Assembly (NCBI GenBank): GCA_002049455.2 | Contig: KV918921.1 | Span: forward strand, 1 to 64,000 | Origin: Porphyra umbilicalis | Taxonomy: Eukaryota > Rhodophyta > Bangiophyceae > Bangiales > Bangiaceae | Length of the DNA: 64,000 nt | Direction of reading: 5' to 3' | Part shown: piece after piece, positions 1-64,000 of the stretch | How positions within the stretch are numbered: the stretch's first letter is position 1 | Layout of the letters: the number at the start of each line of letters is the position of its first letter | Made by a program: the position numbers and the translations under genes | Notes under the pieces: generated by a model | The model's input: the letters and a program-made list of their open reading frames with translations, nothing else | Databases searched by the model: none | What the model was told of the DNA's origin: nothing

Positions 1-88
1 CGCCGTCCGCCGCGGCTGGCGCCGCTGGCGCCGCTGACGCCGCTGGCGCCGCTGGCGCATCGGCCTCCTGTGGCGGTGTGTCACCCAT
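1..88 (-). CDS. N-terminus of an unidentified Ala/Pro-rich protein, cut by the window edge
   Basis: Reading leftward from the ATG at 88 the frame opens MGDTPPQEADAPAAPAAS and continues as Ala-Pro repeats to the edge of the window with no stop. The acidic, non-repetitive first ten residues in a Met-led frame look like a genuine N-terminus. The rest is a GGCGCC-type short repeat that could be low-complexity DNA. No domain is visible, so no function is proposed. Confidence 0.3.
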   Translation of the reverse strand, partial: MGDTPPQEADAPAAPAASAAPAAPAAADG

Positions 89-1063
89 GGGAGGGAAAAG
101 GGAGGGATGACAAAAACGGGTAGAGGTGCACGAACAATGGGCGCGGGGCGTCGTCGGGACGACCACCCACGCGGCGCCACCGCGCTCGACGGCGCCGCGC
201 ACACGGATCAACGCCGTCACCAGCACGCGACTTGAGCTCCCCAATGGTCCCGTCAATTACTAGTTGTTTGGCCGTGGCGCAGACGCATCGTCTGCCCCGT
301 GAATCGTCTGCCCCTTGGTGCTTCATGAGACACAGACGAAGCGCTGTCCCTTGGGCCGACGAATCCTCATGACCAAGGGGCCGATGATCTGCCCCCTCCC
401 ACGCATCGCGATGCGTGGCGAGAAGCGGGAGCACGGGGCGAACCCAGAGGGCCTTTCCGGTGCCCCTTCGGACACCCTGGACCGCGCCTGCCGCGCGTGG
501 CGGCGGCCACGACACGTCGGCGAGCAACGCCGTTGGTCCCCCTCCCGTTTTGGCGCCGCGTTGCGTTTGGTTTTGCCGTCCACAGGGGCCACGGTCGACG
601 GGCGACCGGCGTCGGGGGCGGGGCGGGTCGCTGCCTCCCTCGCCGCCACCCGCCCCCCCACCCCCGCCCCCCCCTCCGTGTGGGTGCCCGCTGCCATGTC
701 GCCCCGCGCGCCCGCGGGCGGCGCGACGCGCGCGGCCGCGGCGGCCGCCACGCGCGCGTCGCCCCCCACCACCCCGTGCGCGCGCGCGCGGGTGGGGGAG
801 TAGCCACGGCCCCTTGGCGCCGCCGCCCCGTCGCGGGGGGGGCCCCCACCCCCGCCCGTCACCGTCGCCGTCGCCGGCGCCGCGCAGGTGCGCCACCGCC
901 GCCGCCGCCGCCGCCGCCACCGCCACCGCCGCCACCGCCGCCGCCGCCACGGTCGTGCAGCGCGCACCCTCGGGCAGACGCGGGGTGGCGCGCCCGCGCT
1001 CACGGGGGGCGGTCCCGACCCCCCGGTCGCCGCCCGCGGTCGCCCCCGTGCGGTCGCACGACC
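89..1063. other. Intergenic, low-complexity GC
   Basis: No supportable gene. Open frames exist on both strands but translate to Arg/Ala/Pro/Gly strings, the usual by-product of GC-only DNA. The stretch holds a perfect 20 bp palindrome (399-418), CG dinucleotide runs near 715-800 and CCG trinucleotide runs near 895-955. It probably includes the 5' flanks of the genes on either side. Confidence 0.5.
399..418. repeat. Perfect 20 bp palindrome
   Basis: The ten bases CCACGCATCG are followed directly by their reverse complement CGATGCGTGG, giving a self-complementary 20-mer with no loop. It lies within a stretch (about 290-400) that also has partly inverted copies of a CCCCTTGG..CATGAG motif. It could be a dimeric protein binding site or a chance feature. 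Confidence 0.6.
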
Positions 1064-3471
1064 ATGACGCTCGCCGGGCGGCCGGCCGGGGCGGTCGCCG
1101 CCGCCGGCGGGCGGCGGTCCAAGGGGGCCCAACTCGCCGCGTCGGCGGCCGTTGAGTGGCGGGCGGCGGGGGAGGGCGGTCCGCCGTCGGGGGCGGCCGG
1201 GCGCCGCCCGTCGCCCATGGGCGCGTTGGCGGGCCCGCCGTCGCGTGCGCCGCCGCCGCCGCCGTCGCCGCCGCCGCCGCCGCGGCCGGCAGAGGCCGAC
1301 GACGACGCGGCGGCGGCGTCAAGGGCGGGGGCGTGGCTCGTGCCGCCGCCACCGCTGTCGGCGACGGCCGGCGTGGGGCGGGGCGGGGACGGCGGCGGCG
1401 GCGGCGCGGTGGCGGCGCGGCGGGTCCCTTCCACGTCGACGGGGACGCTGTCGGCAAACACCCCGTCGACGGTGTCGGCCAGCCTCCCGTCGTCGCCGTC
1501 GGCCGCGCCAGCGACACCGTCGCGGCGGGGTGCCCCCGCGGGCAGCGGGGGCTCAGACGCGGCGGCCGACGCGCGGCCAGCAGCGCCCGAGGCGGCGGCG
1601 CCGACGACGCCACGCTCCCTCACGGAAGCGCTCGCGCCCAACAGCCTCCCCCCCGCCGCCTACGCACGCTTCCACCCGTACCTAACCATGACCGCGCGGT
1701 TGCTCGGGGAGGCGCCGAGCTTTTACCCGACGCTCGCTCTCTCCCGCGTGGCCATCACCACCCACGTCGGCCTCTTTGCGCGCATGTTCCACTGCCCCGC
1801 CGTCGACTTGCGGGTGCGCGGGTACCCGTCCCCCGCCCTCCGCCGCACCGCCTTCCTCGTCGCCTCGTCGCGCTTTCCGTGCAGCTACTGCACGGCGCAC
1901 GCCTTTGCGTTTGGGGATGTGGTGCGGGGCTCCCACGCGGCGCGCGTCGGGCGCGGCGCCTCGCCGCCGGGGGGGGATGTCAGCGGCGGCGGCAGCAGCG
2001 GCGGCGGCGGCGCCGCCGCCGCCGATCCGTCGGTCGGGCGCGACGAGCGGGCGGTGGCTGCGTTTGCAGCCGCCGCCGTCGTGCGCCCATTTCCCGCCGA
2101 CCGCGTGCGGGCGTTGGGGGACTTGGCGGCGGCCGTGGAGGCGGCGGTCGGGCGGCGGGGCCTCGAAGTTATCAAGGCGGTGGTGGCGTTTACGGGGGCC
2201 CTCAACACGGTGATGGACGTTCAGGGGGTCGTCCTCGAGCCCCTCGTGCAGGAGTTTGCGGTGACGCACATGCCCGCCCCGCCGGGGGCGGATGGGACGG
2301 GGGAGGGGGGGGGGGGTGGGTGCCCTCTGCCCACCACCGAAACGAGGCGGCCGTCGGTGGCGGCAGCGTTGGCGGCGGCGGCGGCGGCGGCGGTGGAGGC
2401 GGCGGCGGAGGCGGGAGTGCCGGCGGGAGTGCCGCTGCGCCGGTGCGCGGCGGCCTCCGCCGCGGCCGCAGCGCAATAGGCGGGGGCTTCTCCCCCCGCT
2501 CCCTGAGCAGCCGCTCCGTCTCGTCTGCGTCGTCGACGCCACTGTCGGAGGCGTCGCAGTGGAGCGGTTCATCCCCGCCCTCCCCGTCGTGTGCGGGGCC
2601 GGCGGCGGCGGCACGAGCGGTGGACGGCGTCGGCGGCGGCGGCGGCAGCTCGGCGGCAGCCTCGGACACGATCCCGCCCTCGCCTGCCGCTGCCGCCGCC
2701 GCCGCTGCCGGTGGCGGCGGTGCTACCAACGGCAAGGGCAGCGGCGGCGGCGGCGGCGGCGGCAGCAGTCACAGCCGCCGCGCTAACGTGTGGGACTTTT
2801 TCCGCACCGTATCTGCAGCCACGTCGAGCATGCGCCTGGAAGCGCAGCTGTACAGGGGCATCCCGACGACGGGCGCCGGCGTCCAAGCGTGGGCCGACGC
2901 CCGCCTCGGCGCCCACGGCGCGCGCTTCCTCACCCACATCCGCGGCGTGGAGCTCCGCCGCGCGTGCTGCTTTGCGCTCCGCGAAAATTTGCTCTTTGAC
3001 CCGGCGCTCGACGCGCCACCGGCCGCGGGCGGCGGCGGCGGCGGCGGCGCCACCCCGGCGTCGGCGACCGGGCCGGTGGTCCCCCCCGACGTGCCGCCCG
3101 CGCGTCACTGGGCGCTCGACGAGCGGCTCGCCCTCTGGTACGTCTTTGGCCGCGTCACGGGGTCGGCCGACCTCGTCGACGATGCCGTGTCGGCGGGCGT
3201 CGTGGCGACGGGGCGCCCGCGGGCCGCCCTCCGCGCCGACTGGGAGGCCTACCACGGCCGCGGCGAGTCGGGCGACGGGCGGCGGGATGTGGCGCGGCGG
3301 CTGGCGGCGGCGGCGGCGACGCGGACGGAGAATGTGGGGGCGCCGCTCGTCGCTGCCATCACGGCCGTGTGTACGCCGGGGGCGATCATGGAGCTCGCGT
3401 CGTTGCTGAGTGTTTTGGAAATGTGGCGTCGCCTCCGCCTGCTCTACGGGCTGAACGAGTTGGTGCGGTGA
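1064..3471 (+). CDS. AhpD-like (carboxymuconolactone decarboxylase family) protein, one frame break
   Basis: The protein reads in one frame from the ATG at 1064 (context accATGa) to about 2300, then one frame lower to the TGA at 3469-3471. The switch falls in the G-rich stretch 2302-2318, consistent with one missing base. After a roughly 180-residue low-complexity N-terminus comes a helical domain (from about 1615) with the CxxC motif FPCSYCTAHA, cysteines about residues 273 and 276, and a downstream helix AFTGALNTVMDVQGVVLEPL. Both are typical of AhpD-like peroxidase folds. A Gly/Ala linker leads to a second helical domain (2770-3471) with RGVELRRACCFALRENLL but no CxxC. Family function is thiol-dependent peroxide reduction or decarboxylation; the substrate here is unknown. 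The start is uncertain because the frame stays open upstream to 497. Confidence 0.65.
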
Positions 3472-5325
3472 CGGTGGGGGCGCAGTGGGTGGAAGGGGCG
3501 GCACCGGGGGACCTGGCAAGAAAAGATACTCGGGGGTTCAGTGGGGATCCAGCTGTACACCTCGGCAGCACAGCATGTCTTCGTTGCAAGATCTTGGGCC
3601 ACAAGATCGTTTTCTCAAGTAACCCGCGTCTGTCGCGCCAACACGGTAAAACCTAAGGAATACAGCAAAGACATGAACTAATCACCGAATATTATCTCAC
3701 GAGAATAATCTATGAAGTTATTAGTCGCATACACCCCCGGCACCCTCCCAAAGTGAGCCAGAACGTCGGTTCCCTGCAAACGAAATAGTCAGCCAACCAC
3801 TTTGAGGGTGAATATTCGGGACTGACTGTAGATGGGCCTTCTATTTCTTCACCAGTAGAAAACTGGTTCGGTGTCACAGCGAAATCTATAGAGTGGAAGA
3901 AACGCCAGCATGGACTGGCGAATATTCTCATGCAAGCAGCCCCACCCGAGGGATGACTGATACGGTGCCCCGCCCGATGGAACAGCAAGGACGGACGACG
4001 GCACCGCACCACACACTGGAGCCGCTCCCGCGGTCGTGCCCTCCGCGCGAGCCTTTTCCAGTGAGGCAATGAGTCAGTGGAGTCCGTGTCTCGCGAAACG
4101 ACGCATGCGTCATTCCGCGACGCGCAGGTGATCCCATAGCGCGCGGTGCCGCCTGAGGCCTTGTCTAGACGCGGCGGACCTTCGTGTACGTGATTGGGCG
4201 TGAACCGCAAAGCAATTCCGTAAAACGGGCGTGACACGAGCACTGCTGTCTTCACGGCAAGACGACATTTATGAACGCGACGTGCTCAGAAATCGGCTGC
4301 CAAAACGAGCAGATCAGGTCACGCTCGCAGAGGCAGAAATTCACCTTGGGGAAGGCAGCACTTCGACCAATCAGAAGTGCGAAAACGATCACAACTGGAG
4401 GCTCAAGTTGACTTTCGAACACGTTTACGTGCGCGAGATATAAAAAAACATCTCGCACACGGGAATGTGTTCGGCCCAAACGGGACGATATGGCACATTC
4501 CGGCTTGTGACTCCTTCGTGTGCCGAAGCATCCGATCGGTCCGTGAAGGACGAATATGGGCCGCTTGATTCGCATATGATTGCAGCTGTGCGTTCTGATT
4601 GGCTAGCACTCGTCTGTGCACGCCATGCAATCGCCGTGTAGACGAGGCTTGAGCTGCTGACGCAGCACTCCCAACCACACCGCTGTACACGCACTCGGGC
4701 GGGCGGTGGCGCGTGGCTGCTACAGGGTGGTGGCGCACCGTGCGGGACCGTATCCGCGCCGCGGGGGAAGTTGGCGGGGGACCACGGCGGCAAGGCGCCC
4801 GTGGCCTGCTCGAGGGCTGACGAGCAGCTGCGCGCCCCACTGAGGAGGGGGCGGCGCCCGCCTTGAGGCCCGTCGTCGGCCGGCCGTGAGCGGTTTTGCC
4901 ACGGCGGCTCACGCGGCTTGTTTCCGCTGACTGGGACAGAAATGCCCCCCACCTGCCAAGGTCATGCGGCCATGCAGCGGCCGCCTGCCGAGGCTGCGGG
5001 GCCTGCCCTCGCTTGAGTGCCGTCCGTTCCCAGTGTCGACGCACGCACAGCGCGCATAAAAGGCGTCGCTGCGGTCGCACCTGTCCGGAATGGTGCGGCA
5101 CCGCAGCAGCTCCTCCCTCGCCAAGACCAGAGCACCTCCTTGCTCGGCTCCACGCGCTTGCCCCCCGTGTACGCGCCCCGCTCGCCGACGCCCACGGTTG
5201 TCAACGGCCGTCGCCCACACTTGCCGCTCACGCTGTCCGGTGGCATCCACTGGGGGCGACTTGTGACGGTGGCGCCGCGCGAGTAGCTTCGGGCGAGGTC
5301 GGCGGCGGTGCTGTGCGCCCTCACC
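3472..5325. other. Gene-poor spacer with lower GC
   Basis: Base composition drops and A/T-rich words appear (for example 3660-3730 and 4430-4450). The longest open frame (3710-4255, minus) encodes a sequence with no recognisable domain and mixed composition, and I do not call it a gene. The last ~300 bp probably hold the promoter of the Nudix gene, including a CATAAAAG element. Confidence 0.5.
5055..5062 (+). promoter_or_regulatory. Possible TATA-like element of the Nudix gene
   Basis: CATAAAAG stands alone in GC-rich DNA about 265 bp upstream of the Nudix start codon. Two other genes here have clearer TATA boxes about 190 bp upstream of their ATG, so the position is plausible. There is no direct evidence of use. 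Confidence 0.3.
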
Positions 5326-6691
5326 ATGGGTCGCAAGACGGTACGTGCGCGCGTTGCCTGCGTCAGTCCCGAGTTGCCTGTAGCAGAGACGTGTGCGGGA
5401 CGCAGGAATTTATTTCTAGTTGCGTACATGGGAGCCCTTCGCTGCGGACACTGACCTTGTTCCATCCGTCCCTCCCGTCCCTCCCGTCCGCCGCAACGGC
5501 ATTTGGCGCGTTGTACGGGGCTGGTGTCCGTGGATGTGCTTGGCCTCTGCTCTGCCCCTCCCATAGGTCGGCTGCGTGCCCGTGCGGATGGACGCCGACG
5601 GGTGGAAAGTGCTGCTCGTCGCAACCCGCCGCCGCAGCGATGTGTGGGTGTTTCCTAAAGGCGCTATTGGGCGCGACGAGCGGCCCAAGGTGGCGGCCGT
5701 CCGCGAAACGCGAGAGGTACGGGTGCACACCACGGGGGTTGGTCGTGGGCGGGGGTGCGTTTGCACGCGCAGGGTCGTGCGAACGGCGGGCGGTCCATGG
5801 TGCAGCCGCGCCCAGTCACGCGTGTCGGTTTGGGGCCGGCGCCTTGCTTGATTTTCTTCTCTCTCGGCCGTACTGATATGATGCTCTGTCTGCTCTGTTG
5901 TCGGCTTTGGTGGCGATTTCGTCCTCGCAGGAGGCGGGCGTCACTGGGACGGTGGGCCCCAAGCTTGGCCCATTCAACATCAAGGACGGGCACAATGTGC
6001 AAAAGATGTGGCTGCTGTTTGTCGACGAGGTCCTTCCGCCGTCCGAGTGGGAGGAAAGCACCATCCGCGAGCGCCGGTGGGTCACCATCGACGAGGCGCC
6101 GGCGCTGCTCAACCCTGAAGTCACGAATGGGTGCGTCTTGTTGCCTTGTGTGTCCCTCGACTTTTTGATTGTGCTTTTCTTGTTGTTGTGAACGCGAGGA
6201 TCGCCCCCGCTCCCTCGAGTGTGACGCTGCCTCACCCTGCTTCCGACACGAGGTGCTAACCGTTCCATCGTCGCTCCTGCACGTACCGCTTTTCCCTGTC
6301 TGGAACATCCTCCACGCGTGCGTCGCTGTCGACCCTCTCCCTCGGTGCGCATAGGCGGCGGCGGCGCCCAGAGCTCGTTGCCATGCTCGACGCCGCCGTC
6401 GCGGCGATTGGGGGCCCCAGCACCGACGCGGCGAGTACGGTTGGCGACGTGGAGGCTGCCGAAACGGCCGCCGCCGTGGCCGTTGCCACGACCGTGCCCA
6501 CCAGCTGCGACGCGTGCGTCGGGCAGTCGAGTGGCTGTGGGGGGCGCGGCTGCCACGTCACGGCGGCGGCGACGGGGCCGGCCGCCGTCCGGCCGGCGTT
6601 GGCGTTAGGCGACAACCCGACCGCCCTGGCCGACACGGCGTTTGCCACCGGCTGGTCGTCGGTGCACTACCCGCGGGTGTGTTTGAGATAG
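5326..6691 (+). CDS. Nudix hydrolase, four exons
   Basis: Exons 5326-5340, 5567-5716, 5931-6130 and 6355-6691 join into an intact 233-residue frame. All introns are GT..AG, with donors gtacgtg, gtacggg and gtgcgtc. The Nudix box is complete: KGAIGRDERPKVAAVRETRE ends exon 2, and EAGV opens exon 3, matching Gx5Ex7REUxEExGU from Gly37 with metal-binding glutamates at 52, 55 and 56. Downstream WEESTIRERRWVTIDEAPAL is the C-terminal part of the plant/fungal diphosphoinositol-polyphosphate and diadenosine-polyphosphate hydrolase subgroup. The predicted role is Mg-dependent cleavage of a nucleoside-diphosphate-linked or diphosphoinositol substrate in cytosol or nucleus. The last ~80 residues are Ala-rich and end CLR. 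The start gives a five-residue first exon, the only ATG with a donor fitting the box frame. Confidence 0.85.
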
Positions 6692-7104
6692 CCACGAGGC
6701 GGCACGTCGGAGGCAGCAAAGCCCTGTGTATTGTTGAGGTACGCACGCTCCATGGTTGGTCATCCATATCGCTTCTGTTTGCGTTGAAGACCGAGCGTGG
6801 GTGGGCTGCCGTCTCTTTTTTGAGTTGTTCTCAATCCCGCCACGGCCTATCGGATGCCTGCGCGGCATGAATACAACACGTAGACGTTTGCTCATGCGCC
6901 TCAAAGGACCCGGGTGGTTGCAATGCCCCGCTCGGCTGGCGAGTGACTCAGTGTGGGAGGGCGAAGAAAAGCAGCAACAGGGTTGGATGCTCAGCTTGTC
7001 GGGAAACCACACAGCGGCCACGAACATGCAGCCGGCGCTCATTGCGCCACACACACACAGCACCCCCTTCTCAATCACCCTCCCCCCCCGCTCCACCCTG
7101 GCGC
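6692..7104. other. Convergent 3' spacer
   Basis: This lies between the ends of the Nudix gene and the opposing PsbP-domain gene. It probably holds both 3' untranslated regions. CACACACACA and a poly-C run near 7083-7089 are the only features; no gene is seen. Confidence 0.5.
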
Positions 7105-8096
7105 TCAGATAAAGGCGACCTGGAAGGTCTCCAAAATCCTGCTGGCGACCCCCCCCAGCTCCTTGCGCCACCGCGCCTCGCTCCCCCCCACCGCCAGCGC
7201 GTACAGCACCCCGTTGCTGCCCATCACCACCCGCACCGCCATCTTGCGCTCGACGCCAAAGCCGCTCGCCGTCACCGTTTCGTACTTGAACGTAACCTCC
7301 CGCCACGCTTGGCCGCCGCCGTCCCCCCCCCCCCCGACACGTCCTTGACGACCTTAAAGTCCGCGCTGCGCCCCTGCGCAATCTCCCCCGGGATCACCAA
7401 GGCGGCCACGTCCTTGACACGCACCGACGCGACGCCGGTCCCCCCCCCCGCCCCCCCCTCGGCGCGGCCGCCGAGGCCCTTGGCGGCGTACAAGGAGGCA
7501 CCCTCTGCCTTGCGGTAGTCCCCAGCGGTCAGCGGGGACACCCGCCCATACGGCACATCCCGCTCCTCCGACGCGCCCTTGGTCGTCGCCGCTGACCCGG
7601 GGATGGCGTCCTTGCTCGTCGGCACGTCGGGGATGGAGTTGCGCTGCACAATCCACGCGGGGGGGTAGGCAAACGTGACGACCGTCTTGCCGTATTGGAC
7701 GAGGAGGGGCGTCAGCGTGGCGTTGCCCACGTCGGGGAACTGTGGCAGGCCATAGGCCGACAGGGCAGCGTTGACGACGGTGCGGCCAGAGAGGGCGTCG
7801 GCGGCGGCGGCGGGGGGGGGGCGGCGGACAAGCCCGCCACGCCCGCCGCGCCGACCGCCGTCAGGGCCGACAGCAAGGAGAGGACGTCGCGGCGGGTGGT
7901 GGGGGGGGGGTGGACGAGGGAGAGGAGGGGGAGGAGGGGGGGGGGGAGGGGGCGCCCCGGCCGACGCTGTCAGCGACCGCCGGGCGGCGCGGGCGGGCGT
8001 CAACGGCAGCGGCGGGCGGGCGCCGAGGCGGGTGCGGCCGCCGTGGGGCCGAGCCGGCAGGGGCGACGCCACAAACGCGGTGGTCGGGCCCGCCAT
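7105..8096 (-). CDS. PsbP-domain protein, thylakoid lumen, frame broken at poly-C runs
   Basis: From the ATG at 8096 (MAGPTTAFVASPLPARP) comes a basic, Ser/Pro-rich transit peptide. In another frame (about 7897-7820) follows TRRDVLSLLSALTAVGAAG, a twin-arginine lumen-targeting signal with hydrophobic core. The mature domain has LPQFPDVGNATLTPLLVQYG, TFAYPPAWIVQRN and AALVIPGEIAQGRSADFKVV. After a poly-C break at about 7322-7335 it continues as QAWREVTFKYETVTASGFG, the basic strand, then GVLYALAVGGSEARW, ending VAFI before the TGA at 7105. This is the PsbP fold, whose members bind photosystem II or help assemble photosystem complexes. Each frame change fits one missing C per run. It is probably a PsbP-like/PPD protein rather than canonical PsbP. 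Its start faces the histidine phosphatase gene across ~390 bp. Confidence 0.8.
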
Positions 8097-8488
8097 GGTC
8101 CGTAAGGTCCGCGGCGAGGCGTCGAGTGGCACACCGCAAAAGTCACCCGGAAGCAAGACGACCGTTGGGGTATGTCGACGGAGGGCGGCGGCGGCAGCGT
8201 CGGCGGGGGCGCGGTGGGGTGGGCGCGCGGGCGGCGGATGGCCGAGGTGGCGGCGGAAGCGGAGATTTGGGGGCGTGGGCTGACGCATCGCCTGGCGGGG
8301 CGGCTGCGGGCCACACGCTTCGGACGTGCTACGGGCCGTCATTGGGTATTGCAAAGGCCGCACGGTTGTCTGACAAGTAGACTCGGCCCCAGGAGTTGAT
8401 GCAGCCTGGCCCTCGTCCTCCTCGCGCGCGCCACGCGCCTGCGGTCTGCGCCGAGGCGACTGGGGCCACCCCCCCCGCCGCCCCCGCC
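8097..8488. other. Shared upstream region of two divergent genes
   Basis: About 390 bp separate the start codons of the PsbP-domain gene (minus) and the histidine phosphatase gene (plus), so both promoters must lie here or overlap the 5' UTRs. No TATA box is obvious. Open frames on both strands run through because stops are rare. Confidence 0.5.
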
Positions 8489-10414
8489 ATGGCGTGCCGC
8501 TCCGCACCGCCGCCGCCACCGCCGCCGCCGTGTGGCCCGCCGATTCCCCCGCCAACGACGGTGCTCCGACGGCGAGCTCCCGCCTGCTTCTCCGCCACCA
8601 CCCCCTGGGTCGGCCGGCGCCCGGCCGCCGCGGCCGCCGCCGCGCACCGGCGCGGTGCGGCGGCCGCGGTCGCCATGTGTCGGGAGCCGCCCGCCGCCGC
8701 GGCGGCGCCCGCGGCGGCGCCCACCAGCGCCGCGACGGCGCCCATCAGCGTGGCCGCCACGGGGCGCGCCGGCCGCATCGTGCTGCTGCGCCACGGGCAG
8801 ACGGATTGGAACGCGGCGGGGCGCGTGCAGGGGCAACTCGACGACTCCCGCCTGACCGGTATGTGGTCGGTCGGCCGGTTCGCGGGGGGGGGGGGCGGGG
8901 GGGAGGGGGGGGAGTGCCCCACGGCTGCGCGTGTGACGGCGCCGAGGGGTACTAGACCCGACGCCACGGCCCGCGCGCGGGTCCACCGCCGCCGGCGGTG
9001 TGCTCCGTGGGCGGCCGTGACTGACCGCCTCGCCGGCCTGCCCGCGTGCCCCGCCGCTGCGCCGCCCGTTGGCCGCGACGCACCCGTGTCCGCACCCCCC
9101 TCCCCCCCCCCAGAGCGCGGCGTCGCCCAAGCCGAGGCTGCCCGCGACGCGCTCGCGGGCATCCCCCTGGCGGCCACCTATACGTCGCCGCTGACGCGCG
9201 CGCGCGCGACGGCGGCGATTGCTTTTGGCGGGGCGGCGGCGGCGGCGGCGGCGGTGCTCGACGACCTCGCCGAAGCGCGCTTCCCGTGGCAGGGTGGCTA
9301 CAGCGCGCAACTGCGCACCGCCGACACGGCCGACGGGGCCGAGTACCGCCGCTTCCACGCCGACACCGAGGCGTACACGACCGTCGCTGGGGAGGGGGGG
9401 GGGGGGGGCGCCGCCCCATTTTCCCCGTTTGGGGACGTGCGGACGCGCGCGGCGGCGGCGGTGGCGGTGCTCGCCGACGCTGCGGTTGGGGACGCCGCGG
9501 CGGCGGCGGCGGTCGCCGCCGCCGCCGCCGCCGCCGACGTGGGCAACGGCGGCAGGGGCGGGGGTGGAGGACGCCCGCCACCCCCCCCCCCCGTCGCCGC
9601 CGTCGGCCACAACCAGCTCAACCGCGGGGCCCTGTCGGCGGTCCTCGGCGGCGCGCCACTGGCGACGTTTGCGCAAGCCAACGCGTGCGTCAACGTGCTG
9701 ACGGTCGGACCCGCCGACGGCGTCGTGCGGCTGCGGACGGCCAACAGCACGCGGCCGGTGGGGGCGGCCGTGCCGCCCGCCCGCCGCCCGCGTGCCGTCG
9801 TGCGGCTGGCGGTGGTGGTCGATGCGGAGGGGCGCGCGGCGGCCCAGGTGATGGCGGGCGCCGCCGCCGCGCTGGGGGGCTCCCCCGTGACGGCGGTGGT
9901 GGCGGCGACGGCTGCGGCCGCGGCGGCGGCGGCAGGGGGGCTCGGCGGCGGTGGCGGCGCGGCCGCCGTGGCCGTCGGCGACGGGCGGTTGGACGGCGTT
10001 GCGGAGGCAGCGGCGGCGGGCGGGGGCGGTGGCCATGCGGCAGCGGTGGTGACCGCACGAGCCGTCGTGCGTGACCTCCTCGACCGCCCCCCTGGGTGTG
10101 CATCCGCCCCCGCCGATGACGATGCTGTCGCCGACGCTGCTGCCGCCGACGCGTCTGCCCCGCAGCCGACCGTCGTGGTCGTTGCCCCGACGGCGACCGC
10201 GGGGGCGGCGATGTTGGTCGCCGCCGCCGGCCTCCCGCCCGCAGCGGCGGGGCGGCTACGCCTCGACGTGGGGGGGGTGTCGGTCGTCGACGGAGGCGGC
10301 GCGACGGCGCCGGTGCTCCACTGCGTCAATGTTGGGGTGGGGGTCGGGGGGGGGGGGGCGGCAGACGCGGGGGCGGTCGCGCCGTACCTCGGCGCCCACC
10401 CAGACGAGGAGTAA
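8489..10414 (+). CDS. Tandem histidine phosphatase, CA1P-phosphatase-like, two exons
   Basis: Exons 8489-8858 and 9114-10414 give 556 residues. Splicing at G/gtatgt..cag/AG makes SRLTERGVAQAEAARDAL, the family's usual sequence after the catalytic loop. The N-terminus is plastid-transit-like (Ala/Arg/Ser). The catalytic RIVLLRHGQTDWN carries Arg101-His102-Gly103. YTSPLTRARATAAIAF, the LDDLAEARFPWQGG acidic site and VAAVGHNQLNRGALS (His289) complete the first domain. A second, degenerate domain (from about 9790) lacks the RHG signature. Plant 2-carboxy-D-arabinitol-1-phosphatase has the same two-domain plan with a GYSAQL/SFQG-type loop. The inferred role is a plastid sugar-phosphate phosphatase, possibly clearing Rubisco inhibitors. 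The 255 bp intron is a multiple of three with no stop, so retention would insert 85 residues without breaking the frame. An inverted dead copy lies at 14.2-15.9 kb. Confidence 0.8.
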   Translation: MACRSAPPPPPPPPCGPPIPPPTTVLRRRAPACFSATTPWVGRRPAAAAAAAHRRGAAAAVAMCREPPAAAAAPAAAPTSAATAPISVAATGRAGRIVLLRHGQTDWNAAGRVQGQLDDSRLTGMWSVGRFAGGGGGGEGGECPTAARVTAPRGTRPDATARARVHRRRRCAPWAAVTDRLAGLPACPAAAPPVGRDAPVSAPPSPPPERGVAQAEAARDALAGIPLAATYTSPLTRARATAAIAFGGAAAAAAAVLDDLAEARFPWQGGYSAQLRTADTADGAEYRRFHADTEAYTTVAGEGGGGGAAPFSPFGDVRTRAAAAVAVLADAAVGDAAAAAAVAAAAAAADVGNGGRGGGGGRPPPPPPVAAVGHNQLNRGALSAVLGGAPLATFAQANACVNVLTVGPADGVVRLRTANSTRPVGAAVPPARRPRAVVRLAVVVDAEGRAAAQVMAGAAAALGGSPVTAVVAATAAAAAAAAGGLGGGGGAAAVAVGDGRLDGVAEAAAAGGGGGHAAAVVTARAVVRDLLDRPPGCASAPADDDAVADAAAADASAPQPTVVVVAPTATAGAAMLVAAAGLPPAAAGRLRLDVGGVSVVDGGGATAPVLHCVNVGVGVGGGGAADAGAVAPYLGAHPDEE

Positions 10415-10918
10415 GGCTGGGGGGGGGGGGGGCGGGGGGGAGTGGTTATGGGCGCGCCACTTTGGCCGTGGACGTGTGCACCAAGACGTTGGCAAAGACT
10501 ATGTTTTTCTGCCACCGTCTCGTTGCGCGTGGTGCCGGCCGGTAGTTCCGACAGCACCACCCGTGGCACCACCCGCATGCCATTTGCGCATGTGAGGGCG
10601 GCGGCGGGCGGTCTGGTCGGAATACCGACCGGCGGAGGGACGGGGGGGGGGTGCGCACGCGCATGCAATGTATCCAAGGGCGCATCGGCCACGCCACCGC
10701 CTCGACCGGCCAAGGTGCGTCAGGTGGGCCGCGCGGCAACGTCGTTGCAACGTCTGGAAAAACTCAAAGAAAAAGCAGGTTTAGCCAAAGTGAATGTCAT
10801 TGGAGTGAGCAAGAAGCACGAGAAACAAGACGAAGTGTGGTCGTAGGGCGCCCTCTGTCCCTCCTCCCCAACATGGTCAGCTTGCAGTCGTAGTCCTCCA
10901 CCGTGCGTTGAGCACCTC
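10415..10918. other. Convergent 3' spacer
   Basis: This lies between the ends of the histidine phosphatase gene and the opposing helical-protein gene. It opens with long G runs (10418-10440) and becomes A/T-richer near 10740-10850. A frame ending at 10846 gives a Lys-rich string, but no start, domain or splice context supports it. Confidence 0.45.
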
Positions 10919-12001
10919 TCAACGCCATGGGCTCGCCGGACGGCGGTCGCCCTCGATGTGCCTCGTCGCGTCGGCGAAGCTCCTCGGAGTCACCACCCCC
11001 GCCAACACCCGCTCCTCGACCGACAGCCACTCGCCAAAAAAGGTGGGCGTCGGGCGCGTGGTCGCCGCCTTCGCCCGCCGCGCCGTCGCCGCCCCCGATG
11101 CGCCAAACCGCCGCACGTCAGACGTTGGCGGGCGCGCCACCCCTCCGCCCTGGACGACCGCGTCGGCGGCCAGTTGGTCAAGCGACCGCGTACCATGGGT
11201 GGCAGCGTCCAGGAGAGACGGGGGAGGGGAGGGGGCTCCCCGCGTGTGGTGAGAAATATTGGTTGTCTCGCCAGAGGCGGTGGGGGCGATGCGGCCGGCT
11301 CGTCGGATCAACCCGTCGCCCATTCGGCGGCGGGGGGCAACGAGCTTGGCGGTGCGTGCGCGAGGCGGGCCCTCGGTGGGCTCGACTTGCGTCAAGGAAA
11401 TCATGGGGATCGGTGTCGGCAACGCCACTGGGGTGGAATCGGCGACAGCGGCGGCGGCAGCGGCGGTCTTCACGTCATGCAGTGCAGCGGCGGAGACGTC
11501 GGCCTTGGCCTTGGAGGCAGCCGCTGCGCGGCGCTTGGCAATCGCATTGATGGCGATAAGACGGTGTTGAGCGGAGACGGTGTTCATGTAGGCGGTGGCG
11601 ACCTCGACCGCCTCAGCAGAGTCAAATACCATCTCCTTGGCAATGGAGGCGCGCGTCCGGAGATACTGGAGCTGGAACTCCGAGGACGTCACCGTGTACG
11701 TCGCGGCAATGAGTTTTTGGCCGACGACGGCGGCGTTGTTGTCGCACGCGACCTTGGCGGCCTTCACTTCCTTGACCTGGATGATCGAAGCGGCGCGCAC
11801 CTTCATGACCCTCTTGTACGCCTTGTCGGCGGCCGCCGACGCGGCGGCCGCGTCGGCGGCGGAGGCCGCGTCGGCAGCAGCGACCGCCTCGGCAGGGATG
11901 ATGGTGGCGGCGCGTGGCGTCACTGGGTCGACCGGGAGGATGGAGCAGGGAGAGTCGGGCGACGTGGCCGTCGGCGACGAAAAGGGGGTCGTGCACGCCA
12001 T
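10919..12001 (-). CDS. Unknown Ala-rich helical protein
   Basis: An intact 360-residue frame starts MACTTPFSSPTATSPDSPCS at 12001. Residues about 35-195 are Ala/Lys/Val-rich with few Pro or Gly, including AYKRVMKVRAASIIQVKEVK and LQYLRTRASIAKEM, and should form long helices. The C-terminal third is Pro/Arg-rich and probably disordered, ending ATRHIEGDRRPASPWR. No known domain, signal peptide or membrane segment is visible. Codon use is less G/C-run-laden than neighbours, as in the BAR and coiled-coil genes of this window, which suggests a genuinely expressed gene. The downstream neighbour converges on it. Confidence 0.6.
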   Translation of the reverse strand: MACTTPFSSPTATSPDSPCSILPVDPVTPRAATIIPAEAVAAADAASAADAAAASAAADKAYKRVMKVRAASIIQVKEVKAAKVACDNNAAVVGQKLIAATYTVTSSEFQLQYLRTRASIAKEMVFDSAEAVEVATAYMNTVSAQHRLIAINAIAKRRAAAASKAKADVSAAALHDVKTAAAAAAVADSTPVALPTPIPMISLTQVEPTEGPPRARTAKLVAPRRRMGDGLIRRAGRIAPTASGETTNISHHTRGAPSPPPSLLDAATHGTRSLDQLAADAVVQGGGVARPPTSDVRRFGASGAATARRAKAATTRPTPTFFGEWLSVEERVLAGVVTPRSFADATRHIEGDRRPASPWR

Positions 12002-13054
12002 GGTAGTGGAGGGCAGAAGGGGGATTGAGGTCGAAGATGGTTGTGTGGAGAAGGTGATGGCGACGACGACAGGTTGGTAGATGACGGGCGGGAGAGTCGA
12101 GGGTGCAGTGAGAGGTGTGGAGGATGAGTCTTGGCCAGTCAGCGCTCGCTGCCCGCCATTATGTACCCTGCTGCTGTGGTGTGAGGACGCTCACAGGAGC
12201 CCACTCCGGGCCCGTAGAGGTCCCCGCAAAGGCACCCGCGCTCGATGGTGTGCGATAGCCCTCCAGGACTCTGCCCCGCCGCCCGCACGCCACGCCCACG
12301 CCACACGCCGGCGCCACGCCGGCCTGCTGTGGACCCCCAGTGTTGGAGGCAGTTGGGGGTGCACATCCGCCACAAACGGTTGCATCGCCGTGGTTGCCCC
12401 AGGCGGGCTCCACATGCCCACCACTCAAGCAGTCCTCCGAAGCGGTCGTCAAGCCCGTTCACACAAGAAGGCCCCCAGTGCCATCGCCACACACACATCA
12501 CCGACGGCGGTGAGTGAGCCCGCCCGGTCCACCACTACCGTCGCTGGCATCGGTGGCGAGCTCGTCCGGTCCCCCAGATCCCCGCACGATGCACGCACAC
12601 GCGCTACACCACAGCCCGCGCTTCGAAGCGCCCCGTCTCTCCCCGTGCCCCCCCTGCGGGCGAGTGCAGGTGGCCCGCACCCACGCCGCTCACTCACCCG
12701 ACCGCCATTGTCAACAAATACCACCGGCTACGTCGGCTGCACGACTCCTCTCCCCGCAGATCGCGATGCCACGCGGGCCACCCCGCACGCGGATCCGCCG
12801 CACAGAGAAACAACGAAGCGCAGCCGCTACCGTCCTCGCGCGCGCAGCAAAGGACGTCGTGCACACACTCAATCGGCGGACCTCACGGGGGCAGCCGCCC
12901 CGCCGGCCGAGCGGCGGAAGGAAGCATCCGCCAGGGCGGGCGACGAAAACGTGAAAAAGGCGGTCGCACTGCAATCGTGGAGGTGTGCTGCGCGCGCCAC
13001 ACTGCGCGTCGCGCAGCACGCGGCCTCGCGGCCGTTGGGTGTGGCTGTGCAGCC
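12002..13054. other. Spacer without a supportable gene
   Basis: GC-rich but not run-rich. The first ~200 bp include the 5' flank of the helical-protein gene, with a weak TACATAAT-like word near 12157-12166 on the minus strand. Open frames on both strands lack domains and typical composition. A dyad GCGCGTCGCGC sits near 13010. Confidence 0.45.
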
Positions 13055-13755
13055 CGCACGCACGCACGGCTCAGGCCGTGCGGCGCCAGCCGCGTGGCCC
13101 GTGCCCGTGCGCGCTGGGAGGTGGGGTAAAGCGCTGAATTGCCGGTGGGCTCGCCCACTCGACCGCCGCGGCCGTCACGACACACGCCAGAATAGCGGCT
13201 GTGGCCACAGCCGCAGCGGTCGGCTGGGTGGCGCCCGCGGCGCGCGCGCTGCGACGGGAGCTCGTGAGCGGCACTCATCGGCGGCGCTTCCGTGCATCCA
13301 ATGGCGGGAACACACGAGGCGGCTGCGGACGCGCGGGATGCATCTGCCCGACGGGAAAAGAAGAGGTCGTGGCCAGGGTCAATGCCATGAATGAAATATT
13401 TTTGCGCGCACACATGTGAGACAGCGCTTTCTTGGAAACAACCCCAATCTTTCAGACGTGGGAATGCATCCGGCGCGTCACCCGTCACTCGGTGTGCTCC
13501 AGCCATTGGATGCACGGAACAGCCGCCGATGAGTGCGGCTCACGAGCTCCCGTCGCGGCGCGCGCGCCGCGGGCGCCCAGACGACAGCTGCGACTGTAGT
13601 GATAGCCGCTGTTGGGCGTGCTGTATTGGCCGCCGCGGTCAGGGGGACGGGCCGGATGGCCGTTCGGTGCTTTACCCCACCTTTCAGCGCACGTGGGCAC
13701 GGGACGCGCGGCTGTGGCCGCACGGCCTGAACCGCTCGCGTGTACGGATCGGCCG
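13055..13755. repeat. Long imperfect inverted repeat, arms ~290 bp
   Basis: The left arm (about 13055-13345) and right arm (about 13463-13755) are diverged reverse complements around a ~115 bp A/T-richer loop. Matching landmarks, left versus right read in reverse, are TCAGGCCGTGCGGC, AGGTGGGGTAAAGC, CGGGAGCTCGTGAG and GTGCATCCAATGGC. I estimate roughly a quarter of positions differ, with small indels. Both arms can be read as a short peptide starting LTSSRR.ARAAGA, but the mirrored openness follows from the shared sequence. It could be a folded-back duplication, a MITE-like element or a hairpin RNA source. Confidence 0.7.
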
Positions 13756-14155
13756 GCCACACGTTAGGCGGTCGCCGCGGTAGCGCGGCCAATGCACCCT
13801 TATTTGTACTGCTCGTGCGTGACCCCACCCCCCCCGCCTGCACCCAAGCGAGACCCGAGCACCTCGCCCGCTGCTGCCCCCACCTTCGCAAACGCCGACA
13901 ATGTCCCTCCACCGCCGCCGGCACGCGGCGCCGCGCAGCAGAACCTGCCGCTGTCGCAGTCACCGCCGTCGGGCACGGCCACACGCGGGTGGTGCAACGC
14001 GGTTGGTGCCATCGGCACGATCAGCCCGCGTGCCGCACAAAAAAATGGCGGCAGAAACTGCAGCCCTTGTCGACGAATCGGTACAGTCCCCTACGACCAA
14101 CAGGGCCGCCTCTCCGCGGCGCGCCCCCAACAACGTTCCACCACCCCCACAGGCT
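13756..14155. other. Spacer
   Basis: This lies between the inverted repeat and the phosphatase pseudogene. Pro/Ala-type open frames only; no domain or RNA gene recognised. Confidence 0.4.
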
Positions 14156-15930
14156 CTACCCCTCATCCGGACGAGCGCCGCCGAACGGCACGACCGCCCC
14201 CGCGTTCACACACCCCCCACCCCCCACCCCAACCCCAACATTGACGCGGTGGAGCACCACCGCCACCGCGCCGCCCCCGTCGACGACCGACACCTCTCCC
14301 ACGTCGATGCGTAGTAGCCTCGCCGCTGCGGGCGGCAGACCGACGGCGGCGGCTGGCACCGCCGCCGCCGCCATTACCGAGGCGACGACGATGAAGGCCG
14401 GCTGCGGAGCACAGGCCCCACCAGCGCCAGCGTAGTCGGTGGTGGCTGCACAACCAGGCGGGTGGTCAAGGAAGGCACACACGACGGCTGTTGCTGCCGC
14501 TGCCACCGCCGTGGCGTCACCGTCGCCGCCCGCCACTACTGTCGCCGCAATGCCCCCCATAGAGGTCGCCCACGGCAACGGTGGCGCCGCCGCCGCGGCC
14601 GACGCGCTGCCGGCCATCGTCATCACCATTGCCGTCACCGGAGAGGCCGCTAGCGCGGCAGTGGCGGCTGCCATCCCCTCGGACGTCCCGCCTCCCCCCC
14701 CGTCGAAAACCACCGCCAGCCGCACGACGCCACGGAGGGCAGCCGGTGGGTGGCACGGCCGCTCCCACTGGCCGCGCGCCATTGTCCGTCCGCCGCCTCA
14801 TGACGCCGGCAGGGGTGCCGACCGTGAGCATGTCGACGGCCGCGCTGGCTTGCACAAACATCGCCAGCGGCGCGCTGCCGAGGACCACCGACAGAGCGCC
14901 GCAGTTGAGCTGGCTGTGGCCGACGGCGGCGACGGGCGGGGTGGGGAGGGGGCGCCCGCCGCTCCTGCCCCTGCCGCCGTCGCGGGCGGCAGCGGCGGCG
15001 GCGGCAGTAGCGGCGGTGGCCACCGCCGCCGCCGCGGCGTCAGCAACCGCGGTAGTACGCCTTGGCGTTGGCGTGGAAGCGAGGATACTCGGTCCCACTG
15101 GCCATGGCAGCGGTGCGCAGGTTGGCCGTGTAGCCGCCCTACCACGGGAAACACGCTTTGGAAAAGTCGTCGAGCACCGCCGCGTCCGTCGGTCGCCGGC
15201 CGGGCGTAGCGCCGCCAAAGGCACTGGCCGCAGTCGCCCGCGCGCGCGTCAGCGGCGAAACGTGAGTGTGCACGGGTGGGGTGCCCGTGAGCGCGTCGCG
15301 GGCAGCCTCGGCTTTGATGAGGTCCAGCTCTGGGGGGGGGGAACCAGCGCGGAGAGTCGCGGGACACAGGCAGCCGAGCGGCGGCAAAGCCGGGCAGGTC
15401 GACGGCGGTCAGTAGCGCGCGCACGCCGAGCCCGCCGTGGGCCCTGGTCGGCACCAGCACAGACCCTGCCGTCGGGTTTCCCCCTCGGCGCCCCCACCCA
15501 CGCTGCCGTGAGCCACGCCCCGCCCTTTCCCCCTCTACCCACCAGCCAACAACATATGGGCCAGGCGGGACTCTCCGAGGTGCCCCTGCACGCACCCCGC
15601 CACTCTGTCAATCCGTCTGCCCGTGGCGCAGCAGCACGATCCGGCCGGGGGGACTTGTGGCGGGCATGGTGATGGGCGACGTCGCGGTGCCCGTTGCCGC
15701 CGGCACTGGCGCCGCCGGGGTGGTTGGCGGCCCCGGACACATGGCGGTGGCCGCCGCCGCGCGCCGTCGCGCACAGGCGCCGACGGCGCCGGGCGACGCC
15801 CGACCCAAGTGCTGTTCGAAGAGGAAGCAGGCCAGCACAGGCGGCAATAGAGTCGTTGCTGACAGAGGAGTCGGCGGGCGACACCGCGGCGGTGGCCTTG
15901 CGGTGCGGCAAGCCACCGTGGCTACCCCCG
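14156..15930 (-). pseudogene. Inverted degenerate copy of the tandem histidine phosphatase gene
   Basis: Read on the minus strand, the region parallels the gene at 8489-10414 from end to end. An Ala-rich leader (about 15900-15700) runs into PPGRIVLLRHGQTD, which is then stopped by TGA where the intact gene has Trp-Asn. The splice donor after the SRL codons is CATATG instead of GGTATG, so the GT is lost. Intron-like sequence and a CCCAG acceptor remain before KAEAARDALTGTP and SPLTRARATAASAFGGA. Further on come VAAVGHSQLNCGALSVVLGS, then MLTVG, and finally IDVGEVSVVDGGGAV and GARPDEG before the terminal stop. Several frame shifts separate these blocks. Because the intron is retained, this is a DNA-level duplication, not a processed copy. 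Some shifts could be homopolymer errors, but the nonsense codon and donor loss are not in runs. The 5' limit is approximate. Confidence 0.8.
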
Positions 15931-16534
15931 CCGAGACGGCGGAGAGTCGGCGACGCCGGCCCGGCGGTCGGCGAGACATCCGCCATCATGGCTTACCTCC
16001 TCGTTCGTGCCGCTCTAACGGATGATTCCCATCCACGAACGAGGAGGATTCGCGACAGGGTGATCAATTCTTGGTGCGGGGTGTAACTCCCAAGAACAAG
16101 TCGACGTTGAGCTTCCGAAGTGCCAGATTGCCGCGTGACGTGCTTTTCGAATCCATCGGGCTGCTTGCTGCTGGACGCGCCCAGCGTCGGTCGGCAGCCG
16201 GACCCCGCGGCCGTCTGGGCGCGCCCACGTCCGTCGCGACGGTCGTCAGCCCCCCGCCAGCCACAGCTGGTGCCGCTCTGAGCCCGTTCATGTGCAGCAC
16301 GTCGTTCACACAATGCTTGCTTCCCCAGCCGACGGCGTCCTCGCCAGCCGAATGTCAGTGGCCGATGCGGCGGTCAAGTAGAGGTTGTGACCATGCCTGT
16401 TGCCGCCGCCGCTCCCCCACCGCCGCGCCTGCCCGCTACTGTTCTTTCCAACCACCGCGCGCGCCTCGCCGTCGTCTCGACTGCTCCTCCACGACGGAGA
16501 GCGTTGCCGTACCCGTCCTGTTGGCGCCCTCGTC
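15931..16534. other. Spacer and F-box gene 5' flank
   Basis: It contains a perfect 14 bp inverted repeat (15996-16047) and lower-GC sequence. The frame leading into the F-box protein is open from 16400, but the first convincing start is 16535. Nothing else is recognisable. Confidence 0.45.
15996..16047. repeat. Perfect 14 bp inverted repeat with 24 bp loop
   Basis: CCTCCTCGTTCGTG (15996-16009) is followed after 24 bases by its exact reverse complement CACGAACGAGGAGG (16034-16047). It sits at the outer edge of the duplicated phosphatase copy, about 490 bp before the F-box start. It could be a transcript hairpin or a trace of an insertion. Confidence 0.7.
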
Positions 16535-18520
16535 ATGGCCGTGTCGGTGCCACCAAGCACCCCCCCCGCCACCCTTCTCTCCCTCCCAAGTGACCTGCTC
16601 CGCGTCATCGCCGACCACCTCCGAGACGCTGACGATGGGGGCGCCGGCTGGGACGCCTGGCGGGCGCTCTCTGTCACGTGCCGCGCCCTCCGCTCCGAGT
16701 GCCTCGACGGCGCGTCGTCCCTGCGGCTGCCGGCGGGCACGGTCGTGGCCCCGAGCGCCCTCCGCACGGCGCTGTGGGGGGAGCTCGTGCAGCCGTACTT
16801 CCGGGCGGCGTCCGTCCTCGACGTGGACGCGGCGGCGGTGGGGGCGCCGCCGCCGGTGGGGTCCCTCTGCCGCGAGAAGGACGTGCGGCTGTCCCTGACG
16901 CCCGGCAGATGTGCGGCGCTGGCGACCGCCACCGCATCCCTGGCGTCGTGGGTCGGGCGGCTCGCCCGCGGGACGCCCGTTCGGACGCTGCACTTGGGTG
17001 TGGCGATTGCCGCCTGGGCCGACCGCAGTGGCTTGGAGACCCTCGTGTACGCGTCGTTGATGCCCGCGCTAACCGCCCTGCCGCTGACTGCGCTGACCGT
17101 GACGGGCGCCGCGCTCGGCGCCTTCCTCGGCCGCCCGCTGCCGGCCGCCCGCCTCACGTCATTGACCGTCACGGGGTGCGACGTGGGGGACCCCGCCGCC
17201 GCACCAGCGTTGCGGCATCTTCTCCGCGCCCACGGGGGGAGCCTGCGCGTGCTGTCCGTCGGGCTCGGTGAGTGGCTCCGCGACACCTGGCGGCTGCCTG
17301 TGTGGGCGGCGGCCGATGCCGCCGGCGCCGGCGCCCCGACGCCGCCGGCGCTACCGGCGTTGCACACCTTCCGCACAGGCTACCGCCTCGTCGATGCGGA
17401 CGTGCGGTGGCTGGTCGCCGCGTGCCCCGCGTTGACCGAATTGGAGTTGTCCGCGTGCCCGTTTCGGGGCGCCTTCCGAGCGGCGCGGGCGGCAGATGCC
17501 AGCGGCGGCGTCGGCGGCAGCCGCGGCGGCTGGCCGGCCCTCAAGACCGTCGCCGTGCGGCTGTCACCTGTCAAAGCCGCCGCCCCAGAGTTGTGGGCCG
17601 ACCTGCCCGACCTCCTCGCACGCCGCAAATTATCCACCGTTACTCTGCCACCCGTGTCGTGGTGGCGCGCGCCCGCCGACGAAGTGGCCGTCGTCGACGC
17701 GCTGCGGGCGGGGGCGGCGCTGCCAGCGACGCTGGTGTTGGCGGGTTTGGCGGTCGCGGAGGGGGCGTCCAGCGGCACGTATGGAGACGCGGCAGTGGGC
17801 CGGCTCGTCGAGCCGCCCGCCATGGCAGCGGGCAGAGATGGCGGGCACCCCTCACCGGCACGCGCCCTGATGACGGGGACCACCGCCACCCTCACCGACC
17901 TGACGTTGCACCTCTCGGAAGCGGCATCGTGGACGGCATTTGACCACCTAGCGGCCCTGCCCCGACTGACGGCGCTGCACGTCGACCTGTCGTCGGCGGT
18001 GGCACTCACCGCCACATTGGGCAGAGGGTGGCCGCCCTTTCCCGCCCTCTCCACGCTAACGCTCGCGTGGCAATGGGGCACTCCTGGCAACGGCGTTGCC
18101 GCCTTTTTGCGCGGCCTGGGCGGGCCGGCCGGCGCGCGCGGCGGCGCCGCAGAGCACCCGGCGGCGAGTGGGTGCGCGGGCGGTGCCGCCCACGGCGGCA
18201 CCCGCGGCGCCCCCCCGACGCTGCGGCGGTTGACCCTCGCCGACGGCGCCGTCCCCGTGCCCGGCGTGGCGCGGCTGCGGCGCGGGGACTTGGCCGCCGT
18301 GACCGCCTGCCGCGGCTTGGCCCGCCTCGACGTGACCGTCGCGGCGGGCTGGTGGGTCGACGATGCGTACGGCGGCGGTGGGGGCGCCGCTGCCGAGCGA
18401 TACCCACACCGGCCGACAGACGGTGGCGCGTACGTGACGTTGGGGGAGCTGCGGGGGTGGTTGGCGGCGGACCTACCGCGCGCGTCGGTGCGCTTTGACC
18501 GCCTGCGGTCGGGCGCGTGA
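16535..18520 (+). CDS. F-box-like protein with leucine-rich repeat C-terminus
   Basis: An intact, intronless 661-residue frame begins MAVSVPPSTPPATLLSLPSD at 16535. Residues about 13-55, LLSLPSDLLRVIADHLRDAD then WRALSVTCRALRSECL, match the F-box pattern (LP-x-L, hydrophobic helix, W/L..V-C+-L). The remainder repeats short strands of the type LTALPLTALTVTG, CPALTELELSACPF and LPRLTALHVDLSS spaced 25-60 residues, as in divergent leucine-rich repeats. Such proteins act as substrate receptors of SCF (Skp1-cullin-F-box) ubiquitin ligases in cytosol or nucleus; the target is unknown. No long homopolymer interrupts the frame. An earlier in-frame open stretch exists back to 16400, but 16535 puts the F-box at the N-terminus. 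Confidence 0.7.
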   Translation: MAVSVPPSTPPATLLSLPSDLLRVIADHLRDADDGGAGWDAWRALSVTCRALRSECLDGASSLRLPAGTVVAPSALRTALWGELVQPYFRAASVLDVDAAAVGAPPPVGSLCREKDVRLSLTPGRCAALATATASLASWVGRLARGTPVRTLHLGVAIAAWADRSGLETLVYASLMPALTALPLTALTVTGAALGAFLGRPLPAARLTSLTVTGCDVGDPAAAPALRHLLRAHGGSLRVLSVGLGEWLRDTWRLPVWAAADAAGAGAPTPPALPALHTFRTGYRLVDADVRWLVAACPALTELELSACPFRGAFRAARAADASGGVGGSRGGWPALKTVAVRLSPVKAAAPELWADLPDLLARRKLSTVTLPPVSWWRAPADEVAVVDALRAGAALPATLVLAGLAVAEGASSGTYGDAAVGRLVEPPAMAAGRDGGHPSPARALMTGTTATLTDLTLHLSEAASWTAFDHLAALPRLTALHVDLSSAVALTATLGRGWPPFPALSTLTLAWQWGTPGNGVAAFLRGLGGPAGARGGAAEHPAASGCAGGAAHGGTRGAPPTLRRLTLADGAVPVPGVARLRRGDLAAVTACRGLARLDVTVAAGWWVDDAYGGGGGAAAERYPHRPTDGGAYVTLGELRGWLAADLPRASVRFDRLRSGA

Positions 18521-19287
18521 CGGGCCGACGGTGGGCCGGCCGTTGTTGGGGAGGGAGGGGGGGGGGGAGGGCGTTTTTTCATGCCGCCTCGCCTCGTGGA
18601 GGGGAGGCAGGGAAGCGGGGAAGGCGCCGCTGACCGTTGGGGTATCTGGTCGGCGGGGGCGGAAGTAGACACCACCCGACCGCGGTTGGAAGGCCCGCCA
18701 TATGCCTGCGCCACGCCCTTCTCGACGCCGACGGTAGGCTCGTGCATCACGCCTAGGGCGTCACTGAAAACACCCCTGGCGGGTAACACTTTTTGTGTTT
18801 TAGGCGGACCTCGCTCCAAATGTCTCATCAGACGGCCTATTCATGTGGCATGCGAAGCGCGTGAGTGGGCGTGCATCGCCCACGTCGCCACAAAAGAAGG
18901 GGTGTGACGCACCAGCACAGTCGACGGTCACAGCGTGCGTCTGGTAGAGCACTAGGACAGTTTTCAGTGGGCAGACTTCGTGCTTCCCCCCCCCGCTTTC
19001 GTCGGCACCCCGAACAGGTGCCTGTGAAGACTTCAACGGCATCCTTACAGCCAGGTGAGTCACTCGGCGCCCAGTCAGTTGTTGGGCACCGTTGCTGTAC
19101 AGTGCGCTGGCTGGTGCACTGGCCGGCATCCGAGGCACGTCCGTCCGTCCATCCCCAGTTGCAGGCCGAGCCTGCAACCTGCTGCGGATGTCCCTCACCT
19201 CACTGACGTCCCCCCGCGTGGGTGCAGGCCAAGTGGTCACACCCTCCCCCTCCAGTGATGCCGACCAAACCCCCCCCGTGCCAGCGA

Positions 19288-19320
19288 ACACGCTTTCTAC
19301 ACGCTTTCTACACGCTTTCT
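19288..19320. repeat. Three tandem 11 bp repeats
   Basis: ACACGCTTTCT occurs three times head to tail without mismatch, followed by a partial fourth unit. It is non-coding and possibly a small variable-number repeat. Confidence 0.8.
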
Positions 19321-20916
19321 ACGCCTGGCTTTTGTCGGCCACCCGCGCATGACAACCAAGAAGTACGCGCCTTCCCGCGAAGCACGTGGGGCACAGACTC
19401 ATGCTAGCACGCCACTGTCCTGCGCGCACGGCACAGCCGGGTGTATCAGCACTAGCCTGGCACACGCTGCCTTCGCGCCGGTCGTGAGGACATACCCAAC
19501 AGGGCATGGTAGCTGCACTGACTGGGCAGGTTGCCAAAGTCCTCGGGCGATGACCCCAGCTCGCCGCCATTGGGGGCCTTGTTGTTCCCTGCGAGCCAAG
19601 ACTATCTCCCGGCCGCGCAACGTGAGGGGGCAGATGCAACCCCCTTCGCGGCCTGCTGCATTGTTGGACTCAACTCGATCCGCGGACGGCGTCGGCACTG
19701 CTACAGGGGTGGGAGGACGGGGGTATGAAAAATCCACCGTTTGTCCCGTGACGCCGGCGGACGACACACCCGACGGCCATAGGGGCCCGTAGGCTGCCTG
19801 TACGACTCCTGCTGAGACCACTCCCACCTCCCTTCTGTGGGGATTCGACCCGCGCCTCGTCACAGAATTTGCAGGCACGCCGCCGCGACACTGTTGGCTC
19901 GGTCGACTGCGTTTCGTTTGTCCAAATCAAACGGTCGCGCTCTTTTTTTTTCCGAAGAGTAGTGCTTGTGCACCGGATGGTTATTGTTTGGCATACTCAG
20001 AAGATTCTATGTGGCTGTGCCGGTTTGTCTTAGTTGTGCATTTACTGTCAACGAATTTTGTGACAGCCAGAATTACAGTGCATCATCTGTCACTACAGAC
20101 GTTGGACCAATAGATCGGCATGTTCCCGCGAGCCATGGTGTCTTCTTTTCTGAGTTGATTCTGCGACTGGACAGAGCACCTTCAAGCCCGTGCACGCTGC
20201 CGGCTTGGTGCCTGAAGCCATATGAAATCGCCTTTGGAGATCCTCGTGAACGGATCGTCTTGCCGTTGGCCGCCACCGTCAAATTACCGCCGTGAACGGG
20301 GGAGGCCCGGCACCGAGGGAGTTGTGAGCACCTTGGAAGCGCTTGATTCTTCATTGCCGACGAGGCAGTCGAAAGCCTCCCGGCGGGGTGGCTGCGGCTT
20401 CAGGGACTTCACCTGTGAAGCAGACCCAGACGACGCCCGACCCTCCCGACTTGCTGCAGGCGCTGCCTTCCCCCAGCACGACCCGTCGACATCAGCTGGC
20501 GGCCTCTGGCAACTGGGGATCGCCCCACCGCTGGGGCGGGGACGCCCCTTTTGTTCGTGTTCTCTCCGGTCCGCCATTGACGCTGACAGCTGGTGACGGT
20601 GGGAGGCGGTCAGTCAATCGAACCTTGTTGCAATACCCGCACCTGTCATCCACCCGCCAGAGGGCTATTCACTCTTTTTCCTGTGCTGACATACGCCCGG
20701 TTCGTATTTGTCAATAATGGAGCATTCAAGAAAAGCCCTGCGAGGCTCGTACCCCCGTGAATGCACGAAACAGAGGGGTTTCCAGCTCAAGAAGACCTCG
20801 AGAACACTGAATCCGCACGCCATGGGCTGGCGAATGTAGTATATCTTTGTGAGGTCCCCGAACTCCGCACCACCAATATGTGTGCATGAGGGGCATGAAG
20901 GAGGGTTCTTGCACCC

Positions 20917-20960
20917 AGCCCCACGCGTGGGGCTATTCAACCCCGTGCACGGGTTGAATA
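20917..20960. repeat. Two adjoining palindromes
   Basis: AGCCCCACGCGTGGGGCT (20917-20934) is a perfect 18 bp palindrome. It abuts TATTCAACCCC-GTGCAC-GGGTTGAATA (20934-20960), which is perfect apart from one extra C. Two long dyads sharing a boundary base is unlikely by chance. They might be operator-like sites, a cruciform-forming element or the junction of a lost insertion. Confidence 0.8.
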
Positions 20961-22520
20961 ATCTCTCCCCCTGATGAGCCAAGTCGTGGGGATCCGCCCG
21001 TGAGACTGTTGGCCAGTCTTTGGTTCACCCGTCTGGCACGTCTCGGCCGCCAGACAGGGGCGGACACAGATGGCCAGCCAGGGGACCGTGAGCAGGGGTG
21101 GGGGGGGGGTCGGCCGACAAGGACACAGCGCGCGCCTCCTGTGCGTCACCGCAGATCTCTAACACCCCCTGCAGCGGGTTGGCTGGCGCCAACGCCACCG
21201 CGGTGCGGCGCGTGGGCGGCTGATGACAGCGCCCACCGCGCCGCCGCGGCGCGTCTCTGCTCGCGCCAGGCCGTGGCGGCCGCGCCACGCCTCAACAGGC
21301 GCTTGCGGTGCGGCGCCAGCAGCGCGACAGGGGAGCAGCTGCATTACACAAGTATCGAGTTGACACTGCCACGAGGGGGCATTTGGGCGGAGCCTAGCGA
21401 CCCCCCTCGCCGTTTGACCAGTCGACAGGGGCCCAACCCGTGTCGGACGCGTGGGTGGGAGGCGAGGACCGCACGAGGCGTTGAAAAAGGCGGGCCCCGG
21501 CCCGTGATCCAGGCGGTACCGCCTGCGCCTTCCACTCAGTGCCGTCGCTCAGTCCCACACTCCCACGGGCCGCCACACCGCCGGCCGCGACGGGCGCACC
21601 GCCACGCCTGCGGGTGCGCCACGAAGCCAATGGGCAAAGGGCTTGACCGCGCCGACCGCATTTACGGCTGGTCGCCATCCCATTTACACCACACAGCACG
21701 TTGTCAAATTGGGTCACGGAGAACTTAAAATATATGCGAACCGTGAGAGGTCGTGAGAGAAATGTTTTTCCATGCAGCAAACCTCGTGACACCATCCTCG
21801 CAAATGTCGCTGTGTCGATCTCTAAAAGGCTCTGTCTGAGAAGGCTTTCTGACACCCCCAGAGACCTTCTTACCCCACCCACCTGGTCACCCCTACCCAT
21901 GTGCGTACTCGTCTACTCCCAATAGCTGCGGGCACCGCCCAACCACGGACACTTGTGCTTGCCTCCTTTCCTGTCCTCTCCCACTCCTTTCTCCTGCTGG
22001 CAGGGGGGGGGGGGCGAGGGGGGCTGCACATACATGCCGAGGGGGTCGGGGAGGATGGGGGCGCAAACGGTGTCGCTAGAGTGGGACGGCTGCTGGCATT
22101 GCCGTGCAGAGCTCTGGCAGGGTCATGGGGCAGGTCCTCCTTGCGCGATCAAACGGCACCCTTCACACCCAGTTCAAGGCAGACTTGGCGTACACAGTAT
22201 GCATTCTTGCGGGCACATGGAGACCTCTGCTCGGACGCCTCACCGTCGTAGCTTGTGTCAGCCAGACTTTGTTCAGTACCTGTTGGCATGATAGTCTGCT
22301 ACCAATGGGGACCCAGGATGCGCCCCCGGTCAACCGGGCAGCCAACCAGCGGGCTGGAAAACGTCAAGCCTTGTGCTTGGGGATAGCGGGGCGATTAATA
22401 ATAATTCGAAGTGCTGGGCGGCGCCAATGCGCGCCCTCGGCATGTGTGCAGGTGACTGCCATGCTGCCCCCAGCCCCGCTCCTGGCTGCCGCCCAAGTGC
22501 ACAAGTGCTGCCAACATCCC

Positions 22521-22668
22521 CGCTCGCTCTCCTGGCCGACCGCTCGGCCCACCCTCCTGGCGGACCGCCCCGCCCACCCTCTGGTCGACCGCCCCACCCA
22601 CCCTCCTGGCCGGAAGCCCCGGCCACCCTCTGTTCGATCGCCCCGCCCACCCTCCTGCCGACCGCCCT
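22521..22668. repeat. Imperfect ~24 bp tandem repeat, about six units
   Basis: Units resemble CGCCCCACCCACCCTCCTGG followed by a variable xCGAC tail, with substitutions and 1-3 bp length changes between units. There is no coding interpretation. It is likely a minisatellite in the gene-poor region. Confidence 0.65.
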
Positions 22669-24254
22669 CGTTCCTGTCGTATTCTTATCTGCATCCCCTC
22701 CATCCCACGCATTCTCTCCAGCTCGCACGGGGGCGGGGGGGAGTCACTCTACGACGGGCCGGACGACGTTTGCAGTCGCTGGACTAGTGGTGGTGGCGAT
22801 TGGGTGGGGATCCACACTGGCGCAGTGTGGATAGTGTGACGCGCGCGGTGGGTGGGTGGTGGATGGGTTGGATGAACTGACCACGTACTTCTTTTTCGTG
22901 TTCGCTCGCCCGTCCCCCATGTATCCTTACCATGCATATGTGCGATGGCTTCCTCTTTCTTGGCTTCTGTTTCTTTGCAAACCAATGGGTATTGCTGACA
23001 TCGAAGTCGAGTAACTTGTGTCATACGCACATGCATGCGTGGTGTCCGCGAGTCGCTGACATGGTGAGCTTGCTGTTGTCCGGTGGCCTGTAGCTCTGTC
23101 AGAGTTTGCGGCTGTGTGCAGTTAGCTACATGTCTGCGTGACTCTGTAGCACACCGTGGCTTTCTTATCGATTTCGTGTCTGCTCTGCCACCCGTGCCCG
23201 CGCCGAGCAACAATAAAGCGACCGTGTCTTTCAATGCATCTTTGGCATGTATCCTCAATGCTGGCCGGTGTCACATCCTTTCCTCCGTCAGGGTCTTGCT
23301 CCACTTCTTCCCCGAGACCTCCGAGGGATCATTGCGGCGAGTCTCGCAACATATGTCTCGAAGGATGTGAACTTCTCCTTAAAGATTGGGCAAAGAGGAG
23401 TTATGTACTCATTTTCGATCTCTCTCTGAACGCAAAGGGGTCGAGCAGCAATACGGTTCGGCCTTGTTGCAGATACCTTGGAACCTGACACGAGATTTCA
23501 TCAACGCGCTGTGCAAGCGGCACGAGCAGGCGGACGCAGACGAGCGGCGCACGCAGCGGTGGGGGAGTCCCCTGGTCCCCGCCTTTCTCCTCCATTGACA
23601 CCCACCCACCGACCCACCCCCCTCTCGCAGGCGCAGCTGCTTTGCCCCACACCGCGGCGGCCGGCGTGACCGGGCACGCTGCTGACGTGACATTTGACGG
23701 CAGAGCGCTCGTGCGCGGCCGGGCGGCGGCCGGGCAGCGCCCCGCCAGTTTTTCTTGTGCTCTGCCGGCGGGGCGCGACCCCGACGCGGCGGCTGAAGCC
23801 TCCCGCGGCCGTCTCGTCACGGACCTCGGAGCATTTGCGTGTTGGTGTTGTGTGACCCGACTGGCGGGTGTGCACGCGGTGTGCACGGGGCCCTCGTGTG
23901 CGCCTCCCGGCGGGGTTGTGGTCCGGTGCCGCAGGGCCGGTGGTCGGAATAAACGGCGTCCACCTGTGCTGGTGCCCTCCCCCCCGCCTCCCCCGCAGCT
24001 CCCTGTGTTGGTGTCGCGTGCCAAAAGTGCCGCTCTGCCCAACGCCCGGTCGTCGCCCCCGCCGCCACCCCGACGGGCCCGTCCATCCGGCGACGGTGTG
24101 CTCGCCACCGCCTCCCCAACGCGTGCTGCTCGTCGGGCACCCCTGGTACAAGGGGCAGGGGACACTTGTCCCTCTGACGTTACCACCCTCTGCCTCGGCG
24201 GCCCGCTGCCCACCATTTCGTCATCGCCCCCCCTCCCCCCGCACTCCCTCCACC

Positions 24255-25917
24255 ATGCGGGCCGGTCACCACCGGCGCCCGCGTGCGCCATCCCACCACC
24301 GGCCGCCAACGGCGGGGGGCGTCCCCCTCCTCGCCGCTGCGCTCGTCACTGCCGCCGCCGCGGCGGCCGCCGCATCGACGGTCGGCACCCCCCTCGGCGC
24401 GGCGGCGGCGCCCGCCGCTCTGGCGGCTGGCGGCGCCCTCACCCCCACCATCCGCGACTGGGACCGCTCCTTCTTCATCGACTCGTACCTCCGCATCGCC
24501 GACGATGGGGGCGCCGCAACGGCCGCGTGCCCCCCCCGCCTGTCGGTCACCGACAGTGAGGTGTTGCCCAACATTACAGGCGGCGCCGCGGCGGGCGTCC
24601 TCCTCCTCCCCCGGTGGCTCACCGCCGACGGCGCGTCGTGTGCGGTGCCGCGCGTGTGCCTCACGGGCGACGCCGAGTGCGAGGCGGCCGCCGCGCTCGA
24701 GGCCGTGTCGGCCCCCAACGTGACCGTCACGCTCGTCGCCAGCCGCGACGGTTATAACACCACGGGCGTGGCGGCCGCCGACGGGCCGGCGGGCGTGGCC
24801 GCCGTCGACGCGGCGCTGACGGCAGCGGACGTCGGCTACTACCGCGGCGCGACGGCGGGCGTGCTCCGCTGCGGCACGTACGCGCTCGAGGGGGCGAGTT
24901 ATTGGGTGTTTTCGACGCCCGCCGCGGAGGGCGACGGCGGCGGCGAGGCGCCGCCGCCCGTGGCCCTCCCGGGCGTCGACGTGGAGCTGCCGGCGGGCGT
25001 CAAGGCGACGGTGTGGTACCTGAGCGACGGGGGGGGGCGTGTGCGTACGTCGACTCCATGTCGGCGGGCAACTGGTCGTCGGCGGGCGGGGTGGTGGCGC
25101 CACCCCCACCCCCACCGCCAGAGAGCGCCCCGCAGCCAGACGGTGGCGGCGGCGGCGGCGGCGAGGGCGCCGTTGCCACCCCCACCGCCGACGCTGGAGC
25201 GCCCGGCAGCGGCGGCGTGGCGCCGCCCACTCCCACCACAGACGCCCCAGCGGCGGCGCCCGCGACGGCGTCCGCGCCGGCGCCCGCGCCGGCGCCGTCC
25301 CCCTCCTCCCAATCCGCGTCGGCCGCCGAGTGCTTCCCCGCCGACGCGGTCGTGTCCCTCCCCGGCGGCGGCGTCACGCCCATTGCTGCCCTCACCGTCG
25401 GCACCCCCGTGGCGGTGCCCGACGCGCCCGCCCGCGCGTCGGCAGTCTTGGCGTGGACGCACGCCGACGCGGCGGGCCGCTCGTGTGATTACCACACGCT
25501 GGCCACGGCGGCCGGGGCGGCGGTGACGCTCACGGGCGGGCACCTGGTGCCCGTTGGCCCTGCGGGGGTGCTGACGCCCGCGCGCCGCGTGGCGGTCGGC
25601 GACACCCTCACCGTCGCCGTCGGCCCGACGGTCCGCCCGTCGCGGGTGGTGGGGGTGACCGTCGGCTGCGCGACGGGGCTCTACGCCCTCCACACGGCGT
25701 CGGGGGAGACGCTCGTCGTGGGGGGGGTCGTCGTCAGCCAGTGGACCGAGGGGGGGGGGGGGGGCGCGCCGCGGGGCGCGCCGCCCTCGCCGCCGCGCGG
25801 GGGGTGGTGGCGGCGGCAGGCCGCCTGCGGGCGGCGGTGGGGGGAGGGTGGGGGGTCGCCACCCCGCCAGCGGCGGCAGCGGCGGCGGCCGTAGCGGCGG
25901 CCGCCCTGCGGTCGTAG
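24255..25917 (+). CDS. Secreted protein with Hedgehog-type Hint (Hog) autoprocessing domain, frame broken at G runs
   Basis: The ATG at 24255 (caccATGcgg) opens a basic stretch and a hydrophobic core LLAAALVTAAAAAAAAS, a signal peptide or anchor. The ectodomain (about 24440-25060) has WDRSFFIDSYLRIADDGG, several cysteines and N-x-S/T sites, then YVDSMSAGNW just after a frame break at the G run 25029-25037. A Pro/Ala/Gly linker leads to the Hint domain. It starts with the catalytic Cys of CFPADAVVSLPGGGVTPIAA (25331) and includes the TGGHLVPV histidine block and the closing GLYALHTASGETLVVGGVVV. A second G run (25749-25762) shifts to a frame ending in an Ala/Val-rich tail at the TAG 25915-25917. 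Hog domains cleave themselves at the Cys; homologs outside animals occur in red algae and other protists. Fate of the released N-part is unknown. Confidence 0.75.
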
Positions 25918-26085
25918 CGGTGGCGGGAGGGAGGGGGGGGGGGCGCGCGTCGCGCCGATTTCGTTTTAAACCACCTCACACGACCGCGGTGGCCCACGCG
26001 CGCGCGCGCGCCCCGAGCGACGCGGCCGCGCCGCCGGTGCGCCCGGCGCGCCCCCGTCCACAGCGGCAGGGCATGCAAGACGGTA

Positions 26086-26958
26086 GTGCAAAAGTCGGAC
26101 CGCCCAGACGGGCGGCGCCGCCCCTGTCGGCCACGCAGAGCCGCACGTGGCCCCCACGCGGCGGCGGCGCGCGGCCGCGGCGCAGCCGACCCGCCGCCGA
26201 GGCCGGCGTCGGTCGCGCTCGCCGCAGCGGCCAACGACGGCCGACGCGACAGACGCGTCGACGGCGGCGGCGGCGCCGCGGTGGGGAGTGAGTGCCTTCG
26301 CCGCCCCAACCGACGCACCCTCCCCCACTCTCCCGCCCTTTCGTGCCCCTCGCAGTGCCGCACGCACCCCCGCACGGCCGTAGCGGCGCGGGCGCACGCC
26401 GCCGCGGGCGCGCCGCCCCGCGCGGCCACCGCCGCCGCCGCCGCCGCCGCGCGGCGACCGGCCGGCCGGCCGCGGCGGCCGCGCGCGTCGCCGGCGCGCA
26501 CGCCGCGCCACAGGGGGCGCACCGCCCAGTGGGGCGGTGCCACCCCCGCCGGGGGTGGACCCCACGCCGGCCACACCCGGCGCGCGCGGCGCTCGACGCC
26601 ACCACGACCGCCGCGGGGGCGGGGACGCGCGGGGGCGGCGGCGCCCCGAGCGGCCGCACCGGCGGCGGGACCGCCGTGGCAGCCCGACCGGCGCGCCCGG
26701 GGCGGCGCGGACTGGGCCACAGGGGCACCATGCGACGCATGCCACCCACCCGCCCCCACGGCGGCGGGCACGACAGCAGCCACTCCGGCCGCCGCGTCCG
26801 ACGCGCACATCCGCCGCCACGCACGGTCCGTGCACCCCCCACTCCCCCTTCCCACCCCCCCCCCCCACCGCGCGGTTTCCCGCCGACCCAGCCCCACCCG
26901 CACGCCCCCGACGCCCGCGCCGCTCCTACACCGGCATGGCTGGCGCCCCCCCCACCGC
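26086..26958 (+). CDS. Possible spliced gene, unassigned
   Basis: The clearest signal is an intron on the plus strand: donor gtgagtgcc at about 26287, a pyrimidine-rich tract, and acceptor cctcgcag ending at 26355. Flanking frames are open but Arg/Ala-rich on both strands, and no domain can be read in any of them. The call rests on the splice signals alone. Exon frame and limits are guesses, and the region could instead be UTR or antisense of MED11. Confidence 0.2.
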
Positions 26959-26999
26959 GGCGGCACGGGTGCACCCCCCCCCCCCCCGACGCAGCGGCG

Positions 27000-27436
27000 C
27001 TAGTGGCGCCCCCCCCCCCCCCCCCCCCCCGCATCTGCGCCGACGCTGCGTCGGCGGCCGCGACCGCCGCCGCCACCGCCTTTTCCGCGGCGCCGACCTT
27101 GGCCGCCGCCACCGCCGCCGCCGTCAGCGGGCGCCCCCCAAACGCCTCGACCGGCCGCGCCGCCGGCAGGCGCTCAATGTGGCGCCGGAGGCCGACTTGC
27201 ACCGCGTACAGGCGGGTCAAAAACGCCGTTGCCGCCGTGTCATACGCCGACACGTCACCGTCGTCGGCGCCCGCATCGTCCGCGTCGCTGCCGCCGAGGT
27301 TGGGGGGGGGGGGGGGATGGCCGCCGCGGCGGGCGCCGCCCGCGCGGCGAGCGCGTCGAGCGCCGTCGCCGCCGCGTCGAGCGCGCCAAAGAGCGACGCC
27401 TCGATGGAGCGGAGGGAGGCCAGCGCTTCGTCGGCC
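27000..27436 (-). CDS. MED11: Mediator subunit 11, terminal exon with one frame break
   Basis: After an acceptor CCTCACAG on the minus strand the exon (27436 downward) reads ADEALASLRSIEASLFGALD then AAATALDALAA. It crosses a G run (27301-27315) where one base seems missing and continues as YDTAATAFLTRLYAVQVGLR then RHIERLPAARP and LTAAAVAAAKVGAAEKAV. MED11 has the same plan: an R-x-LE-x-IE helix, a second helix with F-x2-L-x4-LR-x-I-x-L, and a K-containing third helix. The stop is probably the TAG at 27000-27002 just past a long C run. MED11 sits in the head module of Mediator, linking activators to RNA polymerase II. The first exon, upstream of 27437, is not identified; a short first exon is likely. 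Confidence 0.6.
27003..27030. repeat. Poly-C run of more than 20 bases
   Basis: One of the longest homopolymers in the window, near the MED11 3' end, with another C run at about 26973-26987. Such runs mark the places where frames break in this window. Confidence 0.8.
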
Positions 27437-30400
27437 CTGTGAGGGGGGGTTGGAGGCGGGGGGTGGGGGGGGAGGAAGGAGGTTGCACCCGCGGGAGTGT
27501 CAAACGGGTCGTCGCCGGGGCAGTGGGAGTGGGTGTGGGCGCGTGGCGACGCCAAACAAGAAGGACGCGGTCACGGCAGGCCAAAGGTGTACAACGCGGC
27601 GCATCACCGGCCACAAGAGTAGACAATCTCGTGGCAATGGGCATGGGAACACGGGTTAGGGTCGGTGCAAACGGCAACACGCACAGCCCGGACGCACCGC
27701 ACCCACCACGTGGGTTCCTCGCAAAGAGGTACGCAAGCGCGTGACGCAGAGACGGCGGCACCTGGAGAAAGCAACAGCGGATGGGACGGAGCCAAAACGT
27801 ACGGAACAGGCGCTTCGGGGTCCATGGTGGGCGGCGTCGGGCAGCGTCAGCACCACATGCAAGGGGATACAAAGAGGGAGTGGCACACGGAAGGAGGTGG
27901 CGTGTGGGATCGTGGGCGAGGCGCGCGCGAAGTCATAACACTCACGTCACAGCTTTTTGATCGAGTTGGGCAAAATAAAAACTACGCTACTGTACTGGTA
28001 TTTGAAGTACTGCGCAGGACGATTTCCAAAGCATTCTGCTGTTCCAGCTGCCAAGGGGGGTTACCATTGCTTCTGCACTGCGCAGCTCAAGTCGCCCACA
28101 TTCACAATTGTCTCGTGATTCCACGGAAGAAATACTCTCCGCGGTGGGCTACAAAGGCCCTCCCCCTACGCTCAGAGGCGGTCCCGTTGAGCCCCTCGCC
28201 CGAGGCACACTGTCGGACAGCGGCCAGGAGTGCGCGCTCTGGGGCCGCTGAGGACCACTCCGGACCGCCCACCCTAGTGCTTGGCCGACTTCGCCACACA
28301 AAACGAGGGAGGCGCGACGGCTGGCAACGACGCCTCCGTGCCGCGCATCATTGTCCGGATTTTTGGGTAGTCGATTGCAACAATTCGGCTCGGGAGGCGC
28401 GGCCGGCTTGCAAAGGAGGCACCGGTGCCCACTTGGCTGCCACAAGAACAGGAGGTGATGCGAGCCGGCTAGACTCGTGACACGACGAGCCACCCCACTG
28501 CCCGCCCCGAGGCGGCCGTCAAGCGATGGACACGCGCACAGAGACGAAGGCGCGTCACGTGCGAGTGGGCCGCCGCACGCCGCAGCGATCCCAGATCACA
28601 AGGTGCTCCTGCAGTTTGGATTGGGCAAGACTTCCGTTGACCTGCCTGGCGACGTCGCCGCAGGCAGCACCACCAGCGGGGACCCGCGCTGCGTGCGACA
28701 GGAGAGGCAACACTGTCTCCGTGCATCAGAGCCTCACACGTAGAGGCTGTGGTCTGTCGGGACCGAGGCGACCGTGACGGGTTCTCACGGTCCAGTGCCA
28801 CGTCTCTGCATCCACCGCGCGCTACAGGGGATTCTACCATCCAAACGCCGCCGCCGCCTGACCGGACCACCAGCGCGCCCAATCCAGCGGGTGGTGATCA
28901 GGACGAGCGCCAACGTTTCTAGACACCCATTCCCCGCCAGATTCGTGCGGTGGGAAACACTGCGAGCGCCGCCGCGCACGCCCCACCCCACACGCCCGCA
29001 TCGGCCAGTGTCAACGTTGTCTGAACAAATGGAATTGGGGGCCGCCCCGCCTCGCCCAACGAGCACGAGATCCTCGGGTGGGGGGGACCGCGGTGTACCG
29101 GCCGGTGACGGCCGCGTGCCGTGCTGCGACAGGTGGGGGTGGCGCTTTTGGTCCATGGCTGGACACGCCTCGTTTTTGCGCTCAACGGGGAACAGGAAGC
29201 TGGCAGCGCCAAGCCAGAGCTCACTTGTCATTGTTTACGGAAGCTGGCACCCGGGGGGTGGCCACCTAGATGCCAGGCGACAGCCCCGCCTCCTTTTCGA
29301 AGTGCTGTTGGTACAGCCGGATCGGGCTGTCCGTGGCTCGGCGTCTGGTCGCCTTTCCCAATGCATCGCGCCAGGAGCGTCTGCGTGAGGCTGACATACC
29401 ATCGTGTCCAATCCGTCGACGGACGGGGTGGTGCAGCGCGAAGGCTCCGACGGCGCCCCGCTGTCAATCTGGCTGGCGTGCTCCCTTGGCTTCATCAGGC
29501 TGTGGCTCCGCGCCGCTCGTCCGTTTCCACATCGCGGCAGCAAGCCAACGGAGGGCGCGCCAGCGATCAGCGAAAATGGTGATAGCAGCCGAGCGGCTGC
29601 GCAGTGCTGCCACGGAGCTGCCTCACGAACGAGGCGAGCGTTGGTGCCCGTCAGGCGGCTGAAAGTGACAACAACCGAGGCGGAACGAGACGTTCCACGC
29701 GCCGCGCCAGCAAACACCGCACCGGGAGAGCCACTCGCGTGCCACCATGGTGGCGGACTCGGCGCGATCATGCGGCGAGACCCACCTCACCCCGGGCTGG
29801 TGCCCTCCTCAAAATCCAGAATCACGCTCACCTGTCGGTTTCCACAATGCGACGACCAGCGGCGGGTGGTGGTGTGGCGCAGGGACCGCCCCACTCTGGC
29901 CATCAATGGCGGGTCTCGCTCGGCCTGGCGCCGTCCCGAGGGGCTGCCTCCCGTTTCTTCGCGCGTTCCGCGACCGCCACCTCCGGCGGTGCAGCGCTCG
30001 ACTCGTACCCCTCGCTCGGGCGACGACGATGCCGGGCGGACGGCGTCCCTCAAAGCGGACTTGCGCGGTGGTGACGGGGCGTCGACGGGTCAGGGTGTCA
30101 AGTTGGGACAGGCCCTTGATGTGGCATGCCGAGTCACACGCCGGTCGTGTTGTTGACAATGGACCGCGGCCCCGCCTGCCTGCGCATTCTTGGTGGCTAC
30201 GGCGTACCGCCCCGCGCGGTCGGCGGCCCTCGGGCGGGCCCCCCTTCAACCGTGAGGCCGTGCGCGGCGCCGTGACGCCTTCTGGCGCCCCACCCACGCA
30301 GCGGCGCGTGGTCCACCGTTCCCCACCTCCCGTTTGGCCGCCCGCGGCGCGTCCCATCCGGTGCCATCCGAAAAGAGCTTTAGGCACCGTCGGTGGTGGG

Positions 30401-31378
30401 TGCCAATACGATGACTTCCGGTCCTGTTCTCGCCCGGAGGTGCAGGGGGGGACGCCCACGGGGGCCAGCGGCGCACTCCCTCGGGGCAGGTTCCCCCGTC
30501 GCCGAAATCCATCGACCGCCACACAAGTCGGGGGCCTCTCTGTCTGGATTCTTTGGAGCGGGGGAGGCGGCCGGCCCCGCGGCCACCGCGCCTGTCTCTG
30601 GGTCAGCGCCCGCACAGGCGTTGCGGGTCGAGGCAGCCACTCGGAAGCACCCCCAGGCAGCCAATCAACCGACGGTCACGGGGAGTCCGTCAGCGCCGAC
30701 AGACCCCATCCGCCCCCCCTTGGCGATACGCGCCGGCGGGAGCTCCCGGGTCCGACCCGCCCTTGACCGGGCGCGCTCCCCCCCCTCTCGATTCGGTGCC
30801 GCAAGCGGACAGGCCACTCCAGGTCACGCCTCGGCGCGCACGAGCCGCCACTGTGGCGGCGGACTTGGACGGACGCAGAGACGGCCTGCGGTGCCCCCCC
30901 CACGCCGCCCCCCTGCGTTGCATGCGCACCCCCCCCCCCCCCCCTCCCCCCTCCCTGGCAAGGCTGGTGGTGGTGCTTGCCAGCCCTGCTGAGGTACCCG
31001 CGTGCGAGCGTGAGTGCACCCGCGACGGCGCATTGTGCCCCGATGAGCGTCTATCCGCATAGGCGGCGGCATGCCCCGCATAGGGCGCCCATACGCAGGG
31101 GGGGTTCCGGGTGAGAGGCGGGCAAGCGGCGAGCCGACCGGCGCCCCCACGCTTATAGGCGTGTGCCACCCTGACGCGGCGCGGCAGAGGCGTCGGGGTG
31201 TTCCGCAACCCCGCCGACCGAGCCCGCACGGGAGCGCAAGCACCGCCCGCATCCAGCGAGACGCGCAGGCACACACGTCCTGCTCCCTCTTTTGTTTTTG
31301 TTTTGTTGGTCCCCGCTCCCCCGCCCGCGCCCGGTCCATGCGCACCGGCGCGTGCCCCCCCCCGCTCTCATCGTCGCC
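27437..31378. other. 3.9 kb region without a supportable gene
   Basis: It contains the unresolved 5' part of MED11 (first ~500 bp) and lower-GC sequence to about 28.2 kb. After that comes mixed GC sequence with many short open frames on both strands. A minus-strand stretch near 29280-29400 reads ATRRRATDSPIRLYQQHFEK and has a coding-like look but no start, no extension and no recognisable family. It may be debris of a mobile element. A poly-C run (30930-30945) precedes the promoter side of the next gene. No RNA gene found. Confidence 0.45.
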
Positions 31379-33297
31379 ATGTACTCCCTCGGGCACGCGG
31401 ATTTCGGGTGGCCGCCCGACTTTGACGGGCGCGCGCCCTTCCCCGACGCCTACCTCCCGTCCTGGTCGGAGCTCGTCGACGAGTCCCTCCCCGCCGCCGA
31501 CGCCGTGTCCCTCGTCACCATGTCGGGCGGCAAGGCGTCGCCGGCGTGCGAGTCGCCCCCCCCCCCGGCGGTGCCGACGGGCGACGACGGCGACGGCGAC
31601 GGCGAGGCGGGTGCGCCGCCGACGGCCGACGACGGCGACGGGGAGGCGGGTGGGCCCGCGCCGCACGGCGGCGGCGGGGGTGTGGCGCCCGCCGCCGCCG
31701 CCGACATGATGGCCGCCCTCACGGCCATGACGACGACAAGCATGACACTGACAACGTCATTGGCGGCGGCGGCAGCGGCGGCGGCGCCAACGCCCGGTGG
31801 CGCGGCGCCGGCCGCCCCCCCCGCGGCGACCGCGTCCGAGGCGGGCCTCGACCTCGCCGCCGACCTCGCCGCCTACACCAGCGACGGCTGCGGCGTCTCG
31901 GTGGCCGCCGACAGTGGCGACGCGGCCGCCGGTCCGCCCGCCGCCTATGCCCGCGCGCCGCACCCGTGTGCGCCGTCGCCGCCCGCGTCGCCGCCGACGG
32001 CGGCAACGACCCCGTCGCTGTTACTACCGGCGGCGCTCACGCCGGCGCTGACGCTCACGCTGTCCCCATCGACGGCGTCGACGGGGTGCGCCGCCGCCGC
32101 CGCCGCCGCCGCCGCCGTTGCCGCCGCCGCTGCGGCGGCCGACGCGGGCGCGGCGCCGCCGTCGCCCGCCGCGGGGGGCGCGCGCAAAAAGTGGGGCGCC
32201 GCCCGCCGCCCGCCGGGCGGCCGCCGCAAGCTCCTCCGCCGCTGCGACATGGACCCGGATGTGCTCGACCGCGTCGCGCGGGACGGCGTCAAGACGCTCG
32301 AGGAGCTCACGCACGGGGACATTCGGCTGTACACGCGCAACCAGCTGCGGGCGTATTGCCGCATTTACGGTACGTGTGTGTGGGGGGGGGGGGCGGGGCT
32401 GCCTGCCGGCGTGTGGGTGACGCGCCCGCATTTCTGGCCCGTGCCACACGCCTCGCCGCTTTCTCCTCCTTTTTGTTTTGTTCCCTCCAGTTGTGTACTG
32501 ACCGGCGCCTTTTCCCACGTCTCCCCACGTCGCGCCTCGCCCCCCCCCCCCCCTTTTTTTTTCCCGTCAATTATAGGCATCAAACGGGAAGTCAAGCCGC
32601 AGCTCGAGTGGCAGATGGCCGAGCTCCTCGAGGCCTTCCACCCGCACGACGCGTCGCGGCGGGCGGCCGCGTACCTCCCCGCGCCCGCGTGCGGGTCGGA
32701 CAGTGACGGCGCGCCGTCGCCGCCGCCGTCACCGCCGCCGCCGCCGGCAGCGTCGGCGGTCGCCGGCGGGCGCATCGCCAAGCCGACCCGCACCGTCCGC
32801 GGCGCGGGGGGGCGGGGCGCCGGCAAGGCCGCCGCCACGCGCGGGCGGCGGGCGGCGGCGGCCAAGGCCGAGGCGCCCGTCGCCCCCGCCCCGCCGGCGG
32901 CGGCGCCGCCCGTGGCCGTGGCCGTGGCCGTGGCGCCGGCTGCCGCTGTCGCCGCTGTCATTGCGGCGGCGCCGCCACCCCCGCCGCCGCTGCCGCCGCC
33001 GCCCCCCCCCCGCCGCCGCCGCCGCCGCCGGCCGTCGGCCTCGTCGGGTCGTACCTACCACCCGACGCCCCCCCCCCCCCCGCCCCCGGCGCCTCCTCCC
33101 TCCTCGGCGTTGAGTGGGCGGCGTGGCCGCCGCTGACCGCCGACGGCGGCGACGCCACCGACGACGAGGCCGTCGGCCGCATTGGCGGCGACGAGGCGGA
33201 CGCGGCGGGGGGCCTGTCGGACAAGGACGGGGAGCTGCTTGGGTGCTTTGGGGGGGGGGGGCTCCCAGAGGACGACGCGCCGTGGATGCTCACATAG
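31379..33297 (+). CDS. Acidic SAP-like nuclear protein, two exons, frame break at poly-C
   Basis: The start MYSLGHADFGWPPDFDGRAP lies at 31379. Exon 1 runs to 32369 and exon 2 from 32577 (donor gtacgtgtg, acceptor aattatag). The join makes RAYCRIYGIKREVK inside LEELTHGDIRLYTRNQLRAY..WQMAELLEAF, a helix-hairpin-helix resembling a SAP or Rho-N-like nucleic-acid-binding module. It is preceded by the basic GARKKWGAARRPPGGRRKLL, a likely nuclear localisation signal. The N-terminal half is Ala/Asp/Gly-rich. At a C run (33001-33012) the frame steps once, to AVGLVGSYLPPDAP, and after further runs to VEWAAWPPLTADGG and an acidic C-terminus ending DDAPWMLT at 33297. The family is unknown; DNA or RNA binding with an acidic tail suggests a transcription regulator. 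The 207 bp intron is in frame and stop-free. Confidence 0.6.
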
Positions 33298-34151
33298 CAC
33301 CGGTGGTCGTGGCGGCGGGGGGGGGGGGGGGGGGGAGGAGGATGACCCCCCCCCCCCCCCGCCGGCCTGGGGACGGGGCGGCCGCACCGGCCGCGTCGTC
33401 CCTGCTGCAAGGGAACCCCCCGCTGCGCCGCGGGCCCGTCTGCGGTGCAGCCGCCGTTTTGCTCCGTGTTTTGCCGTTGCCGCGTGTGCTCTCGCCCGGT
33501 GTCCATTTTTATTGTCCTTTTATTTCCTTCCTTTCTTTTTTTTTGGCGTGCGGGCCCTGGGCGGCGCCACGGGTGCGTCTTGTGCGCGGGGGTGCGTGTG
33601 GGGGTGGTCGGGCGGGTTGCGCGCCCCGCCCTCCAGCAGGGGGGGGGGGGTGGTGTGGGGTGGGGCGTGGGCGCGCGCGGGTGCGGCGGCGACGCTGCGC
33701 CCGCGCCGCCCCCGCCTCGAGAGCAGTGTTTTTTTCCTTTCCGCGGCGGGGACGCCGAAGAATACAAAAAAAAGCTACCGCGGTGCGTTTTTTGCGTTGT
33801 TTGTACCGTTTGCCCTGCTGCGCTGCGGTCCTTGTCGTGTGGAGACGCCGCGCCGCCGATCGGCACCACACGACCCGGCGCAACGGTGCGCGGCACGGCG
33901 GGTCGCCGGGGGCGACGCCCCACCACGCCGCAGCGTCGGTCTACGGGCGTGCCCCCCCCCCAACACGCGCAGAGCGAGGCAAGGCCCCGCCGCCGACGAC
34001 GCGACGCCCCCCCGCCCACGCACCGTCACGGCCCTCACGACGCGGCCGCGCGCGTCCCGAGTCCCCCGCCGTCGTGGGGGTCCCCCAGACGGCACCGCAG
34101 ACACGCCACGAGACGCTCAACCCCCCCCGCCCCCCCCCCCCCCCCCCCCGC
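33298..34151. other. Convergent 3' spacer rich in homopolymers
   Basis: It lies between the ends of the SAP-like gene and uL1m. It holds G runs (33317-33335), C runs (33346-33360 and 34125-34149) and T-rich tracts (33508-33545) that may be polyadenylation-related. No domain in any frame. Confidence 0.5.
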
Positions 34152-35076
34152 TCACGCGTCACCCAAATCCTCCAACGCGCCGAGCACGTCCTCCACCACC
34201 ACCGGCACGCCCGGCCCCATGTCACTACTCACGCTCAGCGCGAGCACAAACCGCTTCTTCACGCCCGCCGGCTTGGCGGCAACGACCGCCGCCACGGCGG
34301 CGAGCACGTTGGCGCGGACGACCCCCCCCGGCACGCCACTCACCCGCCCGACGCGCAGGTGCACGTTCCCCCCCGCGTCGTTGCGGAAAAACACCCACGC
34401 GCCGCCCTTGGCCGCCCCCACCGCCGCCGTCGCCCCCCCCGCGCCGACAAAGAGGGTGCCCTGCTTGGCGAGCGGCAGCAGCCCGCGGGTGCCGAGCACC
34501 TTGCCCGCCGCCCGCGCCACGTCCGCCGCCACCCCCGCCTCGGCGAGCGCAACGTCGACGGAGCCGGCGCCCTTGGCAAAGCCCCGCCCCTTGGTGCGCC
34601 CGAGCTCCCCCGCCAGCCCCGCGTCGCCAACGATATCCGCGCCAGCGGCGGTGGCGGCGGCCGCCACCGCCCCCCCCACATCGTCGACAAAGACGCCGAC
34701 GCGGGGGGGGGGGCCCCCGACGGGGTGCGGCAGGACCGTCGACGCGCGCACCGTCTGCGCCGCGACGCGCGCGTCGATATTCAACCGCACGACGAGGCGG
34801 ATGCCTTCGTCGTAGCGCGCAAACGCGTGCGCGGCGACCGCCCCTAGGGCCTCGTCGAGGGGGAGGGGGGGGGGCGAAAGGCCGCCGCCGCCGCGCGGGC
34901 GGCGCGCCGGGCGGTTTGGCGCGCGTGCGCGGCGGTGGAGGCGGGGGTGTTGTGGGGGGAGGGGCCGCCCATGGGGGGTTTGGGGATGTATTGGGGGGGG
35001 GAGGCGCGCGCCGCGGGGGGGGCGGCCGCGCGTCGGTGCCCGCGGCGGTGGCGGTGGCGGGCTTGGGGGTGGGGGG

Positions 35077-35115
<39 letters not shown>

Positions 35116-35184
35116 ACGCCGCGGCAGGGGGGGGGGGGGGAGCCGCGACAGGCGCGACAGGCGGGAGAGGTAGAACAACGACAT
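34152..35184 (-). CDS. Organellar ribosomal protein uL1, frame broken at C runs
   Basis: The main frame (34152 to about 34860) is unmistakable uL1. YDEGIRLVVRLNIDARVAAQ and VRASTVLPHPVGG are followed by VGVFVDD, AAGADIVGDAGLAGEL and VLGTRGLLPLAKQGT. WVFFRNDAGGNVHLRVGRV, VRANVLAAVAAVVAAKPAG and LALSVSSDMGPGVPV complete it. uL1 forms the L1 stalk at the ribosomal E site and binds 23S-type rRNA. The N-terminus MSLFYLSRLSRLSRLPPPPL at 35184 is a basic amphipathic presequence, so import into mitochondria is likely, with plastid possible. Between them the sequence passes through an intermediate frame (PQYIPKPPMGGPSPHNTPAS). Two steps of one missing base each, at C runs near 34992-35026 and 34861-34872, reconcile all three parts. 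It shares a ~430 bp upstream region with the rhodanese gene. Confidence 0.8.
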
Positions 35185-35615
35185 GGTGGGGGTGGGCGCA
35201 GAGGGGTTTGGGGGGGGGATACAGGGGCGGGCAGTGTGGATCCGGCAAGGGGGCGGCGGTCGCGTCGTCGACGGAGGCGGGCGGTGGTGGCTTGGCCTGG
35301 ATCGCGGCCAAGGGGACGGCAACGGGGTCGGCCATCGCAAGTCCGCGCAGCCTCAACAGAAATTCCGGGAGGGAAATGAATTGAGAGACTAAAGGGTCGT
35401 TCCTGAGTTTGGATGTTTTTTGCTTTTGGGCGGGGGTAGGTCGACGGACCCCCTCCGACCGGGACTCGCGTGCAGCGCGTCGTGGCAGCGCGTGATCACG
35501 TTCGCGGTGTGTCCGTGGCGTGGCGCCCCCCTTCATCCCGCCCCACACCCCCCCCTCCCCACGCCTTTCGACCGGCTGCCGGCGGGTGCGGCCGCCACGG
35601 CACCGCCCCGCCGAC
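35185..35615. other. Shared upstream region of divergent uL1m and rhodanese genes
   Basis: About 430 bp between opposed start codons, with an A/T-richer island at 35365-35420 (AGAGACTAAAGG and TTTTTTGCTTTTGG) flanked by G/C runs. Likely a bidirectional promoter; no clear TATA box. Confidence 0.45.
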
Positions 35616-37087
35616 ATGGTGCCCGCAACGCTCCGCGGCGGCCGCGCGGGCGGCGCCTCCCCCTCGTCCCCGCCCGCCTTTCACCCGCCCGCCCCGGTCG
35701 GCCGGGTGGCGGCGGCCGCCGCCGCCGCCGCCGCCCGGCGGTCGGCGCGACCACCCCCCCACGGCGGCTGCCTCCCCGTTCCCCACCCCCCCCGTCGGGC
35801 GGTGAGACCCACCGCGCTCGCGGCCGGCGGCGGCGGACCGACTGCGGCGGGGGGCACGCCGCCGCCGCCGCCGCCACCCCCCCCCCCCCCCGCATCACCG
35901 CGGTGGCCGTCACGGCCGCGTGGCTCGCGGGCGCCCTCGGCTCCCCCACCCCCCCCGCCGTGATTGACACGCGCGGGGCCGTCACCAAAACGGGGAGCAC
36001 CCCCCACCCCGCCCGCGACGGCCGCCACACCGTCACCGTTGCCTACACGCCCGCCGCCGACGCGTACGCGGCGGCGGCCATCCCCGGCGCCGCCTTTGTC
36101 GACTGGACCGCCGACGTGACGGCGGGCGGGGGCGGCGGCGGGGGCCTCCCCCCCGCCGACTTTGACGCCCTCCTCGCCGCCGCGGGCGTCGTGCGGGGGG
36201 GGGGGGGGGGGGGACGGGGGGGCTCCCCGCCCCGCCGCCGCCGCCGGGCGTGCCGCCGCCGGCGCCGCCCGCGACCGTGCGGGCGGTGGTGTATGATGGG
36301 GGCTCGATGCTCTTTGCGACGCGCCTCTGGTGGGCGGCCGCCCGCTCGGGCTTTGACGGCGTGGCGGTGCTCGACGGGGGGTGGGCGGCGTGGACCGCCG
36401 CGGGGCTGCCGACCGCACCGGGTCGGGCGCCGCCGCCGCCAGCCGACGGCAGCGCCGCGGGCGCGTCGGTTCCTCCCCACCCACCCCCCCCCCCGCCGCC
36501 GCCGCCGCCACCACCGCCACCGCCGCCGCCACCGCCGCCGCCGCCGCCGCCACGCACCGCCCGCCGCTGCCGCTCCTCACCGCCGCCGACGTTTTGGCAA
36601 CGTTTGTGGCCCCCCCCCCCCCCCCCCCGGCGCCCCCCCCCCCCCCGCCCTCCTCGACGCGCGGTCGGCGGCGCAGCACGCGGGCGTCGAGCGGCGGGGC
36701 GCCCGCGCGGGGTCCATCCCGGGGGCCATCGGCTTGCCCTACCGGGCGCTCCTCGGCGCGGGGGGCGTCGGCTGGGCGACACCCACCGCCGCGCGGGCGG
36801 CCTTTGCGGCGGCGGGCGTGCCCGTGGTGGGGGGGGAGCCCCCGGCGGCAGCGGCAGCGGCGGCGGCGGCGGCGGCGGCGGCGCCTGGGGAGAGCGCCGA
36901 CGGCGGCGACGGCGGCGGCGGGGCCTTGCGGGTGGGCGTCTACTGCAACGGGGGGGTGGCGTCGACGGTGCTCATTTGGTGGTGGGTGCGCCTCGGCGGC
37001 GACGCGACGGCGGTGGGCAACTATGGGGGGAGTTGGAACGAGTGGGGGGGGCGCCCCGATTTGCCAACCGTGCGGGGGTGGGGGTGA
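35616..37087 (+). CDS. Two-domain rhodanese / mercaptopyruvate sulfurtransferase-like, multiple frame breaks
   Basis: From MVPATLRGGRAGGASPSSPP (35616), a transit-like Arg/Ala/Ser leader runs to about 35880. Domain 1 has AVIDTRGAVTK, AAAIPGAAFVDWTAD, VRAVVYDGGSMLFATRLWWA and VAVLDGGWAAW. Its active-site loop is YDGGSM, with Asp in place of Cys, so it is inactive. Domain 2 has ALLDARSAAQHAGV, RAGSIPGAIGLPYRALL, then the catalytic VYCNGGVASTVLIWW with Cys, and YGGSWNEWGGRPDLP near the end. That arrangement, inactive first and active second domain, is the one found in thiosulfate and 3-mercaptopyruvate sulfurtransferases, which move sulfane sulfur to thiols or cyanide. Frames step by one base at 36197-36232, at 36484-36550 and in the C runs of 36609-36650. 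Each step fits one missing base. The organelle is uncertain. Confidence 0.75.
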
Positions 37088-37782
37088 CGCGCGCGCTGCG
37101 GGGGGCGGGGGGGGTGGCGGGCGGCCGGCGGGTCGCCCGTGCGCGGCCGACGCTGCCGACGGGTGGGCGCGGCGTGTGGGCGCGGCCGCCGGCCTGCGGC
37201 ACGCAGCTGCGTTGATGCGCTGGCGGCCGCGGCCGCGGCGGCGGCGATGGGCGGCGCGTCGGGCGGTCGGCAGCCGCCGACGCGAAACGCGCGGTCGGCG
37301 TGTGGGTGATTGGGGGGGGGGGAGGCTCGCCGCCGACGCGGCCACATCCTTGTCGTACGACCGCGACCGTGGGGGCGGCAGCCAGTCAAGATTGGGGGGC
37401 GTGCGGCAAGTGCATCTGTGGGCGACTACGGCGGCTGACCCGGTGGCTGTGCGCCAACGGCAAGCCGGGGCGGTCGGCGGGCGGCAGCGGCGACAGAGCA
37501 CTGCGACAGTGGGCCACCGCCGCCGTTCGACCCATGATATGCGCATCCCAAAAAGAGCCAGAGTCGGGGCGACGCGTGGGCCCCCAGTCGGTGATACCCA
37601 CCGATACCCTCCCGCATGCCAGCCCAAAGACGACATTTCCAGCAGACCTTCTAGTCTTTCTAATGACTATCACTCTGTATTTACATGCTCAAGACGCTTC
37701 AAAGAGACGCACACCCCAACCCCTGCGCATGGCACTCACAAATTCGAAAAAGAAGAAACGGCGGCTAGACCGCAGGCCCGCT
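37088..37782. other. Convergent 3' spacer
   Basis: This lies between the rhodanese stop and the BAR gene stop. The first half is GC-rich. The second half, from 37600, is A/T-richer and probably 3' UTR of the BAR gene. No gene seen. Confidence 0.5.
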
Positions 37783-38652
37783 TCACGGAGCCACCGTCTT
37801 GGTCGCCGTGTACACCACGTCCGGCGCCGTCGGGTCCGACGCGGTCGCCTTAACCTCATACGCGCCCGAGCCGACGGGCACCGTCGTCGTCTCCACGTTA
37901 ATGTTCTTCACCTCCTCCGTCAGGGCAGCAACGCCCACCGGGCGGTCCATCGACGTGTTGGCCAGCGCAAAGACGTCGTCCACGTGCTTGGACGCATACT
38001 CCTGCGCCGTTGACGTGCGGGAGCTAAACATGTCCGTGCGGTCCTTATGCATAATCCAAAACGCCACATACAGCGCGTGGTACATCTGCTGCTGCTTGCC
38101 ATAGAGCGCCTCCATGTGCTGCACGACGCCCGCCACCGTCGAGTCGTACGTGCTCTTGGAGGCTTCGAGCTTGTCGAGGTTACGGCTCGCCTTTTGGTCC
38201 GATGTCTTCTCCTTGGAGTCGAGCTTGTCGACCTTTGACTTGTACAGCTCATAGTCGGTCTTGGACGACGCCGCCGCCTTGTGCTCCCGCGCCAGCCCGT
38301 CAATCTCCGTCACGTACGACCGCACGCTGCGCGCAATGACCGTGTGCCGGGAAACGGCGTCCTCGCTCATCGCGGTCGCCTTGAACAGTTGCTCCGTGTG
38401 GTCAGCCGTCGCCTTCACCTCCGTCCGAAGGTCATCCTGAGCGGGGTACTGCGATGCGAGCGCCTGCGAAAACTTGTTGACGTCGGTCGTCGACTTGGTC
38501 AGGTCAGTGTCGACCTTCTCCATGGACCGGAGCCCATCCTTGAGCGACGCACAGATAACGTCCAGCTTGTTCTTCAGGTCCAAGTAGTGGGCATCCTCGG
38601 GCTCGGTGTTGATCGTGGCCGACTTGGCCAGCTTCTTGATGCCGTGCAACAT
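37783..38652 (-). CDS. BAR-domain protein
   Basis: An intact 289-residue frame, MLHGIKKLAKSATINTEPED at 38652 to a TGA at 37783. The first ~15 residues form a short amphipathic basic helix of the N-BAR type. Residues about 20-235 are a long Lys/Asp/Ser-rich helical bundle: LKNKLDVICASLKDGLRSME, then VRSYVTEIDGLAREHKAA, then YELYKSKVDKLDSKEKTSDQ and MEALYGKQQQMYHALYVAFW. That is the usual order of a BAR dimer that senses or bends membrane in endocytosis or plasma-membrane microdomains. The tail (VGSGAYEVKATASDPTAPDV) is short, with no SH3 or PH domain. A TATA box lies ~190 bp upstream. It has little homopolymer content and balanced codons, and is likely well expressed. Its exact subfamily cannot be set by eye. 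Confidence 0.7.
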   Translation of the reverse strand: MLHGIKKLAKSATINTEPEDAHYLDLKNKLDVICASLKDGLRSMEKVDTDLTKSTTDVNKFSQALASQYPAQDDLRTEVKATADHTEQLFKATAMSEDAVSRHTVIARSVRSYVTEIDGLAREHKAAASSKTDYELYKSKVDKLDSKEKTSDQKASRNLDKLEASKSTYDSTVAGVVQHMEALYGKQQQMYHALYVAFWIMHKDRTDMFSSRTSTAQEYASKHVDDVFALANTSMDRPVGVAALTEEVKNINVETTTVPVGSGAYEVKATASDPTAPDVVYTATKTVAP

Positions 38653-38837
38653 GGTGGCGGGGGGGGGGGGAGGGGGGCGGTACCGGTGGTAGCGACGGTG
38701 TAGCGGCGCGCGGGGGTTGGTAGTGACGAGGCGGCGGTGGGAAAACGCGGGTGCGGAACAGTGCGATGCGAAAACGGGCGGTACGGTGCAAGATGAGTGT
38801 GTCCGTCGGTGGGAGGGGAGCGGACGGGGCGGGCGGG

Positions 38838-38844
38838 CTTTATA
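38838..38844 (-). promoter_or_regulatory. TATA box of the BAR gene
   Basis: On the minus strand the sequence is GCGCTTATAAAGCCCGCC, a consensus TATAAAG in otherwise GC-only DNA, 186-192 bp upstream of the start codon. The coiled-coil gene at the right edge has a similar element at nearly the same distance. Confidence 0.55.
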
Positions 38845-38899
38845 AGCGCGCGCCGTGTGGTTGGGTCCAAACAGCCAGTGCGGCCACACTCGAGGCGCG

Positions 38900-41565
38900 T
38901 GCGGGCACTGCGCAGATGCAACTGCAGCACGTCAATCGGCTCAAGTGCGGGGCTGTGAGGGGTCTCGGACTGGGGTCGGGCGCGAGGCACATCTCGTAGT
39001 GAGGATATCACGAACGGGGCAGGGGCAGTTGGCTCGCCGTCCACCTCGCACATGGAGCGTGCCAACCGAACAGGCGCGCACGTGCAAGTGGCACGGTCAG
39101 ACCACGCCGGGTTGACAGCGGTCCGCCTTGCGGGCAGAGGTGCAACCGCCTTCCACATGGCTGTGAGCCGCAAGCATCAGATCTGGGGGTCAATTCGTTT
39201 GCAGGCGGGGTCTGCTTGCACCGCGAGCGCCCAATGCGGGCTCTCCTCGGGCGCGGCAGACACTCGCGGTGCAAGCTGTCGCGTGGACCGCCAGGTGGAG
39301 GATGCAAAGCGCACGTGACCAGCGACACAATTGGAAATCCTCGCATCTTTCAAGCGGCACCTGCACAGCACAGCAGGTTCTGCGGCCGTGCCCCTAGCAG
39401 AAAACCGGATGCGACAGATCATGTTTTTTCCCTACTAGGGTTTTATGCACATTTCGCAATGCTGACGACAACATTCCCCACACCTTTCTCCAGCACAGGC
39501 TGAGAACGTATTAATAGTTTGGACGTGGGCTCTGTATCGTGCTGATGTCATGAGCACAACAAAGCACGTGTCCTTTTTCATTCAATGTACACACGCCAAC
39601 CAACCGTCGCACCATCCCTACCTCCCTCGCCGTCATCACCACTATCCCCCTCGCAGTTGCAGCCACTTTTCCACCTTGGCCCCTCCACGGTCTCCCATCA
39701 TCCCACCGTCGCCGTCCTGACTTCCCCGCGGTCGCCAGCTCCCACATGTCCCTCGCAGTCAATTCCTCACCGGCACCGCCCCACGTCCCTCCCTGCCGTA
39801 GCCGCATTCAGACCCTCAGTCGTCCGCACATGCATCTCCCCCTTTGTCTCCGCCTCATGCCCCCCGCCGTTCCCACCTCCAGCCCCTCGCCGTCCCCATC
39901 TCCAGCTCTCTCGCCGTCCCCACCTCCAGCTCCCCCGCCGTCCCCACCTCCGGCTCCCCCCACCGTCACCACTTGCAGCTCCCCCGCCGTTCCTGCCTCT
40001 AATCCGGCAGCCGTCCCAACAAGCAGCCCCCCCGCCGTCGCCACTTGCAGTGCCACAGCCGTCTCGCCGCTCAGACGTCCACCCTACCCCTTAGCTATCT
40101 CGCACGCCGTCCGCCGTGTGTCTCCCGAAGAGCCTTCAGAGAGTGAGAAGCGGAGAGATAGAACTGGTTAGCTGGCGACAGACGCAGAGACCCCGGGCAA
40201 GTGCAAGGGCACTCGCGGCTATCAGCGCCTGTCAGTTCCATGACCTGTCTTGGCGCGCTCGCGCAGGACGCGAGGGTCCTGAATCAGCGCCAGCGCAGCT
40301 GCAACTGCGGCCTGGAGAGAGGGGGGCGGCAGCAGCTGGCTCGCCGTGTCCCCACCCGTGCGCCCAAGGCCGTTTACTGCACCGCAGCTCTATTGCCTCT
40401 CAGCAGTGCCCGTGATGGACACGCATTGGCAGTCAGGAGGGGCCCAGTCAGAGAGCCAGAAGCAGACCCAACAGAAATATTTCGTGACCTGTGCCTCAGG
40501 GGTCTTCCCGTGGTCCACCAGCCGGAATCCGGCAGCCGATTCAATCCATATAGCCTTTTGCTGTTCTCGCTGAACGTGCTGAGAACGTTCTCGGCCAAAA
40601 TATGTACTTTTTCTGTGTGAGCACAGCTTTGGAACCTGCGGTGAGATGGATCAATGCAAGCCATCACTCGATGAGGTCGTTGCACCATCACCTGCAGGAC
40701 ATGTGTGGGGGCTGCAACGAGCTACAGTACTACAGTTATACTGTATAGTTTTGCTGATGCCCACTGGGGAGATTTCCCTAGAGAGGCCGCCTGCTGTTGG
40801 GGCCTCGCTGTCCCGGGAGCCCATGTACTGACACCGTCGGCGGTCTTTGAGACTCGCGTCCAGGCTTTAGTCTGTTGGTGGTCGTGGTGAACGTTCGGCC
40901 ACCGCTGGCGTTCTCTGCCATTGCCCTTCACCCGCTTTGCTCGTGGTGGAGAGTACAGCTCGACTTTTTCTTGGGCATTTTTGCGGTAGAGGCAGCAACA
41001 CTACTCCGAGAAGCAATGGCAAAGGCGCGGCACCTCGACCCCTCCACGCGGGCGACACGTCCCGCTGGTGAGTAACAGCCCCTGTACGAAGGCACCCAAG
41101 CCGCCGCTCATCTTGGCGGTAGCTGACTACAACCAGAAAGTTGGAACAGGCGCAGTGTGTCGCGGGAGCTCTGTGCAGGTGGGCTTTTCTCCAGGCTTGG
41201 TCCTGAGCTTGCTGTCTCTGGCGCCTTGCTGTCTGCTCTGTCCCCGCTGTCCCGATCGGACGTTCCGACCGAGCGGATGAAAGCACATCCAGCCAGCGTG
41301 GGAATCAAAATTACTAATTCTTTTTCACTAGAAAAATACCAGGTTGGCCGGATCAACAGGTCCGAGTCTTGGTGCTTGCTCCGCGTGGCCGCCCCCCGCC
41401 TTGCTCGCCCTGCCGCACCGCGCTCGGCGCTGCATTGGTCCCGCTGGGCCCGTCCGCCGTCCGCTCTCCCCCGCGCCCTGACACCCCCCTGACTACTTCA
41501 TCTGTTCTCTATCGCGCCCCACACGACCGCAAACCTGTCCCACGTCTACACTCTGCTGCGCCACC
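38900..41565. other. Gene-poor region, 2.7 kb
   Basis: Lower GC with A/T-rich patches (39425-39480, 40730-40750, 41310-41340). A Pro/Ser tandem repeat is listed at 39870-40060. The frame across it (39746-40171 plus) encodes Pro/Ser/Ala repeats and looks like repeat DNA rather than a gene. The final ~150 bp include the MoaC leader region. No RNA gene recognised. Confidence 0.45.
39870..40060. repeat. Degenerate ~24 bp Pro/Ser-type tandem repeat
   Basis: Repeats of the type CCAGCTCCCCCGCCGTCCCC with drift recur about seven times and fade at both ends (related words reach back to 39620). Translation gives SPSPSPAL/PPPAPPPSP strings. Probably a minisatellite. Confidence 0.6.
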
Positions 41566-42294
41566 ATGATCATCAGGGCGCGCCACCTCTTGTGCCGCCC
41601 CCCGCCCTACACCGTCGGCCGCGCGCTCGCCACCACCCCCCCCCCCCCCTCCCCCCACCGCCAGCGCCGTCCCCCCCCCCCCCCCCCCAGCAAGCGTCTC
41701 ACCCACCTCGACGCCGCTGGCCACCCGTCCATGGTCGACGTGTCGGCCAAAGCCCCCTCGGTCCGCACCGCCGTCGCTTCGGCCGCCGTCACCGTCGGCC
41801 CAGCCGTCTACGCGTTGCTCGCGGCGGGCCGGTCCGGGGGCGGCGGCGCGGGAAAGGGCGACGCGCTCCTCACCGCCCGCCTGGCGGGGATTGCCGCGGC
41901 CAAGCGGACGGCCGACCTCATCCCGCTTTGCCACTCGGTGGCGCTCGCGCACGTCGGCGTCGACCTACGCCTCGAGGCGGGCGCACGGGCGGGGGCGGGG
42001 GCGGCGGCGGCAGGCGGCGACGGTGGCGGCGGTGGCGGTGGGGGCGGGGAGCACGGCGGCGGCGGCGGTGGTGGTGGCGGCGGCCGCGTGCGCATCCGCA
42101 GCAGCGCCACGACGACGGCGGCGGCGACGACGGGCGTGGAGATGGAGGCGCTTGTTGCCGCGAGCGTCGCCGCCCTGACCGTCTATGATATGTGCAAGGC
42201 CGTCGAGCGGGGGATGGTCGTTGGGGAGGTGCGGTTGGAGGAGAAGCGGGGGGGGAAGAGCGGGCACTATGTGCGCAAACGAGACGGGCCGTGA
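41566..42294 (+). CDS. Cyclic pyranopterin monophosphate synthase (MoaC/CNX3)
   Basis: An intact, intronless 242-residue frame from 41566. The N-terminus [20 protein letters not shown] is a basic organelle-targeting presequence followed by a Pro-rich stretch. The MoaC core follows: [31 protein letters not shown], then [20 protein letters not shown] with the active-site [11 protein letters not shown]. It ends [20 protein letters not shown] then CKAVERGM and KSGHYVRK. It converts the cyclic GTP product of MoaA/CNX2 to cPMP, the first committed molybdenum-cofactor intermediate, in mitochondria of plants. A Gly-rich insertion of about 50 residues (41980-42080) separates the [11 protein letters not shown] strand from [20 protein letters not shown]; it lies in a surface loop and should be tolerated. 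The frame survives two C runs in the leader, unlike most neighbours. Confidence 0.9.
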
Positions 42295-43465
42295 GCAGGG
42301 CGCTGTGGGGAGGGGGGGCATGGCCGCCGCGCGGTCGGCCGACAGTCGAGGCAGACGCCGGCCGCGGCGCGGGTGAGGGTGCAGGCGGACTGTCGTGTGG
42401 CCCACAGTCAATGCGCGCAGCGTGCACGCGTGCGGACGCGCGTGACGGAGGTGGGCGGGCGGTCGGGGGAGCATCAAGCGACGGCGTTTCAGCGTCTCGT
42501 TTCGGCGGGGCTGCCGACCATGTGCACGAGTTTGGCGGCGTGTCGCCTGGATGGCGGCGTTGCCTCTTTCTGGCTTGTCACGGCTGCGCCCAGGAAGAGG
42601 AAGGAAGGCGAGCGCGTGGATGGAAGAGCGGGAGAGTGCAGATGAGAGTGAGCATCTTGGCACTCTATCTTCACAAGGTTGCAGATGCGAGTGAGCATCT
42701 TGGTACTCCATCATCATCACAAGGGCAAGCCACGACACGAGCGTTCTTCGAACAATGAATTACTCCATCTCCACCAGCAAAGCGGTGCGGCCTCCTCTCT
42801 GCGCGCAGGGACTTCGGCGCATTCGCCAAAGCGCATCATGAGATGATCTCATGCAAGCGCAGACAAAAAGCGCGGGCACAGAGGCGGCAACCCCCATTCG
42901 AAAGCTTCGGCCCGGATCAGCGGACGATCGACCGAACCGCGCACCGATCGAATCCAACTGCCGACCTCGCGCTGACCTCCGCGACGGAGGTTCGTCACTG
43001 CGTGACCGAGCCCTGCCGCCAGCACCAGCACCTCCTGCCCACCCAGCCACACAGCAGCGGCGACCACAGCCACCGCCAGTCAGAGGCGGACCAGCACGGA
43101 CGGCGTGGCTGTCAACGTGCCGGGCCAGGTCACTCCGTGTGGGTAGGTATCAAGTCCGAAACCGACACACGCAGCATGAAGCAACCCAAGACAGAGTAGA
43201 CAGCGAGTCGGAACAAGGCAAGAAGAACAAAAGCAGACAGGCTCACGGCCATAGCCGGAAACACCCAAACAAAAAAAATGGTAGTCTGAGTAGGACCCAA
43301 AAACGAGAGACGACGGGACTCGTCACCCCCCCCACAAAGCCGCGCTGCCAGCAGATGAGCCGGCGCCGCATCACACCGCCGCGTCGCAGTCGACCGCGCC
43401 GACACAGCAGGCTTGACACACACAGCGGTTGGTGCCCGCCCGACCCCCAACGCTCACCACAGCGT
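42295..43465. other. Spacer with a short direct repeat
   Basis: It lies between MoaC and the end of the opposing zinc-ribbon gene. It holds the direct repeat at 42638-42723 and lower-GC DNA at 43180-43290. Open frames lack domains. Confidence 0.45.
42638..42723. repeat. Two ~40 bp direct repeats
   Basis: GCAGATGAGAGTGAGCATCT at 42638 and GCAGATGCGAGTGAGCATCT at 42681 begin near-identical ~40 bp units ending in TCACAAG. The second unit carries an extra ATC. A simple local duplication. Confidence 0.75.
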
Positions 43466-44274
43466 CTAGCCGCTGAGGTCCACCACCAGCCCCTCGTCGC
43501 CGCCCTTGTCGCGCTTCGCGGCGCCCCCCCCCCCCTCCCCCCCCCCGCGACGGCTCGGCGTCCCCCCCCCCCCCCCCAGCGTCGTCACCCCAAAATCATC
43601 GTCCTCGCCCTCATCCCCAAACACCCCCCCCCCATCCCCCCCCGCCCGAGCCCGAGGTGCGCGTGCAGGAAGGCGTCCCCATCAAACGGGGTGCCATCCA
43701 CATTCTCCAACGCCCCCAGCCGCGCCGTAAACGAGTTGTCACACACCGCGCAGCGGACGAGGAGCCCCGTCGGCGACGCCAACTGCTCGGGCCGCACCAT
43801 AATCGACGCGAAGCAGCGCGCGCAGGTGCAGTAGGTGGTGATGCTCGTCTGATCATCGTCATCGTCCGCGTCGTCCGCGTCGGCGCCGCGGCGTCGAAAG
43901 GAGGGCCCGGGCTTGTTGCTGTCGGGGGGCCCCGCGGGCGGGGGCTCGCGCGCGACTTGCTCCGCCGCCGCAACCGCGAGTTGCTCCGGCTGCTCGACAT
44001 GCGCGGGGGGGCGGCCGTGGGGGGGGGGGGGGGGTGGGCGCGCGCCCCCGCCGGGGGAAGCACCGGGGAGCGTGGCGGCGCCGGGGGCCCCACGGGATGG
44101 GAAGCGCGGCAGGCGCAGGGGCGGGGTGCCGAGGTGGGCCCGCCGGCCGTGCCCGACGCCCGCAAGCGCGCGCCCGCCGCCGCCCCCACCGTCGGCTGGG
44201 CAGCGCCTGCAGCGGAGGCGGAGGGCGCCGGCGGGGGCGGCGCCCACAGGGGCAAAGGCAGGCGACGGCGCCAT
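43466..44274 (-). CDS. MJ0042-type zinc-ribbon protein, probably plastid, frame broken at C runs
   Basis: MAPSPAFAPVGAAPAGALRL at 44274 opens a transit-like leader and a Pro/Gly/Arg-rich linker. An acidic stretch (ADADDADDDDDQTS) precedes the domain TYCTCARCFASIMVRPEQLA then GLLVRCAVCDNSFTARLGAL. This is two CxxC knuckles about 20 residues apart with a VRC strand, the pattern of MJ0042/Zn-ribbon modules that bind one Zn. After DGTPFDGDAFLHAHLGLG the frame steps at a C run (43622-43644) to VFGDEGEDDDFGVTTLG. It crosses three further C runs with no net shift and ends KRDKGGDEGLVVDLSG at the TAG 43466-43468. Function unknown; zinc-ribbon proteins of this size in algae often act in plastid gene expression or assembly, but that is only a suggestion. 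Confidence 0.6.
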
Positions 44275-46086
44275 GGTCGGCCCGCCGGCGGCGGCGGGGC
44301 GGCGGGCAGCCAACCGTCTGGCGCCAAACGGCGAGGGCGACGGCCACAGGGAGGGGGGGAGATGAAGCTCGGGCGGCCTCGACGGTGCTAGGGACCGGGG
44401 CACGACAGACCGACCGACCGTCGCGGCCGCCGCGCGCAGCGCCGCCAACAACAGCGACGGCAGCGGCCACGGGACGCACGGGCCGCCGTCAGCAGCCCCG
44501 AGCGCGGGGCGCGCCGACGACCGCGCGCGCGCGACGGTTCCCGCCGCGCGGAGCGCGGCCAAAGTGGAGGCTCACCACGACCGGTGCGGGGTCCGGCCGA
44601 GGCAGCCGGGCAAGTTTTTGCGGCACATTCGCGGCGTGACTGGGGACTTTTTTCTTTGAGCTTTGTGCTGGCCACTGTGCGCTGTGTGAATTTCATATAT
44701 ATTTGGTCCGAGGGCCTCTGGGAAGTTGCGCACGGCCTATCTTGTGCATGCAGCATATGCACTTTGCCGCTACTTTCTGCAACGGTAATCGCTATCCGTT
44801 CGACGCAGCCATTGAAGAGCGTCTTTCATGTTCTGAAACATCAAACGTTAGGCCGTAAAAAGAAGTCACTGGTTCTGATGCAGAATCTCGGTTCGCTGTG
44901 CTCGAGCGGTCCAATCACAAGTGGCGACCTTCATTCTTGGCGCGACGCCGCATCTGGGCAGAGTGCCTGTGACGACGTACAGTTTCCCTGGCCTTGAGGT
45001 CAGGGTACAGTGCGTTCTTGTACAAGAGAATCGTTTACAAGGGAATATGGGTGGCGAGTCTTACATTCCAGTCCGGGTAGGCCACTTTTATTCATATTGA
45101 GCTGAATCAGCGACCGTTTTTAATTTCTTTGCGAGCTAGTCCACGTTGCGGGAGTACTTGTTAAGACAGAAAAACACATCCTTTTCGCTCCCTCTGCAGC
45201 CCCAGAAAGTTTCGTCACCGTTTTCGCACTGGGAATGTTGGTACGCGTGGTCGGGTGCCTCGCACCCAGTTGGACGCCATGATGAGGTCTTGCTCACGCG
45301 TACGGTTCGCGACAGTGTTCATAGCACAAGATGCTGGATGGAAAGGGTCTTGAGGCGGGGTGCACGGTCTACGGGGCCCTCTGGCGGTGTGGCACAGAGT
45401 AATGTCGATGGTACTTTAAGAGCGGCGGTTTCAGATGTCTCTGAGGGCGTTTTTTTTGCAGTCAAACGCATGAAAGCAGGATGTTGCGAGGCGCGCGACG
45501 TGGCGGGTGAGACCGCGCCACTGGGCGCGATGCGTCGGGCGGCGAGGATGGTGGGTGACTGACAAACTGCGGGAGGGGCGGCCGGATGGCTCATTTGTCT
45601 GGTGTCCTTGACCAGGTGGCTGGTGTATTTTTTGCAAGCGTGTCAAATAGCAAAGCCAACTCGGGCCAGGGCATTTGCGCGAACGTGCCTTTAGTTTCCC
45701 ATATTTCACTCAGTTTAAATTTTCGCAAGACACATGGGGTGGTCGGATCACGGCGGTGGTGCCGCCTTTGCCGCGTGGCGCCGACCGCGAGCGCCTGCGG
45801 ACACGGCGGCTCTCCTCCACCGCCACCACGGCCGGCTGCCCGGCGGCCACCGCCCCGTGGCGCGGCACCCGGGCGGTGCGTGCGCACCCGCGTGCGCGTG
45901 GCAATCGCTTGCGTCCCCTTGCGGCGGCACGACCAGCCTCGCTCGACCGACCGACGGGCGCGCGCTCGGCGCGCCGCGGAGACCACGGCTGCGGCGGGTG
46001 CCCCCCCCCCACCTTCCAACCCCCCCCCCCGCCATTCCCCTCCCCCCCCCGGCCGCCCCGGCGTGTGCCCCACCCTCCCCGTCACA
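44275..46086. other. Gene-poor spacer, 1.8 kb
   Basis: The first ~350 bp are GC-rich 5' flank of the zinc-ribbon gene. The middle (44640-45590) has the lowest GC of the area, with TTTCATATATATTTGG at 44690-44705. An open frame 45146-45562 (plus) has mixed composition but no domain, and I do not call it. The last part leads into the nuclease gene. Confidence 0.45.
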
Positions 46087-47783
46087 ATGGCCTTCCTCAG
46101 CGTCTCCGTACCGGCGGCCGCCGGCGCCAACCCCCTGCGACCCCGCGCCGGCGCGGTGCTCCACTGCCTCCACCGCCTCGGCGCGGCCGGCACCGCCGCC
46201 GCTGCCGCCGCCACGCGCCCGCCGGCGGCGGTCACCCCAGCGGCCGCCGCCTCTGCCTTTGGCGGCCGCCGCCTGACGACGGGCGTCACGGGGGCCGCCC
46301 GCGGGCGCCGCCGCGGGGGCGCCCCCTGGGCCCCCCCGCCGTCGGCGCCGCCGCCGGTGCCGCCGCACCGGCGGCAGACGGTGGCCATGGCAACGGCGGG
46401 GGCTCCCCCCCCGGCGGCGGCGGCGGGGACCCCCCCGCCCCCCCACCCCTGCGGCCGGCACGGGGCGCTCCTTCCGGCTGGCGCCGTCGGATTTCGCCTT
46501 CCTCTGGGAATCCTGCGCGCGCTGCTTTTACCTAAAGGCCCACGGGCGGCTGTACCGGCCGCGGGCGCCCTTCCCCACCATCTTCAACGCGATTGACTTG
46601 CAGATGAAGCGGTACTATCGGGGGCGCTCCACGGGGGCGGTGCTGCCGGCAATGCCGCGGGGCGAGTTTTTGTGTGAGGACGACGACGCGTCGGTCGAGT
46701 CGGTCCCGCTGAGCGTGCCGGGGCACGCCTCAACAGTGTACTTTCGGGGAAAGGTATGGCGGTGGGGAGGGGGGGGGGGGGTGTGGTCCCCGTGCGGGCG
46801 GACCGTGACGGGGTCGGCCCCGGCGTCGCCTCGTCTGCTCCGCATGCCACCCGGTACGCGGCGAGGCGTGTGGCTGTGTGGGGGTGACGGACCGTCGGGT
46901 GGCTTGCCGCTGCCGTGGTCGCCTCTGCGGCGCGCTCTGCCACGGCGGTGTGCCACCTCTCTTGTACACGCTCAGTGACTCACACCCCATCCGTTGTTTT
47001 CTGGTTGCCCCCGTCGGCGCGCTCGACTCGGCGCGCACGCCACTCGCTCCTTGTCTCTGTCTCCCCCCACTTTTTCTACCCCCTCTGACCCCTCGACCCA
47101 CGCGCGCAGCTCGACTGCCTGGTGCGCGACGAAAACGACGACTATGGGGTCATTGACTTCAAGACGTCGAGCGTCGAAAAGAGCCTCGCCATCTACTCGC
47201 GGCAGCTGCACGCGTACGCGCACGCGCTCGAAACGCCGTCTGACGGCTCGGAGCTGCTCGCCGGGCGGGTGTCCCACATGGGCTTGGTCGTGTACGAGCC
47301 CCGCACGTTTGCGTGCGACGACGTGGGCGTCGCCGCCGCCGCCGCCGCGGCGGCGGTCAACGACGCTGACGCCGACGGGGCGGGCGACACGGGCGGCGAC
47401 GGCGGCGCTATGGCCGACGAGGCTGCGCCCGTTGCCGCGGCTGCCGTTGCAGCCGGCGCCTCCCCCCCCCCCCCCACCCCCACCACCCGGTCGTCAGCGA
47501 CCAAGACGCCGACGACGATGGCCCGCCGGCCGTGTACCAAACGCGCGGCGACACGGTCGCCGCCGACCTCCGCGGCCGCGCCGTGTGGGTGCCCATTGAG
47601 CGGAACGACGCGGCGTTTGGCGCCTTCCTCGCCGACGTGCTGACGGTCCTCGAGCGCCCCGAGCCGCCGCCGCCGGCCAAGGCCAAGTGGGGGAAGAAGG
47701 GCCGCCTCGCCTGCACCTACTGCCAGTTTATCGAGGACGTGCGGGCGGGGAACTTGGCCTACTCGGGGCGCCTCGCCGAGTGA
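46087..47783 (+). CDS. PD-(D/E)XK nuclease with cysteine pairs, two exons, frame breaks at C runs
   Basis: Exon 1 starts at 46087 (MAFLSVSVPAAAGANPLRPR, organelle-leader-like) and ends at 46753; exon 2 is 47110-47783. After C runs near 46410-46441 the frame changes to SDFAFLWESCARCFYLKAHG then RLYRPRAPFPTIFNAIDLQM. Splicing AAG/CTC gives YFRGKLDCLVRDENDDYGVI then DFKTSSVEKSLAIYSRQLHA, the D..(D)xK core of a PD-(D/E)XK nuclease followed by the Q/Y helix. Exon 2 has HMGLVVYEPRTF and an Ala-rich insert. A break at the C run 47463-47476 is followed by VWVPIERNDAAFGAFLADVL and CTYCQFIEDVRAG. The same layout occurs in bacterial and algal Cas4/RecB-like nucleases. The CxxC pairs at both ends could hold an iron-sulfur cluster or Zn, as in Cas4, AddB and Exo5. 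Substrate unknown; probably organellar DNA processing. Confidence 0.75.
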
Positions 47784-48027
47784 GCGGCGCGTGCCGCGGC
47801 GGGCGGGGCGCGGGCGGGGGGCGGAGCGCTCTCACCGTCGTGCGGTGGGTGTGGGGGGGGGGGGGCCCGCTCGGTAGGGTCGGCTGCGCCCGTGTGGGGT
47901 TTGGTGCTCAGCAGGCCTAAATCCCGTGACTGATGATTTTTTTTTTGTTGACGTACAAGCGCTGGCGTGACGCCCACGCATCGGCAGAGCGGTCCAGGGG
48001 AGCATGAAAAAACCATTGCACAGCCGT

Positions 48028-48921
48028 TTACTTGTCCTTCCTTGTTCCCGCCGCCGTGGTCGTCGGCGCCCGCCGCGTGGCGCCGGCGCCCGCCTTGCGC
48101 CGGCGCGCGGTGGTGGTCGCGGCGCCCTTGGCGTCCCCCGCCGCCGTCACCGCCGCCGGCGCGGCGGCCGCGGCCGGCGCACCGCCGCCCGCCGCCGGCG
48201 CCGCGTCCGCGTCCGCGTCGGCCCCCTCGTCGGCGCCCTCGGGCGGGGTGCCCGACAGCAGCGCCATGAGCGGGTTGGCTTCGGGCTTGAACGGCCGCGC
48301 GAGCGCCTCCACCGCCGGCCGCCCGAGGACGTGCAGTTGGAAGAGGGGCTCCTCCACCAGCCGCGCCAGCCCCGTCGCCGACGTGATCACCAGCGGGTTG
48401 AGGGAGCCCATCTTGAGGTGAAACACCGACAGCAGCAGCGCGTTGAAGAGGAGGCCCCGACGGACCGACGCGAGCACCGACAGGTCATACTCCTCGGTCG
48501 ACATCACCTCGGGCGCGGCGGCCTCGGCGGCCTCGGCCGCCGGCTCTGCGGCCGCCGCCGCTGCCGCGCCGCGCCGCTTGCGGCCGCCCGTGCCGGAGGT
48601 GGCGTCCACGGTCGCGTCGACCTCCTCCTCCCCCTCCTTGGCGGTGGCCGCGTCAGCAGCCGCCGACGCCTCCGCCGACGCTTCGGAAAAGGCGGCAAAC
48701 GGGCTGGCCGGCTTGGGCGGCACCGTCACGGGCGCCGTCTCCTTCTTGGCCAAGATGCGGGAGCGGATGTACAGCTGGACGGCCAGGGAGATGGCCATGT
48801 AGACGACAAAGATGACGCGGCATACGGCAATGATCCGCGGGTCCTTCTGGTCGACCTTCTTCAGCACCGAAATCGCTGCGAGAGTGATGGCCATCTGCTT
48901 GACGCCGCCGGGGAGCACCAT
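48028..48921 (-). CDS. PHO88/SND3 family ER membrane protein
   Basis: An intact 297-residue frame from MVLPGGVKQMAITLAAISVL (48921) to a TAA at 48028. The PHO88 landmarks are all present: VLKKVDQKDPRIIAVCRVIF, VVYMAISLAVQLYIRSRILA, then after a spacer MSTEEYDLSVLASVRRGLLF, HLKMGSLNPLVITS and QLHVLGRPAVEALARPFKPE. There are two membrane helices before the spacer and one around LLFNALLLSVFHLKMG. In yeast the protein (188 residues) is Snd3, part of the SRP-independent ER targeting route, first found as a phosphate-transport gene. Here a ~55-residue acidic/Ala insert and a ~90-residue Ala/Lys/Arg C-terminal tail ending RRKAGAGATRRAP..GTRKDK lengthen it. Upstream in-frame Met codons exist up to 49143, but 48921 aligns with the family N-terminus. 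Confidence 0.85.
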   Translation of the reverse strand: MVLPGGVKQMAITLAAISVLKKVDQKDPRIIAVCRVIFVVYMAISLAVQLYIRSRILAKKETAPVTVPPKPASPFAAFSEASAEASAAADAATAKEGEEEVDATVDATSGTGGRKRRGAAAAAAAEPAAEAAEAAAPEVMSTEEYDLSVLASVRRGLLFNALLLSVFHLKMGSLNPLVITSATGLARLVEEPLFQLHVLGRPAVEALARPFKPEANPLMALLSGTPPEGADEGADADADAAPAAGGGAPAAAAAPAAVTAAGDAKGAATTTARRRKAGAGATRRAPTTTAAGTRKDK

Positions 48922-51056
48922 GGTGGGCGCCGGGGGGGGGGCACCGTACCAGCCAAGGGGCAGCGCCGCGCCGAGCGGCGTGGGGTAACGCAGAGCAGTA
49001 AAGCCGACGAGGGCAAACGACGCAAGAGTCGTGGTGGGGGCAAGAGTGCGACACCCGCGTGGCACGGGACTGAGGTGCCCAAAAAAAGAAACGGCCAGTG
49101 TGGACACGGCCGTGGAGGACCCGACGGCAAGTGCTGTCCCCACGGGCCCTGCGCAGGTTTTCGCGGCGGCCGCAGTCTCTGTTTGTGGCTGCCAAACGGC
49201 CAGCTGATGTCACGTTCAATCCAACTGCGTCGTAATTCCGCCTTTCGAAGAGAGCTGACAGTTCCACGACAGGCTTTTTCTCGTGCCTGGAAGCGCCAAC
49301 TGACACTATACAAATAGAAGTTGTTTTTAAGTTCATAGGGCTCGATGTCTAGTAGCACCCCTAATAAATCCGCTGAACAACTTCTTCTGGGTTCAAACCA
49401 GGATCAATTCCAGATGCTCAAATCCAAACTGAGGATCTGTTGTCGCAGCCGCCGTGCGGCGCGGCGATGCGACACCGCCGTCGATGTTGCCCTTGAAGCT
49501 AACCGACGACGACGCGGTGGCGGGGGCATCCCCAGCAATGTGCCGCCCAGTGGCGAGCGACACCCGATGGTGCCGTTGCAGTTTGTGACCTGACGTCTGT
49601 GGTCATACGCTATCCCGCTCTACCATGGAATCCCGCTGAATCGTCCTCTCCGCCCGGGCGTGGCGTTGGGCTTTTGGGGCGTCGCCATATTCTCCGCGTC
49701 CGCCCTCCTTGGCGTCGACGCCTCGCTGCCCCTGCCCGCTGGAGGCGGCACGACGTAGTGGCTGCGGCATTGGTGCTGGTCTGTGTTTTTTCATAGCGCG
49801 GTTCTATGGCGGTATCCGGCATCACTGGCGCTACTTGAGCACTCGGTACGTACCACCGATCCTCTTTTTTTTTCTTTCCACCCCCTCCTGCCCTGTTCTC
49901 CTTGATGTATAAGTACTTGCACCACTCTGACGCTTTGTCGTATGCGGAGACATCAGTATACAATCACCATCTTTCGACTGAGGGAACTGGCAATGCCATC
50001 ACGTCCGCCCATTGCTCCACCTCGACGTGTGCATTGAGACTAACCTCTCGTTCTTTCTCGCTGGTGTTTGGCTGTGCCTGGGCTGCTGGTTCTTTGCATG
50101 TGGCATGTCCTTTCGACTCGTAGGCGCGCCGGTAGTGTTTTCTTTTGGGCTACCTACCAATGGAGCAGAATTGACCACACGTCCTTCCTAACGCAATGTA
50201 TTCCAACCCGCTGCAGGTACGTTGTGGTTGACTCCCCCGGTTGGTCGATCGCGACGCGTCAGTCACCCCCCCCACACCCACCTCGTTCCCGTGATTAAAC
50301 AAAAGCGATTCATGCACCACGATCGGAGCCGGGACCGCGACGCTCTGGCGCCGTCGGACCCCCTGACGTACAACAATCCCGGCGTCTTCACGTCATCTAT
50401 GAGGAAACAACAGCGGGCGCAGCAGCCCGCTGGGGTGGCGCTCCTACCGTGGTACGGGCAGGGGCTTTTCGGCCGCTTTGGCTGCCGGCGCCAGTGGCTG
50501 ACCGTCGCCCACTTGTTGCTCTTTTCGTTGTTTCCTGCACGCGTCTGGCCTATTGCTGCAGGCGATCATTCATGGAACGATGATCTTTCTCGCTGCTGCA
50601 GCAGCATCCGTGCGCTTGGCCGTTGGGGCTCCTGTTTGGTTCAACGAGAGCAAAAGCGGGCGCCCCGTTGCGTCGCGTGCAGCACCCTTATTGCACGAGG
50701 TCCGTCTGAGCGCGTTTGTGGTCCTTTGTATCCCCAGCGGGCTCCTTTGCCTCTGCGGGACTGTCGCGGCTCTTCGTTTTACATGTCCATTCCTGCCCGT
50801 CCTCTACGCCTGGCTTTTGCTCGTAGCACTTGAGAGTCAGCCTTCGTGTGTGCCTAATGTCGGCCACGGGGCCTCATCCCACTACAGCAAGGCCGTGCGA
50901 CCAACACACACACAACTCTGGGGTCAACCTGTACAAGATACTCGCCAGCAGGGACGCAGCCGCTTGCCGTACGGCGCGCAGCACCAACGCAGAAAAACAA
51001 GCAAACAAGACACAAACACAAGCAGAGGACCGCACCCCCCCCCCCCCCCCGGCGTC
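48922..51056. other. Lower-GC region, possibly holding an unresolved multi-exon gene
   Basis: Several good splice signals occur on the plus strand. Acceptor ttttttcatag before 49797 pairs with donor cg/gtacgt at 49846. An exon 50124-50216 (93 bp) has acceptor ctcgtag and donor cag/gtacgt. Another acceptor, tattgctgcag, ends at 50561. The first two exons join to HHWRYLSTRRAGSVFFWATY then QWSRIDHTSFLTQC. The last opens a hydrophobic frame AIIHGTMIFLAAAAASVRLA then AFVVLCIPSGLLCLCGTVAA, but the phases of these do not match, so an exon is missing or one model is wrong. A small membrane protein is plausible. Nothing in it matches a family I know. Confidence 0.3.
50562..50833 (+). CDS. Candidate terminal exon of a membrane protein
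   Basis: Following a consensus acceptor, the frame encodes two hydrophobic segments, TMIFLAAAAASVRLAVGAPV and LSAFVVLCIPSGLLCLCGTV, then FLPVLYAWLLLVALES. It is A/T-richer than surrounding GC DNA yet open. The frame stays open beyond 50833 into the antisense of the next gene, so the true end is uncertain. No homolog recognised. Confidence 0.25.
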
Positions 51057-51739
51057 TCAATCCACAATACCGTGCTCCCACTCGTCCATCGCGTCCAACA
51101 AGACGTCTGCAACGGAGCCGACCCAGCCCGTCCCCCCCCCGCGGCCACCCACGTGTCTTGCACCGCCCCCCTGAGGCGGGAGAAGCCCACAACGTCCCCC
51201 ACCCGCCACCGGCCGACCGCGTACGAAACGATCGTCGCCGCCGCCACGCCGCCCGTGTCGGCCGCCCGCGCGAGCGCCGCGCCCGGCAGCTCTGCATCGT
51301 CAACGACGGGCGCGACGGGCGGCGGCACGACGACGCCCGCGCCGCCGGTCATGCCGCCGCCGCCCCCCCCCCCCCCCCCACCGCCGCCGCCGACGCCCGC
51401 ACCGCCGCTCGCACCGGCGGCGGGGCCGCCACCGCCCTCGTCCCCCCCCCCGCCGCCCTCCCCGTACCGCGCGTTATCGTCGGCGGCGAGGCGCGCGAGC
51501 GTGCGCGGCAAGTCGGCCAGCGCCCGCTCCGTCGCGGCGAGCGTGAGGACGGTCCGCCGCTCGACCGACGCGGGGGCGGCGGCGATCGCCGCGCCGAGGC
51601 GGAGGAGCGACGCCAGGTACCCGTCCGCGTCGGCCGCCTCGGCCGCGCGCGCAAACGCCGCGTCGGCGGGGGAGGCGTCGGCGCCGCCGCCGTCGGCGGC
51701 GGCCGCCGCGTCGGCGGCGGCCGCCCCCGCCCCGGCGCG

Positions 51740-51775
<36 letters not shown>

Positions 51776-52090
51776 CAGCGCGAGCGGCTTGGCGTGCGCC
51801 GGGGCGGCAACGAGGGCGGCGACGCGGGCGACAATGGCGGCGGCGACGAGGCCGGTCGTCACGGGGGCGGCGAGGCAGGTGGCCACCCGCCCCGCCGTGG
51901 CCGCCGGCAGCGCGCGGCGGGTGATGGCGGCGAGGGTGGCGGCGGCGGCGGGGGTCAACTCGCCCTTGCGCGCGGCCGCGTCGAGCGTGAACGCGACGGT
52001 CTTGACTTCCCCTTCCGGGTGCACCGCCAAGGCCGACGCGGCGCCAATCGCGACCGTGAGGCTAATCAAGAGGGAGCCATACTCCCCGCC

Positions 52091-52138
<48 letters not shown>

Positions 52139-55100
52139 ACCACCACCACCTCCGTCGGCCGCCCCCGACGCGGCCGCTTCCGCGTAGCGGTCAACGAGGG
52201 CGTCGGCCAGCTGCCCGTAGCGCTCCGCGCTGTCCCCCACGGCGGCGCGCAGGTAGGCGGCCGGCGCGGCGGGCGGGGGCGCCCACCCGTCCGCCCCACA
52301 CCCGTCGGTCAGCGAGTGCACCTTGCCGTCGGGCGGCCGGTCACCAAACGACGGGGCGGCGAGGAGGGTGTCAACCCCCGCCCCCGCGTCGGCGTCAAAG
52401 GCGGCCGACCAGGCGCCTTGGGCCTCCCACACCTTGCGCTTAACGTCGAGCGGGAGGCCGGCGTAGGGGGGTTTGGCGGGCGCCGCCGCCGCCAACTCGG
52501 CGAGCAGGTGCTCGGGCGGGTCGGGCAGGTGCACGAGGGCGGCGGTCGGCACGGGCGCCAAGTGAGGGGTCGTCAAGTGGGGGGCCGCCACCTCGAGGAG
52601 CGCCTCCATGGCGTCGGCCGTGGCGGGCGGGAGGGTGGGGGCGGCGGCGGCGGCGGCGCCGCGGCCGCCGCCGTCCCCCGCGCCGCCCGTGCCGACGCCG
52701 CCGGCGGTGATGGAGGCGACGAGCTTGTCGACCATGTAGGTGAGGACGCGCGCGTGCACCTCTGCGTGCGTCAAGCCCGACGCGGTGAGGAGCGTTAGTG
52801 CCGGCTCCGCCGCCGCCGGCAGGTTGTGGGTGCGTTGAAAGGCGGCGATAAAGGCAGCCACGTTGGGGTGGTCTCCCGACAGCTGCTCGAGGAGGTACCG
52901 CTTGCCGGCGGCGCCGATGAGGGGCGAGTCGGGCAGAACAACCGGCGGCCCGACCGACGAGGCGGGGGACGTTCCGCCAACGTCCCCGTCGGCAGCGTCG
53001 CCGTCAATGTCCATCTCATCGTCTGAGAGGGCGTCGCCGTCGCCCCCGCCGCCGCCCCCTCCGTCGTCGTCGTCGTACATGGCATCGTCATTGTCGGCCC
53101 CGCCACCGCCGCCGCCCGCGTCGCAAAAAGCGCCCCCGTCCCCACCGGGGGGACAACGGGCTGGCCCTCTGCCGTCGGCGTCGTGGCGGGAGGGCTCCCG
53201 CCCGCGGGATGCCCGCCACCGTCGTCGCCGCCGGCAGGTGCGGCGCTCATGGCACCGTCGCCGCCAGCGTCGGCGGCCGCCGCCGCCACGGGTGCGGCGG
53301 CCCCAACCGGCGGGCCACTCGCCGTCGGGACGGCGGCGAGTGCGCCACTGGCGGCGGGACGGCCGCCACCGTCATTGTCGCTGGCGGGCGCGCCACTCAT
53401 CCCACGGTCGGTGGCAGCGTTGCCGCCCGCCGTCGTCGTTTGGTCAGCGGCCGCCGTCGCTGCCGCGGGCTCTGCTGCGGCCGTCGCCGCCGCCGCGTCG
53501 GTGCGAGCACCCGCACCGTCTGCGGCGCCGACGGCGGGCAGTGTCGACGTCGCCACGGGCGACGTGGCTGGCCCCGGCGCCGGCGCCGACGCCAGCACGC
53601 GCAGCGTCTCTGCCGCCCGCGCCGCCGGCGCCACCGCCGCTGGCGCCACAGACACGGCGCCACCCCTGTTCGGTAGTCCACTCAGCGGCGGCGTCGGCGG
53701 CGGCGCCACGGAAGCGGCGCCACCCCCCATCGGCGATCCACTCAGCGGCGGCGGCGGCGGCAGTGGCGGCAGCGGCGGCGGCAAAGGCAACGGCGGGGCG
53801 CCGGCAGCGCCGCCGGTGCTCCCCGTCCCCGCCCCCGACACGGTGGGGGCGCCACTCGGCGTCGCCCCCCCCCCCCCACGACCACCCACTCGGAGCGCAC
53901 CGTCGACGGGGACGACAGGGCCGTGGCGACGGGCGACGGCAGCGGCGGCCGCGCCGGCGCCGGCGGCGGCGACGTTGCCGGCGGCGGCGGGCCGGGCGTC
54001 GCGGGGGGGGCACCGGCGACGCCACAACCGACGGCAGGCGGGGGGTCGCGGGGGGGCGACCGGTGACGCGGCCACCGAGGGGGGGGGGTCGGCACGGCCG
54101 CCGCCGCCACGGGGGAACCCGTGGGGGGGGGGGGGGGGCGCCCGCCGCTGCGACCGGCGACGGAGGGGCGGGGGCGGCGGCGGGTGCGCGCGAGGCGGCG
54201 GCCGCACTTGCGGGGCGGGCACACCGTCGGCGGCGGCAGCGAGCGACGCGGCAGCGGGCGACACGGCAGCGGGCGACACGGCAGCGAGCGACGCGGCAGC
54301 GGGTGACGCGGCAGCGGGCGACACGGCAGCGGGCGACACGGCAGCGGGCGACACGGCAGCGGGCGACACGGCAGCGGGCGACACGGCAGCGGGCGACACG
54401 GCAGCGGGCGAAACGGAAGCGGGCAACACGGAAGCGGGCGACGCGGCAGCGGGCGACGCGGCAGCGGGCGACGCGGCAGCGGGCGACGCGGCAGCGGGCG
54501 ACGCGGCAGCGGGCGACGCGGCAGCGGGCGACGCGGCAGCGGGCGGGGCGGCAGCGGGCGGGGCGGCAGCGGACGGGGCGGCAGCGGGCGCGGCGGTCGG
54601 CTGCTGCGTCGCCGCCGCCGCGGGAGCCGCCACGCTCACGGGCGTGGGGGCGGCAGCGGCAAAGGCGCCGCCGCCGCCGCCGGCGAATGGCACGGGCAGC
54701 GGCGTGGCGGGCGCGCCCGGTGCAACACGTGCCGCCGCCACCGCGGCAGTCGTCGAGGCAGCCGCCGTGGCGGCAGCTGGCGCAGCCGCCACAGCCGCCA
54801 ACGGCGCCGCGCCCGTCGCGTCCACCGCGCCCGCCGCGCCCGCCGCGCCCGCCGCGTCGGCAGCCGACGCGGCCGCCGTCGTTGCCGCCGCCGGTACCGC
54901 CGGCAGCGTTGCCGACGGCGCCATGGACGGTGTTGCGTGCGCCGCCGCCGGCCGTGGCGCCGCTGACCTTGTCGACGGCGCCGCCGTCGGTGACGCCGCC
55001 GGTACCGGCGGCGGTGTGGTCGGCCGAGCCGCCGCCGACGCTGCTCGAGGTGCCGCCGGCGGGACCGCCGCCGGCGCCCCAGTGGCAGCCGACGGGCGTG

Positions 55101-58100
55101 CCGGCGGAGCGTCCGCCGGGTGCACGGGGGGAGCCGCCGACAGAGCTGCCGCCGGTGCCGTCGACGGCGCCGCTGCGGCAGCGTCGGCCGCCGCCGCCGC
55201 TGGCGCGCCCGCCGCTCGGACCAAAGCAGCGGGCGCCGCCGCGGATGGCGGCGCCGCCGCCGGCACCAAAGCACCGGGCGCCGCCGTGGTCGGCGGCGGC
55301 GCCATCGGCGGCGGTGGCACGGGCGCAGCCGGCGCTGCCGCGGCCGGCGGCAATGGCGACAGCGGCGGCGGCGGCGGCGCGGCGGGCGGGGCCCGCTCGG
55401 CCGGCGCTGCCGGCGCTGCCGCCGGGGCGGGCCCTGCCGGCGGCGCGGTTAGCGCCGCCGAGGTCGGCCCCGTCGCCACTGCCGGCGCAGCCGACACTGC
55501 CGGCGGCGCCGGTGCACTTGCCGCCGCGGCCGACGGCACCCGCGGCTCGTGTGACGCCGCCACCGCCGTCGGCAACGATGCGGCGGGGGCCGAGGCAGGC
55601 GCGGCCGTCGCCGCCGCCGCTCTTGAAAGCGTCGCCGCTGCCGGCAGAGACGACAAGGGCGGCGCTGCGGGTGCACTCGCCGCCGCAGTCGCAGTACCGG
55701 GTGGCACGGGCCGAGCGGCCACGGTCATTGCCGGCGATGCGGAGGCCGGCGAGGCAGACGCCGCCGACGCTGCCGACACCGTCGGCGACCGCTGCGCGCC
55801 CGTCGCCCCGACCGGTGCGCTCGCCAGTGCCACGGGCGTGGCAGGAGCAGGCACAGCCGGCGGCTCCACCTTGGCGTCACCCACGCCCGCCTCGGCCGAG
55901 CCGACCGCGGGAGGCTGGGTGGCCACGGAGGACGGCGCCGCCATTGCTGTTCGTGCAGGAGCGTCGCCCGATGCTCCCGCTGCCGGCGCAGTCGCCGCGG
56001 TGGTGGCGGTCGGCACCGCAGGTGCCGCGGGCACCGCCGCCGCCGCGGGCGCCACCGCAGGCGCCGCCGACGCGGGCCCGGCCGCGGGCGCCGCCGCCGC
56101 GGGCCCGGCGGCGACCGCCGCCCTGACGGGCGGCCGCGCGGCGGCCGGCGGCGGCGTTTGGGCCACCGCCGACGCGGGCGCGGCGGCCGCCACCCGCGCC
56201 GCCACCGCCGGCGCGACGGCGGCGGGCGTGACGCGGGCGACCGACGGCGCCGGTACAGGCGCGACGCCCGCAACGGTCAACGTGGCCGCGGGTACGGTCG
56301 GCGGGATGGCCACCGCCGTCGGCGGCGCGGCCGACGCCGGGAGAGGCGTCGCCCCACCCGAGGCGCCGCCGCCCGGCGGCAACGTCACGGCCGGCGCACC
56401 AACGGCCGGCGGCGGCGCACCGGCAGCGGTCACGTCCACGTCCATTGTGTCGGAGGGGGCGGCGGTGCTGCGCGCCACAGACGCCGCGCCCGTCGCCGGC
56501 GTGTCGCCCGTCGCCGGCGTGTCGACGACCATGGCGTCGTCGGCTGCCGCCCCTGCCGTTGCAGCGGGTGCGGGCGGGCCGCTCCCCGCCGGGGTGTCCA
56601 CCGCCATGACATTGACATCGCTGTCAGCCTCTGCAGCGACTGCACCGTGCCGTGCACCAGGCTGGGCAAGTCCCGGGAGAGCAGGTGTCGGCACAGGGGT
56701 GATTGCAGCTGGCGCCGGTGCTGCATCCGCCGACGAGGGGGGGTACCGCACCGTGGGTGCCCGTGGTGTCGTTGCTGACGCCGCAGCCGACGGTGCAGCA
56801 GTCGCCTGTGCGGCTGGTGCAGAAGCAGCCGGTGCGCTGTGTGAAGCAGCCGCCGGTGCGCCTGCCAACGCAGCCGCCGGTGCGGCCGATGGAGCAGCCA
56901 CACGCGCGGCTGGTGGAGCAGCCGCCGGTGCACCCGGTGAAGCGACCGACGGTACAGCTGGTGGAGTAGCCACCGGCGCGGGGGGTGGAGTAGCCACGGG
57001 TGCAACCGGTGAAGCAGCAGACGGTTTGGCTGCTGGCGTAACGACCAGTGTGGCCCGTGGAGAAGTTGCCAATGTAGCCAGTACAGCAGCCACTGGTGCG
57101 GCCGATGAAACAGCAGCCGGTGCGGCCGGTACAGCAGCCACCGGCGCGACCCGTGCAACAGCCGCCAGTGCGGCCGGTGGAATAGCCGCCGGTGAGACTG
57201 GTGGAAAAATTGCAGGCGAGGCCGGAGCAGCAGCTGCTGATGACACCGGCGCAGCAGCCGCCGGGGCGGCCAATGGAGCGGCAGCTGTTAAGCTCGAGCG
57301 AGCAGCCGCCGACGAGTTTGAGGAGGCGGCCGTCGACGAGGTCGAGGGACGAGCTCCTGGTGTGGCTGGCCCCCCAACTACTGGTTTTGCTGGCGAAGTG
57401 GTCGGCAGTGGTGCACGTGCCGTCAAAACCGCGGGCGTCTGTCCAACAAAGGACGGCGCGGCAGGGGACGGGGCACTTGCAGCGGGCAGCACCGTAGACA
57501 GAGCAGCGTTCGCAGGCATAGTGCCGGCTGAGCGACCGCCCGCCGACGTGGAGCTTGGCGGTGACGCATGTTGAGGCGCCGCCGGCGCCGCCGCCGCCAC
57601 TCCTGTCACGGGAGCGCTCGGCAAGGTGGGAGCTGCCCCCGATGTGGTCGCTGCGGACGACACGGCCGGCGACGGCGTTGCGGCAGGCACGGGCGCGGCG
57701 GCTGCCGCCCCAGCAGCTGCGGGCAAAGCCGCGCCCGCAGCAAGACGTCCAGACAACACAGGCGCCGCGACCACAGGCGCCGCTCCAGCCGCCGCCGCCG
57801 CCGGCGCAGCGGCCGCCGCCCCCACCGGCGTCGACGTGTCAAGCGTGCGCGCAGCCGGCCGCGGCAGCGGCGGCGGCGCTACCGCCGCCGGCAACACAGG
57901 GCCGAGGGGGACAGCCGGCGACGCGGGGCCAGCGGCGCCCCGGGGCGAGCGGCCCGCAGGGGCCGGCGCCGCCACGGGCGCGACGACGACCGCCGGCGCG
58001 CCTGGCGCCGCCACGGGGGCGGCGGCGGGCGTCGCGACCGCGGGGCCCCCCGACGCGTGGACGGGGATGGCGCCGTGAGCGGCTGCGCGTTCCCGCTGCG

Positions 58101-60173
58101 CGGGCGTTGGCGACGCCGCCGCCGCCGCCGCCGTCCCCAATGCTGCCGCCGGTGCCACCGTCAGTGTCGCTGCCGCTGGTGTCGCCGCCAGTGCCGCCGC
58201 CGGCGTCGCCACCGTCGCCAGTGTCACCGCCGCCGGTGGTGCAAACCGCGTTGCCGGCGGTGCTGGTGCCGCCACCGGTGCCGCCATCGCCGCCAGTGTC
58301 GCAGGCGGCTCTGGCGCGGCGGTCCGAGACACCGCCGTGCCGGCGACGCGCGGCGTGCCCTCACCAGACACCACTGCTGGCGCCGGGCTCGGTGCCGCAG
58401 GCGCCGCCGCCGCAGCGGGGGGGGGTGTGACCGCCGACGGCCGCGCGGGGGCGGGCGCGCCGCGTCTGGGCACCGCGCGGGCGGGCACAGGGGGCACGCG
58501 CGCACCGGCCGCCGGCGCAGCGGGCGTCGGCCCCGGGGGGGAAACGCGGCGGGTGTCGACGCGGCAGCGGGCAACGCCGCGGGCGGCGAGCGGGTGGGTG
58601 CGGGCAGACGAGGGGCAGACGCCGGTGCCGTCACGGACGCAGACGGCGTCACAGACGCTGCCGGCGACCGCGGCGCAGGCGCCGCAGCGGCAGGCGCGGC
58701 CGCAGCGGGCGCCGGCAGAGTCGGTGCGGGCGCCGTTGGCGTGGTCGCAACGGGAGCGCGCGCTGCCGCCTGCGGCAACGTCGGCCGCGGCGCTGCGGCG
58801 GGCGCGGGCGGGGCGGCGGGCGGTGGGCGAGGTGTCGGCGTCGGCGGCGGCGGCGGCGCCGCCGCCACCGCCGGTGCAGGTGGCGGCATACCCGCCAGTA
58901 AAGGCGCCGTCAGAGGCGTTGCAACGACAGGCTTGGACGCCAAAGGCGGCGCCGCAGCCTGCGTAGCAGCAGATGGAGCGGCAACAACCGGTGTGGCTGC
59001 AACTGGTGTAGCAGCAACTGGCGTCGTCGTTGCAGGCGATGCCGTTGTAGGCGGTGCCGCTGCCGGCGGTGCCGCTGCCGGCGGTGCCGCTGCCGGCGGT
59101 GCCGCTGCCGGCGGTGCCGCTGCCGGCGGTGCCGCTGCCGGCGGTGCCGCTGCCGGCGGTGCCGCTGCCGGCAATGCCGCTGCCGGCGGTGCCGCTGCCG
59201 GCGGTGCCGCTGCCGGCGGTGCCGCTGCCGGCGGTGCCGCTGCCGGCGGTGCCGCTGCCGGCGGTGCTGTCGCCGGCAGTGCCGTCGCCACCGGTGCCGT
59301 CGTTGGAGCCATCGCGACAGGCGGTGCCCCTCCCCGCGTCCCCGCGGCAGATGGTGCCGCGGCAGGCGTCGCCGCGGCAGGCGACGCCATGGCAGGCGCC
59401 TTTACGGCCGGCGGCACTCCGCCCTGCGACAGAGGTACGACATTCCGATGCGCCGCCACCAACGATGGGATTGTTGCGCTCGCTGCAGGTGCTGGCGCTG
59501 GCACCCCCACTGCCGCCGCGACGGGCGCCACCACGGATGGGGCGACCGGCAGAGGCGCGGCGGCTGCGGGAACGGCCGCTGCCACCGCTGCTATTACGGG
59601 TGCCGCCACGGCTCGCGCCTCGACCGCTGGCGCATCGGCGGCAGGTGCGGATGAGGGTGGCACCTCTGCGGCATGCTCCCCAACCACCCGCGCCGCAACA
59701 GCCGGCGCCGCAACAACCGGCGCCGCAACAGCCGGCGCCGCAACAGCCGGCGTCACCACGACGGGCGTCGCAACAGGTGGCTTTGCCACAGCCGGCGTCG
59801 CCACGACAGGCGCCGCCACGACGGGCGTTGCAACAGCCGGCGTCGCCACGGTAGGCGTCGCCACTGGCACATTCGCCACCGCCGCCACAGCCTCTATCGG
59901 CGCCACCTCCGGTGTCGTCACCACGGCCGCCGCCGGCGTGACAGGCGTCGCTTCGATCGGTGCCGCTTTGGCCGCCGCCGCCTCGGCTGCCGCCACCTCG
60001 GCCGCCGCCGCCTCGGACGCCGCCCCCTCGGCTGCCGCCGCTGCCGCCGCCGCCGCCTCGGCCGCCGCCGCCGCCGCCGCCGCCGCCGCCTCGGCTGCCG
60101 CCACCTCGGTCGCCTGACATGCCGCCGCCGCCTCGGTCGCCTGAAATGCCGACGCCACCTCGGCCGCCGTCCC

Positions 60174-60216
<43 letters not shown>

Positions 60217-60874
60217 TCCACCGGCACCACGTCCATCGGCGTCACGTCCACCGCGGCCGGCACCTCTGCCGCGGCCGGCACGGCGGGCGCGTCCACGGCC
60301 GCCGCCGGCGGCGGCCCCCCCCCCCCCCCGGCCACGCCGAAGTCACAACCCCCCCCCCGGCCACGGGGCGGTCGACACGATGCCGTCGAGGCGGGCCGCC
60401 GCACCCCCCCCCCCGCCGCCACGCCCGCGCCGACCCCCCAGCCGCTCGTGTCCATCAGCCACCCCCCGCCCCCCCCGCCCGCGCCGCCGTGCCACCCCCC
60501 CCGCCGTTGTCCCTATCGAGCCGCCGCCGCTGCGCGGGGGGCGGCGCCGCCCACAACTCGGCGGCGGCCGCCGCGGCGGCCGCCGCGGCGGCCGCCTCCA
60601 AATCCGCCCCGCCGCCGCCGCCGCCGCCGTCGGGTGAGGGGGGGAGCGCGGCCGCGGCGACGCCCCTGCCAAGGTCCGACGCGGCCGCAGGGGCGGCAGA
60701 CGCGGCGGGTGCGGGTGCCACCGGCGCGGCCGGCGTGGCGCACGGCGCGGCAGCGTCGGGGGGGGGGTGTCTGCGTTGCCCGCGCCCGCGCCGCTGCCGG
60801 CGCCGCCGCCGTGGGCGGGCGCGAGCGCCTGCCCGGGTGGGGGGCCATCGGCGCGCGGGGGGGGCGGCCGCCAC
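51057..60874 (-). CDS. NELF-B (COBRA1)-like protein with giant Ala/Pro-rich N-terminal extension
   Basis: The C-terminal ~670 residues (53080 to 51057) start acidic (ALSDDEMDIDGDAADGDVGG). Then come YLLEQLSGDHPNVAAFIAAF, VHARVLTYMVDKLVASI, DAMEALLEVAAPHLTTPHLA and LPLDVKRKVWEAQGAWSAAF. EYGSLLISLTVAIGAASALA and VAFTLDAAARKGELTPAAAA follow, ending, after a one-base step at the C run 51134-51143, WVGSVADVLLDAMDEWEHGI. The order and spacing (LLE.., P.L.PV...HLP..PE, VKR.+W) follow NELF-B, the HEAT-like subunit that holds paused RNA polymerase II with NELF-A/C/E. Upstream the minus frame stays open about 2,500 residues through Ala/Pro/Thr/Ser repeats, stepping one base near 53.10, 58.54 and 60.35-60.48 kb. 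Recurrent acidic motifs (VMAVDTPAG, AMVVDTPATG, TMDVDV, PMDVVPVE) on this strand argue for one protein. The start is unresolved, between 60455 and 61077. Confidence 0.6.
54236..54596 (-). repeat. 15 bp tandem repeat, ~24 copies, encoding SPAA(A/V) pentapeptides
   Basis: Plus-strand unit GCAGCGGGCGACACG with few substitutions. On the minus strand each unit is one pentapeptide: PPAAA x2, SPAAA x7, two SV variants, SPAAV x6, then mixed. The array keeps exact multiples of 15 throughout, so it never disturbs the frame. Confidence 0.85.
59050..59284 (-). repeat. 15 bp tandem repeat, ~16 copies, encoding PPAAA pentapeptides
   Basis: Plus-strand unit GCGGTGCCGCTGCCG, almost perfect, with one LPAAA variant. 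On the minus strand it reads PPAAAPPAAA without interruption. It is part of the NELF-B-like N-terminal extension. Confidence 0.85.
59689..59875 (-). repeat. 15 bp tandem repeat, ~12 copies, encoding VA(T/A)P(A/V) pentapeptides
   Basis: Plus-strand unit CAACAGCCGGCGCCG, more diverged than the other two arrays. On the minus strand: VATPT, VATPA, VATPV, VAAPV, VATPA, VAKPP and so on. Third array of the extension, nearest its N-terminus. Confidence 0.75.
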
Positions 60875-62293
60875 GGGGCTGACAGAGGGGGTCGTGAGAG
60901 GGGGGGGGGGGGAAGTGGCGCGCGGGTGTGTGGTGGAATGGGCGTGTGGGGGGGGGGGGGTGGGGGGACCGCGCTACGCTGCACCCGCCGGGCGGCGGGC
61001 GGTGGCGCGCGGGAACAAACGGCGGCCGACCAGCGGGTCGGCGGGGGTGGAGTGCCGGCCGGCGCGGATCTGGTCACCCCCCCCCCCCCTCACACACGCG
61101 TGCGGGAGCGGGGGGCGGTCGGCGCTTGGCCGCGCGGTGCCTCGGCTGCCCCGTTGATCCGCCGACACGTGGCCACGGCTCCGCCGCTTCCGTCGGATGA
61201 CGCGTGGCCCGTGGTCGACCAGAGGCGGCACGGGCGTGCATCCGGCAGGCGGCGGGGGTGGGGGCGCGCCCGACGGACCGCCGCGGCGGCGCGGTGCACG
61301 TGGTGACGGCGGGGGGAGCGGCGGGACGGCGGGGGGCGGCGCTTGACCGCAACGACGCGCGGGCGGCCTGGGGCGTTTAATAGTCGTCGGGGGACGGCGA
61401 CTCGATTCACTGCGCCCACGGGGGGTCATCGACAGGGTCAGCGCTCCAACCACCTTTGCCTACGACGACCGCACCCTTTCTGTCCCTCCTTTCGCCTCCC
61501 TGCGCTGGAGCGCGTGCTTGTGAGCCGTGCAAGTGAGCAGACAAACAGTTTCAGCAGCACTCTGCTCAGAGGAGGTACTCGCATGTTCGCCATGGGAGCT
61601 CGTCGGGGACGGCCTCGACACGCAGCCAAACGTCTGGGCGGGGCCTCTGTGACGACGCCACGTTGGGCACGGCACCGAAACTAGAACGCCTGTGCGGCTC
61701 TTGCTCGCGCCCCTAGCGGAATTGGGGCTATTCCAACTGCCGGAAGCGCCGTGTTTCTTCGTGGCCGTTTCTGCTCGTCTATGGGGGACGATTTCGGTCG
61801 GGGGCACGTGCGCCCCGTCAGCTGTGGCGGCGACTCGAACAGTGGCGACGCGGGCAGGACGGGGAGCGACGCTGGCTTGCGTGCATCATCCAGCCGCCGC
61901 CACCTCTGCCGCCGCCACCTCTGCCGCCGCCGTCGCCGCCGCCGCCGTCGCCGCCACCACCACCACACGGCGGGCGTCGCTGCAACAGCCGGGAATGCTA
62001 AATATAGTGCGCTACCTGAGCGACGGTCGTGACCGCAACCGCCTTGTAAGCCGCCGCCGGTTTGCGCACCCACCCCACCACGCCGTCCGCGCTCGCAAAA
62101 CCCCGCCCCTCGGTCATTGGTAACAAGGTGAGGTATGAAAAATATTTGTTGACACTCCATGGAACAGACGCGGGCTCTTCCTTCTATGTACAGTGTACAG
62201 AGCTACAATGATCTACACCCCGCAACTCCCCCGGCCGGCCCGTGCCCGTGTGCGGTGGCGACACTCAAGCTGACTGCGGCGTCGACGACACGG
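60875..62293. other. Spacer between NELF-B-like gene and coiled-coil gene
   Basis: G runs at 60900-60912, 60949-60962 and C runs at 61077-61089 make frames meaningless in the first 250 bp, which may include the true 5' end of the NELF-B-like gene. From 61.4 kb the sequence is mixed, with a CCG/CCACCT microsatellite (61893-61968). 62.1-62.29 kb is A/T-richer, the 3' flank of the coiled-coil gene. No gene called. Confidence 0.45.
61893..61968. repeat. CCG / CCACCTCTG microsatellite
   Basis: GCCGCCGCCACCTCT twice, then GCCGCCGCCGTC-type units, then a CCACCACCA end. A simple trinucleotide-based repeat. Confidence 0.7.
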
Positions 62294-63775
62294 TCACACC
62301 TTATCAATCACACTCTTGGACGTCTGGCCGGCCATGGCCACCTGCTGCTCGAGGCCCTCCACGAGCGCCAGCGCCTTGGCGTGCTCGGCCTTGAGCGCTT
62401 TGACCTTGGCCGCCGCCGACGAGCGGAGCCCATCCTCCATGGCCGCCACGGCGCCAGAGCCGACATTGCCGCTCTGCAGCTTCTCCAGGTCGTCGCCAAT
62501 CGTCTTGACAAGCGCCTCGGCGCGGGCGCGCTCCTCGGCCAGCGCCGCCACGCGCGAGTCGGTCGTCGCCTGGAGCTCCGCCTCAGCCGACGACACGATG
62601 GCGTCCACGTCCGGGCGGGTGGCGCCCTCGGCATCGGCGGCGAGCGCGTCGGCAAGGTCCGCCGCCTTGGCGCGGTCGACTTGGAGCGTCGCCGCTTGCT
62701 GCGTGGTGATATTGGTGAGCTCGCTGTGGAGCGCCCGGAGCGCATCCTTGAGCTCCATCTTGTCACCGACGAGCTCGGCAATGGCCGTGTCCTTCTCCTC
62801 CACAATACCCGCCAGCTCATTCTTCTTGTCCGCAATGAGGCGCTTGAGGTCCGCCACCTCCGCGTTGGCGCCTTCCAGCGTCGACAGCAGGTCCTTCTTA
62901 GCCTCCACTTCGGCGGCGAGCTCAGCTTCGAGGGCGGCCTTGTCCTCGGCAAGTGCCGCCTTTTTGGCCGTCAAGTCCGACGTGGTGCCCTGCAGCTGGT
63001 CCTTCTCCGCCTCCTCGGCGTCGAGCTTGTCCTGCAGCTCTGCGCGGAGGGCAAACAGGTTGTCCAACTCGGCACGGTTGGCCTCCAGCCGCGCCTGGAC
63101 ATTTTTCTTGTCCTTGGACACGTCCGCGACGGTGCCGCGGAGGTCGGCATTCTCCTTGGCGGCCGCGTCGCGCTCCGCCTGCAGGTCGCCCTTGGCGTCG
63201 GCGAGCATGGACTGGTCTCTCAGCAGCTGCTCCGTCTCCTCCTCCAACTGCCCAATGGTCATGGCCTTGGCCTCCACGGCCTTGGCCTTGTCCTTGGCCT
63301 CCAACTCGAGTTGTTCGGTCATCGTGCAGAGCTCGGCGATGCGCGCCTCATCCTTTTGCTTGATCGAATCGAGGTCCGCCTCGACGGCCGCCTTGGCCGC
63401 CTGCAGCTCCTTGATTTTGGCAGCCTTGGCGTCGGCCGCCTTTTGCGTGTCCGTGAGCACCTCCTTGGTGCCGTCGGCAGCCTCCTTGGTGTCCTCGAGG
63501 AGGGCGGCCGTCTTGTCCGCCTCTTTCAGGTCGTAAAACATGTCCTTGTTCTTGGCCAGGAGCGTCTCATTCGTCGTCGTCACCTGCTGCAGCTCCGTCG
63601 AGAGGTTGGCGAGCTTGGCCTTGAGCGCCTCGGTGAGGCGCAGGACCGCATTGTTTTGCTGCATGGCCACCGCCTCGAGGGAGTCGAGGTGGGTGTCGAC
63701 GCCCGCACCGGCCGGGACCTTCTTGGTCGTCGTCGTCGTCGTCGTCTTGGACGACACCCCCTGATCGGCCTTCAT
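62294..63775 (-). CDS. Long coiled-coil protein, ~490 residues
   Basis: An intact, intronless frame. MKADQGVSSKTTTTTTTKKV at 63775 is preferred over the upstream in-frame Met at 63802 because its flank is better and only ten residues are lost. From residue ~40 to the end it is nearly continuous heptad repeat, rich in Ala, Glu, Lys, Leu and Asp with almost no Pro or Gly. Examples are LRLTEALKAKLANLSTELQQ, AKIKELQAAKAAVEADLDSI and AEEAEKDQLQGTTSDLTAKK, ending VAMAGQTSKSVIDKV. Length and regularity suggest a rod such as a cytoskeletal or scaffold filament, resembling myosin-tail or SMC-type coils without a motor or ATPase. No targeting signal. Balanced codons, no G/C runs and a TATA box suggest strong expression, like the BAR gene. 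Confidence 0.7.
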   Translation of the reverse strand: MKADQGVSSKTTTTTTTKKVPAGAGVDTHLDSLEAVAMQQNNAVLRLTEALKAKLANLSTELQQVTTTNETLLAKNKDMFYDLKEADKTAALLEDTKEAADGTKEVLTDTQKAADAKAAKIKELQAAKAAVEADLDSIKQKDEARIAELCTMTEQLELEAKDKAKAVEAKAMTIGQLEEETEQLLRDQSMLADAKGDLQAERDAAAKENADLRGTVADVSKDKKNVQARLEANRAELDNLFALRAELQDKLDAEEAEKDQLQGTTSDLTAKKAALAEDKAALEAELAAEVEAKKDLLSTLEGANAEVADLKRLIADKKNELAGIVEEKDTAIAELVGDKMELKDALRALHSELTNITTQQAATLQVDRAKAADLADALAADAEGATRPDVDAIVSSAEAELQATTDSRVAALAEERARAEALVKTIGDDLEKLQSGNVGSGAVAAMEDGLRSSAAAKVKALKAEHAKALALVEGLEQQVAMAGQTSKSVIDKV

Positions 63776-63966
63776 CGTTGCGGCGAGTGGGGGCGGGGAC
63801 ACGGAGGGGGAAGCGTCGCGCGTCTCGGTCAGCGCGCGTCGGCGGCGGGGGTGGGGCGGCGGTCGTGCGGTAGGGGACGGGGGGGAGGCTGGGGAAACGA
63901 GCTCAGCGACAATGCCTGTGCGTGCGACCCGCTGCCACTGCTTGCCGCGCCCCAGTCGCTGCCGCG

Positions 63967-63973
63967 TATATAA
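63967..63973 (-). promoter_or_regulatory. TATA box of the coiled-coil gene
   Basis: TATATAA on the plus strand, read TTATATAC on the minus, is the only A/T-only word in the last 200 bp and lies about 195 bp upstream of the start codon. Confidence 0.5.
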
Positions 63974-64000
63974 TCGGTCGCCGCCCGCCAGCTCAGCGGG

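Follow-up and report, generated by a model that had tools for sequence, protein, structure and literature searches.

The window analysed here, a stretch of 64,000 nucleotides, carries on its minus strand a probable NELF-B gene (51057..53080), which runs from an ATG at 53080 to a stop codon ending at 51057 and requires one change of frame in its 3' part. A Pho88-family gene lies downstream on the same strand (48028..49209; Pfam PF10032, E 1.3e-30). In animals, NELF-B, also named COBRA1, holds RNA polymerase II just after the gene start. The main reading frame spans 53371-50924 on the minus strand and comprises 815 codons; reading from the ATG at 53080 yields 649 residues as far as a run of nine cytosines on the plus strand (51132..51140). 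The remaining 25 residues, GTGWVGSVADVLLDAMDEWEHGIVD, and the stop occupy a second minus-strand frame (51057..51134), and we infer that this tail is part of the same protein. The interval proposed in a preliminary description of this DNA, 51057-53080, fits this ATG-to-stop reading. All the signature strings quoted there also occur on this strand. The main frame contains VHARVLTYMVDKLVASI, PHLAPV...HLPDPPEHLL and LPLDVKRKVWEAQGAW, but the last one, WVGSVADVLLDAMDEWEHGI, sits in the second frame (51057-51134).

The change of frame ahead of the 25-codon tail can be explained either by an intron or by a length error in the run of nine cytosines. A scan for introns of at most 400 bases whose removal would keep a single reading frame open through to the stop returned 202 GT/GC-AG pairs; 58 of them have GT donors, and 28 of those 58 GT-AG pairs keep the motif DVLLDAMDEW. 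A possible 3' splice site, a pyrimidine-rich stretch ending in CGCCTCAG at 51171 (51171..51193, minus strand), is among the acceptors of these 28 pairs; splicing at this position is putative. Within the main frame, GC content amounts to 91% at third codon positions (0.91) versus 64% at second positions (0.64), a contrast that we read as the coding pattern of a GC-rich genome. The protein contains five glycine runs. The longest, of 23 glycines (residues 310-332; 52085..52153, minus strand), is located C-terminal to the conserved N-terminal block, and the other four are 5 to 13 residues long.

The block itself comprises ~165 N-terminal residues of the algal protein (residues 55-219; 52424..52918, minus strand), which are co-linear with residues 8-151 of human NELF-B and reach a Smith-Waterman score of 93 with the glycine-masked protein. 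None of 1000 shuffles of either sequence attains this score, the maxima being 55 and 64, and the reversed sequence scores 35 against human NELF-B. Among the 361 frames of at least 100 amino acids in the window, itself counted, the NELF-B frame is the top scorer, followed by frames scoring 67 and 52. BLASTP without SEG filtering assigns the same block an E of 6e-7 at 26% identity, the composition-adjusted search without SEG an E of 5e-9 for algal residues 78-223 against human 30-155, and phmmer an E of 1.5e-6 for the pair. With SEG switched on, BLASTP finds nothing significant between the two proteins (best E 0.89). A co-linear homologous N-terminal domain, one of the features by which membership of NELF-B was judged, is present, though BLASTP with SEG fails to detect it.

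The strongest part of the similarity, PHLAPV...HLPDPPEHLL...LPLDVKRKVWEAQ (52418..52612, minus strand), corresponds to human residues 92-153 and holds the top PDB match, the phmmer domain (E 4.4e-6) and the genome match. When PDB sequences were searched with 52200-52960, a query whose trimming was not blind as it followed the glycine-dominated result of the full frame, NELF-B accounted for the first six of the 12 matches (E 0.032-0.1; 177,635 sequences compared), with a best single-domain E of 0.25. Human NELF-B itself retrieves the same number of NELF-B sequences, six, from this library. Searching in the opposite direction, with human NELF-B (527 aa) against the 83.8-Mb genome (665 contigs), gave a single match up to E 10, located at this gene, with an E of 0.549 that is not significant on its own. 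The core is recovered in both search directions. Homology to NELF-B is well supported for the N-terminal block.

The preliminary description extended the likeness to the whole length of NELF-B. This is borne out for the N-terminal ~165 residues but not demonstrably for the C-terminal half, where the observed score against human NELF-B was reached by 826 of 1000 shuffles with gap penalties of 11/1 and by 573 of 1000 with 7/1. The corresponding counts per 1000 shuffles were 473 and 47 for the middle piece and 918 and 359 for the tail (11/1 and 7/1, respectively). A 92-residue middle piece has no match among PDB sequences up to E 10. In the PDB search with the full frame, which returned 199 matches up to E 10, NELF-B was not among the best 60; these 60 overlap the glycine-rich stretches and are dominated by glycine-linker fusions and antibody fragments.

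The preliminary description had also tied its identification to a profile hit and to the absence of a better hit in another HEAT-repeat family. Taken to the letter, the profile search goes against it: Pfam COBRA1 (PF06209) matches neither the frame nor its pieces, even at E 10, and nothing was found in a search of the whole genome. HMMER filters and composition may contribute to this miss; because the cut-off of the Pfam COBRA1 profile is not attained, we term the gene a probable NELF-B. Three other Pfam matches were seen, in two of the five protein pieces: Keratin_2_head (E 0.0062), Ldr_toxin (E 0.042) and DUF4813 (E 1.1). All three are weak and fall short of their cut-offs, and none represents a HEAT-repeat family. 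The reciprocal comparisons favour NELF-B.

Compared with human NELF-B (COBRA1; PDB 7ycx chain f and others), the algal protein shares ~150 co-linear N-terminal residues with an HLPxxPE...VKRxxW core. It differs in its low identity over this block, in the lack of a significant alignment for the C-terminal half, where a HEAT-like region would be expected, and in its additional glycine runs and acidic N-terminal extension. AlphaFold models computed without an alignment are helical both for the 649 residues and for the 253 N-terminal residues, with mean pLDDT values of 38.2 and 38.9; at this level, helical models are not evidence of a fold and are unusable.

The second-best frame of the window (45719-46273, plus strand; score 67) was dismissed, its match running into the low-complexity Pro/Ala-rich end of human NELF-B. 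Shuffling this frame 500 times gives scores of up to 60, and Pfam matches are absent from it.

The genome had been described as alga-like, and its gene content allows a closer assignment. It holds ten antenna-protein matches, and the two tested both have their best PDB match to a chain of 7y5e, which we take to be from Porphyridium, itself a red alga. There are also twelve phycobilisome-linker matches: four lie on a contig of 185 kb (C665) that is apparently the plastid genome, and the remaining eight are spread over seven further contigs. The antenna-protein and linker matches together indicate that the organism is a red alga.

A gene for NELF-C/D, the search for which had been suggested along with that for NELF-A, is present in the same genome. 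The Pfam TH1 profile matches 110468-110797 on the minus strand of contig C101 above its cut-off (29.5 bits), and the translated piece has an E of 6.1e-8 against TH1. Used as a PDB query, this piece finds NELF-C/D as the first seven of ten matches (E 0.0015-0.0063). The C101 protein scores 93 against human NELF-C/D, compared with a mean of 33 and a maximum of 54 in 500 shuffles, and the score of a second co-linear block upstream was reached by one of 500 shuffles. The presence of this partner gene provides independent support for the identity of NELF-B. The NELF-C/D frame (C101:110075-112609) comprises 845 codons and contains long glycine and alanine tracts.

Both DSIF subunits are found as well, Spt5 by its NGN domain (E 1.3e-16) and Spt4 with an E of 4.1e-23. 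A human NELF-A query and the PF23553 profile match nothing in the genome, in searches run without a positive control; this negative is weak, since the COBRA1 search of this genome likewise failed to pick up the NELF-B gene. Separately, a second Spt4 match at C516:33209-33286 is partial (positions 1-26 of 77, E 2.1e-5) and perhaps represents a fragment or an exon.

Three loci for largest RNA polymerase subunits were found outside C665, and the one on contig C97, alone of the three examined in sequence, was taken as RPB1. The PDB entries that it matches with an E of 1e-100 or lower, 20 in number, are named RPB1, RNA polymerase II largest subunit or RNA polymerase (subunit). Its last 266 residues contain 24 Ser-Pro pairs, but the pattern Y[ST]Px[STY]Px occurs there only four times, with two of the copies in tandem. 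Judged from these residues, the heptads of RPB1 in this red alga are mostly degenerate.

The preliminary description suggested that NELF-B in such a genome would push the pausing machinery deep into eukaryote history. This is already published: PMC11482795 describes NELF-B and NELF-C/D as widespread in eukaryotes and probably ancestral to them, with losses in land plants, yeasts and C. elegans. It also reports higher pausing indices in species with the core pair than in those without NELF, and strong evidence for NELF-E in metazoans only. For a green alga, Chlorella variabilis, homologues of NELF-A and -C are reported in PMC4940160. An older review (PMC4215175) held that simpler species seem either to lack NELF or to have it in incomplete form, and PMC12716044 finds no NELF in Paramecium; the distribution of NELF is thus patchy. 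For red algae, a limited literature search, which included PMC4215175, found no report of NELF, and the supplementary table of PMC11482795 may already include them. The core pair of non-animal eukaryotes, as presented in PMC11482795, resembles the situation here in that both genes and DSIF occur together. The red alga differs in its mostly degenerate RPB1 C-terminal repeat, and NELF-A was not found in it by the searches without a positive control. The red-algal gene appears to add a probable new member to an already widely known eukaryotic family.

We consider the gene to be very probably the NELF-B of this red alga, a divergent and glycine-expanded orthologue. That the likeness might instead stem from composition, the gene encoding an unrelated alanine-rich alpha-helical protein, would agree with the missing Pfam COBRA1 match, the loss of the BLASTP match upon SEG filtering, the strong Ala/Gly/Pro bias and a genome match that is weak by itself. 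However, composition-preserving shuffles never attain the score of the block and the reversed sequence stays far below it. The remaining frames of the window do not exceed 67, and that value belongs to the match with the Pro/Ala-rich end of human NELF-B. With the core recovered by both the PDB and the genome search, we regard a purely compositional origin as very improbable.

A different question is whether a homologue of NELF-B would still act in pausing. The shift of frame ahead of the final 25 codons, the unrecognisable C-terminal half and the five glycine runs could be seen as signs of decay, in a gene that has either adopted another role or is being lost. Yet 649 codons remain open from the ATG with the GC contrast between third and second positions, the NELF-C/D gene is retained in the same genome, and the frame change can be accounted for by an intron or by an error in homopolymer length. 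Loss of the pausing function is in our opinion unlikely, albeit less so than a compositional artefact. The orthologue reading is the one followed below, and we lean toward a pausing role for the algal protein with distinctly less assurance than toward its identity.

As the conserved part is N-terminal and the partner gene is present, the simplest model is a core pair of NELF-B and NELF-C/D acting on RNA polymerase II together with DSIF. In the human complex, according to PMC4940160, NELF-AC touches NELF-B chiefly via NELF-C and the N-terminal region of NELF-B. By analogy, the conserved N-terminal part of algal NELF-B would contact NELF-C/D and so make up the core pair, which, along with DSIF (Spt4-Spt5), would bind RNA polymerase II and slow its early elongation. 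Both the contact between the two subunits and the pausing role are carried over from the human complex in this model.

The probable red-algal core-NELF gene pair extends a family that earlier work had considered ancestral to eukaryotes; less ordinary is its occurrence alongside an RPB1 with mostly degenerate heptads. We tentatively propose that the red alga keeps core NELF (B and C/D) and DSIF despite the largely degenerated heptads of its polymerase, and that NELF-dependent slowing of early RNA polymerase II could work, and be released, without a canonical heptad array. This combined proposal is possible rather than probable. The degraded polymerase tail makes the lineage a natural case for asking whether heptad repeats are needed for NELF-type pausing.

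Elsewhere in the window, 20 further frames of at least 300 amino acids, out of 70 listed, were compared with Pfam, and 19 of these have no match at E 0.001; in DNA this rich in GC, many long frames are probably non-genic. Between 54233 and 54590, a GC-rich unit of 15 bases is present in 23.9 tandem copies, and long frames are open on both strands in this part.
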